Source: Levilactobacillus cerevisiae
GTDB lineage: Bacteria; Bacillota; Bacilli; Lactobacillales; Lactobacillaceae
Length of the DNA: 64,000 bases
Direction: 5' to 3'
NCBI RefSeq assembly: GCF_003946245.1
Contig: NZ_RHNN01000019.1
Coordinates: forward strand, 1-64,000
Part shown: positions 1-64,000 of the stretch, piece after piece
Layout: the number at the start of each line of letters is the position of its first letter
How positions within the stretch are numbered: position 1 is the stretch's first letter
Position numbers and translations under genes: made by a program
Notes under the pieces: model-generated
The model's input: only the letters and a program-made list of their open reading frames with translations
Told to the model about the DNA's origin: nothing
Database searches by the model: none

Positions 1-858
1 AAGTTCGCCAATCAAGCGAACTACTGTCTTCTCGGCAAACCCTGGGATACTCAAAAGAATTTTGAATTCCGGTAAGGGTTTTGCCAATTGGATCATCTGC
101 TTGATAATCTGATCTTTGAGCGCCGAAAGCTTAGCTACCTGGCTAGCATTATATTGGGTTTGCACAACTACTGGAGAGTTACCGGCATCGCCTGGATAGG
201 AGCCTTGACCGAGTTTCAAGAGCTTAATCGCTGTGGCTTTTACTTTGGGTTTAGAGATGTGGTCGTTGAACTCAAGTAACTGACCACTGACAATTTCTGG
301 CGTCAGTTCAAGTAAGCAGTCAGGATGTGGGTAGGCTTGAACAATATCCCAATAGAATTTTCCCGTTGGCTTTCCCAGAACGGTTTCTACTTCTGGAAAA
401 CTTAGCTGTAAGCTACGGTGTAGCCGGTTTTTCATGCGCACTAGGTCTGAGTTGATTTCCGTGTAGAAACGACTTAAATTCAGTAAATCACGGTAAATTG
501 GATCCTGGCAGTAAGTCAGCCGTCGCTTGAAAATCAATTGCGTTTGTGCCAAATGGAGCGCATCGTTCTTATCAGTCTTGCGAGTGCGCAAACCATCTAA
601 TTGCTTTTTTGCGGCCAATGGATTGAGTTGGGTATACCGATAGTGTTTTTCATCCAAGAAGCGTTTGAGGCGCTGTGAGTACACGCCAGTGGCTTCAAAG
701 ACAATCTGCGGATTGCGGTAATCCTGCAAATGTTTAAAGAGTTCTTGAAAACCAAACCAATCATTTTTGATCACCGACTGCCACACGGTGGTGTCGTCGT
801 TAATTACGGCGACGCTTGAATTAGCTTTGCTGACATCGATACCGAATACAATTGCCAT
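1..858 (-). CDS. IS110-family transposase (DEDD recombinase), truncated by the window edge
   Basis: The reverse strand is open for 286 codons and runs off the left edge. The N-terminus has GIDVSK near residue 7, followed by FEATGVY near residue 58 and RTRKTDKNDA near residue 95; these carry the DEDD acidic residues of the IS110 RuvC-like domain. Near residue 270 a helix-hairpin-helix-like LLSIPGFAEKT begins the C-terminal Transposase_20 domain, whose catalytic serine would lie outside the window. I chose the ATG at 858 because the AAAGGATGG just upstream is a suitable ribosome binding site; an ATG at 870 overlaps that site. IS110 enzymes use an RNA-guided mechanism in the members studied. The upstream non-coding stretch fits such a member. 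Confidence 0.93.
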   Translation of the reverse strand, partial: MAIVFGIDVSKANSSVAVINDDTTVWQSVIKNDWFGFQELFKHLQDYRNPQIVFEATGVYSQRLKRFLDEKHYRYTQLNPLAAKKQLDGLRTRKTDKNDALHLAQTQLIFKRRLTYCQDPIYRDLLNLSRFYTEINSDLVRMKNRLHRSLQLSFPEVETVLGKPTGKFYWDIVQAYPHPDCLLELTPEIVSGQLLEFNDHISKPKVKATAIKLLKLGQGSYPGDAGNSPVVVQTQYNASQVAKLSALKDQIIKQMIQLAKPLPEFKILLSIPGFAEKTVVRLIGEL

Positions 859-879
859 TACGAACACCATCCTTTAGGC

Positions 880-1190
880 TTTTTTACGTGAATGCACCAT
901 CATTCTAATTTTCAATACCCGACCTTTAGGCCAACAGACTACGAACAGATTCTCTGATGGTGCGGTGAAGTTGCCATTTTTTTAAACGACGTCTAGCGCC
1001 AAAAAAAGCCACGACATATCAACTTCACTACCACTTTACGCCAAAACGAAAGTGGTGAGGAAAGATTCCGTCGAATCATTTCTCACCACTAAGGTTAGTC
1101 TGTTTTTTGCGTTCACTTCGCTTTCCCCCTGGTACAACCATGACGGTAATTCTGGTTACTACCCTGTAAAAGAAGGTTGTGACGCCGGCA
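880..1190 (-). ncRNA. Candidate IS110 bridge RNA region (nested hairpins upstream of the transposase)
   Basis: Seen directly: a 9-bp stem 1051-1059/1082-1090 (AGTGGTGAG with CTCACCACT) enclosing an internal loop and a second stem 1064-1068/1073-1077 (GATTC with GAATC). A second nested pair is 1134-1139/1175-1180 (ACAACC with GGTTGT) around GTAA/TTAC at 1146-1149/1156-1159. A third perfect 9-bp stem pairs 894-902 with 955-963. An alternative stem 1031-1037/1049-1055 competes with the first. Known for the family: IS110-group elements encode a bridge RNA with two internal guide loops in the non-coding end upstream of the recombinase. Assigning this region as that RNA is inference from position and shape; exact ends are not determined. 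Confidence 0.5.
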
Positions 1191-1254
1191 TCAGATGAAC
1201 CATGTTACAACGGCTTCAAATGTAAAAATTGTCTGCTAGTGTGCCAGAGCAACA

Positions 1255-1503
1255 GGCTATTGTGGTCGCCATTCAACGTTTAGTTATTGACCTGCGCAAT
1301 GTAGGCGTGAATGAGCCAAATTTAGGCTCAGCCGTGGGATTTTCCATGTGGTCTTCTTGGAAAATGGCGACTTTGAAACACGGATCGTGCGGTTCAAAGC
1401 GAGCTGGTAGACCGCTTCACAGGCTACTGGCGTCCTTCCCACAGCGTTCCGGCCTAAATTTGGCGAACGGTAAGCCGGCAGGTCTAAACAATGTCGCCAA
1501 TAC
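1255..1503 (-). repeat. Modular hairpin repeat, copy A (truncated beside the IS110 element)
   Basis: The copy contains both flanking arms (GCCAAATTTAGGCTC near 1316 and CCTAAATTTGGC near 1453) and the full three-hairpin interior. P3 pairs 1403-1410 with 1424-1431 (GCTGGTAG with CTACTGGC) using two G-T wobbles, and P5 pairs ATTTTCCA with TTGGAAAAT. It reads in the opposite orientation to copies B, C, F, I and J. Module 2, which should lie to its left, is missing and replaced by the IS110 end. It lies beyond the whiA terminator. Confidence 0.85.
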
Positions 1504-1512
1504 CTTTAGCGA

Positions 1513-1555
1513 CCAAATAAAAACCAGCTACCTCCCCGTAAGGACGTCGCTGGTC
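1513..1555 (-). terminator. Rho-independent terminator of rapZ-yvcK-whiA
   Basis: Just downstream of whiA, ACCAGC (1549-1554 on the minus strand) pairs with GCTGGT (1523-1528), with further inner pairing, and is followed on the minus strand by TTTTTATTT. Confidence 0.85.
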
Positions 1556-1565
1556 ACAATAAAAT

Positions 1566-2504
1566 TTAAGCCGTAGCTTCTTCACGCAAATGTTTCGCGT
1601 AATCGTTAATCTTCCGCAAGCGGTGATTGATCCCCGACTTGGAAATCGGGCCACCAGGTACCAGGTCACCCAACTCTTTCAAGCTGACTTCTTGGTGAGC
1701 CATCCGGGCTTCAGCCACCTCACGCAGTTTGATTGGCAACTGGCCTAAGCCAACCGTTGCTTGAATAAACTGAATATTGTCGAGTTGGCGAGTCGAGGCG
1801 TTGGCCACCTTGTCCATGTTGGCGTTCTCACAGTTGACCAGGCGATTGACCGAATTCCGCATGTCCCGCATGATTCGGACATCTTCAAACCGCAACATGG
1901 CCGTCGTCGCGCCAATTAACGATAAGAAATCGGCAATCTTTTCGGCACCCTTCAGGTACGTGATGTAGCCACTCCGCCGCACGATGGTCCGTGCATTCAG
2001 GTCGTAGCGGTTCATCATTTCCGCAATCATCTGGTTATGTTCCTCGTATAGTGAGTAGATTTCCAAATGATACCGGCTGGTTTCGGGATTATTCACGGAG
2101 CCACCGGCCAAAAAGGCGCCGCGCAGGTAAGAACGCACCCGCATGTCATCGTTTAAAATATCATCGGGAACGGACTCCAGGAGTTGCATCCCGTCAAAAA
2201 TACCTAAGTCGGACAAGACTTCCGTGACGCCGGTCTTGACCCGCACAATGTACAGGTTATTTTTCTTTAATTTCATCTTCCGCCGGACCAGCAGTTCACT
2301 CTCTAAGTCATAGAACTGTTTGAGTAACTGATACATGCGCCGGGCAATTGCCGGGTTTTCCGTCTGCACGTTCAAGACGAAATGGTGGTTCGCTAGCCCT
2401 AGGGCACCGTTCATCCGGATCAACGCAACCAATTCGGCTTTCGCGTTTTCCCGGTGAACCTCCAGGGTGGTTAATTCTTTCTTGACTTCACTGGCGTACG
2501 ACAC
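1566..2504 (-). CDS. whiA: WhiA, DNA-binding regulator of cell division/segregation
   Basis: 312 residues, the usual size. The N-terminal half resembles a LAGLIDADG homing-endonuclease fold ([17 protein letters not shown] near residue 123) without being a nuclease. The C-terminus has a helix-turn-helix ([19 protein letters not shown] near residue 278). It starts with GTG at 2504, supported by GGAGG eight bases upstream inside the end of yvcK, so translation is probably coupled. WhiA homologues bind DNA and affect chromosome segregation and division in Bacillus and sporulation in Streptomyces. It is the last gene of rapZ-yvcK-whiA; clpP or crh, which often follow, are not seen here, as an IS110 element occupies the downstream side. 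Confidence 0.97.
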
Positions 2505-2506
2505 CG

Positions 2507-3520
2507 TTAAGGCCTCCGTTTCGTTCGATAACGCGGCTGACCACTGAGGTTCAAGAGTTCATGTACGACCTCTTGCCCGTTATGAAACGCCCCGTTATCG
2601 CGTAATTGTAAAAAGTCGGTCGAAATGACTCGGCACCCCTGATCACGGAGTCCCTGAAAGTCATGCCGAACGGGCTGAGACATTTCGTCCCAACGCTGGT
2701 AATCGATGTATTGGTCAGGCACCTTGCGGGTGTTGACCAAGACGGTATCAATAAAGTTAGCTTTCAAATGTTCATTCAAGACCCGCACATGATCGGCATC
2801 GGTAAAGTTTTCCGTTTCGCCCTTTTGCGTCATGATATTGCAAATATAGACGACCTCGGCAGAACTTTCCCGAACGGCATCCCCCACGCTCTTGATCATC
2901 AAATTGGGCAGGATGCTGGTAAATAAGCTCCCGGGTCCCAAGACAATCTGGTCGGCGTTCATGATGGCGTCAATCACGGGTTGAACGGCTTGCGGTTGCT
3001 GATGATGGTCACTGGTTTCGACCCACACCCGCTTGATCAGCTTGTGGGCTGCCGTAATTTCCGACTCACCACTCAGCGTACTGCCATCGGCGAACTGCGC
3101 GTGTAGCTCCAGGGGTTCATTAGCCGCCGGATAAATGTGCCCGTTGACCCGCATTAACTGCGACAACTCCTGAACGGCATCAAAAATACCGCCCTTCATT
3201 TCCGACAAGGCGGCGATGATTAAGTTGCCAATAGCGTGGCCAGCGAAAAAATCATCCGTCGTTTCAAACCGGTACTGAAAAAGTTCTTTGTAAATTCCTG
3301 GGACTTCCGCTAACGCCACCATAACGTTACGAATATCTCCAGGCGGCACAACGTTTACGTAATGCCGAATGATACCGGAGGACCCCCCGTCATCAGCAAC
3401 GGTGACTACCGCGGTAATGTCCACATCCTGATCGCGTAAGTTACGCAGGATGACTGGTAGCCCCGTGCCCCCGCCAATAACCACAATCTTGGGCCGGCGG
3501 CTGTTCATTAGCTCTCTCAT
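2507..3520 (-). CDS. yvcK: YvcK/CofD-like gluconeogenesis and cell-shape factor
   Basis: 337 residues. The nucleotide-sugar-binding signature IGGGTGLP is near residue 15 and VADDGGSSG near residue 41, both typical of YvcK. Homologues bind UDP-sugars and are needed for normal morphology on gluconeogenic carbon sources. The start codon overlaps the rapZ stop by four bases (ATGA), so the pair is translationally coupled. A downstream in-frame Met at residue 5 is an alternative start. Confidence 0.96.
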
Positions 3521-4401
3521 GATCGATTAGCGGACTCCTTTCGTTTATTAATATCCCGGTGGGTGACGTGCACGGGGTATCTATCCCCGAGCGCCTTTCC
3601 AATACGTTGCGTTAAGGCAACCGAACGATGTTGACCACCAGTGCAGCCAATCGCAATCGTCAGGCTGGACTTGCCCTCTTGCTTGTAGCCCGGCACAATC
3701 GCTGTCAAAAGCCCCAAAAAGCGTTCGTAAAAGTCTTCCGTCTGCGGTTGACTCATCACGTAGTCGTAAACGGGCTGATCCAGGCCAGTTTGTTCCCGCA
3801 ATTCTGGTAAGTAATACGGATTCGGTAGGAAACGCACGTCCATCACAATGTCTGCATCAATCGGCAAGCCGTATTTGAAGCCAAACGACATAATCTCAAT
3901 GTGAAAGGTGTGGGTCGATTCCGTTTCATAGTTATGGAAAATTTCTTCCCGCAATTTACGCGGACTTAATTTCGTGGTATCAATGACCAATTGCGCGGCC
4001 TGACGAATCGGTGCCAGTAGGGTCCGTTCACGCTGGATGCCTTCCATGACCCGGCCGTTACGGGCCAAGGGGTGGGAACGGCGGGTTTCCTTGTAGCGGG
4101 AAACCAGTTCCTCATCGGACGCATCCAGGAACAACACCTGGGCGTTCATCGTGCCGTGAACCGCAACGTCATTGAGCATCCGGACGATTTCATCGTAGAA
4201 GGCGCGCGAACGGAGGTCAATGACCAGGGCAATCTTGGACAATTTGCCCGACTCGCGCACCAGATCCCAAAATTTTGGTAGCAGCGAAGGCGGCATATTA
4301 TCAATACAAAAGTAGCCTAAATCTTCAAAGCTTTGCATGGCAACGGTCTTCCCGGCACCACTCATTCCGGTGATAATCACCAGCCGAATATCTTCTGTCA
4401 T
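3517..4401 (-). CDS. rapZ: RapZ/YvcJ, P-loop nucleotide-binding protein
   Basis: 294 residues from the ATG at 4401, which has AAAGGAG five bases upstream. A longer GTG start at 4449 would add 16 residues unlike the family and falls inside the promoter palindrome, so I reject it. The Walker A motif GMSGAGKT is at residues 12-19 and the conserved C-terminal [10 protein letters not shown] is present. In enterobacteria RapZ is an adaptor for decay of the GlmZ small RNA; in Firmicutes YvcJ hydrolyses GTP and its role is less clear. It is the first gene of a three-gene operon with yvcK and whiA. Confidence 0.96.
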
Positions 4402-4439
4402 GGCTCTCCTTTGCTCCTTTTCGAAAACAATCTTTATGC

Positions 4440-4460
4440 AGTATAACACACCGGGTGTGT
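4440..4460 (-). promoter_or_regulatory. rapZ operon -10 box abutting a 15-bp perfect palindrome
   Basis: On the minus strand TATACT (4440-4445) is immediately preceded by ACACACC-C-GGTGTGT (4446-4460), a perfect palindrome with 7-bp arms. No good -35 is visible 17 bases upstream, so the palindrome sits in the spacer where a repressor or activator could act. The binding protein is unknown. Confidence 0.5.
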
Positions 4461-4635
4461 CTTTTCCTAACGTTTCTCTTGAATTGACGCAATTTTGGAA
4501 GCCGAGCGTGCTTTCATTGTGAAACTGGCCGCGAGGAGTCGGCGTTCAGGGATGCTTTCCCCGTCCCGACAACGTTTGGGACCATCCGCTGGCAACTATT
4601 AAGAAAGGTTAAAGTCTACAGTTTCTGGGTTACAA

Positions 4636-4664
4636 AAAGCGTCGCCGGTTAACAGCCACGCTTT
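4636..4664 (-). terminator. Terminator downstream of repeat copy B
   Basis: AAAGCGT/ACGCTTT stem (4636-4642 with 4658-4664) followed on the minus strand by TTTTTG. It is the first terminator-like structure after the reductase gene ending at 5102, so repeat copy B would be transcribed in that gene's 3' UTR. Confidence 0.65.
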
Positions 4665-4746
4665 CTAAAAGCTTAATCGTGAACTAAAGATTGAAACTTA
4701 ATTTGGCGCCGTAACAAGCTACATTGTAGGGATATAACGCTGGATA

Positions 4747-5095
4747 TTGGCTATGTTGTCTAAACCTACCCACTGCGTTCGCCAAATTTAGGCTGGAACG
4801 CGGTGGGTACGGCGCCGGTAGCCTGGAGGCGGTCTGCCAACTCGCGGCTGAGCCCAAATTTGGCTCACTCACGTCTACATAGACAGTGACCGATTATCGT
4901 GGACAGAGATTGGTAGGTCAGCGATGATTACATCATTTTCATGGTAAAAAACAATCATAACCGGAGGACCGCTCCCCAGGCCGCAGGCGGTCCCCATAGC
5001 AGCCGGAATCTCTGGCAGCCGCAGGTGGTCATTAACCACTAACTTTGTGGATCAAATTCCTGTTAGCTGGGCCGTTTTAGGCTCTTTTGCACTTC
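4747..5095 (+). repeat. Modular hairpin repeat, copy B (P4-P5 hairpins deleted)
   Basis: Both arms are present (GCCAAATTTAGGC near 4790, CCCAAATTTGGCTC near 4852), but the P4 and P5 hairpins found in copies A, C, F and H2 are cleanly missing. It continues into a shortened module 2 (AACCGGAGGACCGC, CAGGCCGCAGGCGGTCC, GGCAGCCGCAGGTGG) and the terminal GTTAGCTGGGCCG segment. With the terminator at 4636 and the palindromic promoter at 4440, it fills the gene-free stretch between rapZ and the reductase. Confidence 0.85.
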
Positions 5096-5101
5096 CAACG
5101 C

Positions 5102-6754
5102 CTAATCGTAAAGTAATTCGTCTGGCCGCACTGTATGGTACAGCGAGAAGCCGCCGTCTAGATTCACCACGTCAAAGCCATGCTGTTTCAAGATTCGCTC
5201 GGCAACATAGCTGCGATGGCCGCTCTGACAACTGACGATGTACGCCTGCTCGGGATTCAATTCGCTCAGTCGGTCGCGGAGCTGGTCCAGTGGCAAGCTT
5301 CGTGACTCTGGAAAGTAGCCTTGCGCCAGTTCATCTGGATTGCGAACGTCAATCAGCTGACGGCCAGCGACCTCGTTTTCCTGGAGGTCATACCACTGAA
5401 TGTTCTCACTGATGCCTTCAACCACATTCAAGGCCGCGTACCCTAACAGGTTAACGGGATCCTTCGCAGAACCAAACGGTGGCGCATAGGACAATTCCAG
5501 TTCTGGCAAATCGGCCACCGTTAACCGTCCCTTGATGGCCGTCGCTAGCACGTCAATACGCTTGTCCACGCCAGCCGGACCGACGCCTTGCGCACCGTAT
5601 ATTTTACCGGAAGTCGGATCAAACAGAAGTTTTAACAACAGCGTCTGGCTTCCGGGAAAATAGGACGCATGGTCATCACCACTCACGTGAACGGCCTTGT
5701 ACGGCAATCCCTGGTTGCGCAGGTCCGCCTCGTTCAAGCCGGTAACCGCCGCCGTCACCCCAAATGCACGAACAATGGCGGTCCCAATACTGCCACGGTT
5801 CTGGCGCGGATAACCAGCGACGTTATCCGCCACTTGGCGCCCCTGCCGATTAGCGGGCGATGCCAGCGAAATCTGCGCAGATTGGCCACTCAGCGTCTGG
5901 GTCACCTCAATAGCATCCCCGGCGGCGTAAACGTCCGGCAAGCTCGTCTGATAATGCTCGTCCACGATGATTCCCCCGTGGTCGCCCAATTGCACGCCAC
6001 TACTAGCCAGAAAATCCGTTGCAGGCCGAACGCCCACTGCCATCAGGGTCAAATCCGTTTTGAGTTCCGTTTCGTCGTCCAAAATGAGGAGCCGACCGGC
6101 CTGGCGGAAACCCTTCACAGCGTGGTTTTTAATAATCCGAATATCATGGGCAACCAGTTCAGCTTCAACACCGGCAGCCATTTCTTCATCGAGTGGCGGC
6201 AGGATGTGGGCTTTCTGTTCAATAATCGTGACGGCTAGGCCGCGTTGTCGTAATGCCTCTGCCATTTCCAAGCCGATGAAACCGCCGCCAACCAAGGTGA
6301 CCTGACGTGCGGCAGTGGTACTCAGCCGGGCCATAATTTGGTCCAGGTCCGGAATATTGTGCAGGACAAAGACGTTGGTCGCCTTCTCTAAGCCTGGCAA
6401 GTCGGGCATCACCGGCTTCGCACCGGGCGCTAAAATCAATCGGTCATACGACAGTGTCGCCAAACCAGCGGGTTGCTGGACCTGCACAGTGTGTGACACG
6501 GGATCGACCGCCATCACCTGATGATTGACCCGCACGTCGATGTTAAAGCGCTGTTTGAGTTTCGCCGGCGTCTGGACTAGCAGATCATCCTTGGCCGCAA
6601 TTTCACCAGAGAGGTAGAACGGTAAACCACAGGTTGCGAACGATACGAAGGGCCCCTGCTCCAACACGATAATTTCAGCGTTTTCATCCAAACGGCGTAA
6701 CCGGGTTGCCGCTGACATGCCGGCTGCGACGCCACCCACTATCACGATTTTCAT
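5102..6754 (-). CDS. CoA-disulfide reductase/NADH oxidase-like flavoprotein with C-terminal rhodanese domain
   Basis: 551 residues from the ATG at 6754, which has AAAGGAG upstream; a longer start at 6790 adds an unlike leader. The FAD-binding VGGVAAGMSAATRL is at residues 6-19. The redox cysteine lies in SFATCGLPFY at Cys42, the position used by CoA-disulfide reductases and Nox-type oxidases. The second dinucleotide motif VGGGFIGLEMAE and the DVYAAGDAIE FAD motif follow. Residues from about 465 form a rhodanese domain with active-site Cys in IVSCQSGHRS. Such fusions take part in thiol, persulfide or peroxide homeostasis; the true substrate cannot be read here. It lies downstream of the HdeD-like gene behind that gene's terminator. 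Confidence 0.9.
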   Translation of the reverse strand: MKIVIVGGVAAGMSAATRLRRLDENAEIIVLEQGPFVSFATCGLPFYLSGEIAAKDDLLVQTPAKLKQRFNIDVRVNHQVMAVDPVSHTVQVQQPAGLATLSYDRLILAPGAKPVMPDLPGLEKATNVFVLHNIPDLDQIMARLSTTAARQVTLVGGGFIGLEMAEALRQRGLAVTIIEQKAHILPPLDEEMAAGVEAELVAHDIRIIKNHAVKGFRQAGRLLILDDETELKTDLTLMAVGVRPATDFLASSGVQLGDHGGIIVDEHYQTSLPDVYAAGDAIEVTQTLSGQSAQISLASPANRQGRQVADNVAGYPRQNRGSIGTAIVRAFGVTAAVTGLNEADLRNQGLPYKAVHVSGDDHASYFPGSQTLLLKLLFDPTSGKIYGAQGVGPAGVDKRIDVLATAIKGRLTVADLPELELSYAPPFGSAKDPVNLLGYAALNVVEGISENIQWYDLQENEVAGRQLIDVRNPDELAQGYFPESRSLPLDQLRDRLSELNPEQAYIVSCQSGHRSYVAERILKQHGFDVVNLDGGFSLYHTVRPDELLYD

Positions 6755-6799
6755 CTGTATACTGCTCCTTTCAAAGACACCCGTAAACATTTTTCCGCA

Positions 6800-6835
6800 A
6801 AAAGAAAAGCCGGTGAACGTTGACGCTTCACCGAC
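6800..6835 (-). terminator. Terminator after the HdeD-like gene
   Basis: CGGTGAA/TTCACCG stem (6811-6817 with 6827-6833) followed on the minus strand by GCTTTTCTTTTT. It separates the HdeD-like gene from the flavoprotein. Confidence 0.85.
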
Positions 6836-6846
6836 CCATTTTCAAA

Positions 6847-7392
6847 TTAAGACCGACTGCGGGCAATCGCAATCCAAATGGCGTTGACGCCAAAAACTGC
6901 GAAGAACACCGCAATCAACACGTTTAAGGACAGCGCTGCGGCAATCGGGTGCACGAACAGCAGGATCCCCACAATCAGGGTCACAATGTCCAAAATAACC
7001 GACAGCCAGAACCATACGCCACCAATGCTGCGCAAATGACTAGCAACCAGTAAGCGTTCAACGGAATCAAAAATGAACCACAGAGCAAATAAATATCCCA
7101 GGGTAACAATGGCACTGTTCATATCAAAGAAGAACACCACGGCAATCAGGATGTCTAGCACCCCAAAGACCAACGCAAAATTGGCCCGTAAGCCGGTTGC
7201 TTCGTGGAGTTTCTTGTAGCCCGCAATCGTGGTCAACCCACTGAGCAGAGCCATAAAAGCAAAGATAATAGCTAATCCGGTGAGACCGATCTTAGGTGAG
7301 CGCATTAAACCAAACGCGGCAACGATAAACAAAATGCCGAGAATGAACTCGCCCCAGTCAAAACCCCAGCGGGATCGATTCATATTAAACAT
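6847..7392 (-). CDS. HdeD/DUF308 family six-helix membrane protein
   Basis: 181 residues with about six hydrophobic segments in three helix pairs, beginning WGEFILGILFIVAAFGL, which is the repeated-hairpin pattern of DUF308/HdeD proteins. In E. coli HdeD is linked to acid resistance; in lactobacilli the role is not established. The start at 7392 has GAGGAG about eight bases upstream. The gene and the flavoprotein below it form a cassette between uvrA and rapZ, flanked on each side by a same-orientation repeat copy (C and B). Confidence 0.85.
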   Translation of the reverse strand: MFNMNRSRWGFDWGEFILGILFIVAAFGLMRSPKIGLTGLAIIFAFMALLSGLTTIAGYKKLHEATGLRANFALVFGVLDILIAVVFFFDMNSAIVTLGYLFALWFIFDSVERLLVASHLRSIGGVWFWLSVILDIVTLIVGILLFVHPIAAALSLNVLIAVFFAVFGVNAIWIAIARSRS

Positions 7393-7565
7393 ATCTGCAT
7401 CTCCTCACAACTCCAGCCAAGTGGCGACCGGTTTTCAACCATTGTACTGGTTTTTCAGCCCGGCGACAAGTTCCACCTGCATTAGAAGGGCGTCCAAACC
7501 GTGAATAGTCAACGATACTCCCCTCTGTAACATTTTGATGACTGCTGGTTGTGCACTAAAGAGTG

Positions 7566-8025
7566 GAAGCCGAAATATCGGCAGCACTGTCTAAACCTGC
7601 CGGCTTACCGTTCGCCAAATTTAGACCGGAACGCTGTGGGCAGGACGCTGGCAGCCTGAGAATCGGTCTGCCAGCTCGCTTTGAACCGCCTAACCCGCGT
7701 TTCAAAGTCGCCATTTTCCAAGCTGAACACTTGGAAAATCCCACGGCTGAGCCTAAATTTGGCTCACTCACGCCTACATAGACGAAGGTCAATTATTCTT
7801 GACAAACGTTGCCAGTCCAACGATGATCACATCAATGTCATATTGTAGAAAAATCTTAACCGAACGAGGACAGAGATGGCCGTACCTGAGACAACGGTAT
7901 TTGTTGGAAACCAGCTTGCGGTGTGACGTGTTTGGCTACAGACAGGCCCCTCAGACCTCAGGTGGTGAATTATAACTAATCTTTTTAGCTGGGGCTTTCT
8001 AGACCTTCTGAACTTTCAAACTTTA
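7566..8025 (+). repeat. Modular hairpin repeat, copy C (near full length)
   Basis: The copy starts with the conserved CAGCACTGTCTAAACCTGCC, then arm GCCAAATTTAG (7614). Hairpin P3 is perfect: GCTGGCAG 7647-7654 with CTGCCAGC 7668-7675. P4 (TTTGAACCGC/GCGTTTCAAA) and P5 (ATTTTCCAAG/CTTGGAAAAT) follow. The second arm CCTAAATTTGGCTC is near 7754. Module 2 is diverged, and the end segment TTTTTAGCTGGGGC closes the copy. It sits between the uvrA terminator and the hdeD-like gene and accounts for most of this gene-free stretch. Confidence 0.88.
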
Positions 8026-8032
8026 CTATGCA

Positions 8033-8080
8033 CAAAAATGGCCCAACGGTCATCCTCAGACAACCGCTACGCCATTTTGC
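8033..8080 (-). terminator. Terminator of uvrBA
   Basis: AAAATGGC (8071-8078 read on minus) pairs with GCCATTTT (8035-8042), with inner AGCGGT/ACCGTT pairing and a T-run on the minus strand. The repeat copy C lies beyond it. Confidence 0.8.
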
Positions 8081-8084
8081 TTAC

Positions 8085-10937
8085 TTATTTTTCGTCTTCT
8101 TTAGTTCGAATCGTATCGCGCGTCAAGACGGGCTTCAGGTACTGCCCGGTATAGCTGTTGGCAACTTCTGCCAACTCTTCCGGCGTCCCCGTTGCAACCA
8201 CGTTACCACCCGCTTCGCCACCTTCAGGACCTAAGTCGATCAGATGATCCGCCGTCTTAATGACGTCCAGGTTATGTTCGATGACCAAGACCGTGTTACC
8301 CTTGTCCACTAGGCGGTGGAGCACCGTCAACAGGCGTTTGATATCATCCGTATGCAGCCCAGTCGTGGGTTCATCCAGGATGTAGAAGTTCTTTCCGTTC
8401 TGTTGCTTGTGCAACTCGGAAGCCAACTTCATCCGTTGGGCTTCCCCACCGGACAAGGTCGTCGCTGGTTGGCCTAATTTGACGTAGCCCAGTCCAACGT
8501 CCTGAATCGTCTGCAACTTCCGGGTAATCTTCGGAATGGCGTCAAAGAACTTCAGGGCCTCACTGACCGTCATGTTCAAGACATCAGAGATGTTCTTCCC
8601 CTTGTATTCGACTTCCAGGGTTTCGGAGTTGTACCGGGTACCATGACAGACCTCACAAGGCACGTAAACGTCCGGCAAGAAGTTCATTTCAATCTTCAAA
8701 ATCCCATCACCGTGGCAGGCTTCACACCGACCACCCTTGGTGTTGAAACTGAAACGGCCCTTCTGGTACCCCCGCAGTTTGGCATCGTTGGTCTGAGCAA
8801 ACAGGGTCCGCACGTCGTCAAAAACACCGGTGTAGGTTGCGGGATTACTCCGCGGTGTCCGGCCAATCGGACTCTGGTCAATGTCCACCAAGCGTTCGAT
8901 GTTCTTGACACCCGCGATACTCTTGTACTTCCCAGGCTTTTCGGAATTGTTATTCAACTTCTGGGCCAACGCCCGTTTCAAAATCGTGTTGACCAACGTT
9001 GACTTACCCGATCCCGAAACACCGGTGACCACAACAAATTCTCCTAAAGGAAAATCAACCGTGATATCCTTCAAGTTGTTGGCAGCCGCACCCGTGATTC
9101 GGATGGCTTTGCCGTTTCCCGTCCGCCGTTCTAAAGGTACCGGAATGTATTTCTTACCGGCTAAATACTGGCCCGTCAAAGATTTCCGCGAACGCATCAC
9201 TTGCTTCGGCGTGCCGGCAGCCATCACGTGCCCCCCGTTTTCACCGGCACCTGGGCCAATGTCCACGATGTAATCCGCTGCTCGCATGGTATCTTCATCA
9301 TGCTCAACAACGATTAACGTGTTCCCGAGGTCACGCATCTGCTTCAAGGACGCAATCAGTCGGTCGTTGTCCCGTTGGTGCAGCCCAATTGAGGGTTCAT
9401 CCAAAATGTAGAGCACCCCGGACAGGTTAGACCCAATTTGCGTGGCCAACCGAATCCGCTGCGCTTCCCCACCAGACAACGTCCGGGCGGAACGACTCAA
9501 CGTCAGATAATCCAATCCCACGTTACGCAGGAAGGTTAACCGATCGCGGATTTCCTTTAAAATGGGTTGGGCAATGACTTGGTCCTGTTCACCAAAAGTT
9601 AGGTCCTGGAAAAAGCCCAATTCCTTTTCGACGGGCAAATCAGAGACGGCACCAATGTGTTGATGATTAATTTGGACACTCAAGGCTTGGCGATTCAACC
9701 GGTACCCGTGACAGGTCTGGCAAGTCAGTTCCGTCATGTATTTCCGCATGACATCGCGGGTGAAATCACTGTTCGTCTCGTGGTAGCGCCGGTCAATGTT
9801 GGGGATGACCCCTTCAAATTCGACGTCAACGTCGCGCACGCCACCGAAGTCATTTTCGTAGTGGAAGTGGAACTCTTTGCCTTGAGACCCATAGAGCACT
9901 AATGCCTGGTCCGCCTTAGAGAGCTTCTCAAACGGCGTATCCATATCGATGTCAAATGCCGCACAGGCCTGTTCCAGCAATGCTGGATAATATTGGGAAC
10001 TGATGGGGTTCCAAGGCTCCAAGGCCCCTTCACGCAGCGTCTTAGTCTTGTCAGGAACCACTAGATCTAAGTCGACTTCTAGCTTGACGCCCAGCCCATC
10101 ACAGTCGGGGCAAGCCCCAAATGGCGCATTAAAGGAGAAGAGCCGGGGTTCCAGCTCACCGACCGTAAAGCCACAGACGGGACAAGCGTAATGTTCGGAA
10201 AAAATCATCGGCTCGCCGTCGATCAAATCAGCAATCGCATAGCCCCCGCTTAACCGCAGCGCGGCTTCAAAGGAATCAAACAGGCGGGAACGAATCCCCT
10301 GCTTGACCACTACCCGGTCGATCACAATCGCAATATCGTGGTTCTGATTCTTATTTAATTCAGGAACCTCGGACAAGTCCATGGTCTCACCATCGACCCG
10401 GACCCGCACGAACCCTTCGCGTTGAATTTTTTCAAAAATCTTCTTGTGTTGGCCTTTCTTACCCCGAACGATGGGCGAAAGAATTTGCATTTTGGTCCGT
10501 TCTGGCAGGGCCAGCACCTGATCAACCATCTGCTCGACACTCTGACTCGTAATCTCCGTACCGTCGTTGGGACAGATGGGTGTCCCCACCCGAGCCCAGA
10601 GCAGTCGCAAATAGTCATTGATTTCCGTCACGGTTCCCACCGTTGACCGGGGGTTCTTAGACGTGGTCTTCTGGTCAATGGAAATGGCTGGACTCAACCC
10701 GTCAATCGAATCGACGTCCGGCTTGTCCATTTGGCCCAAGAACTGACGAGCGTAGGAAGATAGACTCTCCACGTACCGCCGTTGACCTTCTGCATACAGC
10801 GTATCAAATGCTAAGGAACTCTTACCCGAACCAGAAAGGCCACTAATCACGACCAACTTATTCTTGGGAATGGTCACATCGATGTCCTTTAAGTTGTGGG
10901 CCCGCGCCCCGTGAATCACGATCTTATCGTTTGCCAA
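8085..10937 (-). CDS. uvrA: UvrA, excinuclease ABC damage-recognition ATPase
   Basis: 950 residues, the normal length. It contains two ABC ATPase modules with Walker A GLSGSGKSS near residue 32 and GVSGSGKST near residue 645, and two LSGGEAQR signatures. Zinc-finger pairs occur at CPVCG...CPDC (about residues 253-280) and CEACHG...CEVCHG (about 744-770). The start is TTG at 10937 with GGAG upstream (GAGGAGATTTCAATTTG). UvrA scans DNA and loads UvrB in nucleotide excision repair. It follows uvrB by about 20 bases in one operon. Confidence 0.98.
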   Translation of the reverse strand: MANDKIVIHGARAHNLKDIDVTIPKNKLVVISGLSGSGKSSLAFDTLYAEGQRRYVESLSSYARQFLGQMDKPDVDSIDGLSPAISIDQKTTSKNPRSTVGTVTEINDYLRLLWARVGTPICPNDGTEITSQSVEQMVDQVLALPERTKMQILSPIVRGKKGQHKKIFEKIQREGFVRVRVDGETMDLSEVPELNKNQNHDIAIVIDRVVVKQGIRSRLFDSFEAALRLSGGYAIADLIDGEPMIFSEHYACPVCGFTVGELEPRLFSFNAPFGACPDCDGLGVKLEVDLDLVVPDKTKTLREGALEPWNPISSQYYPALLEQACAAFDIDMDTPFEKLSKADQALVLYGSQGKEFHFHYENDFGGVRDVDVEFEGVIPNIDRRYHETNSDFTRDVMRKYMTELTCQTCHGYRLNRQALSVQINHQHIGAVSDLPVEKELGFFQDLTFGEQDQVIAQPILKEIRDRLTFLRNVGLDYLTLSRSARTLSGGEAQRIRLATQIGSNLSGVLYILDEPSIGLHQRDNDRLIASLKQMRDLGNTLIVVEHDEDTMRAADYIVDIGPGAGENGGHVMAAGTPKQVMRSRKSLTGQYLAGKKYIPVPLERRTGNGKAIRITGAAANNLKDITVDFPLGEFVVVTGVSGSGKSTLVNTILKRALAQKLNNNSEKPGKYKSIAGVKNIERLVDIDQSPIGRTPRSNPATYTGVFDDVRTLFAQTNDAKLRGYQKGRFSFNTKGGRCEACHGDGILKIEMNFLPDVYVPCEVCHGTRYNSETLEVEYKGKNISDVLNMTVSEALKFFDAIPKITRKLQTIQDVGLGYVKLGQPATTLSGGEAQRMKLASELHKQQNGKNFYILDEPTTGLHTDDIKRLLTVLHRLVDKGNTVLVIEHNLDVIKTADHLIDLGPEGGEAGGNVVATGTPEELAEVANSYTGQYLKPVLTRDTIRTKEDEK

Positions 10938-10957
10938 ATTGAAATCTCCTCACTCGC

Positions 10958-12964
10958 CTAATCACCGATTTCGGTCTTCATATCCATAATTGTATCCCGC
11001 AATGACGCAGCCTGCTCGAAGTCCAACTTCTTGGCAGCGGCACGCATTTCGTCTTCCAACCGGACAATTAATTTTTCTTGATCTTCCTTGGTCATATCTT
11101 CAAAGTCACTGGCCACGAAGTCGTCCTTTTCATCCGGATTGTCGTTCTTCTTGGAAACGGCAATCAGATCCCGGATTGGTTTAATAATCGTGGTTGGGGT
11201 AATCCCGTGCTTCTTGTTATAAGCAATTTGAACTTCCCGTCGCCGGGCCGTTTCATCCATCGCGGCCTGCATCGAATCAGTCGTTTTATCCGCGTACAAA
11301 ATGACGTGGCCGTGGGAGTTCCGGGCCGCCCGCCCAATCGTTTGAATCAGCGAGCGTTCGTTCCGTAAGAACCCTTCCTTGTCGGCATCCAAGATGGCAA
11401 TCAGGGACACTTCTGGAATATCGATACCTTCCCGCAACAGGTTGATGCCGACCAAGACATCGTACTTACCTAATCGCAAGTCACGCATGATTTCCGTCCG
11501 CTCAAGGGTCTTGATGTCCGAGTGTAAATAGGCCACCTTGATGCCCAGATCCTTCAGATAATCCGTCAAATCTTCAGACATTTTCTTGGTCAGCGTCGTC
11601 ACAAAGGTCCGTTCATTCTTCTCGACGCGGGCGTTGATTTCGCCCACCAGGTCATCCATTTGACCCATGATCGGCCGCACCTCAATGGTCGGATCCAATA
11701 AGCCAGTTGGCCGAATGATCTGTTGCACCACGTGATCCGTCTGTTCCATTTCGTAAGGTCCTGGTGTGGCAGACATGTAAACCACTTGGTTGATGTGCTT
11801 TTCGACTTCGTCTAGCTTGAGTGGTCGGTTATCCAGTGCACTGGGCAGCCGGAAGCCGTAATCGACCAACTGTTGTTTCCGGGCACGGTCACCGTTGTAC
11901 ATCCCCCGTACTTGGGGCATGGTCACGTGAGACTCATCGACCACCATCAGGAAGTCTTTCGGGAAGAAATCCAGTAGCGTATACGGTGGTTCGCCAGCCT
12001 TCCGACCATCCATCCACCGCGAATAGTTTTCGATACCACTGGTATAACCCATTTCACGCATCATTTCCAAATCATAGGTCGTCCGTTGCTTGAGGCGTTG
12101 GGCCTCTAGCAACTTACCGTCACCTTCTAGCTCAGCCAGCCGATCTTTCAATTCACCTTCGATGCCGGCCGTGGCACTCGCCATGATATCATCGTTGGTC
12201 ATGAAGTGGGTCGCTGGGAAAATGGCCACGTGCTCGCGATCCCCCACAATCTCACCGGTTAGGGCATCCACTTCACGAATCCGGTCAATCTCGTCGCCAA
12301 AAAATTCAATCCGCAGCGCCCGTTCATCACGAGACGCTGGGAAGATTTCAACGACGTCCCCGTGAACCCGGAAACGGCCCCGCTGGAAGTCATAGTCGTT
12401 ACGTTCAAATTGAATGTTGACCAGTTTACGCAACAGCGCGTCACGCTCAATCTCCTGGCCCACGCGCAAAGAAACCACGTGATTCTTATATTCAGTAGGA
12501 TCCCCCAACCCAAAGATGGAGGACACGGAAGCAACCACAATGACATCGTTCCGTTCAAGCAGAGAACTGGTCGCAGAGTGCCGCAGTTTGTCGATTTCAT
12601 CGTTAATGGACGAGTCCTTCTCGATGTACGTATCACTCGAAGGCACGTACGCCTCAGGCTGGTAGTAATCATAGTAACTCACAAAGTACTCCACCGCGTT
12701 GTTCGGGAAAAATTGTTTAAATTCCCCATACAGCTGTCCTGCCAAGGTTTTGTTATGCGACAACACCAGAGTTGGCTTGTTGACGTTCTTAATGACGTTA
12801 GAAATTGTGAACGTCTTCCCCGTCCCGGTAGCTCCCAGCAGAATCTGGGCCTTCTCTCCCGATTCAATACCGTTGGTGAGTTGCCGAATGGCCTCGGGTT
12901 GATCCCCGGTCGGTTGGTATTTTGACACCAAATCAAACTTACGATCCGTCTGTCGATCAATCAT
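10958..12964 (-). CDS. uvrB: UvrB, excinuclease ABC helicase-like subunit
   Basis: 668 residues. Walker A GATGTGKT lies near residue 44, the beta-hairpin segment [12 protein letters not shown] near residue 97, and DESH near residue 343. Helicase motif VI is QTIGRAARN. The C-terminal UVR motif ([14 protein letters not shown]) contacts UvrC. UvrB verifies damage after loading by UvrA. Upstream lie a -35/-10 pair at 13018-13023/12994-12999 and, farther out, a LexA-like box. Confidence 0.98.
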
Positions 12965-12993
12965 GAATGGTAACCTCCCTACTTCATTTATAC

Positions 12994-13023
12994 ATTATCT
13001 TTAATATTTCGTGCCAATCGCAA
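12994..13023 (-). promoter_or_regulatory. Candidate uvrB promoter
   Basis: On the minus strand TTGCGA (13018-13023) and GATAAT (12994-12999) are separated by 18 bases, about 30 bases before the uvrB start and just after the preceding gene's terminator. Confidence 0.5.
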
Positions 13024-13026
13024 AAA

Positions 13027-13050
13027 GAGTTTGGACGTAAATCCAAACTC
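13027..13050 (-). terminator. Terminator upstream of uvrB
   Basis: GAGTTTGG/CCAAACTC (13043-13050 with 13027-13034) followed on the minus strand by TTTTTGC. It ends the two-gene unit that finishes at 13107. Confidence 0.85.
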
Positions 13051-13075
13051 ATTACGCTCAAATATTTTACCATAC

Positions 13076-13089
13076 CGAACATACTTTCG
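13076..13089 (-). promoter_or_regulatory. LexA/DinR-like box upstream of uvrB
   Basis: CGAAAGTATGTTCG on the minus strand matches the Firmicutes SOS box CGAACATATGTTCG at 12 of 14 positions. It is separated from uvrB by a terminator hairpin, so a role in uvrB control is possible but unproven. Confidence 0.35.
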
Positions 13090-13106
13090 CCAGTTTCGCG
13101 ACTTAT

Positions 13107-13628
13107 CTAAAATTTGTCCTGGTAAATTGTTACGTTGGCCACGCGTTCACCCTTGACCACCGCCGTTGTCTGCATGGCCGCCAGCCCCAGGTCTTCCCAG
13201 AACTGTTTCATTTGGCGGTCACCCATAAAGACACTCAGTTGCAGCTGCACGGCGTCAGCGGCCTGCAGCGTCGTCACCAAGCTATGGTAAAACGCGGCGG
13301 AGTCGGCCGGCGCTAAGTCCTTAGCTGGCAACCACATCCCTAACCAGACCAGACTTGGCAACGGATAATCGATAATCAAGTCGACCAATACCTGCAACTC
13401 ACCGTTCTGGAAAACGCCCAGGTAGGCTTTCTGTTCGGGCTGCGCGTTCAGTGGCAGATCCGTAACGTCCTGAATGGCTTCCTGGCGGGTAACGGGATGA
13501 TCCTGAAAGTGGTCGAAATACTCCGGATGACTTGCCTGGAACTGATAGATCAGCTCATCATCGTTATGGGTCAATGGCCGGACTTCGGCGCCCGTCAGGC
13601 GTTCATTCCAAACTTCTGCTAACTTCAT
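13107..13628 (-). CDS. Putative GNAT-fold protein of unknown substrate
   Basis: 173 residues. The pattern of an N-terminal RPLTHNDDELIYQF segment, a central strand set (AYLGVFQNGELQVLVDLI) and a late QFWEDLGL helix resembles GNAT N-acetyltransferases. The acetyl-CoA P-loop is not canonical, so this call is tentative. It overlaps the upstream HD-domain gene by four bases and ends before a strong terminator. Confidence 0.55.
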   Translation of the reverse strand: MKLAEVWNERLTGAEVRPLTHNDDELIYQFQASHPEYFDHFQDHPVTRQEAIQDVTDLPLNAQPEQKAYLGVFQNGELQVLVDLIIDYPLPSLVWLGMWLPAKDLAPADSAAFYHSLVTTLQAADAVQLQLSVFMGDRQMKQFWEDLGLAAMQTTAVVKGERVANVTIYQDKF

Positions 13629-14266
13629 TGGGCATTATCCTCCAATAATTTATCTGTGAGTTGCGCCAGCTTCTGCCGGTCACTGAAGTCTGCCGCCAGC
13701 ATTTCCGGTAGAACGGACGCGAGGAAGTACTGGACACAGGCCATCTGATTAAATTGTAAAATTGTAGTTAAACTTTCCCGGTAAATTTCAGTGAAGACGG
13801 GTTCCGGATTTCCCTTTTGGATTTCGCCAAAGGATTCGTACAGCAAGTCGACCTTGTCCGCCACTGACAGAATTTGACCTTCCAGCGTGTCATCCTTGCC
13901 TTCGCCGAGCCGCCGGGTATAAGCGGCTTGGAACTGTTCGGGGATCTCATTTTTAATAAAATTGGCGGTCAAGGACGTCTCGACGTCGGCCAACATTTGC
14001 CGCAGCTGCGGGGTAGCGTACTTGACTGGCGTTTTGATGTCGCCAATGAAGCGCTCCGTGTAATCGTGGTTCAACGCCTTTTCGTAGAGGAGCCGCCACT
14101 TAACCTCGTGGCCAGCCTGTTCCTCAACGTCACCCAGAAATTGCGCAACTTCGGCCACCTTAAACGAGTGGGCCGCCACGGAATGTTGTTCGAATTTGAA
14201 GTAGCCTGGTGCCCGGTCAATCGTTTCCAAATCACTCAAGCTCTGTAAAAATTGATTCATACCCAT
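13625..14266 (-). CDS. YfbR-type HD-domain phosphohydrolase (5'-nucleotidase-like)
   Basis: 213 residues. The metal-binding HD pattern is seen as EQHSVAAHSFKVAEVAQ near residue 28, LNHDYTERFIGDI near residue 67 and a later SVADKVDLLYE aspartate. This arrangement is typical of the YfbR family, which removes phosphate from deoxynucleoside monophosphates. The start at 14266 has GGAG 12 bases upstream. It is co-transcribed with the next gene by a 4-bp overlap. Confidence 0.8.
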   Translation of the reverse strand: MGMNQFLQSLSDLETIDRAPGYFKFEQHSVAAHSFKVAEVAQFLGDVEEQAGHEVKWRLLYEKALNHDYTERFIGDIKTPVKYATPQLRQMLADVETSLTANFIKNEIPEQFQAAYTRRLGEGKDDTLEGQILSVADKVDLLYESFGEIQKGNPEPVFTEIYRESLTTILQFNQMACVQYFLASVLPEMLAADFSDRQKLAQLTDKLLEDNAQ

Positions 14267-14434
14267 CAGTCAGTTCAGCTCCTTCAATTTTTCTGCGTTG
14301 CTTTAACGGTCGTGGCTACCCTCAGCTGTCTGTGACTGCACGAATGGCCAGGCCGTTATTTCCAACGCAACTCATGTTCCTTTCAGCTTAACACTCTTTC
14401 CGGTGTGAATTCACCTAATGCGCTCTAACTCGAG

Positions 14435-14870
14435 ATTGAAAGTTCCAAAATACTTAATCTGGTCCAGCCAACAATAATTAAAACCACTAAATTAGTCGAT
14501 GTCGACCACCTGCGGCTGCCAGAAATTCCGGCGTCTGTGGGGACCGCCTGCGGCCTGAGGTGCGGTCCTCCGGCTCGGTTTGGAGTCTAAAAAAATTCGT
14601 CAGTCTCCAAACACGTCCCACGCTGTAAGCTGGTTCCCAGCTAACACCGTCGACACAGCTACCTCCATCTCTGTCCTTCTCCGGTTATGATTGGTTTTTA
14701 CCATGAAATTGATGTAATTATCGCTGACCTAGCAATGTTTGTCTACGATAATTGACTACTGCTTATGTAGACGTGAGTGAACCAAATTTAGACTCAGCCC
14801 TGGGAGTTGTCCGACGGCTTTAGATTGTCAAAACGTGCGCCAGATCTAGACAGCGGTCAACCTACAAAAA
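14435..14870 (-). repeat. Modular hairpin repeat, copy D
   Basis: Module 2 is well preserved: CCACCTGCGGCTGCCAG, GGACCGCCTGCGGCC, a GTTTGGAG/CTCCAAAC hairpin around 14578-14611, and the ACG-C-TGT-A-AGCTGG hairpin near 14620-14650. The first arm (ACCAAATTTAGACTC near 14779) is present, but the three-hairpin interior is missing. The remnant ATTGTCAAAACGTGCGCCAG resembles the edge of the prfB-secA hairpin module. It occupies the gene-free stretch between the HD gene and the decayed membrane gene; 14267-14434 shows nothing else. Confidence 0.82.
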
Positions 14871-14889
14871 ATCGCGTCATTCATCCAAG

Positions 14890-15376
14890 CTACTTGGATT
14901 GAATCACCCGACTGGTAAGCATTTCATTAGTAATCCATGCATTTCCACTGCCAACAGCCTTGGCGCGATCATACTTCCGCCAGAGGTAGTAGTACTGACA
15001 ATTATCGCCAAAGATTATCAGCAATGATGTTGCCAAATGACATCACCGTTAGCCCCCAGCCTGAGCCCATCAAGACAAAGACCACTAGTATCAAGCAATA
15101 AATACTGACAACCAAGGTATTCATGCAAGCATTGTGCACCCGTAGCGCCACCGCCTTCTCTCGCTCATCATCAACGAAGTAAAGCCCCGTGCACGTCTTC
15201 CCACCCAGCCGTTTTGACATGTACCAACTGAACCCTCCCAGGTTTGCGGTGATTAGGACGACAACAATCAGGCTCAGCCAGGACGGCATCTTTACCCAAA
15301 ACAGAATGCCTAAAATGACGATCGTTAGGTTATTGCTCCAAAAAGATAAGCGAATAATTTTTTGTACGCGTGTTAT
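14890..15376 (-). pseudogene. Small multi-helix membrane protein paired with the Xre regulator, apparently decayed
   Basis: The longest intact piece (15002-15289, 95 codons) has two hydrophobic helices (LSLIVVVLITANLGGFSWY and VVSIYCLILVVFVLMGSG). Two lesions are visible. The frame stays open upstream of its first ATG through another hydrophobic stretch (LTIVILGILFWV) back to an ATA at 15376, which has AGAAGGA correctly placed and lies where an ATGA overlap with the regulator's stop would be expected. Near 15010-15035 a shift by one base gives a continuing tail (YYLWRKYDRAKAVGSG) that stops at 14890. Xre-plus-membrane pairs of this kind are common in Firmicutes. Family name uncertain. Confidence 0.55.
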
Positions 15377-15582
15377 TTTGTTTCCTTCTCCGCCCGATAG
15401 TCAAATAGCGTGTCAACCGTGGTATTTAAGACGTCCGCCAACTTAAAGGCCAACGTCAGGGATGGGTCGTATTTATCGTTTTCAATCGCGTTGACAGTTT
15501 GCCGCGTCACCTTTGTCAACTCAGCTAATTCTGCCTGTGATAATTTTAATTTCTTGCGACGAACAGCAATACTATTCCGCAT
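15373..15582 (-). CDS. Small Xre/Cro-type helix-turn-helix regulator
   Basis: 69 residues from the ATG at 15582, which has AGAGGGTG upstream; a start at 15618 would add an unlike leader lying in the operator. MRNSIAVRRKKLKLSQAELA followed by TRQTVNAIENDKYDPS is a clear HTH_3 domain covering most of the protein. It lies directly upstream of, and probably overlapped, a membrane-protein gene. An 18-bp palindrome just before the start suggests autorepression. Confidence 0.88.
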   Translation of the reverse strand: MRNSIAVRRKKLKLSQAELAELTKVTRQTVNAIENDKYDPSLTLAFKLADVLNTTVDTLFDYRAEKETK

Positions 15583-15599
15583 CGTTTTCACCCTCTTAA

Positions 15600-15617
15600 T
15601 GTCAAAAAATCTTGACA
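15600..15617. promoter_or_regulatory. Operator-like palindrome at the Xre gene
   Basis: TGTCAA-N6-TTGACA, a perfect inverted repeat 18 bases upstream of the Xre start. Further TTGACA half-sites and a GAGATGT/ACATCTC pair occur at 15633-15668, as expected for an autoregulated promoter. Confidence 0.5.
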
Positions 15618-15698
15618 CTTATAGTAAAACATATTTGACATGAGATGTAAATAGTTTTTGACATCTCGGCCTAGCGAGCTGTCCTAAAACCTGATCAA

Positions 15699-15738
15699 AC
15701 AAAAAGCGAGAACCACCGCAACGGGCAGTTCTCGCTCT
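15699..15738 (-). terminator. Terminator of trxB
   Basis: AGCGAGAAC/GTTCTCGCT stem (15728-15736 with 15705-15713) followed on the minus strand by TTTTTG. Confidence 0.88.
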
Positions 15739-15750
15739 GAATAACGTGAT

Positions 15751-16692
15751 TTAGTTAGATGAGGTAGCTGTGGACTTCAGGCTTTCAATATAGTTGAAAG
15801 TACCTTGGCCCGCAATCCCGCCATCGCCGACAGCCGTCGTGATTTGACGGAGATCTTTTTGCCGAACGTCACCAATCGCAAACAGCCCAGGAACAGCCGT
15901 CCGCATGTGTTCGTCCGTCTTGATCCAACCGGCATCGTCCGTGATACCCAAGCCAGTAAAGGCATCGGTCATTGGCAACGTCCCCACGTAAATGAAGACA
16001 CCGCTCACGGCTTTTTCACCGGTCTCGCCGGTCTGATTGTTCTTGGTTGCAACGCCGGTCACCTTCATGTCGTCACCTAAGATTTCGGTAACGCTGGTGT
16101 TCCAAACGAATTCGATCTTCTCGTTGGCAAATGCCCGGTCCTGTAAAATCTTCTGTGCCCGCAGTTGGTCACGACGCACGAAGATGGTTACTTTGGACGC
16201 TAAACCTGCCAAGTAAAGCCCTTCTTCAACAGCGGAATCACCACCACCAATGACGGCAACTTCGCGGTTCTTGAAGAACGCACCATCGCAGACCGCGCAG
16301 TAGGACACGCCCCGGCCACCAAATTTATCTTCACCGGGAACTCCCAGCTTCTTGTACTCGGAACCCGTCCCAATAATTACGGCCTTGGCGGAGTAATCAC
16401 CATCGTCGGTCTTGACAACCTTGTGGTCACCATGATCCTCAATAGTTTCGACACTGCCGTACGCAAATTCAGCCCCAAATTGGGTGGACCCATCGTACAT
16501 GTCTTTTGCCAAATCTGGTCCGAGAACGGACTTGAAACCAGGATAGTTTTCAATGGCAGCCGTGTTGTTCATTTGGCCACCGTAAATGCCCCGATCCAAC
16601 ATTAAAACGGACAGGTTGGCCCGTGAAGCGTACAGTGCGCCCGTCATACCACCGGGTCCAGCACCGATTACAATTACATCATAATTCTTCAA
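15751..16692 (-). CDS. trxB: Thioredoxin reductase
   Basis: 313 residues. The FAD motif GAGPGGMTGALYASRA starts at residue 11. The redox centre CAVCDGAFF lies near residue 133, followed by the NADPH motif GGGDSAVEEGLYL and the C-terminal FAIGDVR. This is the low-molecular-weight enzyme that reduces thioredoxin with NADPH in the cytoplasm. It follows galU by about 70 bases, so it may have its own promoter, and ends at a strong terminator. Confidence 0.97.
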   Translation of the reverse strand: MKNYDVIVIGAGPGGMTGALYASRANLSVLMLDRGIYGGQMNNTAAIENYPGFKSVLGPDLAKDMYDGSTQFGAEFAYGSVETIEDHGDHKVVKTDDGDYSAKAVIIGTGSEYKKLGVPGEDKFGGRGVSYCAVCDGAFFKNREVAVIGGGDSAVEEGLYLAGLASKVTIFVRRDQLRAQKILQDRAFANEKIEFVWNTSVTEILGDDMKVTGVATKNNQTGETGEKAVSGVFIYVGTLPMTDAFTGLGITDDAGWIKTDEHMRTAVPGLFAIGDVRQKDLRQITTAVGDGGIAGQGTFNYIESLKSTATSSN

Positions 16693-16762
16693 GCGTAACG
16701 CTCCCTTCCACTCTTGCCTTGATGATAGCCCCTACTTTACTATTAAAAAGTAAGTTTGTCAC

Positions 16763-17668
16763 CTATTTTGCCTTGGGGGCCTTCTCGTCAGCCTTGGCCA
16801 GCTTCGCACCTAATTCTTTGATGTAGGCGCGCAACTGATCCTTGGTTTCTGGATGATTCAAGCCGTATTCGATGTTCGTTTGAATCCAGCCAAATTTATT
16901 GCCAACGTCATACCGCTTGCCCTTGTATTCGTGGGCAAACACCCGTTGCGTCTTGTTTAAATTATCAATCGCATCGGTCAACTGGAGTTCATTTCCCAAA
17001 CCGACTGGCGTATTCTCTAAGGCTTCAAAAATTTCTGGGGTAAACAAGTACCGTCCAATAATGGCCAAGTCACTTGGGGCTTCGTCTGGTTCGGGCTTTT
17101 CCACAAAGTTCGTCACGTTGTAGAGTCCTGGCGCGGTTTCTTCAGAAGGATTGATGACACCATACTTAGCCGTGTCCTTGTGTGGTACCCGCATAACGGC
17201 CAACGTTGAGGCGCCGGTTTCTTCGTAGCGGTCGATCAGTTGCTTGGTTAAAGGCACCTTGCTGTCGGTCATGTCATCGCCCAGCATCACAATGAAGGGT
17301 TCGTCGCCGATGAAGGCCTTGGCAGTCAACACGGCATCCCCCAAACCACGTGGGTAGGGTTGGCGAATAAAGTAAAGGTTCATGCCGGTGGTCTCTTGGA
17401 CCTGGCGCAGGAGCTCATCTTTGTGCTTGGCTTCCAAGTTGGCTTCCAATTCAGGATTGGAATCAAAGTGGTCTTCAATTGAACGCTTGGATTTGCCATC
17501 AACGATCACGATGTCTTCGATGCCTGACTTGCGGGCTTCCTCAACGATAAATTGAATCGTTGGCTTGTCCACGATGGGTAACATTTCCTTGGCTAAAGCC
17601 TTGGTGGCTGGTAAGAAACGGGTGCCCAAGCCCGCTGCTGGAATCACTGCTTTTCTAACTTTTCTCAT
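16763..17668 (-). CDS. galU: UTP-glucose-1-phosphate uridylyltransferase
   Basis: 301 residues. The N-terminal nucleotide-binding [21 protein letters not shown], then [11 protein letters not shown] and later VMLGDDMTD, are typical GalU motifs. It makes UDP-glucose for glycolipids, wall decoration and exopolysaccharide. The C-terminus is lysine-rich. It lies 30 bases after gpsA in the hprK-lgt-gpsA-galU unit. Confidence 0.97.
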
Positions 17669-17700
17669 AATATAAAATCCTTCCTCGTATCCCCAGAATT

Positions 17701-18714
17701 TTAAAACTCAGAGCGACCTTCGCGTTGCATCAAATCAGAAATTGCTTGGCGAATATCTTTGCCCTCGTAAATGACTTGGTAAATGGCTTCCGTGATTGGC
17801 ATGGAAACGCCACGTTCACGGGAAAGTTCGTAGGCAGCCTTGGTCGTAGCCAACCCTTCAATCACCATCCCCATGTGGTTGATGACGTCATCTAAGGCTT
17901 CACCCTTACCCAGTTCATCGCCGGCCCGCCAGTTCCGTGAATTAGAACTCGTGGCCGTCACGATAATATCGCCGACACCGGACAGGCCGATGAAGGTCAT
18001 GGGGTCAGCACCAAACGACGTTCCGAGGCGAGAAATTTCGGCTAACCCCCGCGTCATCAGCGCGGCCTTAGCATTGTCGCCGTAACCCAGTCCGTGTAAA
18101 GCACCGGCACCAAGCGCGATGATGTTCTTCAGTGCGGCCCCAATTTCAACCCCAATGACGTCGGGGTTGGTGTAAACCCGGAAGTACGGCGTCATGAATA
18201 AATGCTGTACGTATTTAGCAGCATCGGGACTGGTACTGGCCGCAGTGACCAGGGTAATGTCCTTGCGCGCAACGTCCTCAGCGTGACTGGGGCCGGATAA
18301 CACGGTGACCGCTTGCCGGTTAGCTGCTGGAATTTCTTCTTCCAGAACTTGAGACAGGCGCTTGTACGTCTTCTGTTCGATTCCTTTGCTGGCATGGATC
18401 AGTTCTGGCTTCAGGTTTTTCGCTTTTAAGATTTCAGCCACTTGACCCGCAACGGAACGAATCGCTTTAGTTGGCACCACAAACAAAATGGCATCAACGT
18501 TGTCCAGGGCACTCGCTAAATCAGAGTAAGCCACTAACGACGGAGAAAAGGTGAAATCCTTGATGTAGTGCGCGTTCGTGTGCTGCGTGTTCAACTCCTC
18601 AACTTGCTTCGGGTTGTACGACCAAAGGCGAACATCGTGGCCATTTTCATCCAAGACGCTCGCTAAGATTGATCCCCATGAACCGGCACCGAGTACTGCA
18701 ATTTTCTCTGACAT
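17701..18714 (-). CDS. gpsA: NAD(P)-dependent glycerol-3-phosphate dehydrogenase
   Basis: 337 residues. The Rossmann motif [12 protein letters not shown] starts at residue 6; the active-site stretch includes [20 protein letters not shown] and [19 protein letters not shown]. It makes sn-glycerol-3-phosphate for phospholipid and teichoic acid synthesis. Its neighbour lgt uses phosphatidylglycerol, which depends on this product. Confidence 0.97.
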
Positions 18715-18729
18715 AGTAATGGATTCTCC

Positions 18730-19593
18730 TTATTTAGAAAGTGTAGTTTTTTCTTGAAATGGATTTCCGTCCAGGTAGGCGATGGGCGGCGTCGTTGAAC
18801 GCCGACGATAGACCCAAATGATTAAGGCGCCCACGAACAGGACCACTGACAACAGTTGCGAAATACGAATCATACCGAACAACATGAGACTATCCGTCCG
18901 CATCCCTTCGATAAAGAAACGGCCGAATGAATACCACATCACGTAACCGAGAAAGACCTCGCCCTGTTTAAACAGTTTCGGGTAATGCCGTAAGCTCATC
19001 AGCACGACAAACCCCATCAGGTCCCACGTCGACTCGTACAGATAGGTTGGCTGCCGGTAAGCGCCGTTGATCAACATTTGATTAATAATCCAATTAGGCA
19101 AATGTAAGCCCTGTAGGAAGGCCAAACTGGTGATCCGCCCGAAGGCTTCCTGGTTCATAAAGTTTCCCCACCGGCCAATGGCTTGGCCCAAAATAACGGT
19201 TGGTGCCGCAACATCCAACATCAACCAGACGGGGATAAACCGCGACCGACAGAAGAAGTAAACCACTAGGCCGGCACCAATCAGGGAGCCATAAATGGCA
19301 ATCCCGCCATCCCAAATGGCAATAATCTCGCCGGGATGGTGCTGGTAATACGACCACTGAAAGACAACGTAATACGTTCGTGCAGCGATTAAGGCTGCCG
19401 GCAAAGCCCAAAGAATCATGTCGTAGATATCATCAGACTTGATGCCCCGCCGATCGCCCTCACGAACAGCTAACGTCACCGCAATGATGACCCCCGTTGC
19501 GATAATCACGCCGTACCAGTGAACTGCAATCGGTCCCAAATGAATGGCGATGGGGTTAAGCGCCGCCACAATAGGTGAAAAGATAACGCCCAT
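18730..19593 (-). CDS. lgt: Prolipoprotein diacylglyceryl transferase
   Basis: 287 residues with about seven membrane segments. The Lgt signature [17 protein letters not shown] lies near residue 137, and [11 protein letters not shown] near the N-terminus. It transfers diacylglycerol to the lipobox cysteine of prolipoproteins. It follows hprK by five bases, the conserved Firmicutes arrangement. Confidence 0.97.
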
Positions 19594-19598
19594 CTCCC

Positions 19599-20534
19599 TT
19601 ATGATTTATTCCCGTTTTGCTTAATTAAGCGCTTTAAGTTATCATCAAAAACTTTGGTGGCGTCGTAGCCCATTGAGCGCGCACGGAAGTTCATTGCCGC
19701 CGCTTCAATGATGATGGCCAGATTCCGCCCGGTCTTGACTGGTACACTAATCTTGGGAACGACCACGTCAAAGAACCGCTGCGTTTCGTCGTTATTGCCC
19801 AAGCGATCGAAGTGGTTGTCGTCCTTCCAAAGTTCCAGGTGAACGATTAAATCAATGTCCGTCTCACTCCGCACGGCGCCGGCCCCGAAAAGGTTCATGA
19901 CATCGATAATCCCAATGCCCCGAATCTCTAAGAGGTGGCTCAAAATAGCCGGTGCAGCGCCCACCAGCGTCTGTTCGTCTTGTTGGTAAACTTCTACGCG
20001 GTCATCAGCAATCAGCCGGTGCCCCCGTTTGACCAGTTCCAAGGCCGTTTCACTCTTACCAACACCAGAATCACCGGTAATCATGACCCCAACCCCGTAG
20101 ATGTCAACTAGGACACCGTGAACGGATTGGCGTTCAGCCAATTTACCTTCCAAGAAGTTGGTCATGTTACTCAAGACGCGTGACGTTGTGAGCTTGGTTC
20201 CCAGGATGGGAATACCCGCCTCATCAGCGGATTCCTTCAATTCCTCCGGTGGATCGAGTTGCGTGGAAATCACAAAAGCAGGCGTTTCAGGCTGACACAT
20301 TTTCCGCATCACATCGAGCAATTTTTTGTGACTCATGCCCTTGGCAAATGAGGTTTCAGTAATCCCTAATAATTGGACCCGTTTTGCTGGATAATAGTTA
20401 AAATAACCGGTTAATTCCAAGCCTGGACGCGAAATATCACTCGTGGTGATTTGCCGTTCCAAGTTATCTTTGCCAGAATAAACATCTAAGCGGTTGGCTT
20501 TGACGAGTTCTGCCACCGTGACACTCTCTGTCAT
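19599..20534 (-). CDS. hprK: HPr kinase/phosphorylase
   Basis: 311 residues. The P-loop GDSGVGKSE lies near residue 155, and the HprK signature [20 protein letters not shown] follows. It phosphorylates HPr on serine 46 when glycolytic intermediates are high, which drives CcpA-dependent carbon control. It is the first gene of the hprK-lgt-gpsA-galU unit. Possible cre sites are seen upstream of lrgA and the SDR gene in this window. Confidence 0.98.
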
Positions 20535-20622
20535 GGGCGTTCCTCCTTACTGCATAGTAAACTACTTTAATTTTAGCACTTTCCAGTGGGAACTCCCACC
20601 AAATTAAACCGCTAACCGCAAG

Positions 20623-21003
20623 TTATCCCCGGGCGAAATGATCGCTGATAATCGCATTACACAGCGACATAATAATCGCAATAATCAGGGTCGTCCCAAA
20701 CGATGCGAAAGCAAAACTACTACCCACGAACCACGACGTCAGTTCCAGCATCGCGGCGTTCAGGACCACACTGAACAGTCCCAGGGTCAAAATGGTAATC
20801 GGTAAGGACAAGACAAATAGAATCGGCTTGACCACGGCATTGAGCAACGCTAAGACAAAGCTAGCCAGTAACGCAACCCAGACACTGGACACGTAGAAGC
20901 TATTTTGAAAGGAGCCGGCCAACGTGCTTTGAAAAAAGCCGGCGAGCGCTAAAAAGATCAGCGCGTTGATAAAAATTCTCGGCCAAAAACGCACATTAAT
21001 CAC
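20623..21003 (-). CDS. YvlD-type phage-holin-4 family membrane protein
   Basis: 126 residues with four hydrophobic segments. The conserved ALLNAVVKPILFVLSLPITILTLGLF segment identifies the Phage_holin_4_2/YvlD family. Despite the family name, these chromosomal proteins are not linked to phage; in Bacillus yvlD belongs to an envelope-stress operon with a PspC-like gene. It overlaps the upstream PspC gene by eight bases. Confidence 0.85.
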   Translation of the reverse strand: MINVRFWPRIFINALIFLALAGFFQSTLAGSFQNSFYVSSVWVALLASFVLALLNAVVKPILFVLSLPITILTLGLFSVVLNAAMLELTSWFVGSSFAFASFGTTLIIAIIMSLCNAIISDHFARG

Positions 21004-21331
21004 CGTCCTTGTGCTGGTCCTTCACATCCTGTTCCGTCACATCGTGAATGACTTTACGTCCTGGTTGTTGGGGCTCCTGTGCCCCACCACCGCGGAATAG
21101 ATCCCGGAAACTAGGTGTCGTCGGTTGAGAGTCATCCAAGGGCATAAAGGTCATCACAATCACGTAGACCAATAGTCCCAGAACCCCGTGCGTTGGAATT
21201 GCCAGTGAGACCAAAACGTAAATCAGCCGTAAGATGTTCGCGTTCCAATCGAAATACTCTGCAATGCCGCCCAATACCCCACCGACTAAGCGGTTAGTAC
21301 GGGAACGGACCAAACGTTTTTTTGCTGCCAT
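20996..21331 (-). CDS. PspC-domain envelope-stress protein
   Basis: 111 residues. The PspC domain covers residues 8-65 (RTNRLVGGVLGGIAEYFDWN, then a hydrophobic segment through YVIVMTFMPL). The C-terminus is a hydrophilic tail. PspC-like proteins sense or respond to membrane stress. It overlaps the YvlD-type gene, the same pairing as Bacillus yvlC-yvlD. Confidence 0.88.
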   Translation of the reverse strand: MAAKKRLVRSRTNRLVGGVLGGIAEYFDWNANILRLIYVLVSLAIPTHGVLGLLVYVIVMTFMPLDDSQPTTPSFRDLFRGGGAQEPQQPGRKVIHDVTEQDVKDQHKDGD

Positions 21332-21520
21332 AGGCGGACACTCCTTTAAAGTTAGTTATTTTAGTGGTTCCATCATATCCGATAACCCCAGCCTAAATCC
21401 AGTAATCTGACGGTTTTGTCGCAATAATTACGATTACTTAAACTGGGAAACATGGGTACCTCAGACTGGGCGGACTTACAAACAAGCTGCCCAGTGAGTC
21501 CCTTTAGGGCAACAATAACG

Positions 21521-21556
21521 AAAGCGGCCACTGAAAGCAAGTCTTCAGTGGCCGTT
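21521..21556 (-). terminator. Terminator of the pst-phoU operon
   Basis: CGGCCACTGAA/TTCAGTGGCCG stem (21544-21554 with 21525-21535), then GCTTTCGTT on the minus strand. A second hairpin, ACTGGGC with GCCCAGT, lies at about 21463-21495. Confidence 0.8.
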
Positions 21557-21588
21557 CCAGCAAATCTTCAATTTAGATTAATCTTTAT

Positions 21589-22269
21589 CTACTCGGCTTC
21601 ACCGTCCTGGCTAGCCGTGTTCAATTCGATGATCTGACCGGATTTCAAGTAGATAATCCACTCACAAACGTTAGTCACGTAATCACCAATGCGACTCAGG
21701 TCTTGGGCCACGTTCAGGTAAATCGACGCCCCAGTTTCAAACGCCGGGTCCAACCGCATTTGTTGATAACTATCTGCGCGAACCTGGTGATTCAGTTGGT
21801 CTAATTGCCGATCCACATCGGCCAATTTCCGGGCCTCATGCTCATCTTTATTGACATAGGCTGATAAGACGTCTTTGACCATTTGGGTGGTCAATTGTCC
21901 CATCTGATTCATTAATTGCTCCAGCACCGGAATCTTTTGCTTCGAGCCAAATTTAATGGCCGCATGCGCAACATTTCTGGCATGGTCACCCGCCCGTTCC
22001 AGCTCCGACACTGCCTTTAAAATCGTCACGATTTCACGCAGATCGGTGGTCACTGGTTGGTATAAAGCAATCATTTCAAAGGTTTTCTTTTCCAGAGCAA
22101 TTTCTCGTTCATTAATGTCATGGTCGTGATCAATCACCCGTTGAGCAGCCACGGCGTCCCGGTTGGTGAACGCGTTTACCGACTGCTCAATGGTCTCGCT
22201 GACCAGCATGCCCATTTCAGTAAAGTCAGCATCCAATTCAGCCAACTCATCATCAAATAATCTGCGCAT
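21589..22269 (-). CDS. phoU: PhoU, phosphate signalling/uptake regulator
   Basis: 226 residues, all-helical with the two repeated three-helix bundles of PhoU (ELDADFTEMGMLVSETIEQS and the matching MNQMGQLTTQMVKDV). It links the Pst transporter to the PhoR kinase and represses the response when phosphate is sufficient. It is the last gene of pstS-pstC-pstA-pstB-pstB-phoU. Confidence 0.97.
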   Translation of the reverse strand: MRRLFDDELAELDADFTEMGMLVSETIEQSVNAFTNRDAVAAQRVIDHDHDINEREIALEKKTFEMIALYQPVTTDLREIVTILKAVSELERAGDHARNVAHAAIKFGSKQKIPVLEQLMNQMGQLTTQMVKDVLSAYVNKDEHEARKLADVDRQLDQLNHQVRADSYQQMRLDPAFETGASIYLNVAQDLSRIGDYVTNVCEWIIYLKSGQIIELNTASQDGEAE

Positions 22270-22280
22270 ATCCTGCCTCC

Positions 22281-23039
22281 TTACCCAAAGCGACCGCTAA
22301 TGTAATCTTCCGTTTGCTTATTCGCTGGGTTCATAAAAATATTTTTAGTTTGATCCACTTCAATCAGCTCACCATTCATAAAGAAGGCGGTCCGGTCCGC
22401 AATCCGCGAAGCCTGCTGGAGATTATGGGTCACTATAATAATCGTATAATCGTGCCGTAAATTCAAGAGGGTTGCTTCAATCTGACTACTGGAAACGGGA
22501 TCCAACGCACTGGTTGGTTCGTCTAGCAGAATAATTTCTGGCGACACGGCCAGAACCCGCGCGATGCATACCCGTTGTTGTTGCCCACCAGAAAGGGCCA
22601 AGGCACTTTCATGCAGGTGATCTTTGACTTCATCCCACACGGCAGCTTGCCGCAAGGATTTCTCAACAACCGCATCCAATCTTTCCTTATCCTTCTCGCC
22701 AGCAATCCGTAGGCCATAAATCACATTGTCGTAGATGGAAAATGGAAACGGATTGGGTTGTTGAAAGACCATGCCGATTTCCTTCCGAATCTGAACCGTG
22801 TCGGCGCTGGGCGCATAGAGATCGTTGCCCTTAAACTTGATGGTCCCAGTAATCGTGACGTTAGGAATCAAATCGTTCATCCGGTTCAGTGTCCGCAGAT
22901 ACGTGGACTTCCCACACCCCGATGGCCCAATTAAAGCGGTGATGCCCTTCTCGTCAAAATCTAAGTTGATGCCTTTCAAAGCTTCCTTGTCCCCGTAATA
23001 CAAATGAAGATCCTGCGTCGTTAAGATATCTTCCTTCAT
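22281..23039 (-). CDS. pstB: Phosphate ABC transporter ATPase PstB (copy nearer phoU)
   Basis: 252 residues. Walker [10 protein letters not shown] lies near residue 37, signature LSGGQQQR near residue 149, and Walker [13 protein letters not shown]. It powers high-affinity phosphate import. It is the second of two tandem pstB genes; the pair differ clearly, so they are an old duplication. Confidence 0.96.
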
Positions 23040-23056
23040 TTCAATTTCCTCCTCTT

Positions 23057-23881
23057 TTAGCCAAAGTTCCCCGAAACATAATCACTGGTGACTTGTACCG
23101 ACGGATTCGTAAAGATATGGCTCGTCGTGTCATACTCTAACACGCGTCCCTGATTGAAAAATGCCGTATACTCACTGATCCGTGCGGCTTGTTGCATGTT
23201 ATGCGTCACGATGATAATCGTGTAATTCTCCTTCAGCGACAACAACGTATCTTCCAGTTGCCCGGTCGATACGGGATCCAGCGCACTCGCCGGTTCATCT
23301 AGCAAAAGAATATCCGGCTTAATGGCAATGGCCCGCGCAATACACAACCGTTGCGCCTGACCACCCGAGAGCGCCAGCGCACTCTTTTTCAGGTCATCTT
23401 TCACCTGATCCCAGAGTGCGGCCTGCTTCAAGGAAGTCTCCACGATTTCGTCTAACTCATGTTTACCGGTTACCCCCCTTAGCCGTAAAGCAAAAGCGAT
23501 GTTATCGTAAATTGACTTGGCAAACGGGTTTGGCCGTTGGAAGACCATCCCCACCCGGCGCCGCATCTCATAAACGTCGATGTCCGGCTGATTAATATCA
23601 ACGCCGCGATACATAATCTTCCCGGTCACCGTGGCAATCCGATCATTCATTCGGTTCAGCGACCGCAAATAAGTGGACTTACCAGAGCCGGAGGGCCCAA
23701 TCAAAGCGGTAATTTGGTTACTAGCAAATTCCAAATCACCTTCAAATAGTGCTTCTTTTTGCCCGTAGTAAACGTGCAGGTCTTCCGTGGATAAAATCAC
23801 GGGATGGTCAGGATCGCTAAGCTTGATCACGTGGCGGTCTTCCATGTCCATCGTCTTTTTTACATCGTTATTCACAAACAT
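23057..23881 (-). CDS. pstB: Phosphate ABC transporter ATPase PstB (copy nearer pstA)
   Basis: 274 residues, with about 25 extra N-terminal residues compared with the other copy. Walker [10 protein letters not shown], signature LSGGQAQR and Walker [14 protein letters not shown] are all intact. The start at 23881 has GGAGG seven bases upstream. Two pstB genes in one pst operon are common in lactobacilli and Bacillus. Confidence 0.95.
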
Positions 23882-23892
23882 CGCTTAGCCTC

Positions 23893-24777
23893 CTACGCCG
23901 AAGTCAGGCGTTTATACAAACGTTTACCCAGGTAGCGGGCAGCAAAGTTAAACAGCAGAATGGCAATGACTAAGACGGCGGATGACCCGGATGAAATGGC
24001 TTTCGCATCCGGCATGATTCCTTCCGAATTAATCTTCCAAATGTGCACCGCTAACGTTTCCGCTGGCCGCATTGGGTTCAACGGGCTTGAAATGTTAAAC
24101 GGATTCCAATCGGTAAAGTTTAAGGCTGGTGCGCTCTGCCCCGCCGTATAGATCAAGGCGGCAGCTTCCCCAAACACCCGACCGGCACTCAGAATCACCC
24201 CGGTCAAAATACTGGGTACGGCGGCAGGCAAAATGACCCGCGTCACCGTTTCCCACCGTGAGAGTCCCAGTGCCAGGCCCCCTTCACGTTGGACATCACT
24301 GACCGTTCGCAATGAGTCTTCAATACTTCTGGTCAACAGTGGCAGATTGAAGAACGTTAAGGCAAAGGCCCCGGAGAGAATTGAAAAGCCCAGGTGCAGT
24401 TTAACCACGAAGAAGAGGAAGCCAAACAACCCCACAACCACTGAAGGCAGCGAACTTAAAATTTCAATTGCCGTCCGAATGGTGGTCGTTAACCAATTAT
24501 CTTTCGCATATTCATAAAGGTAAATCGCAGCGCCCAGCGCAATTGGAAACGAAATCAGCATGGCTAGGATCAACAGATAAAATGAGTTGAACAGCTGGAT
24601 ACCGACCCCGCCGCCCTTGAGAAAGGCCTTACCTGGCGCCGTCAAGAAGTGCCAGCTGAGCTGGGGCACACCACTCACGAGAATGTAGCCAAGCAGGGCG
24701 AGCAGAATCAACACGACCAAGCCCGCAATCCCATACAGGCTGCCAATGGCAACCTTGTTCTGCGTTTTTGAATTCAT
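23893..24777 (-). CDS. pstA: Phosphate ABC transporter permease PstA
   Basis: 294 residues with six membrane segments; the permease EAA-type loop is GGLALGLSRWETVTRVILPAAVP. It forms the transmembrane channel with PstC. Its start overlaps the last base of pstC's stop codon. Confidence 0.96.
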   Translation of the reverse strand: MNSKTQNKVAIGSLYGIAGLVVLILLALLGYILVSGVPQLSWHFLTAPGKAFLKGGGVGIQLFNSFYLLILAMLISFPIALGAAIYLYEYAKDNWLTTTIRTAIEILSSLPSVVVGLFGFLFFVVKLHLGFSILSGAFALTFFNLPLLTRSIEDSLRTVSDVQREGGLALGLSRWETVTRVILPAAVPSILTGVILSAGRVFGEAAALIYTAGQSAPALNFTDWNPFNISSPLNPMRPAETLAVHIWKINSEGIMPDAKAISSGSSAVLVIAILLFNFAARYLGKRLYKRLTSA

Positions 24778-25706
24778 TATTGTAGACGCCCCTTTCGACC
24801 AATCAAGCGAATAATTAAGTTAAAGACCAGGGACATCAGCAGTAAGACTAAGGCTAAGGACCACAGGGCATTGTTTTGGAGCGAGCCCATCACGGTGTTC
24901 CCAATCCCAGTCGTCAACACGGAAGTCAACGTAGAAGATGGGGAAACCAGGCTGTTTGGCATTAAAGCGGCGTTCCCGATAACCATTTGTACAGCTAGTG
25001 CTTCACCGAACGCCCGCGCCATCCCGAACACCACCGCCGTCATCAACCCGGGGGTCGCCGCACGGAGCACCACTTTGTAAATCGTTTGCCACTGGGTCGC
25101 ACCCAGTGCCAGTGAAGCCTCACGGTAGTAACGCGGAACTGCGCGTAACGCATCCGCACTCATCGACGTCACGGTCGGTAAAATCATGACGAAGAGCACG
25201 CAGGTCCCGGACAGGATCCCAAACCCACTACCACCAAACAAGGCTCGAGTGGTGGGCACAACCACGGACAGACCGATAAACCCATACACAACGGAAGGAA
25301 TGCCGACAAGCAGTTCCGTCACAGGTTGTAAGATTTTTGCGCCCCGGTTAGGGGAAATTTCATTCATAAACACGGCGGTTCCAATAGCAAATGGTGTTGC
25401 CACAATGGCAGACAAAATGGTAATCAGGAAGGACCCAACAATCATGGGTAACGCCCCAACTTCTGGCTTACCATTGGCATCCGTAATACCTGGATTCCAT
25501 TTTTTTCCCGATAAAAAGTCCCATAAATTCACGTGATTGCTGGTAAACGTGGCGATCCCTTTGGAGGCCACAAAACCGATGATTGCCACCACGACGGCGA
25601 CAATCAACAGTAAGGCAGTCAGACTAATGACCCGCCCAAAAATTTCTAGTTTAGCGGCCTTGGAGCGCCGTTTTAATTGTTTTTCTAACTGTTGCGTTGT
25701 CTTCAT
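24777..25706 (-). CDS. pstC: Phosphate ABC transporter permease PstC
   Basis: 309 residues from the ATG at 25706, which has GGAGG seven bases upstream and begins one base after the pstS stop; the longer reading from 25754 lies within pstS. It has six membrane segments and the coupling loop EASLALGATQWQTIYKVVL. It is the partner of PstA. Confidence 0.95.
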   Translation of the reverse strand: MKTTQQLEKQLKRRSKAAKLEIFGRVISLTALLLIVAVVVAIIGFVASKGIATFTSNHVNLWDFLSGKKWNPGITDANGKPEVGALPMIVGSFLITILSAIVATPFAIGTAVFMNEISPNRGAKILQPVTELLVGIPSVVYGFIGLSVVVPTTRALFGGSGFGILSGTCVLFVMILPTVTSMSADALRAVPRYYREASLALGATQWQTIYKVVLRAATPGLMTAVVFGMARAFGEALAVQMVIGNAALMPNSLVSPSSTLTSVLTTGIGNTVMGSLQNNALWSLALVLLLMSLVFNLIIRLIGRKGRLQ

Positions 25707-25707
25707 C

Positions 25708-26589
25708 CTACGCGCCTCCCGTCCGAGTAACCTTACCAGTCGCTGTTCGTTCAACGGTCATTTGATTGGGTGAAAGATACCCCAACTGCCGAACCAGCGT
25801 ATTCTGGATGGCTGGTGACTCAACGTAAGCGATAAAGGACTTGGTCAGCCCAGTTGGTTGGCCCTTGGTATAGAGGTGTTCGTAGGACCAGATTTTCCAT
25901 TTATTTGTCGTGACATTATTTTCGGTTGGGGCGACGTGATTCAAGGAAATCTCCTGAACGGTCTTGTCGACATAGGAGAACGCCACGTAACTGATTGCCC
26001 CGGGGGTCGTCGCCACAATGGAACGGACCATCCCCGAAGAATCCTGTTCCTGTGAGGTCTTAGAACGATGCTTGTTCAAGCCAAACTGCTCAAAGGTTGC
26101 GCGGGTCCCGCTTCCCTGAGCCCGATTGATGAGGACAATTGGCAGATTGGCGCCACCAACTTGTTTCCAGTTAGTCACCTGACCCGTAAAGACCTGAATC
26201 AGTTGATGGGTTGACAGATTAGTCAGACCAACTTTTTTATTCACGATTGGTGTAATGCCAACTACCGCCACCCGGTGATCAACCAGGGAACTTGCTCGGA
26301 TGCCCTTCTGCTCACTGGCAAAGAGGTCGGAATTACCGATTTGAACGGCACCTTCTTGAATTTGACTGAGACCAGTCCCGGTACCCCCACCCTGAACGTT
26401 AATGAACGTTCCCAGGTGTTCGCCCGTATACTGTTCCCCAGCTGCTTCAACTAAGGGCTGTAGGGCCGTGGAGCCCACAGCAGTGATTGATTCACCCGCG
26501 TGACTGACTTGCCGCGTCTGGTAGGCAAACCCTAACAGCGCAACCAAGACAACCAAAACCAGGCCCTGCACCCAGCGTTTCTTTGACAT
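25708..26589 (-). CDS. pstS: Phosphate-binding protein PstS
   Basis: 293 residues from the ATG at 26589 (TAGGAGGG upstream). An N-terminal signal/anchor (WVQGLVLVVLVALLGFAY) is followed by the ligand-binding TAVGSTALQPL and NVQGGGTGTGLSQI loops and RAQGSGTRATFEQF. No cysteine follows the hydrophobic segment, so there is no lipobox. The protein is either anchored by its uncleaved N-terminus or secreted, unlike lipoprotein PstS. It is the first gene of the pst operon, behind PhoP boxes. Confidence 0.95.
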   Translation of the reverse strand: MSKKRWVQGLVLVVLVALLGFAYQTRQVSHAGESITAVGSTALQPLVEAAGEQYTGEHLGTFINVQGGGTGTGLSQIQEGAVQIGNSDLFASEQKGIRASSLVDHRVAVVGITPIVNKKVGLTNLSTHQLIQVFTGQVTNWKQVGGANLPIVLINRAQGSGTRATFEQFGLNKHRSKTSQEQDSSGMVRSIVATTPGAISYVAFSYVDKTVQEISLNHVAPTENNVTTNKWKIWSYEHLYTKGQPTGLTKSFIAYVESPAIQNTLVRQLGYLSPNQMTVERTATGKVTRTGGA

Positions 26590-26639
26590 ACCGTTCCCTC
26601 CTATCGGCAAGGCAGAACCGCCCTACCACTTCAAGAGCA

Positions 26640-26693
26640 AGTATACCTAACGAATGTAAATGTCGTGTAGACGTATTGTAAAGGTTGTGTAAA
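26640..26693 (-). promoter_or_regulatory. PhoP-box array and pst promoter
   Basis: Four direct repeats begin at 26655, 26666, 26677 and 26688, exactly 11 bases apart. On the minus strand they read TTTACA, TCTACA, TTTACA, TTTACA. A -10 box TATACT lies at 26640-26645, with no proper -35. Direct TT(A/T/C)ACA repeats phased at 11 bases are the known PhoP-box layout of Firmicutes. Confidence 0.82.
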
Positions 26694-26769
26694 TATAACC
26701 CGATACTGGCATGTTTCAGGATAATTAATGAGGGGGCGAGACTATTTCTGCGCTTTCACGGCTCAGCTG

Positions 26770-27060
26770 AGAGAGCGTCAGTCTATAAAATTAGTGGTTA
26801 ATTGCCACCTGCGGCTGCCAGAGATTCCGCCTGCTGTGGGGAACGCCTGCGGCCTGAGAAGCGGTCCTCCTCCGGTTCAGGTTGTTCTTCAATCTGACAC
26901 ACGTGTGACCCTCGCTGAACTGGAAACGTTTGTCCAATCGAAATTGGCCACAGTTTATGTAGGCATGAGTGAGCAAATTTAGGCTGTGACCATGGAATTT
27001 GGTCCGCCTTTACATTGTCGAGACGTGTGGCAGTCATACACAATGTTGCCAATGTCTTTA
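26770..27060 (-). repeat. Modular hairpin repeat, copy E
   Basis: The shortened module 2 (TTGCCACCTGCGGCTGCCAG, GCCTGCGGCCTGAGAAGCGG) is followed by one degenerate arm (GCAAATTTAGGCTG near 26972). The interior is reduced to TTTACATTGTCGAGACGTG...ACACAATGTTGCCAATG, that is, the two edges of the long-hairpin module without its centre. It lies between the pst promoter and the phoR terminator and explains this gene-free stretch. Confidence 0.78.
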
Positions 27061-27090
27061 GCCTTTACAGGTTTTTTTGACATCACAAAA

Positions 27091-27132
27091 ACCATCAACG
27101 GCCACCCCTGTACGGGCATGGTCATTGATGGT
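27091..27132 (-). terminator. Terminator of the phoP-phoR unit
   Basis: ACCATCAA/TTGATGGT outer stem (27125-27132 with 27091-27098), additional inner pairing, then TTTTTGTG on the minus strand. Confidence 0.82.
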
Positions 27133-27138
27133 CACCAG

Positions 27139-28491
27139 TTATTCTTCTTCAGACAGGGGGAAGGTCATCGTGACCTTGGTCCCCACGTCTGGCGTACTCT
27201 GTAAGTCAATCTTACCATTCAGGGATTGTACCAGTTCCCGCACGATGGCGAGTCCCAGTCCGCTCCCACTCACCAACTGGTTGGAGTGGGAAACGTCCGC
27301 TCGGTAAAACCGCTCGAAGACCCGTAGTTGGTCCTGCGGGTTGATGCCAATTCCCGTATCCGCAATCGTCAACGCCCACGAATGGCCGATGATGCGGCTC
27401 GACAACGTCACCGACCCCTGCGGCCGATTGTACTTAATGGCATTACTCAACACATTCTTTAAAATCTGATCAAATTTACGTTGATCGGTCACCGCCATAA
27501 GATCTGCCGGCACCTGATTATCCAATGTCACAGCATTCACACCAGCCAGTGGCCTTAACAACGACACTTGACTCGCAATGACTTGCCCCACCGGTACCTC
27601 GGCTGCCTCGACCGCATTCCCCGATTCTATGTGAGAAATCGTGAGGACGTCGTTAATCAGTTCCACTAAGCGTTCACTCTGTTGATCAATAATTTTGAGA
27701 AACTCCACTGACTTTTCTGGATCATCCTTAGCCCCCGCCAACAAAGTCTTGGCAAAGCCGGAAATCGCCGTCACGGGCGTCTTCAACTCATGCGAGGCGT
27801 TGGACACAAAGTCCATCTGCATCTGCTCAACCGCGTAGACCTCAGTCACGTCGTACAACAAGACTAACACTTGAAAATAGTCCTGGGAGGTCGCCGTATA
27901 AATGGCCCGGGCGTCCAGCGTGCGTTCGTTGGCAGCGCCTGGTAGCTTGAGCGTGCGGTGTTGCGTCTGCTTATCACTCAGGGCTGAGTTAATCAAGCTG
28001 GCCAGTTCGAATTGGCGGACGTCCTGGGTGAAGGGATGTCGTCGCGGTGAAATTCGGTGTTGCAGAAATTGTTCCATGGCCGGATTTGCCAGCTCGACTT
28101 TCCGATAACGATCGATTACCATCACGCCAATTGGTAGGTAATCCAAGAGCGTGGCAAATTCCTGGTTTTGTCCCGCAATTTGGCGTCGGACTTTTCGTTG
28201 ATGGGTCTGCAAGTAGTTGATTTGTAAGGCTAACTGATAAAACGGATCGTGCGGCGACAATAAAACGTGCGCTGGCGTTTCGCCGTGCCGAATACCCTCC
28301 ACCTTCTTGGTGAGAATACCCACGCGGCGTTCAATCCACCGATACAGGTACCCTGCCACCACGGTCTCCAACAGTGCGACCGACCACGCCACCACCAGGG
28401 CCATCGCCATATGCGGCGCTCGCACAACGGCCACTAAAAAAGTATTGACTCCCCCGAGTCCTAACCAGACCAGCGACAGTTGCCGAATCAT
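27139..28491 (-). CDS. phoR: PhoR-type sensor histidine kinase
   Basis: 450 residues. Two N-terminal membrane helices lie very close together (residues about 5-48), so there is almost no outside domain. A PAS-like region follows (IGVMVIDRYRKVELANPAME), then the phosphoacceptor NASHELKTPVTAISGF near residue 235, N-box NVLSNAIKYN, DTGIGI and GSGLGL. It overlaps phoP by four bases. It probably senses phosphate status through PstB/PhoU rather than externally. Confidence 0.93.
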   Translation of the reverse strand: MIRQLSLVWLGLGGVNTFLVAVVRAPHMAMALVVAWSVALLETVVAGYLYRWIERRVGILTKKVEGIRHGETPAHVLLSPHDPFYQLALQINYLQTHQRKVRRQIAGQNQEFATLLDYLPIGVMVIDRYRKVELANPAMEQFLQHRISPRRHPFTQDVRQFELASLINSALSDKQTQHRTLKLPGAANERTLDARAIYTATSQDYFQVLVLLYDVTEVYAVEQMQMDFVSNASHELKTPVTAISGFAKTLLAGAKDDPEKSVEFLKIIDQQSERLVELINDVLTISHIESGNAVEAAEVPVGQVIASQVSLLRPLAGVNAVTLDNQVPADLMAVTDQRKFDQILKNVLSNAIKYNRPQGSVTLSSRIIGHSWALTIADTGIGINPQDQLRVFERFYRADVSHSNQLVSGSGLGLAIVRELVQSLNGKIDLQSTPDVGTKVTMTFPLSEEE

Positions 28492-29195
28492 GGCTGCGCC
28501 TCAAACGTATACCCAAATCCGCGCACCGTCTTCAGCAGCGTCGGGTGTTTGGGATCAATCTCAATTTTTTCTCGTAAATGTGAAACGTGAATGTCCACCA
28601 TCCGGGTCTGACCACTATAGTCAAATCCCCAGACGCCCTCTAACAATTGCTCGCGACTCCAAACTTTACCGGGACGTTTCGCAAAGAAGAGGAGTAATTC
28701 GAATTCTTTCGGGGTGAGTTCAATCGGTTGATTGCCACGTTTAACTTGAAATTTATCTTGATCAATCGTCAAATCAGCAACCTGAAGTCGATGATCCGCT
28801 TTGCTAGGAACTTGTTCCTGGGGCTCGTCCTCGTGATAACGCCGCATAACGGCCTTCATTCGGGCAATCACTTCGCGGGGACTAAACGGCTTGGTAATAT
28901 AATCATCGGCACCCAGTTCCAGCCCAAAGACCGTATCAAATTCCCCAGTCTTGGCCGTCACCATGATAATTGGTGTCGTAATTTTTTCCTGGCGTAAGCG
29001 CTTGGTCACTTCAACACCATCTAATTTGGGTAACATTAAATCCAACAGGATAACATCAAATTTTTCGTGCAGCGCTAAGTTCAATGCTTGCTCACCATCA
29101 ATTGCCGTGACCACTTGAAAATCTGCTTGTTCCAAGTTGTACTGCAGCAACGTTACAATGGCTGGTTCGTCATCGACGACTAGGACTCGACTCAT
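28488..29195 (-). CDS. phoP: PhoP-type response regulator (OmpR family)
   Basis: 235 residues from the ATG at 29195, which has AGGAGGGG upstream. Receiver domain: VVDDEPAIV, phosphoacceptor in VILLDLMLPK, VTAK and KPF. A winged-helix domain follows (ELTPKEFELLLFFAKRPGKV). It is expected to bind the 11-bp-phased repeats upstream of pstS. Confidence 0.95.
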   Translation of the reverse strand: MSRVLVVDDEPAIVTLLQYNLEQADFQVVTAIDGEQALNLALHEKFDVILLDLMLPKLDGVEVTKRLRQEKITTPIIMVTAKTGEFDTVFGLELGADDYITKPFSPREVIARMKAVMRRYHEDEPQEQVPSKADHRLQVADLTIDQDKFQVKRGNQPIELTPKEFELLLFFAKRPGKVWSREQLLEGVWGFDYSGQTRMVDIHVSHLREKIEIDPKHPTLLKTVRGFGYTFEAQP

Positions 29196-29199
29196 AGAT

Positions 29200-30354
29200 T
29201 TACCCCTCCTGATCTCTGAATAACACAATGCCAATTTCATGTGGTGCCCCTGAATAGATGGCCGTTTCCGTCATCTTCAGCTCACCATTCATGTCCCTGA
29301 CACGTAAATGACAATACGCGGGATTGGCCAGCAGGGCTTCATAAAAGCTCGTTTCACTGTTGACGGGGCGATGGTTACACTCTAAAATAATATCTCCCGC
29401 AGCCAAATCTAGCTTGACAGCCGGCGTGCGTGGCCGAATCGCCAGCACCCGAACACCATCGTCAACTTGAGAATACCAGAATTGTTGACGTTCATCATAG
29501 CGTTTAGCATGCCATAGGATAACAGCATAACCAACTAACAGGACAATTAATAGGAACGGCGAATCTTGTGGGCGAAACCGTGTCCAGCCCATAAATGCTG
29601 CTGCAGCAACCGCTAGCCACACAAAATTCTTGGCTAATTGGTGATAAACCGTCTGGGGGGCTTGCCGAAAAACGGTAAACCGCAATCCCAGAATCAAAGG
29701 AATTACCAAAACAGCAAACGTTTGGCCGTGAACGTTGAGCACCGGCCAGAAAGCCAAGTGACTGCTAAACCAGTCCCCGGGGACCAGCGTCACCATCGGT
29801 AAAACCAAAAACTCACGCCAAGGGTAGCCAGCAATGCGCTTTCCCCGTTGTTTTGCATAAATCTTAGGACTGGCAAAACGGCCACCGTAATGCGCCACCC
29901 AATGTCCTAGTAGCAAGAAGAACAGGACTGCTAACCACAGATAGTTGGCACTGCCAACCGTGTGCCAGTTGAGGCCAATGGCTGATAAATCAGGTTTATT
30001 TGTTATGTATGCTCCCCCAAATTGGGTCACAAGCGTTGCGACCACCACCAGTGTAAATGGCAGAATCGTTGTCGGCAAAATAATTAAGGTCACCACCGCC
30101 AGAATTTCGTAAACCACAATCCACATGAGTGGCAGACTGAACCCAATTAATAAGTTAATGAGCGATAATCCCAGCCCTAATAAAATTCCTTGTGTCAGTA
30201 AATGACGTAATTCAAAGTGGTCGCCATAAACAGCACTCCCAAAATCGTGACGCTCGGACTTGATTCGTGCCCGGCTGGTCAACCAGATACGCAAAATAAC
30301 CAACCAGACTAACGGCTGTAGCAGGAAACTGCCACAAGCAATAAATGTCCGCAT
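29200..30354 (-). CDS. Multi-spanning membrane protein with C-terminal PDZ domain
   Basis: 384 residues from the ATG at 30354 (AAAGGTG upstream). About seven or eight hydrophobic segments fill the first 285 residues, and residues about 300-384 form a PDZ domain (VRVLAIRPRTPAVKLDLAAGD). The architecture resembles MinJ-like topology proteins of Bacillus, but no such function can be proven here. It lies four bases before phoP, so it is co-transcribed with the two-component system. Confidence 0.75.
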   Translation of the reverse strand: MRTFIACGSFLLQPLVWLVILRIWLTSRARIKSERHDFGSAVYGDHFELRHLLTQGILLGLGLSLINLLIGFSLPLMWIVVYEILAVVTLIILPTTILPFTLVVVATLVTQFGGAYITNKPDLSAIGLNWHTVGSANYLWLAVLFFLLLGHWVAHYGGRFASPKIYAKQRGKRIAGYPWREFLVLPMVTLVPGDWFSSHLAFWPVLNVHGQTFAVLVIPLILGLRFTVFRQAPQTVYHQLAKNFVWLAVAAAAFMGWTRFRPQDSPFLLIVLLVGYAVILWHAKRYDERQQFWYSQVDDGVRVLAIRPRTPAVKLDLAAGDIILECNHRPVNSETSFYEALLANPAYCHLRVRDMNGELKMTETAIYSGAPHEIGIVLFRDQEG

Positions 30355-30403
30355 GAAATCGACACCTTTCCTGAAAAAATAGCTGTCCCCAGTATAGCAT
30401 GAA

Positions 30404-30438
30404 ACAAAAAAAGGCAACACGACATTCGTGTTACCCTT
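30404..30438 (-). terminator. Terminator of prfB
   Basis: Minus strand: AAGGGTAACACG pairs with CGTGTTGCCTT (30427-30438 with 30411-30421), followed by TTTTT. It lies between prfB and the PDZ gene. Confidence 0.85.
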
Positions 30439-30484
30439 ACAATCATTATTTTCGTGAATCAGTCTCCTGACCGATCCGCTACCC

Positions 30485-31601
30485 TTAATCTGGATTCTTC
30501 TGGCTTAATTGCCATTGCAGGTAAGCATCGATGAACGGATCGAGATCCCCATCCATCACGGCTTGGCCGTTACCCGTTTCGTAATTGGTCCGGTGGTCTT
30601 TGACCATGGTGTACGGATGGAAAACGTAAGACCGAATCTGGGAGCCCCAGCCAATATCCATCTGGTCACCCTCAATCTTGGCCTTTTCCTCGGCCTTCTT
30701 CTGTTCCTCACGTTCATACAACTTTGCCCGCAACATGCCTAACGCCGTCTGCCGGTTCTGTAGCTGTGACCGCTGCGCCTGGCTCTGCGTCACAATGCCC
30801 GTTGGTAAATGTGTAATCCGCACGGCTGACGAGGTCTTGTTAACATGTTGGCCACCGGCACCAGAGGCCCGATAGACGTCGACCTTCAAGTCGGCCGGAT
30901 TAATTTCCACGTCCACGGAGTCGTCCAGTTCTGGTAAGACATCCACCGAAGCGAACGACGTGTGCCGCCGCCCGGCTGAATCAAACGGTGAAATCCGCAC
31001 TAACCGGTGGACACCCTTTTCAGACCGCAAGTACCCGTAAGCGTTGTGACCAGCAATCAGAAGGGTCACGCTGCTCAATCCCGCAACATCCCCAACCTGA
31101 TAATCCAAAATGGTCACCTTGAAATCGTGTTGTTCGGACCAGCGGGTGTACATCCGTAACAGCATCTCGCCCCAGTCCTGGGATTCAGTTCCCCCAGCAC
31201 CCGGATGAATTTCCAAAATAGCGTTGTTGCGATCATACTTTTGGTTCAGCAGCATGTTCAGACTGTACTGCTGGAGCGCCTTCTTGGCTGTCGCAAAATC
31301 AGTTTCAAACTCCGCCTGCATATCCGCATCGGGTTCTTCCTGCAACAACTCTAGCGCCACTTCAAGGTCGTCGACTTGGCCAGATAAATTCTGGTATTCT
31401 TCAACCTTTTTCTTCATTTCATTGGTTTCATCAATCAGTTTCTGTGCCGACTGGGCGTTGTCCCAGAAATCCGGTTGGGCCATTTGGCCTTCATTGACAC
31501 TGATACTCTCGTTCAGGGCATCAAAGTCAAAGCGACCCCCTAAAGCCGGTTAGTTGTTCACGCATGGCGGTAATTTCACGTTTTGCATCACTTAATTCCA
31601 T
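30485..31601 (-). CDS. prfB: Peptide chain release factor 2, made by programmed +1 frameshift
   Basis: The first 24 codons run from the ATG at 31601 (AAAGGAG upstream) to an in-frame TGA at 31527-31529. A +1 shift on CTT (31530-31532) gives the full protein of about 371 residues. The slip site is canonical: AGGGGG (31536-31541), three bases, then CTT-TGA-C. The GGQ motif of the release factor is seen in ASGAGGQHVNKTSSAVRI. RF2 ends translation at UGA and UAA, and low RF2 favours the shift, so the gene is autoregulated. Confidence 0.97.
31527..31541 (-). promoter_or_regulatory. prfB programmed frameshift site
   Basis: Minus strand AGGGGG-TCG-CTT-TGA-C: an internal Shine-Dalgarno-like sequence three bases before the slippery CTT and the UGA stop, identical in layout to known prfB sites. 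Confidence 0.95.
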
Positions 31602-31680
31602 GTTGTTGGCTCCTTTTTGGTTTATTTTTTCTGTTGCTGGGTCCTGGTGGCTCTAAAGTAGCGTCGAACACTTGTATCCG

Positions 31681-31922
31681 ACATTGCCGAAACGTGCTTT
31701 CAAAGGCAACTGGTTCCGCTTAACACCGTAAGGAAAATTGCCCAGACCCAGGGTAATTCCCCTTACGCCGTTAATGCTCGCAGTTTAGTGGCGCCTACTC
31801 TACGTTGCCGAAACGTGCTCTGAAGGCCAACTGGTTCCGCTTAACACTGCTAAGCAAATAACCCAGGCCCGGGGTTATTCACTTAGCACCGTTAATGCTC
31901 GCCAGTTAGGCGGCCTTCAGAC
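31681..31922. repeat. Tandem pair of long-hairpin modules (M3) between prfB and secA
   Basis: Two units of about 120 bases (from 31681 and 31802) share CATTGCCGAAACGTGCT, CAACTGGTTCCGCTTAACAC and ACCGTTAATGCTCGC-type blocks. Each folds into one long hairpin. Unit 1: CGTAAGG/CCTTACG (31727-31733/31761-31767) and AATT/AATT. Unit 2: GCTAAG/CTTAGC (31849-31854/31882-31887), AATAACCC/GGGTTATT and outer CTGAAGGCC/GGCCTTCAG (31820-31828/31912-31920). The arms changed together between units. A third copy lies inside repeat J. Confidence 0.88.
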
Positions 31923-31935
31923 CACTCTTTTTAAC

Positions 31936-31969
31936 AAAAACGAGGCCAGAATTTCTCCCAGCCTCGTCC
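31936..31969 (-). terminator. Terminator of secA
   Basis: ACGAGGC/GCCTCGT (31961-31967 with 31940-31946) followed by TTTTTGTT on the minus strand. Confidence 0.87.
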
Positions 31970-31977
31970 TTTCCCGA

Positions 31978-34341
31978 TTATCGGGTGATATTTTGTCTGA
32001 TTTCAGACTTCATGAAGAGGCGCGTTGCGTCGTAGTCGATGTCAGAGATCATTTCACCAAACATCCGGAATCCATCTTGTTGGTATTCAACTAATGGGTT
32101 CAATTGACCATAGCCCCGTAATCCAATGGATTGACGTAATTGGTCCATGGCGTCGATGTGGTCGGTCCAATGAGAATCAACACAACGTAACAGCACAACC
32201 TTTTCGAATTCCAGCATTTGGGCTGGATCGTAAAGTTGCTTTTGCTTATCAGCGTAAACCTCTTCGGCTAAGCCCATGAAGAAGCTCTTGATTTCATCAG
32301 CCGACTTGCCCTTCAATTGTTCCAGACTAATCTTTTCTGGTGAAACCATGGCTGAAATTCCGAAGTCCAGTAAGGTATCCAAATCCCAGTCGGCTTGATC
32401 CCCTTGCGTATGCAAGTTGACCACCCGATCAACGGTCCGTTCGATCATTGGCATCAAGACCCACTTCAGTGAAGTGTCTTGGTTAATGACCTGGTTCCGT
32501 TCGCCGTAGATCACGTCACGTTGTTGACGCATAACATCATCGTACTGCAGAACGTTCTTCCGGGAATCGTAGTTGTTCCCTTCAACCCGCTTCTGAGCTG
32601 ATTCTACTTGCTTGGTAATCATCCGGCTCCGGATAACGGCGTCTTCACCGTCAACGTTCATCCGTTCCAAGAAAGCTTTAACTCGGTCAGAACCGAATCG
32701 CCGCATCAAATCATCTTCCAGGGACAGGTAGAACTGAGTCATACCAGGATCCCCTTGACGACCGGAACGGCCACGAAGTTGGTTATCAATCCGCCGAGAC
32801 TCATGACGTTCAGTCCCAATAACGGCAAGTCCACCAATTTCAACCACACCGGGTCCCAATTTAATATCGGTCCCCCGCCCAGCCATGTTGGTGGCAATGG
32901 TAACAGCACCCTTTTGACCGGCGTTTTGAATGATATCGGCTTCCTTCGCATGGTTCTTGGCGTTCAAGACCACGTGCGGAATGTGCTCGTCGTTCAAGCG
33001 TTGTGACAGGTATTCAGACGTTTCAACGGCCACGGTCCCAATCAACATGGGTTGGCCCTTTTCGTGCAACATACTGATTTCCTTAACAACCGCGTTGAAC
33101 TTAGATTCCAAGGTTGGGTACAGCAAGTCAGGTTCATCCACCCGGACAACCGGTTTGTTGGTTGGCACGGTGATAACTTCCATGTTGTAAATTTCCCGGA
33201 ATTCTTCGGCTTCGGTCTTCGCAGTACCCGTCATCCCGGACAACTTCTTGTACATCCGGAACAAGTTTTGGTACGTAATGTTGGCCATGGTCTTGGTTTC
33301 TTCTTGAATCTCGACGCCTTCCTTGGCTTCAATGGCTTGGTGCAGGCCGTCAGAGTAACGACGGCCGTCCATAACCCGCCCAGTAAAGGAATCAACAATC
33401 AAGACTTCACCATCTTGAACCACGTAGTCTTTATCACGTAACATGATAAAGTTGGCCCGCAACGCTTGATCCATATGGTGGGTCAAAGCGGTGTTGTCGG
33501 TGTCATACAGGTTCTTCAAGTTAAAGTACTTTTCAGCCTTTTCAATCCCAGTGTCGGTTAAAGCAACCGTCTTGGATTCCAAGTCAATCTTAAAGTCATC
33601 TTTTTCATGTAAGGTCTTCGCAAAACGGTCCACCCGTTGGTACAGGGCACTCGTTCCTTCGGATTGACCAGAAATAATCAATGGCGTCCGAGCTTCATCA
33701 ATTAAGATGGAGTCAACTTCATCGACAATCGCAAAATTCAATGGTCGTTGCACCATGTCGTCTTTGTACACAACCATGTTATCCCGCAGGTAATCGAACC
33801 CGATTTCCCCGTTGGTTGAGTACGTGATGTCGGCATTGTAGGCTTCCCGTTTTTCTTCTGGTGACTTTTCGGCAGAGTTCAACCCAACCGTTAAGCCCAT
33901 CCAGTTATACAGTTCACCCATTTCAGTTGCATCACGTGCAGACAGGTATTCGTTAACCGTAACCACGTGAACCCCTTCGCCAGCAATGGCATTCAGGTAC
34001 ACGGGCATCGTGGCGGTCAAGGTTTTCCCCTCACCGGTCTTCATTTCGGAAATGTTCCCTTCATGAAGCACAATTCCCCCCATGATCTGCACGTGGAAAG
34101 GATAGAGACCGAGAACCCGCTTGGCACCTTCACGGATAGCCGCAAAAGCTTCAGGCAGTAAATCGTCCAACGTTTCGCCGTCCTGATAACGCTTCTTAAA
34201 TTCAGGCGTTTTTGCTTTCAGATCATCGTCTGAAAGTTGTGCGTAGTCGTCAGCATAAGCGCCAACTTCGTCCGCTAATTTACTGAGGCGTCGTAAAGTC
34301 CGGCGATCACTTTCGACCCATCGTTTCAAAATATTTGGCAT
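31978..34341 (-). CDS. secA: SecA, preprotein translocase motor ATPase
   Basis: 787 residues. Walker [12 protein letters not shown] lies near residue 102, [19 protein letters not shown] near residue 208 and [12 protein letters not shown] near residue 491. The zinc-binding C-terminal tail that binds SecB is absent, as is usual in lactobacilli. It drives export through SecYEG. It is flanked by hpf and prfB, the conserved Firmicutes order. Confidence 0.98.
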
Positions 34342-34727
34342 GTGAGAATTCCCTTCAGTACATTTAGTAAGTCTATTTAAAGTTACGCATTTATTTACAA
34401 TAAATCAACCTACATTTTACCACTATCCCAGCGAAGATGAAACAAATCTCCCACGTGGCCGCTAATTGAAGCGGTTTCTTTGGCGTTGTAGCAACCTCAA
34501 ATAGGATTAACAAAATTAGTTTAATTATTGATATATTTCTTAATTCAATGGCCCGTCGATCACAATTTGTCGGTCCACGATCGTCCAGCGCGTAAATGAG
34601 CGCTGTGACAGCAATCATTGCCAGGTCATTTTACGTGAACGGGCCACGAACATCCATTATAACAGTTCTTGCCCCGTCGTGCGTTGCAAGCACGTTAAAT
34701 CGCGCAGCCTTTTTAATCTTGCGTAAC
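34342..34727. other. Intergenic stretch between hpf and secA
   Basis: No supported gene. A 75-codon reverse frame at 34391-34618 has low-complexity, unlike-protein composition and no good ribosome binding site. AT-rich DNA next to secA is expected to contain its promoter, but I see no convincing -35/-10 pair. No copy of the dispersed repeat is present. Confidence 0.5.
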
Positions 34728-34758
34728 AAAAAAGCACCGCGACATCACGGTGCTTCGT
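34728..34758 (-). terminator. Terminator of hpf
   Basis: AAGCACCG/CGGTGCTT (34748-34755 with 34732-34739) followed by TTTTG on the minus strand. Confidence 0.88.
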
Positions 34759-34771
34759 AAAGTAAATTTAC

Positions 34772-35329
34772 TTAATCTTGATCATCGGCCTCGATTAAGC
34801 CATACCGACCATCGTTACGACGGTAGACGATGCTAATCCCATTGGTTTCAGCATCTTCGTAGATAAAGAAGTCATGGCCTAACATGTCCATTTGCAGGAC
34901 GGCCTCTTCATTATCCATTGGCTTCAACGAAACACGCTTGGTGCGGACAACTTCTAATTCGTTACTGTCAGCCGGTTTTTCACTGTCAGTGTCCGGTGAG
35001 AAGTCGAGATTCTTGTATCCCTTTTCCCGGGACTTACGGTTGACCTTGGTCTTGTACTTGCGAATTTGACGTTCCAACTTGTCCGTAACCAGATCAACAC
35101 TTGCATATAAGTCCGGAGAGGTTTCCTCTGCCCGTAATGTCAAGTATGGGAGTGGGATTGTTACTTCAACCTTCGCTGTCTTGTTTTGGTAGACCTTCAG
35201 ATTGATATGCGCAATTGCCTCAACATTGTTGTCGAAATATTTCTCCAACTTGCTGATACGCTTTTCAACGTAATCCCGTATTGCGTCAGTAACTTCGATG
35301 TTTTCACCACGAATATTAAATGTGAGCAT
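34772..35329 (-). CDS. hpf: Long-form ribosome hibernation promoting factor
   Basis: 185 residues. The N-terminal S30AE domain (FNIRGENIEVTDAIRDYVEKR) is joined by a linker to a C-terminal dimerisation domain (RVSLKPMDNEEAVLQMDMLG). Long HPF pairs two 70S ribosomes into inactive 100S dimers in stationary phase. It stands upstream of secA with its own terminator. Confidence 0.96.
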   Translation of the reverse strand: MLTFNIRGENIEVTDAIRDYVEKRISKLEKYFDNNVEAIAHINLKVYQNKTAKVEVTIPLPYLTLRAEETSPDLYASVDLVTDKLERQIRKYKTKVNRKSREKGYKNLDFSPDTDSEKPADSNELEVVRTKRVSLKPMDNEEAVLQMDMLGHDFFIYEDAETNGISIVYRRNDGRYGLIEADDQD

Positions 35330-35468
35330 AAAACTTCTCTCCCTTCAGCCAAGAGATTGCTTGGCTTGCTCAGCATTAGAAGGACCACTCTTCTAATATG
35401 CTTTGCTTACATTTATTATAATAGAAAGCCCTACCAGAAACAATTAATCTAATCGATTTTCACCGTCG

Positions 35469-36146
35469 TTAACGCGCCAAAGTCAAGCTAGTAACCGCTT
35501 TCGCGCCGCCCAAATAAATTTGATTGGCTGCGTGCCGCAAAGTTCTGCCGGTCGTGTAGACGTCATCCAGCAGTAAAACCCGCTGATTGTGAAGAACTTC
35601 CTTTGCATTCGGCGCTAAGGTGAATGGCTGGGGGGTCTGCAACCGGGCCGATCGATCTTTGGCCGACTGCGGCCGACTCTTGTGATCCGCCAGCACCAGT
35701 AAGGCCTGTTGAAACGGTGCCTGCCGTAACCACCCCGTGACCTGGTTGAACCCCCGCTTTTGCCAGGTTGCCTGATCCACTGGGATGGGGACCAAGACAT
35801 CGTAGTGTTCCCGAAAAAGCGCCGCCCGAATCGGCTCCTGCATCAGTAGGCGCAGGGCGTAGTCCCCTTGGAATTTGTACTGCTGCATGTAGGCCTTCAT
35901 CGCCTCATCGTACACGTAAATGGCATGATTGGTCAGCGGCCGCCCAGTCCAACGTTGACAGTCAACGCAGACCGTCTCATCGGTTTGCTGACGACCGCAT
36001 TGCGGACAACGCTGACTGGTAATCGCCGTGAAGCGTTGGCGGCACTGGTCACAGGCAACCGATTGGGTCAGGGGGGCCCAACACCAAATTTGGTTGAGGG
36101 TAACGACCTGATGCAATGGCCGCCCGCACCACACACAGGCGTTCAT
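35469..36146 (-). CDS. comFC: ComFC, phosphoribosyltransferase-like competence protein
   Basis: 225 residues from the ATG at 36146, which overlaps the comFA stop as ATGA; a longer reading from 36239 lies wholly inside comFA. The N-terminal zinc ribbon has CVWCG, CDQC, CPQCG and CVDC. The C-terminal PRPP-binding motif is VLLLDDVYTTGRTL. ComFC takes part in single-stranded DNA uptake with ComFA. Confidence 0.94.
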   Translation of the reverse strand: MNACVWCGRPLHQVVTLNQIWCWAPLTQSVACDQCRQRFTAITSQRCPQCGRQQTDETVCVDCQRWTGRPLTNHAIYVYDEAMKAYMQQYKFQGDYALRLLMQEPIRAALFREHYDVLVPIPVDQATWQKRGFNQVTGWLRQAPFQQALLVLADHKSRPQSAKDRSARLQTPQPFTLAPNAKEVLHNQRVLLLDDVYTTGRTLRHAANQIYLGGAKAVTSLTLAR

Positions 36147-37459
36147 TTGCGACCGCCTAACCGTCTGCCTTGCAGATTGAGACGCGCAATCATCCCCCGC
36201 GCCAGTCGCACCCGTTTCGTATGGGTATGGCAGTAACAAGTCACCTCACCACTTGGTGCATCAGCGCTCCGCCCCACCCGACCAGCAATCTGGACCAGGG
36301 CCGCCGTGGAGAAGACGGCATCGTCCCCGCCCAAGATGATGACGTTCACGTTGGGAAAGGTGACGCCCCGCTCCAGGATGGTCGTGGTAATCAGGAAGGG
36401 AATCCGCCGATCCCGCATTGCCTGGACTTTGGCGGTTCGTTCGGCGTCGGCAGCGTGAACCGTCACCCCACCCTGAATCCCAGCCAACTGCAAGGCCCGG
36501 GTGATGACTGGTAAATCAACCACGTGGGGCACGAAGAGTAAAAATCGCTGTTGCGTCGCCAAATACGCTTTCATCTGCCGAATCAGGGCGACCGGCAATT
36601 TATTCTTGCTCAGTTGCGCCCGCCAACGCCAAGCCACCCGCAAGTCTATTTGCGGCAATAAGTGGCCGTGATACCGTAAGGGCACGTAGGTGACGGCGAG
36701 TTGTTTGTTGGCGACTTGCTTTTGCAACTGGTCACCGGGTGTTGCCGTCAAATAGAGATGGCATCCCGACGTTTTCTCAGCGGCCGCAATGGCGTGCTGA
36801 AGCATGGGGCTGGTCGCCAGTGGAAAGGCATCAACCTCATCCACAATAATGAGATCGAAGGCTTCCCGAAACCGTAACAGCTGATGGACCGTACAGATGG
36901 TCAGCGGGCAGTAAGTATACGGTTCCTCTTGACCCCCATACAACAATGCCTGGGCAACCTGACCAAAGGCCTGATGCAACCGCGGTGCCAATTCCAGGCA
37001 AACGTCCACCCGCGGCGAAGTCCAGGCCACGCGCCACCCCTGCGCCAAAGCCCATGCTAGTGCCGGATAGACAATCTCAGTCTTCCTAGCCCCCGTCACC
37101 GCCCACAACAAATGATTCTTGCGGGCTTTCACGTAATCCTGAACAGCCTGTGCAGCGCGTTCCTGTTGCGGACTGAGTTGGCCTTCCCAGGTGAGGCCGC
37201 CAGTTGGCGCGGTCACAAACCGGTTGGGCTCCGGAATAGTGTATAATTCAAGTTGTGACGTTAACCGGCCCAGTTGTAAACACTGCCGGCAATACCACTC
37301 ACCGTTGGCCAACCGATCCGTCGGTGCCAATAGGTGCGTACACCGCTGACACTGCAGTCGGTTTCCCACCTGCTTTAAGGCCGTGATACCGGTCGCGCTA
37401 TTCACGGGTGCCTGCGGAAGTGGTATTTGACGACCCCAAAATTGTTCATCTTCAATCAT
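36143..37459 (-). CDS. comFA: ComFA, DNA-uptake helicase-like ATPase with altered Walker A
   Basis: 438 residues. The N-terminal four-cysteine zinc finger (CQRC...CRQC) is at about residues 38-60. The DEAD-box-like DEVDAFPL is near residue 207, with motif VI region VQIAGRVGRSAD. The Walker A reads AVTGARKTE near residue 120; the family has GAGKTE, so the glycine before lysine is arginine (AGG codon). It normally pulls transformed DNA through ComEC. The substitution may disable ATP binding. It is divergent from yigZ. Confidence 0.92.
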   Translation of the reverse strand: MIEDEQFWGRQIPLPQAPVNSATGITALKQVGNRLQCQRCTHLLAPTDRLANGEWYCRQCLQLGRLTSQLELYTIPEPNRFVTAPTGGLTWEGQLSPQQERAAQAVQDYVKARKNHLLWAVTGARKTEIVYPALAWALAQGWRVAWTSPRVDVCLELAPRLHQAFGQVAQALLYGGQEEPYTYCPLTICTVHQLLRFREAFDLIIVDEVDAFPLATSPMLQHAIAAAEKTSGCHLYLTATPGDQLQKQVANKQLAVTYVPLRYHGHLLPQIDLRVAWRWRAQLSKNKLPVALIRQMKAYLATQQRFLLFVPHVVDLPVITRALQLAGIQGGVTVHAADAERTAKVQAMRDRRIPFLITTTILERGVTFPNVNVIILGGDDAVFSTAALVQIAGRVGRSADAPSGEVTCYCHTHTKRVRLARGMIARLNLQGRRLGGRK

Positions 37460-37537
37460 TCATTTTCCTCCTCACGGTGTCTCTATTAATTAACTCCGTA
37501 AAGGAAGGCTAAAATTTTTTCCGAAAGGACATTTAAT

Positions 37538-38200
37538 ATGGAAACCAACTACCTAACCATTCAGGCGAGTGGCAATCACGAACTTGAAATTAAAAAATCT
37601 CGTTTCATTGCGGACCTCGGCCGTGTTGCCACCGAAGATGATGCCAAGGCGTTCATCGCGGCGGTCACTGCTCGTGAAGCCAAGGCCACGCACCATTGCT
37701 GGGCGTACCTCATCGGCGAACATGACGAAATTCAGCGCGAAAGTGACAACGGTGAGCCGTCCGGAACTGCCGGCGTCCCCATTTTAACGGTGTTGCAGCG
37801 CAATCATCTACACAATGCCATCGCGGTGGTGACCCGTTACTTTGGTGGCATCAAGCTCGGCGCTGGCGGCTTAATCCGCGCTTACAGTAATGCTACCTCA
37901 ACCGGCATCGAAGCCGTGGGGGTCGTCAAACTCGTCCGCCAACAAGAACTCCGGCTGACGGTTGCCTATCCCGACTATGATCGGCTGAATCACTACCTGA
38001 CTGAAAATGCGCTCCATGTGCTTGATACCGCCTATACCGACCAGGTGGCGGTCACCATCGCCGTCGACCTGGCCAATGTGAAAGCGACCCAAACGGCAAT
38101 CACCAACCTACTGAGTGACCGGTTAACGGTTGCAACTGGGGCCATCGCTTATAACGAAGTCCCCGTGGAAATCAACGCTAGTAGCCGAAGCGACACGTAA
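37538..38200 (+). CDS. yigZ: YigZ/IMPACT family protein
   Basis: 220 residues. The IMPACT signature appears as ESDNGEPSGTAGVPIL near residue 70 and TRYFGGIKLGAGGLIRAY near residue 101; the C-terminal ferredoxin-like DUF1949 domain follows from about residue 138. Its eukaryotic relative regulates Gcn2; the bacterial role is uncertain. It is transcribed away from comFA, with a GAAAGGAC site upstream. Confidence 0.93.
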   Translation: METNYLTIQASGNHELEIKKSRFIADLGRVATEDDAKAFIAAVTAREAKATHHCWAYLIGEHDEIQRESDNGEPSGTAGVPILTVLQRNHLHNAIAVVTRYFGGIKLGAGGLIRAYSNATSTGIEAVGVVKLVRQQELRLTVAYPDYDRLNHYLTENALHVLDTAYTDQVAVTIAVDLANVKATQTAITNLLSDRLTVATGAIAYNEVPVEINASSRSDT

Positions 38201-38224
38201 TCCGGGGGTGAAGGATAGAATCCT

Positions 38225-38590
38225 GAATACCAGCAACATTGTCTAGGACTGCCGGCTCACCGTTCGCCAAATTTAGGCCGGAACGCTGTGGGCAGGACAG
38301 CCCAAGCCCAAGAGCGGTCTGGGGCTCGCTTTGAACCGCCTAAACCGCGTTTCAAAGTCGCCATTTCCCAAGAAAACCACTTGGAAAATCCCACGGCTGA
38401 GCCTACGTAGGCAATAAATAATTATTGCGGACAAACATTCACAACCCAGCGACACCCCACTGGGGGACTGTTTCACTGTGATTTCCACGGGTGCCTGAAT
38501 CGCTAACAGCTGCAGAGGACCATTTCCAACTAATTTTTGACTTAAATGTCTGTTAACTGATCTGTTCCAGGTACTTTTGAACTTAGTTGC
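38225..38590 (+). repeat. Modular hairpin repeat, copy F
   Basis: First arm GCCAAATTTAGGC at about 38268. P3 here is AGCCCAAG/CTGGGGCT (38299-38306 with 38319-38326), a different helix from copy C at the same place. P4 and P5 are kept, but the second arm is lost (GAGCCTACGTAGGC). Module 2 is mostly gone apart from the terminal CTAATTTTTGACT...TGTTAACTG part. It lies between yigZ and the shared terminator, so it is probably transcribed. Confidence 0.85.
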
Positions 38591-38596
38591 AGCTAA

Positions 38597-38640
38597 AAAG
38601 ACGCCCCGCAAAACCAAATTGGTTTTACGGGGCGTTTTAA
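38597..38640. terminator. Bidirectional terminator between yigZ and tagO
   Basis: ACGCCCCG/CGGGGCGT (38601-38608 with 38628-38635) plus inner AAAACC/GGTTTT. It has an A-run on the left and a T-run on the right, so it serves both convergent genes. Confidence 0.93.
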
Positions 38641-38652
38641 AATACCTCAGAT

Positions 38653-39747
38653 TTAATCTGAATTCTTAGATGTTAACTTCTGCACAATGCGGTTAATCCA
38701 GTGCAGCAGTGGCTGTCGATCCGACCCCACTAGCCCAATTGCTTCCACGAAAAGTTCCAAGCCAATTAAGATTGCGATGGTCAACAACACGGAGCCCCAA
38801 ATAGTGGAGAGCGGATATAATAGGGAGATAAACGAGAAAATTAACGCTATCCCGTAGATGACCAGTACCGTCTGCCGGTGCGTCAAGCCCAGTTGCATCA
38901 ACCTGTGATGCAGATGATGCTTGTCCGCGTGTGAAATGGGTTGCCGGTTGAGAATTCGCCGGATCATCGCGTAAACTGTATCCGTAATGGGCACACCTAA
39001 AATAATGACAGGGATGATCACGGAAATAAAGGTGACATTTTTCAGACCATAGAGCGAGAAACACGCAATCATAAAACCAATGAATTGCGCACCCGTGTCA
39101 CCCAAATAAATCCGTGCTGGGAAAAAATTATATGGTAAGAAACCAACCATTGCGGCCACCAATGCAAAAATCATAATAGCGACCCAGGTATTGGCAACGT
39201 TTAGGAAGAACAATCCGGTAATTCCCGTCGTGGTCAATGCGATGATGGACACCCCGGTTGCCAACCCATCCAAACCATCAATTAAGTTAATAGCATTGAC
39301 GATAGCGACAATCCACAACAGCGTAATTGGCAAAGCCAACCAGCCAAAGTGCCAGACACCAACGAATGGCAAGGTTAAATAACGCATGCGGACACCCGCG
39401 ACAAAGTAAACTTCCAAAGCCGCCAGGAGTTGCCCGAATACTTTTTGTTTTGGAGAAAGCTCAAAGACATCGTCAATCATGCCCTCGGCCACAATGATGC
39501 ACTCCCCACCAAATAAACCCCACAGTTGTTGGGTTGGCATCTGGTCGCGCAACAAAAACATAGTCGAAAACGTAAACGCAATGAAGATGGCCAGGCCACC
39601 AAGTGTCGGCATGGGAACTTTGTTGACCCGCCGCTGATTCGGTTTATCCACCGCGCCAATTTGAAACGCAAAGCGGCGCACAAACGGGGTTAGGACCGCG
39701 GAGATAATCATGGTAGCAAATAAGCTAACAATAATCTCAAATTTCAT
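38653..39747 (-). CDS. tagO: Undecaprenyl-phosphate GlcNAc-1-phosphate transferase (TagO/WecA family)
   Basis: 364 residues with about ten to eleven membrane helices. The catalytic loops are MIDDVFELSPKQK, NLIDGLDGLATG, YLGDTGAQFIGF and HADKHHLHHRL. It starts wall teichoic acid or related glycopolymer synthesis by loading GlcNAc-1-P on undecaprenyl phosphate. It is convergent with yigZ and divergent from lrgA. Confidence 0.95.
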   Translation of the reverse strand: MKFEIIVSLFATMIISAVLTPFVRRFAFQIGAVDKPNQRRVNKVPMPTLGGLAIFIAFTFSTMFLLRDQMPTQQLWGLFGGECIIVAEGMIDDVFELSPKQKVFGQLLAALEVYFVAGVRMRYLTLPFVGVWHFGWLALPITLLWIVAIVNAINLIDGLDGLATGVSIIALTTTGITGLFFLNVANTWVAIMIFALVAAMVGFLPYNFFPARIYLGDTGAQFIGFMIACFSLYGLKNVTFISVIIPVIILGVPITDTVYAMIRRILNRQPISHADKHHLHHRLMQLGLTHRQTVLVIYGIALIFSFISLLYPLSTIWGSVLLTIAILIGLELFVEAIGLVGSDRQPLLHWINRIVQKLTSKNSD

Positions 39748-39859
39748 TAAAGTGTCCTCTTTCTTTCATTACTCTTCTGCTAATTATACAAATCTATGAA
39801 ATTAAACACAACCGTGATTTGTTACTCAATAGAGAAAAACAAACTTTGTGCAGTTCTTT

Positions 39860-40107
39860 AAGTTAATTCACAAGCCAACTAACGAAAGTCTTGTGAATAA
39901 AAAGATAATTCATAAACTTTGTGTAAGCGTTTCCTTTCTACCCATTTGGTCAATTTCGTGCACAAGTGTACAGACAAAAGCCTAAAATTCACAGATTTGT
40001 CTTGTGCAAATCAGCCAAAAGCCATATAATGATATTGTGTCATTGAGAAAGGTTTCACATTTCATTTGTGTCCAAGCTATTTATCCTATTTCCTTGTGAA
40101 ACCTTTC
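39860..40107 (+). promoter_or_regulatory. Long regulatory leader upstream of lrgA
   Basis: A 13-bp perfect inverted repeat GAAAGGTTTCACA (40047-40059) / TGTGAAACCTTTC (40095-40107) encloses 35 bases. Upstream are many TTGTG(A/C) half-sites, including TTCACAAG...CTTGTGAA. A cre-like TGTAAGCGTTTCC begins at 39922. This 400-base tagO-lrgA gap therefore looks heavily regulated. Candidate controllers (CcpA, Rex, a LytT-type regulator) are inference only. Confidence 0.5.
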
Positions 40108-40153
40108 CAGTCGTCCGTCACCTTGGTTTGTATTTTGAAAGGAGATTTTTCTA

Positions 40154-40594
40154 TTGGCTGCTAATGATAAAGCGACAAAAACAGAACCGGCTAAAGAAGA
40201 ACAAGCATCACCCATCTTAATTCAAATGGGGATCTTCGCCGCCATCCTGTTTGTTTCCAGCCTAATTTCCCCACTGTTCCCAGCAACGTTCCCAGTACCA
40301 ACCCCTGTTATCGGTTTGGTTATTCTCTACGTTCTACTAGCTTCTCACATCGTTAAGTTACGTAACGTTGAAAAGTTCGGGGACTTCATGATCAGTTTAA
40401 TTGCTTTCTTGTTCGTTCCTTCAGGTATCCAATTGGCTGCTAGCCTGGACATCTTAAAGGCCCAAGGGGTTCAACTGGTTGTCGTTATCTTAATTGCAAC
40501 GATTGTCCTGTTGGTTGTTGTGGCTTACACGACTGCTGGATTCATCTGGCTTCGGAAGAACGTCTTCCATCGTGACGTTAACGTCGAAGAATAA
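40154..40594 (+). CDS. lrgA: LrgA/CidA family holin-like membrane protein
   Basis: 146 residues with four membrane helices (GIFAAILFVSSLISPLF, PVIGLVILYVLLASHIV, FLFVPSGIQLAA and VVVILIATIVLLVVVAYTT). It starts with TTG at 40154 after AAAGGAG. LrgA works with LrgB; in staphylococci the pair affects murein hydrolase activity, while in Bacillus the homologous PftAB imports pyruvate. Codon use is strongly biased to GTT, GCT and AAC types, suggesting high expression. Confidence 0.9.
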   Translation: MAANDKATKTEPAKEEQASPILIQMGIFAAILFVSSLISPLFPATFPVPTPVIGLVILYVLLASHIVKLRNVEKFGDFMISLIAFLFVPSGIQLAASLDILKAQGVQLVVVILIATIVLLVVVAYTTAGFIWLRKNVFHRDVNVEE

Positions 40595-40638
40595 ACTCGT
40601 CGACTGCTACTACTTTCACTAGAAAAGGATGAAAATTT

Positions 40639-41451
40639 ATGATTACTTTAACTGCAACCGGAACCGCCCATATGGCAGTTTGGGGCAAATGGCTCGGTGA
40701 CGCGTTAGGAACTAACGCCGCTGGTGCTTCTGCCGGTAACGCTTTATTTGGTATTTTTCTATCATTAGTTGTTTACTTATTCGGTCAATGGTTATTCAAG
40801 ATCGGTAAAGGTTTCTTCCTGTTCCAACCTCTGTTCGTTGGGATGGTCTTAGGGATCTTCATTCTGTACCTGTTTGCTAAGGCATTCGGTACAGATACGG
40901 CTACTTTCTACAAGTCCGCATACTTACCTGGTGGTAACATTATCTTCTGGTTCTTGAACCCAGCTACGATTGCCTTCGCCATTCCTCTGTACCGTCGGAA
41001 TGACGTTGTTAAGAAGTTCTGGTTGGAAATTGTGCTTTCCCTGATCGTTGGGTTAATCATTTCCTTGTTCGTGATCTACTACGTTTCAAAGCTGGTCGGC
41101 TTGGACAACGTTGGTATTGCTTCCATGATGCCACAAGCTGCCACGACCGCCATCGCGATGCCTATTGCGACAGCTATCGGTGGGAACTCAGCCGTTACTG
41201 CTATGGCCTGCATCCTGAACGCCGTTATTATCTACGCCTTGGGTGACTGGCTCGTTAAATTCTTCCGTGTTAACAGCGATCCAATTGGTGCCGGACTTGG
41301 TTTAGGTACTGCCGGACATACGGTTGGTTCTGCTAAGGCCTTACAACTTGGTTCAATCCAAGGGTCAATGGCCTCCATTGCCGTTGTTGTTATCTCTATC
41401 GTTGTTGATATCGTTGTTCCACCATTTGCACAAATGATGGGCTTAATGTAA
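40639..41451 (+). CDS. lrgB: LrgB family membrane protein
   Basis: 270 residues, longer than the typical 230-240. Multiple helices include the conserved MMPQAATTAIAMPIATAIGG and GLGLGTAGHTVGSAKALQLG segments of LrgB. It starts 44 bases after lrgA with AAAAGGATG upstream and ends at a strong terminator. Confidence 0.92.
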   Translation: MITLTATGTAHMAVWGKWLGDALGTNAAGASAGNALFGIFLSLVVYLFGQWLFKIGKGFFLFQPLFVGMVLGIFILYLFAKAFGTDTATFYKSAYLPGGNIIFWFLNPATIAFAIPLYRRNDVVKKFWLEIVLSLIVGLIISLFVIYYVSKLVGLDNVGIASMMPQAATTAIAMPIATAIGGNSAVTAMACILNAVIIYALGDWLVKFFRVNSDPIGAGLGLGTAGHTVGSAKALQLGSIQGSMASIAVVVISIVVDIVVPPFAQMMGLM

Positions 41452-41477
41452 TCAGCTAACTTAACTTAGTTTACTTG

Positions 41478-41510
41478 GCACCGAATCCTTCCTGGGTTCG
41501 GTGCTTTTTT
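41478..41510 (+). terminator. Terminator of lrgAB
   Basis: GCACCGAA/TTCGGTGC (41478-41485 with 41497-41504) followed by TTTTTT. Confidence 0.93.
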
Positions 41511-41910
41511 GGACCCATCCAGCTAAGAAAGATTAAAAATACTAGATCAGTCGAGAATTGCCACCTGCGGCTGCCAGAGATTCCGGCGTCTGTGGGGACC
41601 GCCTGCGGCCTGAGAAGCGGTCCTCCGGCTCGGTTTGAAGCCCGGCAAAGAACACCGGTCTCCAAACGCGTCCCACGCTGTAAGCTGGTTCCCAGCTAAC
41701 ACCGTCGACACAGCTACCTCCATCTCTGTCTTCCTCCGGTTAGGCTTGGTACTTTAACATACTGTTGACGTGACTATCGCTGGACTGGCAACATTTGTTC
41801 GCGATAATTGGCAACTGTCTATGTGTGAGTGAGCTACATTTGGGCTCTGTTGTACGATTTGGATTGCCACCAAACCTTCAAAACAGGTGGCAGATACAGA
41901 TGGCAGCCTT
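41511..41910 (-). repeat. Modular hairpin repeat, copy G
   Basis: Module 2 is nearly intact: GCCACCTGCGGCTGCCAG, GGACCGCCTGCGGCC, CGGTTTGAAG with CTCCAAAC around an inner CCGG/CCGG stem, and CGCTGTAAGCTGG/CCAGCTAACACCG, then GACACAGCTACCTCC. The arm has decayed to CTACATTTGGGCTC. The interior is replaced by a short remnant (ACCTTCAAAACAGGTGGCAGA). 41911-42200 shows no gene or repeat I can support. Confidence 0.83.
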
Positions 41911-42202
41911 CATCTTATCCATCCAGATTACATTAAACGACTGCGATTTACCCCCGTCCTCAGAGTCTGTCGTTACGTCGTGATTGACACAACGAGTTCG
42001 GTATTCTACAGGTACACGACTACTTCACAAGCCCCCACCCCCTTCTTCTCTGCAAACCGACCACAACTCATTCTTTGCCTACGTAAATGCCTATCAGCCG
42101 CTCCGAGACCCCCTTCCGGTAAACTTACCAGGATCCAATTCAAATGGCTCCTAGCCCCTGAAATCGGCTGATTTTTCTTTATTACCTTCACCTCGACAAC
42201 AA

Positions 42203-42247
42203 AAAACGGCATCCCGCTAACCCAATGGATTAGCGAAATGCCGTTTT
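42203..42247 (-). terminator. Terminator of kimA
   Basis: AACGGCAT/ATGCCGTT outer stem with inner CGCTAA/TTAGCG; TTTTTTG follows on the minus strand. Confidence 0.9.
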
Positions 42248-42251
42248 GTAA

Positions 42252-44087
42252 TTACTCTTTTAAGTGATAATTGTAAGTTGAAACGATGATATTTTCCCGT
42301 GAATTCAGGATGGTCCGTAACCGCAAAGCTGTCTGGTTATGCAAGACGTTTTGCCAAGGATGGCGTGGAACGAATTGCGGTACCAGTACCGTTGTGGTGA
42401 AGTTCCGTTCGGCCGCGCGCTTCGCAATCACGTCACAGAACCGTAGCGTTGGTGTCGCAATTGAGCGATAGGACGAGTGGATATCCACAAACCGAATGTC
42501 TGGGAACTCTTCCTTGAACTCCTGAGCCGTCTTGTGTTCCTTCTCCGGATGTTCATCGAAGGAAACGTGCATCGCAATCACGTAGTCCCCAATGGACCGC
42601 GCGTAATTGATGGCACCCGAGGTTACCCGGGTAATGTTGCTGACCAGCACGATGACGGTTGCGCCATCATACTCATGGATGTCGGCACGTTCCTTTTCCG
42701 CAACCCGCAATTGCTTAGCAACGTTGTGATAGTGCCCATTGATCCGGTAGAACAGCAACAGAATCAGTGGCATAATGATCAGGTATGGCCAGACGTTGCC
42801 AAACCGCACCAGCAGTAAGACGACGACCAACACCAGTGAAATGAGGGTCCCCAATAAGTTAATCAGGGACTTGCCAATCCACCAGCCCTCACGTGTTCTA
42901 AACCAGTGAATAATCATCCCGGACTGTGACAGGACGAATGGTACGAAAACCCCAATTGCATAGAGGGGAATCAACAAGGTCGTTTGACCATGGAAGATGA
43001 TAATCAGGACAATCGCCCCAAGTGCTAACGAGATAATCCCGTTGGAATACCCTAACCGGTCCCCCCGGTCAAGGTAGGCGTGTGGCAAGAATTTATCCTT
43101 AGCCAGGTTGTACGCCAAGATTGGAAAGGCTGAGAACCCAGTGTTCGCTGCCACTGCCAAAATCATTGCCGTTGACAGTTGGAAAATGTAATACAGCACA
43201 CCGTGACCGAAGATGCTTGATCCAATTTGGGACAGAACGGTTTGGCTACTCTCTGGTCGAATCCCCATGTAGTAACTCAGGAACGTAATCCCAGCGAAGA
43301 ACATCCCCAGGATACCGGCCATGATGGCCAGCGTCGCCGCAGCATTGTGGCGCTTAGGCTCTTTGAAGTTTGGCACCGCGTTACTGATGGCCTCAACCCC
43401 GGTCAATGAAGATGACCCGGACGAGAACGCCCGTAAGAACAGCAACAGCGTCATGCCTTGAACCGGTGCCCCCATTGGAGCGGCAGCGTGATACGTAATC
43501 TGACCACTCATGATGTTATACAGGCCGATACCGATCATCACGATGATCATCCCAATGAACAGGTAGACTGGAATCGTCAGAAAGGCCGCCGACTCCTTCA
43601 TCCCCCGCAAATTCAAAAGCATAATCCCAATAACGATTAAGACTGATACCAATACGGAATACGGATACAGCGCTGGAATCGCCGAGGTAATTGCCTCAGT
43701 TCCTGAAGTCGTTGAAACCGCCACGGTCAGCATATAATCGACCAGCAACGAGCCACCCGCAACTAACCCGGCCGATTGGCCCCAGTTGGTGCTGGCAACC
43801 ACGTACGCGCCACCCCCGGAAGGATACGCGTGAATGATTTGCTGGTAAGAAAGCGTGATCGCAAATAACAGAACCAAAACTAATGCGGCAACCCACAATT
43901 GATACATCAAAGCGGCTGCTGACAAGGTAATCAGAACTGTCGTAATTTGCTCAGTACCATAAGCCACGGAAGATAACGCATCAGACGAGAGTAAGGCAAG
44001 TGCCTTAAATTTGGTCAGCGCCTGACCGCCTTCGTCCATGGTCTTGAGGGGTTTACCAATTAAAACCCGCTTTAAATAACGCCACAT
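42252..44087 (-). CDS. kimA: KimA-type potassium importer (APC superfamily)
   Basis: 611 residues. The N-terminus (LIGKPLKTMDEGGQALTKFKALALLSSDALSSVAYGTEQI) closely resembles Bacillus KimA. About 12 helices are followed from about residue 450 by a soluble domain of some 160 residues. KimA is a high-affinity K+/H+ symporter controlled by c-di-AMP at RNA and protein level in Bacillus. I do not see the standard ydaO riboswitch here. A generic amino-acid permease label would be the alternative. Confidence 0.85.
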   Translation of the reverse strand: MWRYLKRVLIGKPLKTMDEGGQALTKFKALALLSSDALSSVAYGTEQITTVLITLSAAALMYQLWVAALVLVLLFAITLSYQQIIHAYPSGGGAYVVASTNWGQSAGLVAGGSLLVDYMLTVAVSTTSGTEAITSAIPALYPYSVLVSVLIVIGIMLLNLRGMKESAAFLTIPVYLFIGMIIVMIGIGLYNIMSGQITYHAAAPMGAPVQGMTLLLFLRAFSSGSSSLTGVEAISNAVPNFKEPKRHNAAATLAIMAGILGMFFAGITFLSYYMGIRPESSQTVLSQIGSSIFGHGVLYYIFQLSTAMILAVAANTGFSAFPILAYNLAKDKFLPHAYLDRGDRLGYSNGIISLALGAIVLIIIFHGQTTLLIPLYAIGVFVPFVLSQSGMIIHWFRTREGWWIGKSLINLLGTLISLVLVVVLLLVRFGNVWPYLIIMPLILLLFYRINGHYHNVAKQLRVAEKERADIHEYDGATVIVLVSNITRVTSGAINYARSIGDYVIAMHVSFDEHPEKEHKTAQEFKEEFPDIRFVDIHSSYRSIATPTLRFCDVIAKRAAERNFTTTVLVPQFVPRHPWQNVLHNQTALRLRTILNSRENIIVSTYNYHLKE

Positions 44088-44109
44088 GACTATTTACTCC
44101 TTATCTCCA

Positions 44110-44220
44110 TAAATAATGAAAACGGGTCTATGCCCGTTAATAAGTGCTTGTTCAGGTCGAATCTGAATGTGTGGTAAGTCTACTACTTCTAGCTCCACAT
44201 TACCACAATTCTAGCAGTTA
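44110..44220 (-). promoter_or_regulatory. kimA 5' leader with three consecutive hairpins
   Basis: Reading toward kimA on the minus strand: TGTGGTAA pairs with TTACCACA across about 22 bases, then TTCAG with CTGAA, then AACGGG with CCCGTT (44121-44138), followed by the ribosome binding site. There is no T-run, so a translation-level or protein-binding control is more likely than termination. It does not match the c-di-AMP riboswitch consensus by eye. Confidence 0.45.
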
Positions 44221-44450
44221 GCAACACTAGACTTTCTCAACGAACTTATCCATTATCCGGCAAACGATGTGAGAAATAAAGACTTTCTTTTTTCTTTGTT
44301 TTGTTGCTACCCCCAAATGCCTGATATTTAGACCTTTGCGCCCCTAAATTAAGTCACTTTTTTGGTTAACGAACTGGGAATTTCTGGTCAAATAATACAC
44401 CAAATAGTGGTTAGCTGATGAGCATTTCAGCAACATAACTTTGGAGACTA

Positions 44451-44485
44451 AAAGGAGCCTGGATTTTTTCATCCCAGGCTCCTTT
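44451..44485 (-). terminator. Terminator of groESL
   Basis: AAAGGAGCCTGG/CCAGGCTCCTTT (44474-44485 with 44451-44462), then T on the minus strand; very stable. Confidence 0.92.
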
Positions 44486-44508
44486 ATTTAACAGTTTTAT
44501 GAAGCAGC

Positions 44509-46137
<1,629 letters not shown>

Positions 46138-46194
46138 TTACATTCACCTCATACTAAATTTTTTAAATAGTCTCTCGTATCAGTGGGAAAGCAA

Positions 46195-46479
46195 TTAGTC
46201 GATAACAGCAACTAAGTCCTTTTCGTGTAAAACAAGGTAAGTCTGGTCATTATACTTAACTTCTGTTCCAGCATACTTGTCAAACAATACCTTGTCGCCA
46301 ACTTTAACAGCTGGGGCTACCTTATCGCCATTGTCTAACACACGGCCATCACTGACAGCAACGACATTGGCTGTTGACGGCTTTTCCTGTGCGTTACTTG
46401 CTAAAACAATACCACCAACCGTGGTTTCTTCTTCTTGTGGTTGATCTAAAATGACGCGGTCTCCTAATGGTTTTAACAC
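46195..46479 (-). CDS. groES: GroES, 10 kDa co-chaperonin
   Basis: 94 residues beginning [13 protein letters not shown] from GTG at 46479, which has GGAGGG seven bases upstream. An ATG-started reading from 46593 would run through the CIRCE element, so it is rejected. The mobile loop ([18 protein letters not shown]) and the roof motif are present. Confidence 0.97.
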
Positions 46480-46514
46480 TTGAATCCCTCCAATAAACTT
46501 ACTTTTTAGCACTG

Positions 46515-46541
46515 TTAGCACTTGACTAACATAAGTGCTAA
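46515..46541. promoter_or_regulatory. CIRCE element (HrcA operator)
   Basis: TTAGCACTT-N9-AAGTGCTAA, a perfect inverted repeat differing from the consensus only at the innermost base of each arm, changed symmetrically. A solo GAGTGCTAA half-site lies about 60 bases farther upstream (near 46604). Confidence 0.93.
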
Positions 46542-46552
46542 TCACAATATCT

Positions 46553-46581
46553 AATATATGGTTTTTCCCCCGAAAAATCAA
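46553..46581 (-). promoter_or_regulatory. groESL promoter
   Basis: On the minus strand TTGATT (46576-46581) and TATATT (46553-46558) are separated by exactly 17 bases and lie just before CIRCE. Confidence 0.82.
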
Positions 46582-46609
46582 GGAATTTGGCAAACAATTT
46601 CGAGAGTGC

Positions 46610-46885
46610 TAATTGGTTAATCAAGCGAGGCCTTGGGGGCCTAGGCCGAATCACTCATAATATGATTTTCTTCATACTTTAGTGGCACTCTGGTCACCCA
46701 AATGGCTGAGTTGTTCCTTATCATACCGAAATCATGACAAAATACCACTAATTTGGTAGGCAACTGCTCCGCGGTTAGGATGATTAAGGTTGTTGTTTAT
46801 AATTGCACAATCACAAGCACGAATTGTGAAGCACTTTTTTCAACCTTAGGACCCACTTACCCGGGGTTCCCTTCACAAATGCCCA
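46610..46885. other. Intergenic stretch between groES and rex
   Basis: About 300 bases without a supported gene or copy of the dispersed repeat. The only structure noted is a GC-rich AGGCCT...CTAGGCC near 46627. Confidence 0.5.
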
Positions 46886-46920
46886 AGCAAAAAGTCGTAA
46901 CCTTAAGCAGATTACGACTC
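46886..46920 (-). terminator. Terminator of rex
   Basis: AGTCGTAA/TTACGACT (46912-46919 with 46893-46900) followed by TTTTTGC on the minus strand. Confidence 0.88.
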
Positions 46921-46924
46921 CCGA

Positions 46925-47584
46925 TTATTCCTTGCTATTGTAGTGTTCCAAGAAGTAAATCAACGTTTGCAATTCGTTCGTTAAATCAACGTTTTGTACC
47001 CGGACATCCTTAGGCACCGTGACCCGAAGTGGCGTGAAGTTCAAAATGCCTTTAACGCCACCAGCAACCGCGTCGTCGGTAACGGACTGGGCAACTTCAG
47101 ATGGAACTGTCAAGATGGCAACCTGAATCTGCTGTTCCTCCAACTGTGTCCGCAATTCCGTCATTGGGTAGATGGGTACACCACTTTGAATCGTGTTGGC
47201 AATGTCTGCATTCACATCAAATGCTGCGCTGATCCGGACGTTACCGTCTTGATGGAAGTTGAAGTTCAACAGGGCGTGGCCCAAGTTCCCAACCCCAATC
47301 AAGGCGACGTTAGTCAGTCGATCCTGATTCAAAATTTTCTTAAAGAATTTAATCAAATTCTCAACGTCATACCCGTACCCCCGTTTACCTAGGGCACCAA
47401 AGTATGAAAAGTCGCGACGAATGGTGGCAGAATCTACCTTGACTGCTTCTGACAGTTCCGTCGAAGAAACACGTGTTTTGTCCGCGTCCAGTAAGATGTT
47501 CAAGTATCGGTAATAGATCGGTAACCGCTTCGCTGTTGCACGGGGAATCTTTTGTTCAGTCAAAAAACGAGACCTCCTAATCAA
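46925..47584 (-). CDS. rex: Rex, NADH-sensing redox repressor
   Basis: 219 residues. An N-terminal winged helix ([24 protein letters not shown]) is followed by a Rossmann domain ([15 protein letters not shown]) and the C-terminal swapped helix. Rex binds TTGTGAA-type palindromes when NADH/NAD is low and represses fermentation genes. It is divergent from the ABC-F gene; half-sites for Rex overlap its promoter. Confidence 0.97.
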
Positions 47585-47637
47585 TTTTGCAAGTTACCGT
47601 CACTTGGCGATAACTTATTCTCTAATTTACAACCTGA

Positions 47638-47712
47638 TTGTGAAATTTACTTTCTTACAAATTATAGCATAACCACCCGCCTTGTGAAAGAAATTGCAAA
47701 TATTTTTCACAA
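47638..47712 (-). promoter_or_regulatory. rex promoter with Rex-like half-sites
   Basis: A -10 TATAAT (47661-47666, extended TGC upstream) and -35 TTTCAC (47684-47689) are 17 bases apart on the minus strand. TTGTGAAA occurs at 47638-47645 and 47682-47689 and TTTCACAA at 47705-47712. Their spacing is not the standard 18-bp Rex palindrome, so autoregulation is likely but not certain. Confidence 0.55.
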
Positions 47713-47748
47713 TTCTTTACTAATTTCGGTCTAAACGGAGAATATGCT

Positions 47749-47754
47749 AAAATA
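47749..47754 (+). promoter_or_regulatory. Extended -10 promoter of the ABC-F gene
   Basis: TG-C-TAAAAT about 40 bases before the GTG start; the -35 (TTCGGT, 17 bases upstream) is weak. Confidence 0.45.
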
Positions 47755-47793
47755 GACGTATCTAACTTAATCGAAAAAGGAGGTCGGTTCACC

Positions 47794-49746
47794 GTGATAC
47801 TTTTACAAGTTCAACAGGTTACCCGGCGCTTTGGGGCTACGGTCCTGTTTGAAAATGTCAGTCTGGACGTTCCGGAACACGGTCGCGTGGCCCTGGTTGG
47901 CCGCAACGGTGCGGGAAAGTCTACTCTACTTAAAATGATTGCCGGCGAAACCACCCCGGACGTGGGTCAAATCACCACCAAGCGTGGCCTGACTTTAGGC
48001 TACCAAGCGCAAAATGCGGGTCTGGCTTCGGCAAAAACCGTTTGGAATGAAATGCTCGAAGTCTTTGCTGAGGTCCGAGCAACTGAAAAACGCATCCATG
48101 AACTCGAGCAACAAATGAGTGACCCGGCAATTATTGCGGATCAGGACCAATTTGACCAAATCAGTGCCACCTACGATCAACTGCAGCAAGATTTTAGCGA
48201 CCATAACGGTTACGGCTACCAGGCTGAGATTCGGGGCGTGTTGCACGGTTTTGAATTTGGCGAAGAATATTACGACAAACCCATCAACGAACTCTCCGGT
48301 GGGCAGCGGACACAACTCGCCCTGGCCAAGCTCTTACTGGAACGCCCAGACCTGTTGATTTTGGACGAACCGACCAATCACTTGGATGTCGAAACGCTCA
48401 CCTGGTTGGAAGGCTACTTGCAAGGTTACTCTGGTGCGATTCTCGTCGTTTCCCATGACCGGTATTTCTTAGATCACGTGGTCAACGACGTCTACGATAT
48501 GGCGCACGGCGGCTTGGTCCATTATCCCGGCAATTATTCACACTACATCTCGGCCAAGGCGGAACGCTTACGACGCGAGTGGAAAGAATACGATAAACAG
48601 CAAACTGAAATCGGTAAATTGGAAGACTTCGTGAACAAAAACATCGTCCGGGCCTCCACCACCAAGCGGGCCCAGGCCCGGCGTAAACAGTTGGAAAAGA
48701 TGGACCGCATCGACCGGCCCGATAACGATGAGAAGGTCGCGCGGTTCTCATTTAAGCCCCAACGGCAAAGCGGCAACGTGGTCCTCGATGTCGTGAACGG
48801 TGCCGTCGGCTATGACCAACAGATTCTGTGTGCGCCCGTCACCCTGGATATTAAAAAACACCAGGCGGTCGCCATCGTTGGCCCCAACGGTATTGGCAAG
48901 TCGACGCTGTTGAAAACAATCTTGGGACGAATTCCCGCGATTCAGGGCCAGATTATCTTTGGCACCGGTGTCGATACCGGTTACTACGACCAAGACCAAG
49001 CCACCCTGCACGAGAAGAAGACCGTCTTGCACGAACTTTGGGATGACCACCCCACCACACCCGAGGGCGATATTCGCTCCATCCTCGGCAGCTTCCTATT
49101 CACGGGGAGCGACGTTGACAAGAGCGTCCACAGCCTCAGTGGGGGTGAACGGGCGCGGCTACTGCTGACCAAGCTGGCCCTCCGTCACGACAACTTCCTG
49201 ATGCTTGACGAACCGACGAACCATTTGGACATCGACAGCCGAGAAGTTCTGGAAAATGCCCTCAACGAGTTCGACGGCACGATTCTCTTCGTGTCCCATG
49301 ACCGGTATTTCATCAACCAAGTTGCCACCCAAGTGGTCGAGTTGGCGCCCGAGGGCACGACGCGCTACCTCGGCAACTACGACTATTACATGGAGAAAAA
49401 GGCCGAGCAGGATGCCTACGCCGCCAAGGAGGCCGCCGAAGCTGAGGAGGCCCACCCAACGCTGGTCACCCCCAAACAGACTCAGGTCGATTACCAGCAA
49501 CAAAAGGATCAGCAGAAGGCCAAACGGAAATTGTCCCGCCAAGTTGCGGCACTAGAAGCTAAATTGGCTGACCTGGAACAACAAAAAACCACCGTTGAAA
49601 CCGCCATGAGCGCTCCAGAGAATTTTAACGACGCTGAGAAGCTGGCGGACCTGCAGGAACAACTGACTGCGGTCACCACCGATCTCGACACGACGGAAGA
49701 TGAATGGACGGAGAAAAGTTTAGCGTTAGAGGACTTCGATGCTTAA
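47794..49746 (+). CDS. ABC-F family ATPase (ribosome-associated)
   Basis: 650 residues from GTG at 47794 with AAAGGAGG upstream. Two ABC modules: Walker A GRNGAGKST near residue 36 and GPNGIGKST near residue 368, signatures LSGGQRTQ and LSGGERAR, Walker B ILDEPTNHLD and MLDEPTNHLD. The inter-domain linker is lysine/arginine-rich. A C-terminal coiled coil covers about residues 560-645. There are no membrane segments. It resembles Bacillus YdiF, a translation factor; an antibiotic-resistance role is less likely. Confidence 0.92.
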   Translation: MILLQVQQVTRRFGATVLFENVSLDVPEHGRVALVGRNGAGKSTLLKMIAGETTPDVGQITTKRGLTLGYQAQNAGLASAKTVWNEMLEVFAEVRATEKRIHELEQQMSDPAIIADQDQFDQISATYDQLQQDFSDHNGYGYQAEIRGVLHGFEFGEEYYDKPINELSGGQRTQLALAKLLLERPDLLILDEPTNHLDVETLTWLEGYLQGYSGAILVVSHDRYFLDHVVNDVYDMAHGGLVHYPGNYSHYISAKAERLRREWKEYDKQQTEIGKLEDFVNKNIVRASTTKRAQARRKQLEKMDRIDRPDNDEKVARFSFKPQRQSGNVVLDVVNGAVGYDQQILCAPVTLDIKKHQAVAIVGPNGIGKSTLLKTILGRIPAIQGQIIFGTGVDTGYYDQDQATLHEKKTVLHELWDDHPTTPEGDIRSILGSFLFTGSDVDKSVHSLSGGERARLLLTKLALRHDNFLMLDEPTNHLDIDSREVLENALNEFDGTILFVSHDRYFINQVATQVVELAPEGTTRYLGNYDYYMEKKAEQDAYAAKEAAEAEEAHPTLVTPKQTQVDYQQQKDQQKAKRKLSRQVAALEAKLADLEQQKTTVETAMSAPENFNDAEKLADLQEQLTAVTTDLDTTEDEWTEKSLALEDFDA

Positions 49747-49755
49747 GTAATTTAA

Positions 49756-49811
49756 AAATCCGTTTCGCCTCAGACCTGGTTAGGGCCTGGCACGAAACGG
49801 ATTTTTTTGAT
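49756..49811. terminator. Bidirectional terminator between the ABC-F and SDR genes
   Basis: AAATCCGTTTCG/CGAAACGGATTT (49756-49767 with 49793-49804), T-run on the right and A-rich on the left; serves both convergent genes. Confidence 0.9.
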
Positions 49812-49821
49812 ATTTACTAAC

Positions 49822-50538
49822 TTATAAGGCAGTGTAACCACCATCAACGTTAATCGTGGCCCCAGTCACAAATGAAGCCTCATCACTAGCGATAAAGGCA
49901 ATCACGTTGGCAATTTCGGCAGGTTCCGCTAGACGACCAATCGGCATCTTCCCCACCATTGGCCCGGTAACCTCGGGCGGTAACGTCTTCAGCAAAGGCG
50001 TCGCAACGTAGCCGGGCGCAATTGAATTGAAGCGAATCCCCTGTTGCGCGTAGGTCACGGCCTGCGACTTGGTATAGTTGGCGACACCAGCCTTTGCTGC
50101 AGAATAGGCTTGCGATTTAGCCGCCCCGACGACGCCCAGAATCGAGCTCATGTTGATGACGCTACCACTTCCCTGCTTCAGCATTTGGGTAACGGCAACC
50201 TTATTGGTCAAAACGACCCCGGTCAAGTCAATCGCGATTACCTTATTCCAATTGTCCATGTCGATGTCAGCCACGCCGGCCTTCTGTTCGACAACCCCAG
50301 CGTTCGCCACCAGAATGTCCAAATGACCATACTGCGTCACCACCTGATCGACCATCGCTTGCAGTGACTGTTCAGCCGTCACATCCGTTTGGATAAAGGC
50401 AATCCCGGCATCCGCGGGCGCACTAACGTCGGCCGCAATAGCCGTCGCCCCTTCCGCCGTAAACTTTTGAATCGTTGCCAAGCCGATACCAGAAGAGCCA
50501 CCCGTGACCACTGCAACCTTGTTCTCTAGTCTACCCAT
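49822..50538 (-). CDS. Short-chain dehydrogenase/reductase
   Basis: 238 residues. Cofactor motif TGGSSGIG at residues 12-19, structural NAG in LVANAGVV, catalytic Ser in NMSSILG and YSAAK. The C-terminus is NVDGGYTAL. The family is FabG/acetoin-reductase-like; the substrate cannot be inferred. Upstream, TGTAAGCGCTTCACA at about 50588 resembles a cre site with one extra base and overlaps the likely -35 (the -10 TATACT is near 50568), so carbon control is possible. Confidence 0.9.
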   Translation of the reverse strand: MGRLENKVAVVTGGSSGIGLATIQKFTAEGATAIAADVSAPADAGIAFIQTDVTAEQSLQAMVDQVVTQYGHLDILVANAGVVEQKAGVADIDMDNWNKVIAIDLTGVVLTNKVAVTQMLKQGSGSVINMSSILGVVGAAKSQAYSAAKAGVANYTKSQAVTYAQQGIRFNSIAPGYVATPLLKTLPPEVTGPMVGKMPIGRLAEPAEIANVIAFIASDEASFVTGATINVDGGYTAL

Positions 50539-50629
50539 GACGCCATCACTCCTTTTGTCTTTCAGTATACTGCAAGTTAGCTTAAAAATGTAAGCGCTTC
50601 ACAATTGTGGCGTTATGTCCTTCTAGCTA

Positions 50630-50890
50630 AAAAAGTCCAAAAGCACCTAGAACGGCCCAGCTAACAGAGATTCAATCCACAAAATTAGTTAAGAATTGCC
50701 ACCTGCGGCTGCCAGAGATTCCGGTTCTGATTGTTTTTCAACACGACATTGATGTAACTCGCTGGGCTGGCAACGTTTGTCCATCATAATTGGCAACAAT
50801 CTATGTAGGCTCATCTGTGGGATTTGGTCCTCCAACTTAACATTGTCACAATGTGGGTCAGATGACAAGTTTAGACAGTATCACCAGTTT
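50630..50890 (-). repeat. Modular hairpin repeat, copy H1 (short)
   Basis: It starts with the terminal segment (CGGCCCAGCTAACAGAGATT), then GCCACCTGCGGCTGCCAG. It jumps directly to CGACATTGATGTAA and ATAATTGGCAACAATCTATG, so the GTTTGGAG and AGCTGG hairpins are deleted. The interior is a long-hairpin edge remnant (TAACATTGTCACAATGTG). It lies next to copy H2, separated by a terminator. Confidence 0.78.
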
Positions 50891-50987
50891 TCTAGCATCA
50901 TCCAACTATGTAGCGGTGATATGCTGCCACATCCTTAACTGAAAAGATAAATGCTTTACGAACGTGATGTCTATTCTCTCAAACAAA

Positions 50988-51035
50988 AAATCACCGTCAA
51001 TCGCCATCCACTGGCGTTCACGGTGATTCACGAAT
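50988..51035 (-). terminator. Terminator beyond repeat H2 (likely end of tsaD transcription)
   Basis: AATCACCGT/ACGGTGATT with inner CGCCA/TGGCG, followed on the minus strand by TTTTTTG. It is the first terminator after tsaD, so H2 would be transcribed. Confidence 0.8.
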
Positions 51036-51064
51036 GATATAACTATACATTGCAGGCTAAATAG

Positions 51065-51450
51065 AGTCTCAAGATACTCAAAACGGCCCAGCTCGCAAAG
51101 ATTCAATCCACAAAAATAGTTGGAAATTACCACCTGCGTCCTGAGGAACGGTCCTCAGGCTATGACTTACTCCTCAACACGACATTGATGTGATTGTCGC
51201 TGGGCTGGAAACGGTTATCCAGAATAATTGGTCACACTCTACGTAGGCGTGAGTGAGCCAAATTTAGGCTCAGCCGTGGGATTTTCCATGTGGTCTTCTT
51301 GGAAAATGGCGACTTTGGAACGCGGGTTAGGCGGTTCAAAGCGAGGTCCAAGACCGCTCTTTGGCTTGGGCCGTCCTACCCACAGCGTTCCGGCCTAAAT
51401 TTGGCGAACGGTAAGCCGGCATATTTAGACAGTGTTGCCAATATTGAGTG
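51065..51450 (-). repeat. Modular hairpin repeat, copy H2
   Basis: Terminal segment and short module 2, then arm GCCAAATTTAGGCTC (51258). The interior is complete: P5 (ATTTTCCA/TTGGAAAAT), P4, and P3 as GGTCCAAG/CTTGGGCC (51345-51352 with 51365-51372), a helix unlike that of copy C but fully paired. The second arm is CCTAAATTTGGC (51402). Confidence 0.87.
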
Positions 51451-51481
51451 ACATAAATCTGTTTTCAATACCGGTGGAAAC

Positions 51482-52525
51482 TTATTTAACCGGATCCGCA
51501 ACCCAGTCGAATTCCAGACTGGGGTCAGCGTTCAACGTGGCATCTGCGAAGACGCCGTGCTGGTAAGCCACGTACGCAAAGGCACCAATCATGGCGGCGT
51601 TATCGCCACACAGCTTCAACGGTGCTTTAACCAAATGCGTGGTTGGATTGCTCTCAAGGTCACGTTCCAAACGCTCACGCAGCCCTAAGTTCGCAGCAAC
51701 CCCACCGGCCAAAATCAGCTGTTGCACGGGGTAGTCCGCCAAGGCACGCTGGGTCTTTTCCGCCAAGACGTCAACAACCGCCTGTTGAAAACTGGCGGCC
51801 AAGTCCTGCTTGCTCAGGCTCTCCCCAATTTGATCAGCATGATGGGTCGTGTTGATGAAGGCACTCTTTAACCCACTGAAACTGAAGTCAAAGTTGTCGT
51901 CCTTCTCCATCGCGCGGGGGAACTTGAACGTATCGTGGCCCTGGTGCGCCCACTCGTCAACAGTCTTACCGGCGGGATAGTTAACCCCCATCACCCGGCC
52001 AACCTTGTCATAGGCTTCACCGGCGGCATCGTCGCGGGTTTCACCAATGATTTCAAATTGATTTTCAGCCGGCATGTAGACCAACTCCGTGTGGCCGCCA
52101 GAAACCAGCAAGGCCATGGCAGGGAAAACGATTGGTTCCACGTAACGGGCGGCGTAAATGTGGCCGGCCATGTGATTCACTGGAATCAATGGCAGATTAT
52201 GAGCAAACGCCACGGTCTTCGCAGCGGTCACGCCAATCAGCAACGCGCCCACCAGTCCCGGGCCATACGTCACGGCGACAGCGTCCAAATCATCATAGGT
52301 GACCTGGGCCTCACTCAACGCATCCTTGATGCACAGGGTAACCTCTTCAATGTGGTGTCGACTAGCAACCTCAGGCACGACCCCGCCGAAACGTTGGTGA
52401 CTCTTAATCTGAGTCGCAACAATGTTCGACAAAATTTTGTGGCCGTCCTCAATCACTGCCACACTCGTTTCGTCACAACTTGATTCAAATGCTAAAATTA
52501 AATTTCGCTTATCCGTTGGACCCAC
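51482..52525 (-). CDS. tsaD: TsaD, tRNA t6A threonylcarbamoyl transferase catalytic subunit
   Basis: 347 residues. [13 protein letters not shown] starts at residue 12; metal-binding HxxxH is [24 protein letters not shown] and GEAYDKVGR follow. It transfers the threonylcarbamoyl group to A37 of ANN-decoding tRNAs with TsaB and TsaE. The start is GTG at 52525, but the GGGAG there is too close for a standard site, so the exact start is uncertain. Confidence 0.96.
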
Positions 52526-52576
52526 TCCCTTTTTTAGTGTCCCTTAAAAAATCACGTTCAATTGTCGAAGACTCAT

Positions 52577-52607
52577 TAAAAAAACGAGTGGCAAACCGCC
52601 TACTCGT
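52577..52607 (-). terminator. Terminator overlapping the rimI stop codon
   Basis: ACGAGT/ACTCGT (52602-52607 with 52584-52589) with inner GGC/GCC, then TTTTTTTAA on the minus strand. The rimI stop lies within the stem. tsaD may therefore need its own promoter or read-through. Confidence 0.8.
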
Positions 52608-53193
52608 CTGCATCCGCATCGGGATCCGCTTTCAAATACAACGTCATATCCGCCGCATCCTCGTGATCGCCAAAGTAATAGCCCCGCTTAATCCCTGTCT
52701 GCTCGAAATCTAAGTCGCGGTAGAGTTTTTGCGCGTTTTTATTTGAGATGCGAACTTCTAAGCTAACACTCTTGTAATTGAGTTTCTTAGCCTTCTTGAT
52801 CATGGTGGCCAGTAAGAACCGACCGATGCCCCGATTTTGGTACTCGGGTAACACGGCAATGTTCGTGATATGCGCGTCCCGGGTGCGTTCGTCAAACGTA
52901 CTGCCAATGAAGGCCAACAACTTGTCTTCCTTACGAATAACCAAGTAGAGGCGATCCTTTTCTCGGCGTAATTCGTTGGCAAAGGCCGTTGAATCCCAGG
53001 GAGCCTTCCCCGCATACACGGCCCGTTCGATTTCAATCATTTCGGGGATGTCGGTGAAGAGCGCTTTGGCAACGAAGTACGTGACCTCCCGAATTTCCAC
53101 CCGGTGATTTTTCACGTCCATCGCTTCCTCGCGCACCTGTTCTCGGCGGCTGCCAAATACATTTTTATACCAGACTTTAAATTTTTTCAACAT
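52600..53193 (-). CDS. rimI: RimI-type ribosomal protein S18 alanine N-acetyltransferase
   Basis: 197 residues, with about 40 extra at the N-terminus relative to the usual 150, and an aspartate-rich tail. The acetyl-CoA loop is VLPEYQNRGIGRFLLATM, followed by LEVRISNKNAQKLYRDLDF. It overlaps tsaB by 17 bases. The tsaB-rimI-tsaD cluster is widespread. Confidence 0.93.
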   Translation of the reverse strand: MLKKFKVWYKNVFGSRREQVREEAMDVKNHRVEIREVTYFVAKALFTDIPEMIEIERAVYAGKAPWDSTAFANELRREKDRLYLVIRKEDKLLAFIGSTFDERTRDAHITNIAVLPEYQNRGIGRFLLATMIKKAKKLNYKSVSLEVRISNKNAQKLYRDLDFEQTGIKRGYYFGDHEDAADMTLYLKADPDADADE

Positions 53194-53902
53194 ACGATTC
53201 GGTATCCTTCTTGTTAGGGTTCTTAGCCTGCCATTCGGCTTCGGCTTGGGTCAAGCGCAAATAATTTGGAACGAAGTGATCGACGTCTTTCACCGGTGTC
53301 AGTTCTTGACCCAGTAGACCAATCGTCGCCACTTGGGGCAGATTCAGCCAAGGGCTGATCCGCGGTGTTGCAGCAGAAACGGTCGTATTGATCAGGTCTT
53401 CAAAGTGGCTGGCGTCGCCCAAGAACCAGACTGGTTCCGCGTATTCCTTAACGGCTTCCAAAAATGCCGTAATATTGGTATGCGCATCCGCAATCGCCAC
53501 GGTTGGTCGGCCGGCTTTGATTCGATAGAGACCCGCGAAGACATTTTCGTTGCGAGCGTCAAAGAGTGGTGCAACCAGTGCGCCCTCCACGGGAACATTG
53601 GCTGCCAGCGTCGCTAAACTGGAAACGGCCACGAGGTCAATGTCTAGGGTCGCCGCCAAAGTCTTGGCCGTCGTCACGGCAATCCGGATACCAGTGTAGG
53701 AACCCGGTCCTGCGGCCACCACAATCCGGTCCAGGTCGGTCGGCTTTAAGTCGGCCATCCCCAACAATCGTTCAATTTCCGGTAAAAGGTACTCCGCGTG
53801 TTTTTGATGAACAGTGACCGTAATCGCTGCTAACACCGTCCTATCATCTAACACGGCGACGCTCAACGGTCGATTCGATGTATCAATTGCTAAAATCTTC
53901 AT
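53177..53902 (-). CDS. tsaB: TsaB, t6A biosynthesis partner of TsaD
   Basis: 241 residues. N-terminal ILAIDTSNRPLSVAVLDD and VVAAGPGSYTGIRIAVTTAKTLA identify the TsaB branch of the ASKHA fold. It is catalytically inactive and supports TsaD. First gene of the tsaB-rimI-tsaD cluster. Confidence 0.95.
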   Translation of the reverse strand: MKILAIDTSNRPLSVAVLDDRTVLAAITVTVHQKHAEYLLPEIERLLGMADLKPTDLDRIVVAAGPGSYTGIRIAVTTAKTLAATLDIDLVAVSSLATLAANVPVEGALVAPLFDARNENVFAGLYRIKAGRPTVAIADAHTNITAFLEAVKEYAEPVWFLGDASHFEDLINTTVSAATPRISPWLNLPQVATIGLLGQELTPVKDVDHFVPNYLRLTQAEAEWQAKNPNKKDTESYVEKI

Positions 53903-53957
53903 AATGACTTGCGTTCCCCTTTACTTGGCTTCACCAACCCAGTGCATTCCGCAACGT

Positions 53958-53990
53958 GAAAAGCGGTGGCCCGAACCGCCCACCGCTCAA
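53958..53990 (-). terminator. Terminator after the thioesterase gene
   Basis: AGCGGTGG/CCACCGCT (53980-53987 with 53962-53969), then TTTTC on the minus strand. Confidence 0.82.
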
Positions 53991-54093
53991 AATACCATCT
54001 CGGTTATTGCGTCCGTTTACTGTCTTTATCAGTTTACTATACTACCACAAACCCGTAAACGCCACACCTTACCTGCTTGAAATTTACGAAATC

Positions 54094-54849
54094 TCATGCT
54101 TTTTTTTGCCACTTAATTGTTGCATTAGCCGCTAAGACATTACCACTGTGAATTAAATGCTGACTTGTCAGGCTTTCATCCGGTTGCACGTACGCACTGG
54201 TAACCGTTTGCCCGTACTTAACCTCATTTTCATAACGAATACGAATATCCGTTGGCTGATGCCCGCGTAAGAAATCAGCGGGTAAGGCGTCCAACATCCA
54301 ATCGAAGTAGTGCGCATTATTCACGTGGCCGTTATTATCAATATCAAAGTAACGCACCGCATAGGGCTTTTCGGCCATGGTTACCTCATCCGCCACCCGG
54401 TCGGGACGGGGCAATCTGGGGAGGCGTACAACGGGTTCCGTTTGGTAAGGCGCCATTATTTCTGCTGGAATCGCCGCAATCTTGCGGTTGGCATAGCTCA
54501 TGGTGACCCAAATGCCCTCAGCATAAGCCAGCTCGTTGCCCGCCGCGTCCACTAACCAGTACTCGCGGTAAGCAAAGTATTTGTTGTACGCGGTCGCGCG
54601 GGTTTTCAACGTCACTTGGTCCCCGGTCTGTGGCAGTGCCGTCACCTGAATGTGGTACTGCGTCACAACCCAGCCAACACCGTGGGACTGAACAAACTCC
54701 GTGCTCAACGCCAAGGCCGCATTTTGATCCTCGGAAACCAGAACAAAGAGGTTAATCAGCATGGCTAAAGTTAAATGCCCGGTGTCGTCCACTTCGTAGT
54801 AGACAACCCGGTGTGAAGTAGAAAATTCATTTGCGGCCACCTGGGTCAC
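54094..54849 (-). CDS. Acyl-ACP thioesterase
   Basis: 251 residues with two hotdog domains. The first contains YYEVDDTGHLTLAMLINLF and the second RYFDIDNNGHVNNAHYFDWML, which carries the conserved Asn/His of FatA/FatB-type bacterial thioesterases. It releases fatty acids from acyl carrier protein. The start overlaps the rsmI stop by four bases. Confidence 0.92.
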   Translation of the reverse strand: MTQVAANEFSTSHRVVYYEVDDTGHLTLAMLINLFVLVSEDQNAALALSTEFVQSHGVGWVVTQYHIQVTALPQTGDQVTLKTRATAYNKYFAYREYWLVDAAGNELAYAEGIWVTMSYANRKIAAIPAEIMAPYQTEPVVRLPRLPRPDRVADEVTMAEKPYAVRYFDIDNNGHVNNAHYFDWMLDALPADFLRGHQPTDIRIRYENEVKYGQTVTSAYVQPDESLTSQHLIHSGNVLAANATIKWQKKA

Positions 54850-55730
54850 TCCTTGTCTAAATGATGGTATGTGTTATAAATGGCTTGTTTCTTGACACCC
54901 CGGAGATTGGCAACTTCCTTGATGGCAGCGTTGGGCTTTTCCCCTGCCGCAATCAAACGGTCTACCTGAACGGCCACGGGTTCACTCAAATCAACCGCTG
55001 TCGTAGCGGTCGTCGTTGGTGCAGGGTTCCCGCCAACCAAGACGACAAACTCTCCGCGGACCGTATCAGTCGCTGCCCATTCGGCCAGTTCTGCTAGCGA
55101 GCCACGGAGAAATTCTTCGTACCGCTTGGTCAGTTCCCGACACAACACGGCTGGCCGATCATCGCCAAAGCCCGTTGCCAAGTTCTGTAACGTCTTCTTT
55201 AGCCGGTGGGGTGCCTCGTAGAAAATCAATGTTTCCGTCCGCTGGGCCAGGCCTTCAATTTCAGAACGCTGGTCCTTAGGCTTGCGGTCCAAGAAGCCGT
55301 AGAAATAAAAGGGCTGTGGTAACAACCCCGAGGCAATCAAGGCCGTCAGTCCGGCGTTTGCACCAGGCAACGGCACCACTGGAATGTGCGCGTCAATGCA
55401 GGCGTTCACGAGTTCGTGGCCGGGATCCGAAATGGATGGCATCCCCGCATCACTGACTTGCGCAATATCCATTCCCTGCTGGAGTTTGGCCACCAGTTGG
55501 GGAATCCGTTCCTGCGTGTTGTGTTCGTGAAAACTAATTTGTTTGGTGGTAATTTCAAAATGATTTAATAATTTTTGCGTATTACGGGTATCCTCGGCAG
55601 CAATCAAATCGGCGGCCTTCAGGATTTTAACCGCCCTAAAGGTCATGTCGTCAAGGTTGCCAATTGGCGTCGGCACCAGGTATAAGTGCCCACCAACCTC
55701 GGTTTTAAAACTCCGTGTTCGTTCCATCAT
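54846..55730 (-). CDS. rsmI: RsmI, 16S rRNA 2'-O-ribose C1402 methyltransferase
   Basis: 294 residues. LVPTPIGNLDDMTFRAVKIL, AEDTRNTQKLL and SDAGMPSISDPG are the tetrapyrrole-methylase-fold motifs of RsmI. The start may be the second Met (55727). It closely follows yabA, as in Bacillus. Confidence 0.96.
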   Translation of the reverse strand: MMERTRSFKTEVGGHLYLVPTPIGNLDDMTFRAVKILKAADLIAAEDTRNTQKLLNHFEITTKQISFHEHNTQERIPQLVAKLQQGMDIAQVSDAGMPSISDPGHELVNACIDAHIPVVPLPGANAGLTALIASGLLPQPFYFYGFLDRKPKDQRSEIEGLAQRTETLIFYEAPHRLKKTLQNLATGFGDDRPAVLCRELTKRYEEFLRGSLAELAEWAATDTVRGEFVVLVGGNPAPTTTATTAVDLSEPVAVQVDRLIAAGEKPNAAIKEVANLRGVKKQAIYNTYHHLDKE

Positions 55731-55738
55731 GTGGCCTC

Positions 55739-56095
55739 CTACTGATCACGGTAAATAACTTCCAAGCAAAAGGCACATTCCTCATCCTGTTTGCGCCGGG
55801 TCCCGTAGAACTCCCGACAAACGTGAAAGCCTTCCTCATAGAGTTTCTCCAAAATTTGGCGTGACTTGGAGAGTCCCTGAGGGGTTCCCGGATCCTCAGG
55901 CAGCGTCTTTTGTAATTCACGCACCAGATCCCGGAGGTGTTGATTTTCAATTTCCAATTCAGCGTTTTGCTCAAAGACCTGCGTCATCTGCGTTTGTAAG
56001 TCAGAAAATTGGTCGAGCGTTTGCTGCAACTGGCTCTCAAGACTTTTAAACTGATCGTAAACTTCTTCCTTATCCAAAAGTTGCCACTCCTCCAA
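55739..56095 (-). CDS. yabA: YabA, DnaA-binding initiation control protein
   Basis: 118 residues. An N-terminal coiled coil (about residues 5-70) leads to a zinc-binding C-terminal part (HVCREFYGTRR...CAFC). YabA binds DnaA and DnaN and limits replication initiation. It stands between holB and rsmI; ricT/yaaT, present between holB and yabA in Bacillus, is absent. Confidence 0.95.
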   Translation of the reverse strand: MEEWQLLDKEEVYDQFKSLESQLQQTLDQFSDLQTQMTQVFEQNAELEIENQHLRDLVRELQKTLPEDPGTPQGLSKSRQILEKLYEEGFHVCREFYGTRRKQDEECAFCLEVIYRDQ

Positions 56096-56107
56096 TACTG
56101 ACTAATC

Positions 56108-57121
56108 TTAGCGCATCTGCGCCAGAATCTGTAACGTTAAGGCCTCTAAAATGGCTTGAAAATTGATGTTTCCCGCTAACTGGCTGCGAGTTGCCAACGT
56201 TAACGTCATGATGGCCACGAGCTGATCAATCGACAGCCGTTGTGCCACCTGCTGACTAGCCTTAGCCACTTGCGGGTATGCTAACGCATCTTGGTCGACC
56301 GTTGCCGTCTGTTGCCGCAACGCATCGTGCCAGGCCTGAACCAGCATATCCAACACCACGCCTTGGCGGTCACGGTTGCTGGCTAGGGGTACCAAATCCG
56401 TTTGGACCCGCACGAAGGCCCGTTCGTCCCCCGCGCAACATGCCGCAAACCATTGGCCAACCGCCGTCTGCGCGGTCTTCAACCAGTCATCCGTCGTTAA
56501 CTCCTGGGCTGCACCGACACTTTCCGTCAACGTCGTGAGTAAATAGCGTTGACTGGGCGCCACGTCAGCCTTGGCTAGGGCGTCCGTCAATGCTTGGGGC
56601 GAAACCCGCAGGAAATCGACAATCTGTGTTCGCGACAAAATGGTCGGTAAGATTAAATTCTTATTGGCCGTCAACAGCAGCGCCACCGTATTGCCCACGG
56701 GTTCTTCGATGAACTTCAGTAAACTGTTGGCCGCACTGGTTGTCATCCGGTCTACTTGATCGACGATGAAGATTTTTTGATTACCTTCAACCGCGCTCTT
56801 CGTAAACTCCGCCTTCAAGTAGCGAACCTGGTCAACCTTGATCCGTTGGCCATCCGGAATCACCGTCACCACGTCGGGATGGTCGCCCGCCATGATCCGG
56901 CGACACTCTGCACACACGCCACAGGGGAGGCCCTCCGCCGTCACGTTTTGACAAAACAAACGCATGGCAACGGTCCGGGCGACCTGTTGGCGGCCGGTCC
57001 CATCCGCACCGTTAAATAAGTAGGCGTGGGCCAGTCGGTTGGTTTGAATCAATTTCATAAAGTGGGTCACGAGTTGCGGCTGAAGCCGTTGGGCCGTGGT
57101 GACCACGGATTCTTCGGTCAT
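56108..57121 (-). CDS. holB: DNA polymerase III delta' subunit
   Basis: 337 residues. AAA+ fold with LFNGADGTGRQQVAR as a degenerate Walker A near residue 36. The zinc module has CQNV...CGVCAECRR near residues 59-76. FIVDQVDRMTTSAANSLLKFIEEP follows. It is part of the clamp loader with DnaX, which is also encoded in this window. Confidence 0.95.
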   Translation of the reverse strand: MTEESVVTTAQRLQPQLVTHFMKLIQTNRLAHAYLFNGADGTGRQQVARTVAMRLFCQNVTAEGLPCGVCAECRRIMAGDHPDVVTVIPDGQRIKVDQVRYLKAEFTKSAVEGNQKIFIVDQVDRMTTSAANSLLKFIEEPVGNTVALLLTANKNLILPTILSRTQIVDFLRVSPQALTDALAKADVAPSQRYLLTTLTESVGAAQELTTDDWLKTAQTAVGQWFAACCAGDERAFVRVQTDLVPLASNRDRQGVVLDMLVQAWHDALRQQTATVDQDALAYPQVAKASQQVAQRLSIDQLVAIMTLTLATRSQLAGNINFQAILEALTLQILAQMR

Positions 57122-57134
57122 AGTTTCCTCCTAC

Positions 57135-57464
57135 CTAAAAGCGGTGGAATTGTTCAACGGGCATCACAAAGACCGTGGCACCGCCGACTTGCACCTCGAC
57201 TGGGTACGCGGATGTGCTATCCAATTGTGCATCCAGGTTAACGGGTGGCGTCATAAATTGTTGACGGGTATGACTGGCTTCCTTGATCATGTCCAGCACC
57301 TCGCCGACCCGCTCGTCTTCCAGTCCAATCATAAACGTCGTATTCCCGGATTTTAAAAACCCACCGGTCGTGGACAACCGCGTTGCCCGGATATCGTGAT
57401 CAATAAATTCATTGCTGAGTCGATTTGCGTCCTTATCCTGGACGATGGCGATTAATAATTTCAT
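57135..57464 (-). CDS. darA: DarA/PstA, cyclic-di-AMP-binding PII-like protein
   Basis: 109 residues. MKLLIAIVQDKDANRLSNEF and ATRLSTTGGFLKSGNTTFM match the c-di-AMP receptor formerly called YaaQ. It lies between tmk and holB, the conserved place. Its partner proteins remain uncertain; KimA, a potassium importer of a c-di-AMP-controlled family, is encoded at 42252. Confidence 0.95.
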   Translation of the reverse strand: MKLLIAIVQDKDANRLSNEFIDHDIRATRLSTTGGFLKSGNTTFMIGLEDERVGEVLDMIKEASHTRQQFMTPPVNLDAQLDSTSAYPVEVQVGGATVFVMPVEQFHRF

Positions 57465-57491
57465 AACTGGTTTCCTCCCTCAATGCCGGTG

Positions 57492-58148
57492 TTAAAAGTA
57501 AGCGCTGGCCGTTGCTTTAATTAGGGCTAAGGCCTGTTCAACCACTATCTTCGGTTCCTGGGTCGCGTCAATCAATTTGATACGCTCCGGATGAGCGGCT
57601 TGCAATTTCAAATACGCAGCGCGGACCCGGTCGTGGAATGCCGCCTTTTCAACGTCTAACCGGTCGACCTGTTGGGGATCGCGGTGCGCTTGAATCCGCC
57701 GTAACCCAACTTCTGCCGGAACGTCAAAGTACACCGTTAATGCCGGCAGAAGGCCATCCGTGGCGAATTCATTCATCTGCGCCACAGCGTCTTCACCAAT
57801 TTGCCGGCCGGCCCCCTGGTAAGCCACGGAGCTGTCCACGTAACGGTCACAGAGCACCAATTTTCCCGCTGCTAGGTCGGGTAAAATCGTTTCTGCTAAA
57901 TGTTGTCGTCGTGCCGCCGCATACAGCAAGGCTTCCGTTCGATAATCCATAGCCGTATTGGCCCGATCTAAAATGATGGCCCGAATACTTTCAGAAATTG
58001 GATTGCCCCCCGGCTCCCGCGTAATCGTGAGTTGATCGCCTAATACTGGCGCAATCTGAGCAGTAATCGCCTGTAAAGCGCTGGTCTTCCCGGCGCCGTC
58101 TGGTCCTTCAAAACTGATAAACGTTCCTGACAACATACTCGACCCCAT
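57492..58148 (-). CDS. tmk: Thymidylate kinase
   Basis: 218 residues. P-loop FEGPDGAGKTS near residue 13, REPGGNPISESIR, DRYVDSSVAYQGAGR. It makes dTDP from dTMP. The ATG at 58148 lacks a clear ribosome binding site and Met5 (58136) is an alternative. First gene of tmk-darA-holB-yabA-rsmI-thioesterase. Confidence 0.96.
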   Translation of the reverse strand: MGSSMLSGTFISFEGPDGAGKTSALQAITAQIAPVLGDQLTITREPGGNPISESIRAIILDRANTAMDYRTEALLYAAARRQHLAETILPDLAAGKLVLCDRYVDSSVAYQGAGRQIGEDAVAQMNEFATDGLLPALTVYFDVPAEVGLRRIQAHRDPQQVDRLDVEKAAFHDRVRAAYLKLQAAHPERIKLIDATQEPKIVVEQALALIKATASAYF

Positions 58149-58257
58149 TTTTGTTTGATAGTTATATTGTACTTGAATTCAGTTTTGATGTCTATTTGCA
58201 TTGCGTGCTTTAACCGGTTTCTTATCAAAAAACCAGGCTATCACGGAATGTCATCCT

Positions 58258-58770
58258 AAATTATGGGCAGCAGTGTCTAAACCTGCCGGCTTACCGTTCG
58301 CCAAATTTAGGCCGGAACGCTGTGGGTAGGACGCCGCCAGCCTGGAAAACGGTCTGCCAGCTCGCTTTGAACCGCATGAACCGCGTTTCAAAGTCGCCAT
58401 TTTCCAAGCACCCCACTTGAAGAATCCCACGGCTGAGCCCAAATTTGGCTCACTCACGCCTACGTAGACGATAACCAATTATTGTGGCCAAGCGTTGCTA
58501 GTTCAGCGATGATTGTATCAATTTGATGTTGAAGAGCAATCCTAACCGGAGGAGGCCAGAGGTGTAGGTAGCTGTGTCGACGGTGTTTGCTGAGTGAACT
58601 TTATCAGCTTACAGCGTGGGACGCGTTTGGAGACTGACGGTTTCTGTCAGGCTTCAAACCGAGTCGGAGGACCGTCCCTCAGGCCGCAGGCGGTCCCCAT
58701 AGCAGCCGGAATCTCTGGCAGCCGCAGGTGGTAATTTCTAATTAACTTTCAGGTTGTGCCCAGTCCCCAG
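58258..58770 (+). repeat. Modular hairpin repeat, copy I (full length)
   Basis: Both arms (GCCAAATTTAGGC at about 58300, CCCAAATTTGGCTC at about 58438), P4 and a weakened P5; P3 is not well paired here. Module 2 is complete: AACCGGAGGAGGCCAGAGG, GTAGCTGTGTCGACGG, the GTTTGGAG/CTTCAAAC hairpin with inner CTGAC/GTCAG, GGACCG...CGGTCC and GGCAGCCGCAGGTGG. It lies between the recR-operon terminator and tmk and fills that gap. Confidence 0.9.
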
Positions 58771-58782
58771 AAACAATAAAGA

Positions 58783-58815
58783 GACCGCAACATTTGTCGC
58801 AGCCTCTAGCCTACC
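58783..58815 (-). terminator. Terminator of the dnaX-ebfC-recR-yaaL unit
   Basis: Minus strand AGAGGCTGCGAC pairs with GTTGCGGTCTCT including G-U pairs, followed by TTTATTG. Confidence 0.7.
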
Positions 58816-58848
58816 GTTTTAAAATTTTTGCCAGCGTACAGCTGACCC

Positions 58849-59100
58849 TTAATCCCGGAACACTGCCGCGGAAATATGTTGCCCTCTGACGTGGCGGCGC
58901 CGTGCTTCCCGGTACAGGAAGAAGTACGTCTGCCGGGCGAGCGCCGTGTTGGCCGTCATCTGGTTATCGGCGTCCGCGATGGCCTCTTCCGTTTGCTTGG
59001 CGTGGTCCCAGCGGTCCTTGGCGTTGTCGATGCTCAACAAGAGTTGGTCATCGTAAGCCGCTTTCAACCGAGGTAATTGCCGTTTTTTTCGTCCAAACAT
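58849..59100 (-). CDS. yaaL: YaaL-like DUF2508 protein
   Basis: 83 residues from the ATG at 59100, with AAAGGAGG seven bases upstream; 59103 is an alternative. It is highly charged and helical (FGRKKRQLPRLKAAYDDQLL), matching the small DUF2508 family always found after recR. Function unknown. Confidence 0.85.
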   Translation of the reverse strand: MFGRKKRQLPRLKAAYDDQLLLSIDNAKDRWDHAKQTEEAIADADNQMTANTALARQTYFFLYREARRRHVRGQHISAAVFRD

Positions 59101-59113
59101 CATCGGGCCTCCT

Positions 59114-59713
59114 TTACATTTCCGTTCGACCCTCAACGGCCTTAAACAGTGTCATTTCGTCGGCGTATTCAATATCACTGCCGACGGAAAGGCCATGGGC
59201 CAAGCGGGTTACTTTAATCCCAGCTGGCTTAATCAGCCGTGACAGGTACATCGCCGTGGCTTCACCCTCAGGCGTGGCGTTGGTGGCGATGATCACTTCT
59301 TTGATAGCTGGATTTTGTTGTAACCGATTGATCAGACTGGCAATGTTTAAATCTTCTGGTCCTTTACCTTCAATCGGCGACATGACCCCTTGCAAAACGT
59401 GGTACAGGCCATGGTATTCCTTCATTTTTTCCATCACCATGATGTCCTTGGCCTGTTCGACCACCAAGACGTGGGATTGATCCCGGGTCTTGTCGGCACA
59501 AATAGCACAAGGATCACCCTCGGTAATGTTGCCACAGATGGAGCAGAAATGCAGGTTTTTCTTAGCTGAAATGAGTGCTTTGGAAAACGCCGTGACGTCA
59601 TCTTCTTGCATATCAATCGTGAAGAAGGCCAGCCGCGTCGCTGACTTTTGCCCAATTCCTGGCAGCTTCATATAACTGTCGATCAGTTGGGCAATCGGTT
59701 CTGGATACTGCAT
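59114..59713 (-). CDS. recR: RecR recombination mediator
   Basis: 199 residues from the ATG at 59713 (AAAGGA ten bases upstream); a GTG at 59719 is closer to that site than is usual. Helix-hairpin-helix ([14 protein letters not shown]), zinc finger ([16 protein letters not shown]) and Toprim domain ([14 protein letters not shown]) are in the standard order. It works with RecO in gap repair. Confidence 0.97.
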
Positions 59714-59734
59714 GGTCACAACGTCCTTTCTTAA

Positions 59735-60052
59735 TTACATCCCAGGAATGTTCATGCCTTGCGTGTACTTCCCGAGGGATTGCTTGGTGGCTGCTTCAAC
59801 CTTGCCCAAGGCATCGTTAACGGCTGCCAAAACCAAGTCTGCTAACATGTCTGGGTCGTCTGGATCGATGGCTTCTGGCTTAATGGTCAGGTCGGTCATC
59901 TTCCGTTCGCCCGTGAAAGTGGCTTGCACCAAACTATCTGGTGAAACACCCGTAAACGTCTGGGCGTTCAGGTTCGTTTGGTCCTCTTCCATTTTCTTTT
60001 GCATTTGGCGCATTTGTTTCATCATGTTCCCCATATTTCCCATGTTCCGCAT
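59735..60052 (-). CDS. ebfC: YbaB/EbfC nucleoid-associated protein
   Basis: 105 residues from the ATG at 60052, which is eight to nine bases after AAAGGATG; an earlier ATG at 60061 overlaps that site. The N-terminus is methionine-rich ([19 protein letters not shown]), followed by [19 protein letters not shown]. It binds DNA and always sits between dnaX and recR. Confidence 0.96.
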
Positions 60053-60073
60053 CGTAATCATCCTTTCAAGGTT

Positions 60074-61810
60074 TTAATCATTTTTAACGTCAACAATCTC
60101 TTTGCCAAAAATCTCTTCGGCTTTCGTCACCACCGGATTGGGTGCTGGCTTTGCAGGTTCATCTGACTCAGCATTATTTTGCAGCTCATCCTTATGGTCT
60201 GTCAAATAATTTTTCCGAATCGTTGGCCAATCATCCTTCGGCACGAAGACGACCGGTAAAGCCGTGCCAATCATGCGATCCAGCCCATTTTCCAGGGCGT
60301 CCGTCAACTCATGGTCGGTGGTTGCTCGTTGAAAGAGGAAGGAATAGTCGAACGCAACAATCACGCCGGAATCCGCGGCCGCAACCGGTTGGGACACCTT
60401 CATGACGGCTCGCTGGGTCACCGATAACGTATCTAATAAATCGGGCCAAACTTCTTGGAGCTGATTCAACTTTTCTCGCGTGGCGGATCCCAAAACGGGG
60501 TAGATCTTAGCCAGGTTAACTTCCTTAGCTGGTGCCGACGACTTAGCCATGCGGGGCTTGGCAGCCGGTTTCGCCGCAACTGGTGCCTGTTCCAAGTGTT
60601 TGACCGTATTCCGTAATTGATCAACTTCGTGCTGGAGCTCGGTCAGGTCGGGTGAACTGGCCGCCGCAACCGGCGCTGTCGATGCTGCGGCAGCGGGTGC
60701 GGCCGGCTGCGGTGTGGCCACTTGCCGTCCAATTTCAGCTAATTTAATCGTTAAAATTTCCAGGTAAACGTCGGGATGGGTCGTGAACCGCATCTGTTGT
60801 TGAATGGCATTTAACTCATTGATCATGGCATACATCGTCTGTGCGGGGGTCTTCTTCGCCAACGCCTGAAAATCCGCGCTCACGCTACCCATTTCAGCTT
60901 CTTCAACTAACTGTGGCGCCTGTTGATACAACAAGAGGTCGCGGGCATAACTGATCACATCTTCCGTGAACCGTTCCGCGTCCTTGCCGGCTTCCAGAAC
61001 GGACTGCAAGCTTGCGAGTCCCGCCTTGGTATCGCCGCTCAGCACTTGTTGCATATACGTAGCCAGCAATTCGTGCGTGACGCTCCCCGTGACCAACAGT
61101 GCGTTGTCCAGCGTGATTTCATTGTCGCCAAATGACAACGCCTGATCCAGAATGCTCAGGGCATCCCGCATACCACCTTCGGCCGCCTTGGCAATCACCT
61201 TGATGGCCTGCTCGTCGTAAGTGACCTTCTTCTGATCCAAAATGTAAATCATGCGGTCATAGCTATCATTGGCCGCAATCCGTTTAAAATCGAACCGCTG
61301 CGTTCGTGAAATAATCGTAGCCGGAATTTTATGCGGCTCCGTTGTGGCTAAAATGAAGATGACGTTAGCCGGCGGCTCTTCCAACGTTTTTAACAATGCG
61401 TTGAACGCACCGGTCGACAACATATGCACTTCATCAATGATGTAGACCTTATAGTCGGCAACGGTTGGCGCGTACTTAACCTTGTCCCGAATATCACGAA
61501 TTTCCTCAACACCATTGTTCGACGCCGCATCAATTTCGATGACGTCGTTCAGCGTCCCATCCGTAATGGCGCGACAGGTATCACATTCATTACAGGGTTC
61601 GCCATCCTTTTGGTGGTGACAGTTGATGGCCTTCGCAAAGATTTTGGCAGCCGAGGTCTTACCGGTACCCCGGGGCCCGGCAAAGAGGTACGCGTGACTG
61701 ATTTGATTCGTCGTAATGGCATTTTTTAAAGTCCGGGTAATGACTTCTTGCCCAATCATATCCTCAAATCGCTGGGGCCGCCAGACCCGATATAGTGCTT
61801 GATAAGCCAT
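60074..61810 (-). CDS. dnaX: DNA polymerase III gamma/tau subunit
   Basis: 578 residues. Walker A LFAGPRGTGKTSAAK near residue 42, zinc module CHHQKDGEPCNECDTC near residues 63-79, DEVHMLSTGAFNALLKTLEEPP. An alanine/proline-rich linker covers about residues 365-430. No frameshift signal for a short gamma form was noticed. It powers clamp loading. Confidence 0.97.
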   Translation of the reverse strand: MAYQALYRVWRPQRFEDMIGQEVITRTLKNAITTNQISHAYLFAGPRGTGKTSAAKIFAKAINCHHQKDGEPCNECDTCRAITDGTLNDVIEIDAASNNGVEEIRDIRDKVKYAPTVADYKVYIIDEVHMLSTGAFNALLKTLEEPPANVIFILATTEPHKIPATIISRTQRFDFKRIAANDSYDRMIYILDQKKVTYDEQAIKVIAKAAEGGMRDALSILDQALSFGDNEITLDNALLVTGSVTHELLATYMQQVLSGDTKAGLASLQSVLEAGKDAERFTEDVISYARDLLLYQQAPQLVEEAEMGSVSADFQALAKKTPAQTMYAMINELNAIQQQMRFTTHPDVYLEILTIKLAEIGRQVATPQPAAPAAAASTAPVAAASSPDLTELQHEVDQLRNTVKHLEQAPVAAKPAAKPRMAKSSAPAKEVNLAKIYPVLGSATREKLNQLQEVWPDLLDTLSVTQRAVMKVSQPVAAADSGVIVAFDYSFLFQRATTDHELTDALENGLDRMIGTALPVVFVPKDDWPTIRKNYLTDHKDELQNNAESDEPAKPAPNPVVTKAEEIFGKEIVDVKND

Positions 61811-62002
61811 GCAATCTGTTCCTTTCTACTTAATTATTCGCGGACATTAGCCGCCCTGTTCCTTGATCAAACCGGGGACTAACTTCCAGTGGCACATTGT
61901 CATTTTGACTGTCTTAAATTTTGAATTCGTTGCTTAACATTATAGCCTTTTTAGAGGGGCTCTGTCACGAATTGGTTAGCAGATTAATCAGAACTTAACT
62001 GC

Positions 62003-62580
62003 AACCAGCAACACTGTCTAAAACTGCCGGCTTACCGTTCGCCAAATTTAGGCCGGAACGCTGTGTAAGAGTGTGGCTGATGGCGGTTGGCTGGTGAGCA
62101 TTAACGGTGATAAGCGAATAATCCTGGGCTTGGATTGTTTGCTTATCAGTGTTAAGCGGAGCCAGTCGCCATCTGACGCACGTTTCGACAATGTAAAGTC
62201 GGAGCACCAAATCCCACGGCTGAGCCTAAATTTGGCTCACTCACGCCTACATAGACTATCGCCCATTTTGGTGGACAATCGTTGTCAGTTCAGCGATGGT
62301 CACATCAATGTCATATTGAAAAACAATCCTAACCGGAGGAGGACAGAGGTGGAGGTAGCTGTGTCGACGACGTTAGCTGAGTGACTTTCTCAGGTTACGT
62401 CGTGGGGTGCGTTTGGAGACTGTCGTTTTTGGACAGGCTTCAAACCGAGCCGGAGGACCGCACCTCAGGCCGCAGGCGGCCCCCACAGCAGCCGGAATCT
62501 CTGGCAGCCACAGGTGGTAATTCACCACTAATTTTTGCGGATTAACTCCCCATTAGCTGGACCTGTCAATCCTTAGGAAC
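62003..62580 (+). repeat. Modular hairpin repeat, copy J, with the long-hairpin module M3 inside
   Basis: First arm GCCAAATTTAGGC (about 62041) and second arm CCTAAATTTGGCTC (about 62226) flank an interior that is not P3-P5 but an inverted copy of the prfB-secA module. Its stems are GATGGCG/CGCCATC (62079-62085/62167-62173), GATAAGC/GCTTATC (62109-62115/62141-62147) and AATCC/GGATT. Module 2 is complete, with ACGACG...CGTCGT and CTGTC/GACAG hairpins. The terminal TTAGCTGGACC segment is present. Confidence 0.9.
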
Positions 62581-62606
62581 CGATCTGCTTCGCTAAAAAG
62601 GCACGA

Positions 62607-62637
62607 AAAAACTCCCAGTCCAGCGACCAGGAGTTGT
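62607..62637 (-). terminator. Terminator of the SRP RNA gene
   Basis: AACTCC/GGAGTT with inner pairing, followed by TTTTTT on the minus strand, directly after the SRP RNA. Confidence 0.88.
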
Positions 62638-62644
62638 TATTATC

Positions 62645-62745
62645 TCATAAACTTGAAGCACAAAGCGAAACGAACTTAGTGCTGCTTCCTTCCGGACCTG
62701 ACACAATTCATAAGTCCGCCCTTGCTTCAAGGCCTTAACGGCAAG
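62645..62745 (-). ncRNA. ffs: Signal recognition particle RNA, small bacterial type
   Basis: The minus strand has the invariant SRP core GTCAGGTCCGGAAGGAAGCAGC. It is enclosed by a perfect 9-bp closing stem, CTTGAAGCA (62723-62731) with TGCTTCAAG (62652-62660). The core is about 80-100 bases, the short form without an Alu domain. The place between tadA and dnaX is conserved in Firmicutes. Exact ends are estimated. Confidence 0.93.
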
Positions 62746-62755
62746 TACTAGTGTA

Positions 62756-63307
62756 TCATGATTTATTCTGACTGTCTAGCGTCTTGTTAGCTTCCGCACG
62801 TTTTGCGGCTTGGCGGGCCTTCTTGGCAGCCTTCTGCCGTTTACGGGCAGCTTGAAAGAAGCTCACCATGCGCTCGCCGGCGTCCTTGGCCAATAACCCC
62901 TCATGAACCGCGACCGTGTGATTCAAGCGGTCATCCGTCAGCGTTTCGTACAGACTGTCAACTGCGCCTGCCTTGGGATCCCGGGCGCCATAAAAAAATT
63001 CCGGAATGCGGGAGTTAATGATGGCGCCACTGCACATGAGGCACGGTTCAATCGTCACGTACAGCTGACAATCCTCTAACCGCCAGCTTTTTAATGTGCC
63101 ACAGGCCTCTTCAATGGCCCGCACCTCAGCGTGCATCGTAGCATCATTGCCGTGCTCACGCAAATTGTGGCCGCGACCAACAATCTGATTATCGTGGACG
63201 ATTACTGCGCCAATTGGCACTTCCCCAATCAACGCAGCCTGATCCGCTTCAAAGAGGGCCTCCTCCATATAATGCCGTTGTAACCCAGTATAATTACGCT
63301 CGCGCAC
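62756..63307 (-). CDS. tadA: tRNA-specific adenosine deaminase
   Basis: 183 residues. Zinc and proton-shuttle motif MHAEVRAIEEA and PCLMCSGAII are those of TadA, which converts A34 of tRNA-Arg(ACG) to inosine. The C-terminus has an extra lysine/alanine-rich tail of about 30 residues. It lies just upstream of the SRP RNA. Confidence 0.96.
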   Translation of the reverse strand: MRERNYTGLQRHYMEEALFEADQAALIGEVPIGAVIVHDNQIVGRGHNLREHGNDATMHAEVRAIEEACGTLKSWRLEDCQLYVTIEPCLMCSGAIINSRIPEFFYGARDPKAGAVDSLYETLTDDRLNHTVAVHEGLLAKDAGERMVSFFQAARKRQKAAKKARQAAKRAEANKTLDSQNKS

Positions 63308-63333
63308 GTGGACCCCTCCTTTCAGCCGACAGC

Positions 63334-63948
63334 CTAGGCTAGTGTACTCTCTAAGATGTAGTAGCCCTTATCCTTCTTAATGTTTGTACAGTTACCAAAC
63401 GTTTCCTTCATCGTCTTTTCGGCCGATGGGGCGCCCTGCTTCTTCTGTAGCACAACGGTCAGCGTTCCACCAGGCAAGAGGTGGTCTTTGGCCTCCGTTA
63501 GCATGGTGGTCACCACTTTCTTCCCCGCCCGTACTGGTGGGTTCGTAATGATAGCCGCATAACGCTCCGTGACGTGAGTATAAATGTCAGAAGTCTTGAT
63601 TTCAACGTTTTCAATCTGATTAGCGACAGCATTTTGCCGAGCCAAATCCAACGCCAATTCATTCACATCGACCATCGTCACCTGGCGTTCAGGCCACTTC
63701 TTCGCCAGTGCTAGCCCGATTGGCCCGTATCCAGTTCCCAAGTCAAGCCAAGGTCCAGCCGGCGTCTTATCGGCGTTAAATGCGTTCAGTAAAGCCCGTG
63801 AACCATAGTCCACCCGATTTTTGGAAAACACACCGTTGTCGGTGGTAAACAACAATTCGTTGCCTAAGAGGGTAAACGGCCAATGATGTTCTTCGTGTAA
63901 AACGTCTGGATTTTGTGTATAATAGTGATTAGTCAATTTCTCCGCCAC
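63334..63948 (-). CDS. RsmC/YbxB-like class I methyltransferase
   Basis: 204 residues. SAM-binding DLGTGYGPIGLALAKKW near residue 68, VDVNELALDLARQN, and catalytic NPPVRAGKKVV, where the usual NPPFH/NPPIR motif of the MTS family is seen. It likely methylates a guanine in rRNA, but the exact target is not established. Upstream of tadA. Nothing further is seen in 63949-64000. Confidence 0.88.
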   Translation of the reverse strand: MAEKLTNHYYTQNPDVLHEEHHWPFTLLGNELLFTTDNGVFSKNRVDYGSRALLNAFNADKTPAGPWLDLGTGYGPIGLALAKKWPERQVTMVDVNELALDLARQNAVANQIENVEIKTSDIYTHVTERYAAIITNPPVRAGKKVVTTMLTEAKDHLLPGGTLTVVLQKKQGAPSAEKTMKETFGNCTNIKKDKGYYILESTLA

Positions 63949-64000
63949 CTTTACTGCCTATTTTACCGTACATGGACGTTTGTGGCTAATAAAAAAAGTT

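What the first reader, a model, noticed from the sequence alone, without database searches (positions are those of the whole stretch)
7566..8025. A high-density family of modular, multi-hairpin intergenic repeats
At least ten related elements (A 1255, B 4747, C 7566, D 14435, E 26770, F 38225, G 41511, H1 50630, H2 51065, I 58258, J 62003) occur in 64 kb, all between operons. They share inverted arms GCCAAATTTAGGC/GCCTAAATTTGGC, a three-hairpin interior and a second multi-hairpin module. They contain no gene and resemble in logic the modular BOX elements of streptococci, but the sequence is not one I recognise. If the density holds, the genome would carry several hundred.
Basis: partly seen in the sequence, partly recalled or inferred. 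Interest (0 to 1): 0.82.

Follow-up and report, generated by a model that had tools for sequence, protein, structure and literature searches.

The report
Folded mini-transposon of lactic acid bacteria
The repeats are copies of a small gene-less jumping element of Levilactobacillus, Secundilactobacillus and related bacteria, probably moved by an IS4-type enzyme, that carries two mirror-image folded modules kept intact by evolution; what the folds do is unknown.

Summary
The repeat family is real: eleven copies in the window, at least 138 loci in the genome by two strict patterns; the window is three to four times denser than average. It is a non-autonomous DNA transposon (MITE type). Complete copies end in 14-bp inverted repeats (CTAAAGGTTGAAAG) between 7-9-bp target duplications: 34 of 58 exact, 0 of 2000 random pairings; an empty site was found. 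The same 14-bp end closes a truncated IS4-family transposase gene in this genome and one on a Lacticaseibacillus plasmid, the likely source of the moving enzyme. Inside are two homologous ~175-nt modules, inverted, each folding around three hairpins; 49 of 62 pairs covary over four genera. A covariance model finds it in 62 of 301 Lactobacillaceae genomes, 10 of 40 genera; nine public loci are Levilactobacillus or Secundilactobacillus. Complete copies often lie just behind intrinsic terminators: 21 of 34, against 188 of 1200 intergenic positions. No Rfam family matched. What the fold does, probably at RNA level, is inferred.

The parts
7556..8026 (+). Element C with both recognisable ends: left terminal repeat CTAAAGAGTGGAAG (3 mismatches), right end the reverse complement of GTAAAGTTTGAAAG (2 mismatches); flanks ..TTGTGCA / TATGCA.. 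are a possible decayed target duplication
7614..7763 (+). Module A of element C: arms GCCAAATTTAGAC / GCCTAAATTTGGC enclosing three hairpins; homologous to the reverse complement of module D
   Evidence: covariance model matches the minus strand at 7607-7766, 58.8 bits, E 4.4e-12
58266..58757 (+). Element I: module A, linker, module D; a terminator-like hairpin of the next gene (58807-58780, minus strand) lies just outside its right end (the scan as a whole found 9 such sites against 6.7 in shuffles)
58548..58730 (+). Module D of element I (covariance model R1, 197 bits, E 8.9e-46)
62008..62560 (+). Element J; hairpins of module A replaced by a 139-nt unit (62067-62205); right end near a terminator-like hairpin at ffs (62635-62610)
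1279..1498 (-). Element A, 5' half (module A)
4684..5070 (+). Element B: left terminal repeat CTAAAGATTGAAAC at 4684 (2 mismatches), parts of module A, linker and module D, with internal hairpins deleted
14464..14808 (-). Element D: linker side plus module D (14507-14682, 191.7 bits); outer end resembles the terminal repeat at 14429 (3 mismatches)
26764..27000 (-). Element E: linker part plus truncated module D
38233..38559 (+). Element F: module A plus outer part of module D
41519..41860 (-). Element G: linker part plus module D (41562-41737, 206.1 bits)
50657..50824 (-). Element H1: fragment (linker part plus outer end)
51089..51439 (-). Element H2: module A, linker and outer end

Best explanation
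It is a non-autonomous DNA transposon (MITE type), mostly 500-640 bp when complete. SHOWN: its ends are 14-bp inverted repeats, CTAAAGGTTGAAAG ... CTTTCAACCTTTAG. It makes 7-9-bp target duplications, has an empty orthologous site and carries no conserved reading frame. Its complete copies lie just behind intrinsic terminators more often than chance. SHOWN: the identical 14-bp end stands beside the 3' end of truncated IS4-family transposase genes in this genome and on a Lacticaseibacillus plasmid. INFERRED: such a transposase moves the element in trans. SHOWN: inside each end is a homologous ~175-nt module, the two modules inverted, each folding into a junction with three inner hairpins, kept by compensatory changes over four genera. 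Copies then lose hairpins, modules and terminal repeats, which gives the mosaic seen in the window. INFERRED (about 0.35): the modules work as RNA. A transcript reading in from either side always contains the far module in its sense orientation, so the element behaves alike in both directions. A folded tail could block read-through or decay and make the insertion harmless or useful behind a gene.
For: Ends: 13 of 82 two-ended profile hits carry both repeats within 2 edits. In G320, another genus, 138 hits of the repeat against 1 of the reversed-pattern control. Of 58 copies with both repeats, 34 have an exact 7-9-bp duplication and 6 more differ by one base in 8; 0 of 2000 random pairings were exact. 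Empty site: G030 reads TTTGTTTGATAGTTATATTG, where G003 and G025 hold the element between TTTGATA-type repeats. A ~605-bp gap in G003 faces 16-18 bp in two relatives. Enzyme: in the window's genome (L346) an exact repeat at 1174 lies 64 nt from the stop codon of a 313-aa frame whose residues 34-311 match NCBIfam NF049925, IS4 family transposase, 285.9 bits (cut-off 250). On plasmid NZ_CP080339 of Lacticaseibacillus paracasei a 71.5% identical stretch also ends at an exact repeat. G320 keeps the last 25 residues (68% identical) beside an exact repeat. Intact relatives have ends CTGAAACTTGAAAG (L344 with one end CTTAAACTTGAAAG; L396). Fold: 29 of 53 pairs with double changes in 46 copies; on 42 copies (26 Levilactobacillus, 16 from three other genera) 94.4% of cells pair (shuffled 76.1), 49 of 62 pairs change on both sides, 468 against 125 double-change cells, slid controls pair 36-42%. 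G-U 132 against A-C 38 cells. Inverted homology. No coding: no frame open in more than 26 of 78 copies, lengths even modulo 3. Terminators: 21 of 34 against 188 of 1200. Of 139 placed copies: convergent 52, divergent 9, tandem sense 34, antisense 44.
Against: No intact IS with the exact 14-bp repeat at both ends was found; the transposase copies beside exact ends are truncated, and the element shares little more than these 14 bp with them. G320, rich in recent copies, has no IS4-type (PF01609) or IS256-type (PF00872) match, only the 25-residue remnant. The intact relatives L344, L396 and L397 show no exact 6-9-bp duplication at the ends tried. In the window's own genome only 2 copies have both repeats within 2 substitutions, so mobility rests on relatives. 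18 of 58 two-ended copies show no duplication. The strand asymmetry is weaker in a first count over the genus (344 against 236; own genome 105 against 86); by module it is 270 to 82 in D, 169 to 87 in A with 96 of the 169 from two pairs, and reversed (9 to 17) in the two outer pairs. By pairs affected it is 39 against 29 in D and 28 against 30 in A. Modules are only modestly better conserved than flanks between species (0.934-0.975 against 0.885-0.940 in G014/G029; one G003/G025 pair reversed, 0.819 against 0.847). No expression data.
Confidence: 0.88

Rival explanations
1. An ordinary neutral MITE. The perfect hairpins are a by-product of palindromes corrected by template switching or gene conversion, and no selection acts on the fold.
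For: Copies lose hairpins and modules freely; gene orientation is not favoured (44 against 34); conservation above flanks is modest. A few hairpin variants recur in many copies of one genome.
Against: Template switching does not explain unpaired stretches conserved across genera or the G-U excess over A-C (132 to 38). 49 of 62 pairs show double changes at 64% mean identity.
Confidence: 0.27
2. The module is a host-useful RNA or 3'-end element that rode in on a MITE and was kept where it helps neighbouring genes.
For: Modules seem to outlast the ends: in the window's genome 22 repeat hits within 1 mismatch (3 in controls) against 115 module-D hits within 3 of a longer pattern (the two stringencies differ). 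Copies lie near gene ends and between convergent genes. Solo 3' modules exist.
Against: Orthologous sites differ between species in presence, orientation and composition, so no site is strictly required. Insertion behind terminators alone would give the 3'-end bias.
Confidence: 0.3
3. The fold acts as single-stranded DNA in replication or transposition, as hairpins do for IS200/IS605-type elements.
For: The strand asymmetry fits ssDNA as well as RNA; an inverted pair of modules sits at the two ends.
Against: The ends match an IS4-family transposase, a DDE enzyme expected to work on double strands (recalled); terminal repeats and target duplications are not IS200/IS605 features (recalled).
Confidence: 0.08
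4. It belongs to a known bacterial repeat family such as BOX or REP/REPIN.
For: Modular, intergenic, over a hundred copies, inverted pairing (REPIN-like).
Against: Terminal repeats and target duplications differ from REP (recalled), modules are ~175 nt; no match in Rfam; four of its sequences are in no held paper. BOX and REP sequences were not aligned to it.
Confidence: 0.03

Closest known systems
MITEs (e.g. QMITE2 of Coxiella; Nezha of cyanobacteria)
   Same: Short, gene-less, terminal inverted repeats, 7-9-bp direct repeats (QMITE2), intergenic, folded transcript predicted (passages of PMC10969869 and PMC3049150)
   Different: G+C-rich inside, not AT-rich; two homologous inverted folded modules whose structure covaries across genera
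IS4-family insertion sequences of the NCBIfam NF049925 type
   Same: Identical 14-bp end at truncated copies (L346, L394); related ends CTGAAACTTGAAAG at intact relatives L344 and L396
   Different: Carry a transposase gene and lack the folded modules; beyond the 14 bp the subterminal sequences differ
BOX elements of streptococci
   Same: Composite, modular, intergenic, predicted RNA fold (passages of PMC3049150)
   Different: Here two inverted homologous modules, terminal repeats and target duplications; no tandem array of a middle module was seen
REP / REPIN (BIME) elements
   Same: Inverted hairpin units, intergenic, over 100 copies (abstract of PMC2817692 in search listings)
   Different: Modules of ~175 nt with three hairpins; target duplications present
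IStrons (group I intron plus IS)
   Same: A structured RNA combined with a DNA transposon, proposed to make insertion harmless (abstract of PMC4227781 in search listing)
   Different: No ribozyme recognised (no Rfam match) and no transposase inside the element
Group IIC introns
   Same: Insertion behind intrinsic terminators (recalled)
   Different: No Rfam match to intron domains; target duplications present

Membership tests
MITE | Terminal inverted repeats | tested here: met
   CTAAAGGTTGAAAG ends; 138 hits against 1 control in G320, 58 two-ended copies
MITE | Target-site duplication | tested here: met
   34 of 58 exact 7-9 bp, 0 of 2000 random pairings; empty site
MITE | No transposase gene, small size | tested here: met
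   201-866 bp, 38 of 58 between 500 and 639; no conserved frame
MITE | Ends shared with a transposase-bearing insertion sequence | tested here: met
   Exact 14-bp end beside truncated IS4-family transposase genes in L346 and L394, remnant in L364. Limit: one end each, no intact copy with both exact ends
MITE | AT-rich | tested here: not met
   Modules G+C 0.46-0.73, mostly about 0.6. The review passage calls AT-richness typical, not obligatory; PMC3049150 lists it among the characters
BOX | boxA and boxC with variable tandem boxB | tested here: inconclusive
   Modular loss seen, no tandem middle unit seen; BOX sequences were not aligned
REP/REPIN | 20-40-nt hairpin unit moved by RAYT without target duplication (recalled) | tested here: not met
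   ~175-nt modules and target duplications; RAYT genes not searched
Rfam families | Score above gathering threshold | tested here: not met
   Window: only SRP RNA; six loci at E up to 5: none of the 17 weak matches lies on the modules at 1501-1680

The most novel reading that the evidence does not exclude
A new class of large structured RNA (or ssDNA) motif, spread in over a hundred copies per genome by an IS4-type transposase that lands behind intrinsic terminators. Each element carries the motif twice in mirror image, so that transcripts arriving from either side end in a sense copy: a mobile, direction-neutral transcript-end device.
Probability: 0.3. Interest if true: 0.88.

Novelty: new variant of a known kind. 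Interest (0 to 1): 0.72.

Why it matters
Bacterial MITEs are seen mostly as AT-rich hairpin debris of insertion sequences. This one carries a ~175-nt three-hairpin module whose pairs covary across genera, which points to selection on a folded single strand. It gives a testable case of structured nucleic acid riding on, and perhaps serving, a DNA transposon. It also accounts for part of the intergenic DNA of these food bacteria, and it points to an IS4-type transposase that may aim behind transcription terminators.

Tried and rejected
Moving enzyme. Three SDR-gene loci flanked by inverted modules (L102, L104, L107; L104 checked) carry an oxidoreductase, not a transposase. A 2.1-kb repeat-bounded stretch in G005 (L362) is a copy interrupted by an IS3-type element (types by eye). 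Repeat lists were read by eye for inverted pairs 1-3 kb apart: G022 85 of 85 places, G320 100 of 138, G005 50 of 74; G022 is in about 120 contigs, so copies at contig ends could be missed. Of 27 G320 loci scanned, 25 have a profile hit; L364 and L380 have none. IS256-type: 0 in G320, three loci scanned without repeats. IS4-type: six genomes, none in G028, G010, G320. Of the 24 IS4-type loci scanned, three carry a single repeat within 2 substitutions: L344, L346, L351; I passed over L346 at first and found its meaning on rechecking. L351's belongs to a copy of the element. Because of this the confidence rose from 0.85 to 0.88, the ssDNA rival fell from 0.15 to 0.08 and the neutral rival moved from 0.25 to 0.27.

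Coding. A start-like GGAGG..ATG in module D lies in a paired stretch; frames are not conserved. Plasmids and phages: no blastn match of the element at E 1e-5 (plasmids two queries, phages one), although plasmids do carry relatives of the transposase (92 records). Literature: no held paper has the four sequences tried, none joins Levilactobacillus with miniature inverted-repeat, other word searches listed nothing fitting. One passage of PMC2267715 was seen. Not in print is claimed only for these searches of open-licence papers. The first alignment mixed strands and was redone. A first conservation test mixed paralogous matches and was replaced by colinear mapping.

Rows dropped: one full copy of unassigned genome (67 of 68 kept); 96 full hits collapsed to 68 distinct; orthologous-site loci L159-L218 left out; poorly supported pairs skipped; 22 of 34 copies without a clear T-tract side left out of the side count. 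Gene context uses a simple ORF caller (90 codons and more). The family and order scans scored only 6-8 candidates per genome with strict filters, so negatives are soft.

Full report
OBSERVATION. The repeat family is real. The arm sequence occurs 17 times within two mismatches (2.2 expected), and all eleven listed sites match a profile built from 24 full-length copies of the genome. Two strict patterns give 84 hits (5' arm) and 115 hits (3' module) in the 3.375-Mb genome, none with the reversed control pattern. The 84 and the 100 listed 3' hits make 138 loci. The window is about three to four times denser than the mean, so the several-hundred estimate is not supported as stated.

ANATOMY. The core is 5'-[module A]-linker-[module D]-3'. 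Each module is a long stem closing three hairpins. Module A is a diverged inverted homologue of module D: profile and covariance-model hits of D fall on the opposite strand of A. In some other species, of this and other genera, both halves match the D model strongly, in inverted pairs 120-374 nt apart (L263, L266, L267, L273, L274, L278). Window copies are mosaics in which whole hairpins or modules are missing. Element J and three other copies carry a 139-nt unit in place of module-A hairpins.

ENDS AND MOBILITY. Outside the modules lie tails that end in CTAAAGGTTGAAAG / CTTTCAACCTTTAG. In G320, a genome of another genus, this repeat occurs 138 times against 1 control, with many pairs about 540 bp apart. 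Of 19 G320 loci fetched for such pairs (L290-L308), 18 show 7-9-bp flanking duplications, three of them with one mismatch. Over 58 two-ended copies from the loci used, 34 are exact and 6 more have one mismatch, against 0 exact and 0.8% overall in 2000 random pairings. One site is empty in G030 and filled, with duplication, in G003 and G025. The same empty-site sequence stands in the window just after 58151. Element C can be traced to both decayed ends, 7556-8026. The dnaX-ffs gap differs between species in presence, orientation and content (30 loci from 34 genomes). Decay by deletion is seen too.

THE MOVING ENZYME. In the window's own genome (L346) an exact 14-bp repeat lies 64 nt from the stop codon of a 313-aa frame that matches IS4-family transposases (NF049925, profile positions 165-443 of 449, 285.9 bits, cut-off 250; Pfam DDE_Tnp_1 49.3 bits). 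Its front part is missing. On a Lacticaseibacillus paracasei plasmid a 71.5% identical remnant also ends at an exact repeat. G320 keeps the last 25 residues at 68% identity beside an exact repeat, and a G010 contig starts inside a similar end. Intact relatives, L344 in the own genome (484 aa) and L396 on a Levilactobacillus brevis plasmid, have ends CTGAAACTTGAAAG (one end of L344 reads CTTAAACTTGAAAG) around 1562 bp, without an exact duplication at the ends tried. An IS4-type transposase acting in trans is therefore likely. It is not shown: no intact element with both exact ends was found, and beyond the 14 bp the IS ends and the element's tails differ.

TARGETS. In 34 copies with an exact duplication, T content peaks 11-15 nt outside the element (0.56 and 0.60). 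A hairpin plus T tract points at the insertion in 21 of 34, against 98 of 1000 random positions and 188 of 1200 positions outside long ORFs. Of 139 placed copies, 52 lie between convergent and 9 between divergent genes; tandem copies are 34 sense and 44 antisense. Where one side clearly has the T tract (12 of 34), it is the A side in 6 and the D side in 6. The element thus seems to land behind terminators in either orientation.

FOLD. On 42 copies, 26 from Levilactobacillus and 16 from three other genera (mean identity 0.64), 94.4% of cells form standard pairs, 49 of 62 pairs have double changes, and there are 468 double-change cells against 125 in shuffles; 0 of 500 shuffles reach any measure. 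The structure was predicted from this alignment, which favours it over the slid controls, but the double changes stand. G-U cells exceed A-C cells 132 to 38. In the 67 copies of one genus the ratio is 270 to 82 in D; in A it is 169 to 87, mostly from two pairs, and in the two outer pairs 9 to 17. An earlier count with other criteria gave 344 to 236 over all and 105 to 86 in the own genome. This points to one folded strand, RNA or ssDNA, for D, and leaves A open.

DISTRIBUTION. blastn finds the element in 26 of 35 same-genus genomes, own included. The model adds three of the nine negatives, G018, G021 and G033; G004 stayed negative. Of 301 family genomes 62 are positive, 48 of them outside the genus, in 10 of 40 genera in all. 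In 395 genomes of the order, 15 are positive; 14 are in the same family and the one outside has a single weak match, E 2.7e-4. A pattern scan named nine loci, all nine confirmed by the model: Levilactobacillus mulengensis, lanxiensis and humaensis, and Secundilactobacillus angelensis, silagincola, mixtipabuli, silagei and pentosiphilus. A shared 1000-mer ties G012 to L. humaensis, which names the window's genus.

MECHANISM. I commit to an RNA-level role of the modules at about 0.35: a direction-neutral tail structure behind genes. Rivals are a host-useful RNA kept at some sites, no role, or an ssDNA role in transposition, which the IS4-type ends make less likely. The modules seem to outlive the ends in the window's genome: 22 repeat hits within one mismatch against 115 module hits, at different stringencies. 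This favours a role after insertion, but conservation above flanks between species is modest.

KNOWN KINDS. By the passages read (PMC10969869, PMC3049150), terminal repeats, duplications, lack of genes and ends shared with a transposase make it a MITE; the AT-rich habit is not met. It works in part like BOX (modular), REPIN (inverted pair) and IStrons (RNA with transposon), without being shown to belong to any.

Noticed in passing
62067-62205, 31681-31929: A second ~140-nt intergenic repeat; its solo copies here are 76-80% identical and it recurs in several relatives. It sits inside element J and three other copies (L030, L057, L058) in place of hairpins, and a related unit is a polymorphic insert near ffs in G016 flanked by near-identical 13-mers.
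   Followed up: partly
L102, L104, L107: A 289-aa short-chain dehydrogenase gene flanked on both sides by inverted D modules in three species, ~1.1 kb between modules; could be a composite unit or an old coincidence.
   Followed up: partly
L362 (G005): An IS3-type element with two ORFs (type by eye) inserted inside a copy of the family.
   Followed up: partly
L289 (G320 C5:241800-246700): Two copies of the element flank a gene set with deacetylase-like and glycosyltransferase-like ORFs, names by eye only.
   Followed up: no
L385, L388 (G320): Internally deleted copies of 193-272 bp keep both terminal repeats and only tails or part of one module.
   Followed up: no
L344 757-2318 (own genome, C37): An intact IS4-family element, 484-aa transposase, ends CTGAAACTTGAAAG / CTTAAACTTGAAAG, a relative of the likely parent.
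   Followed up: partly
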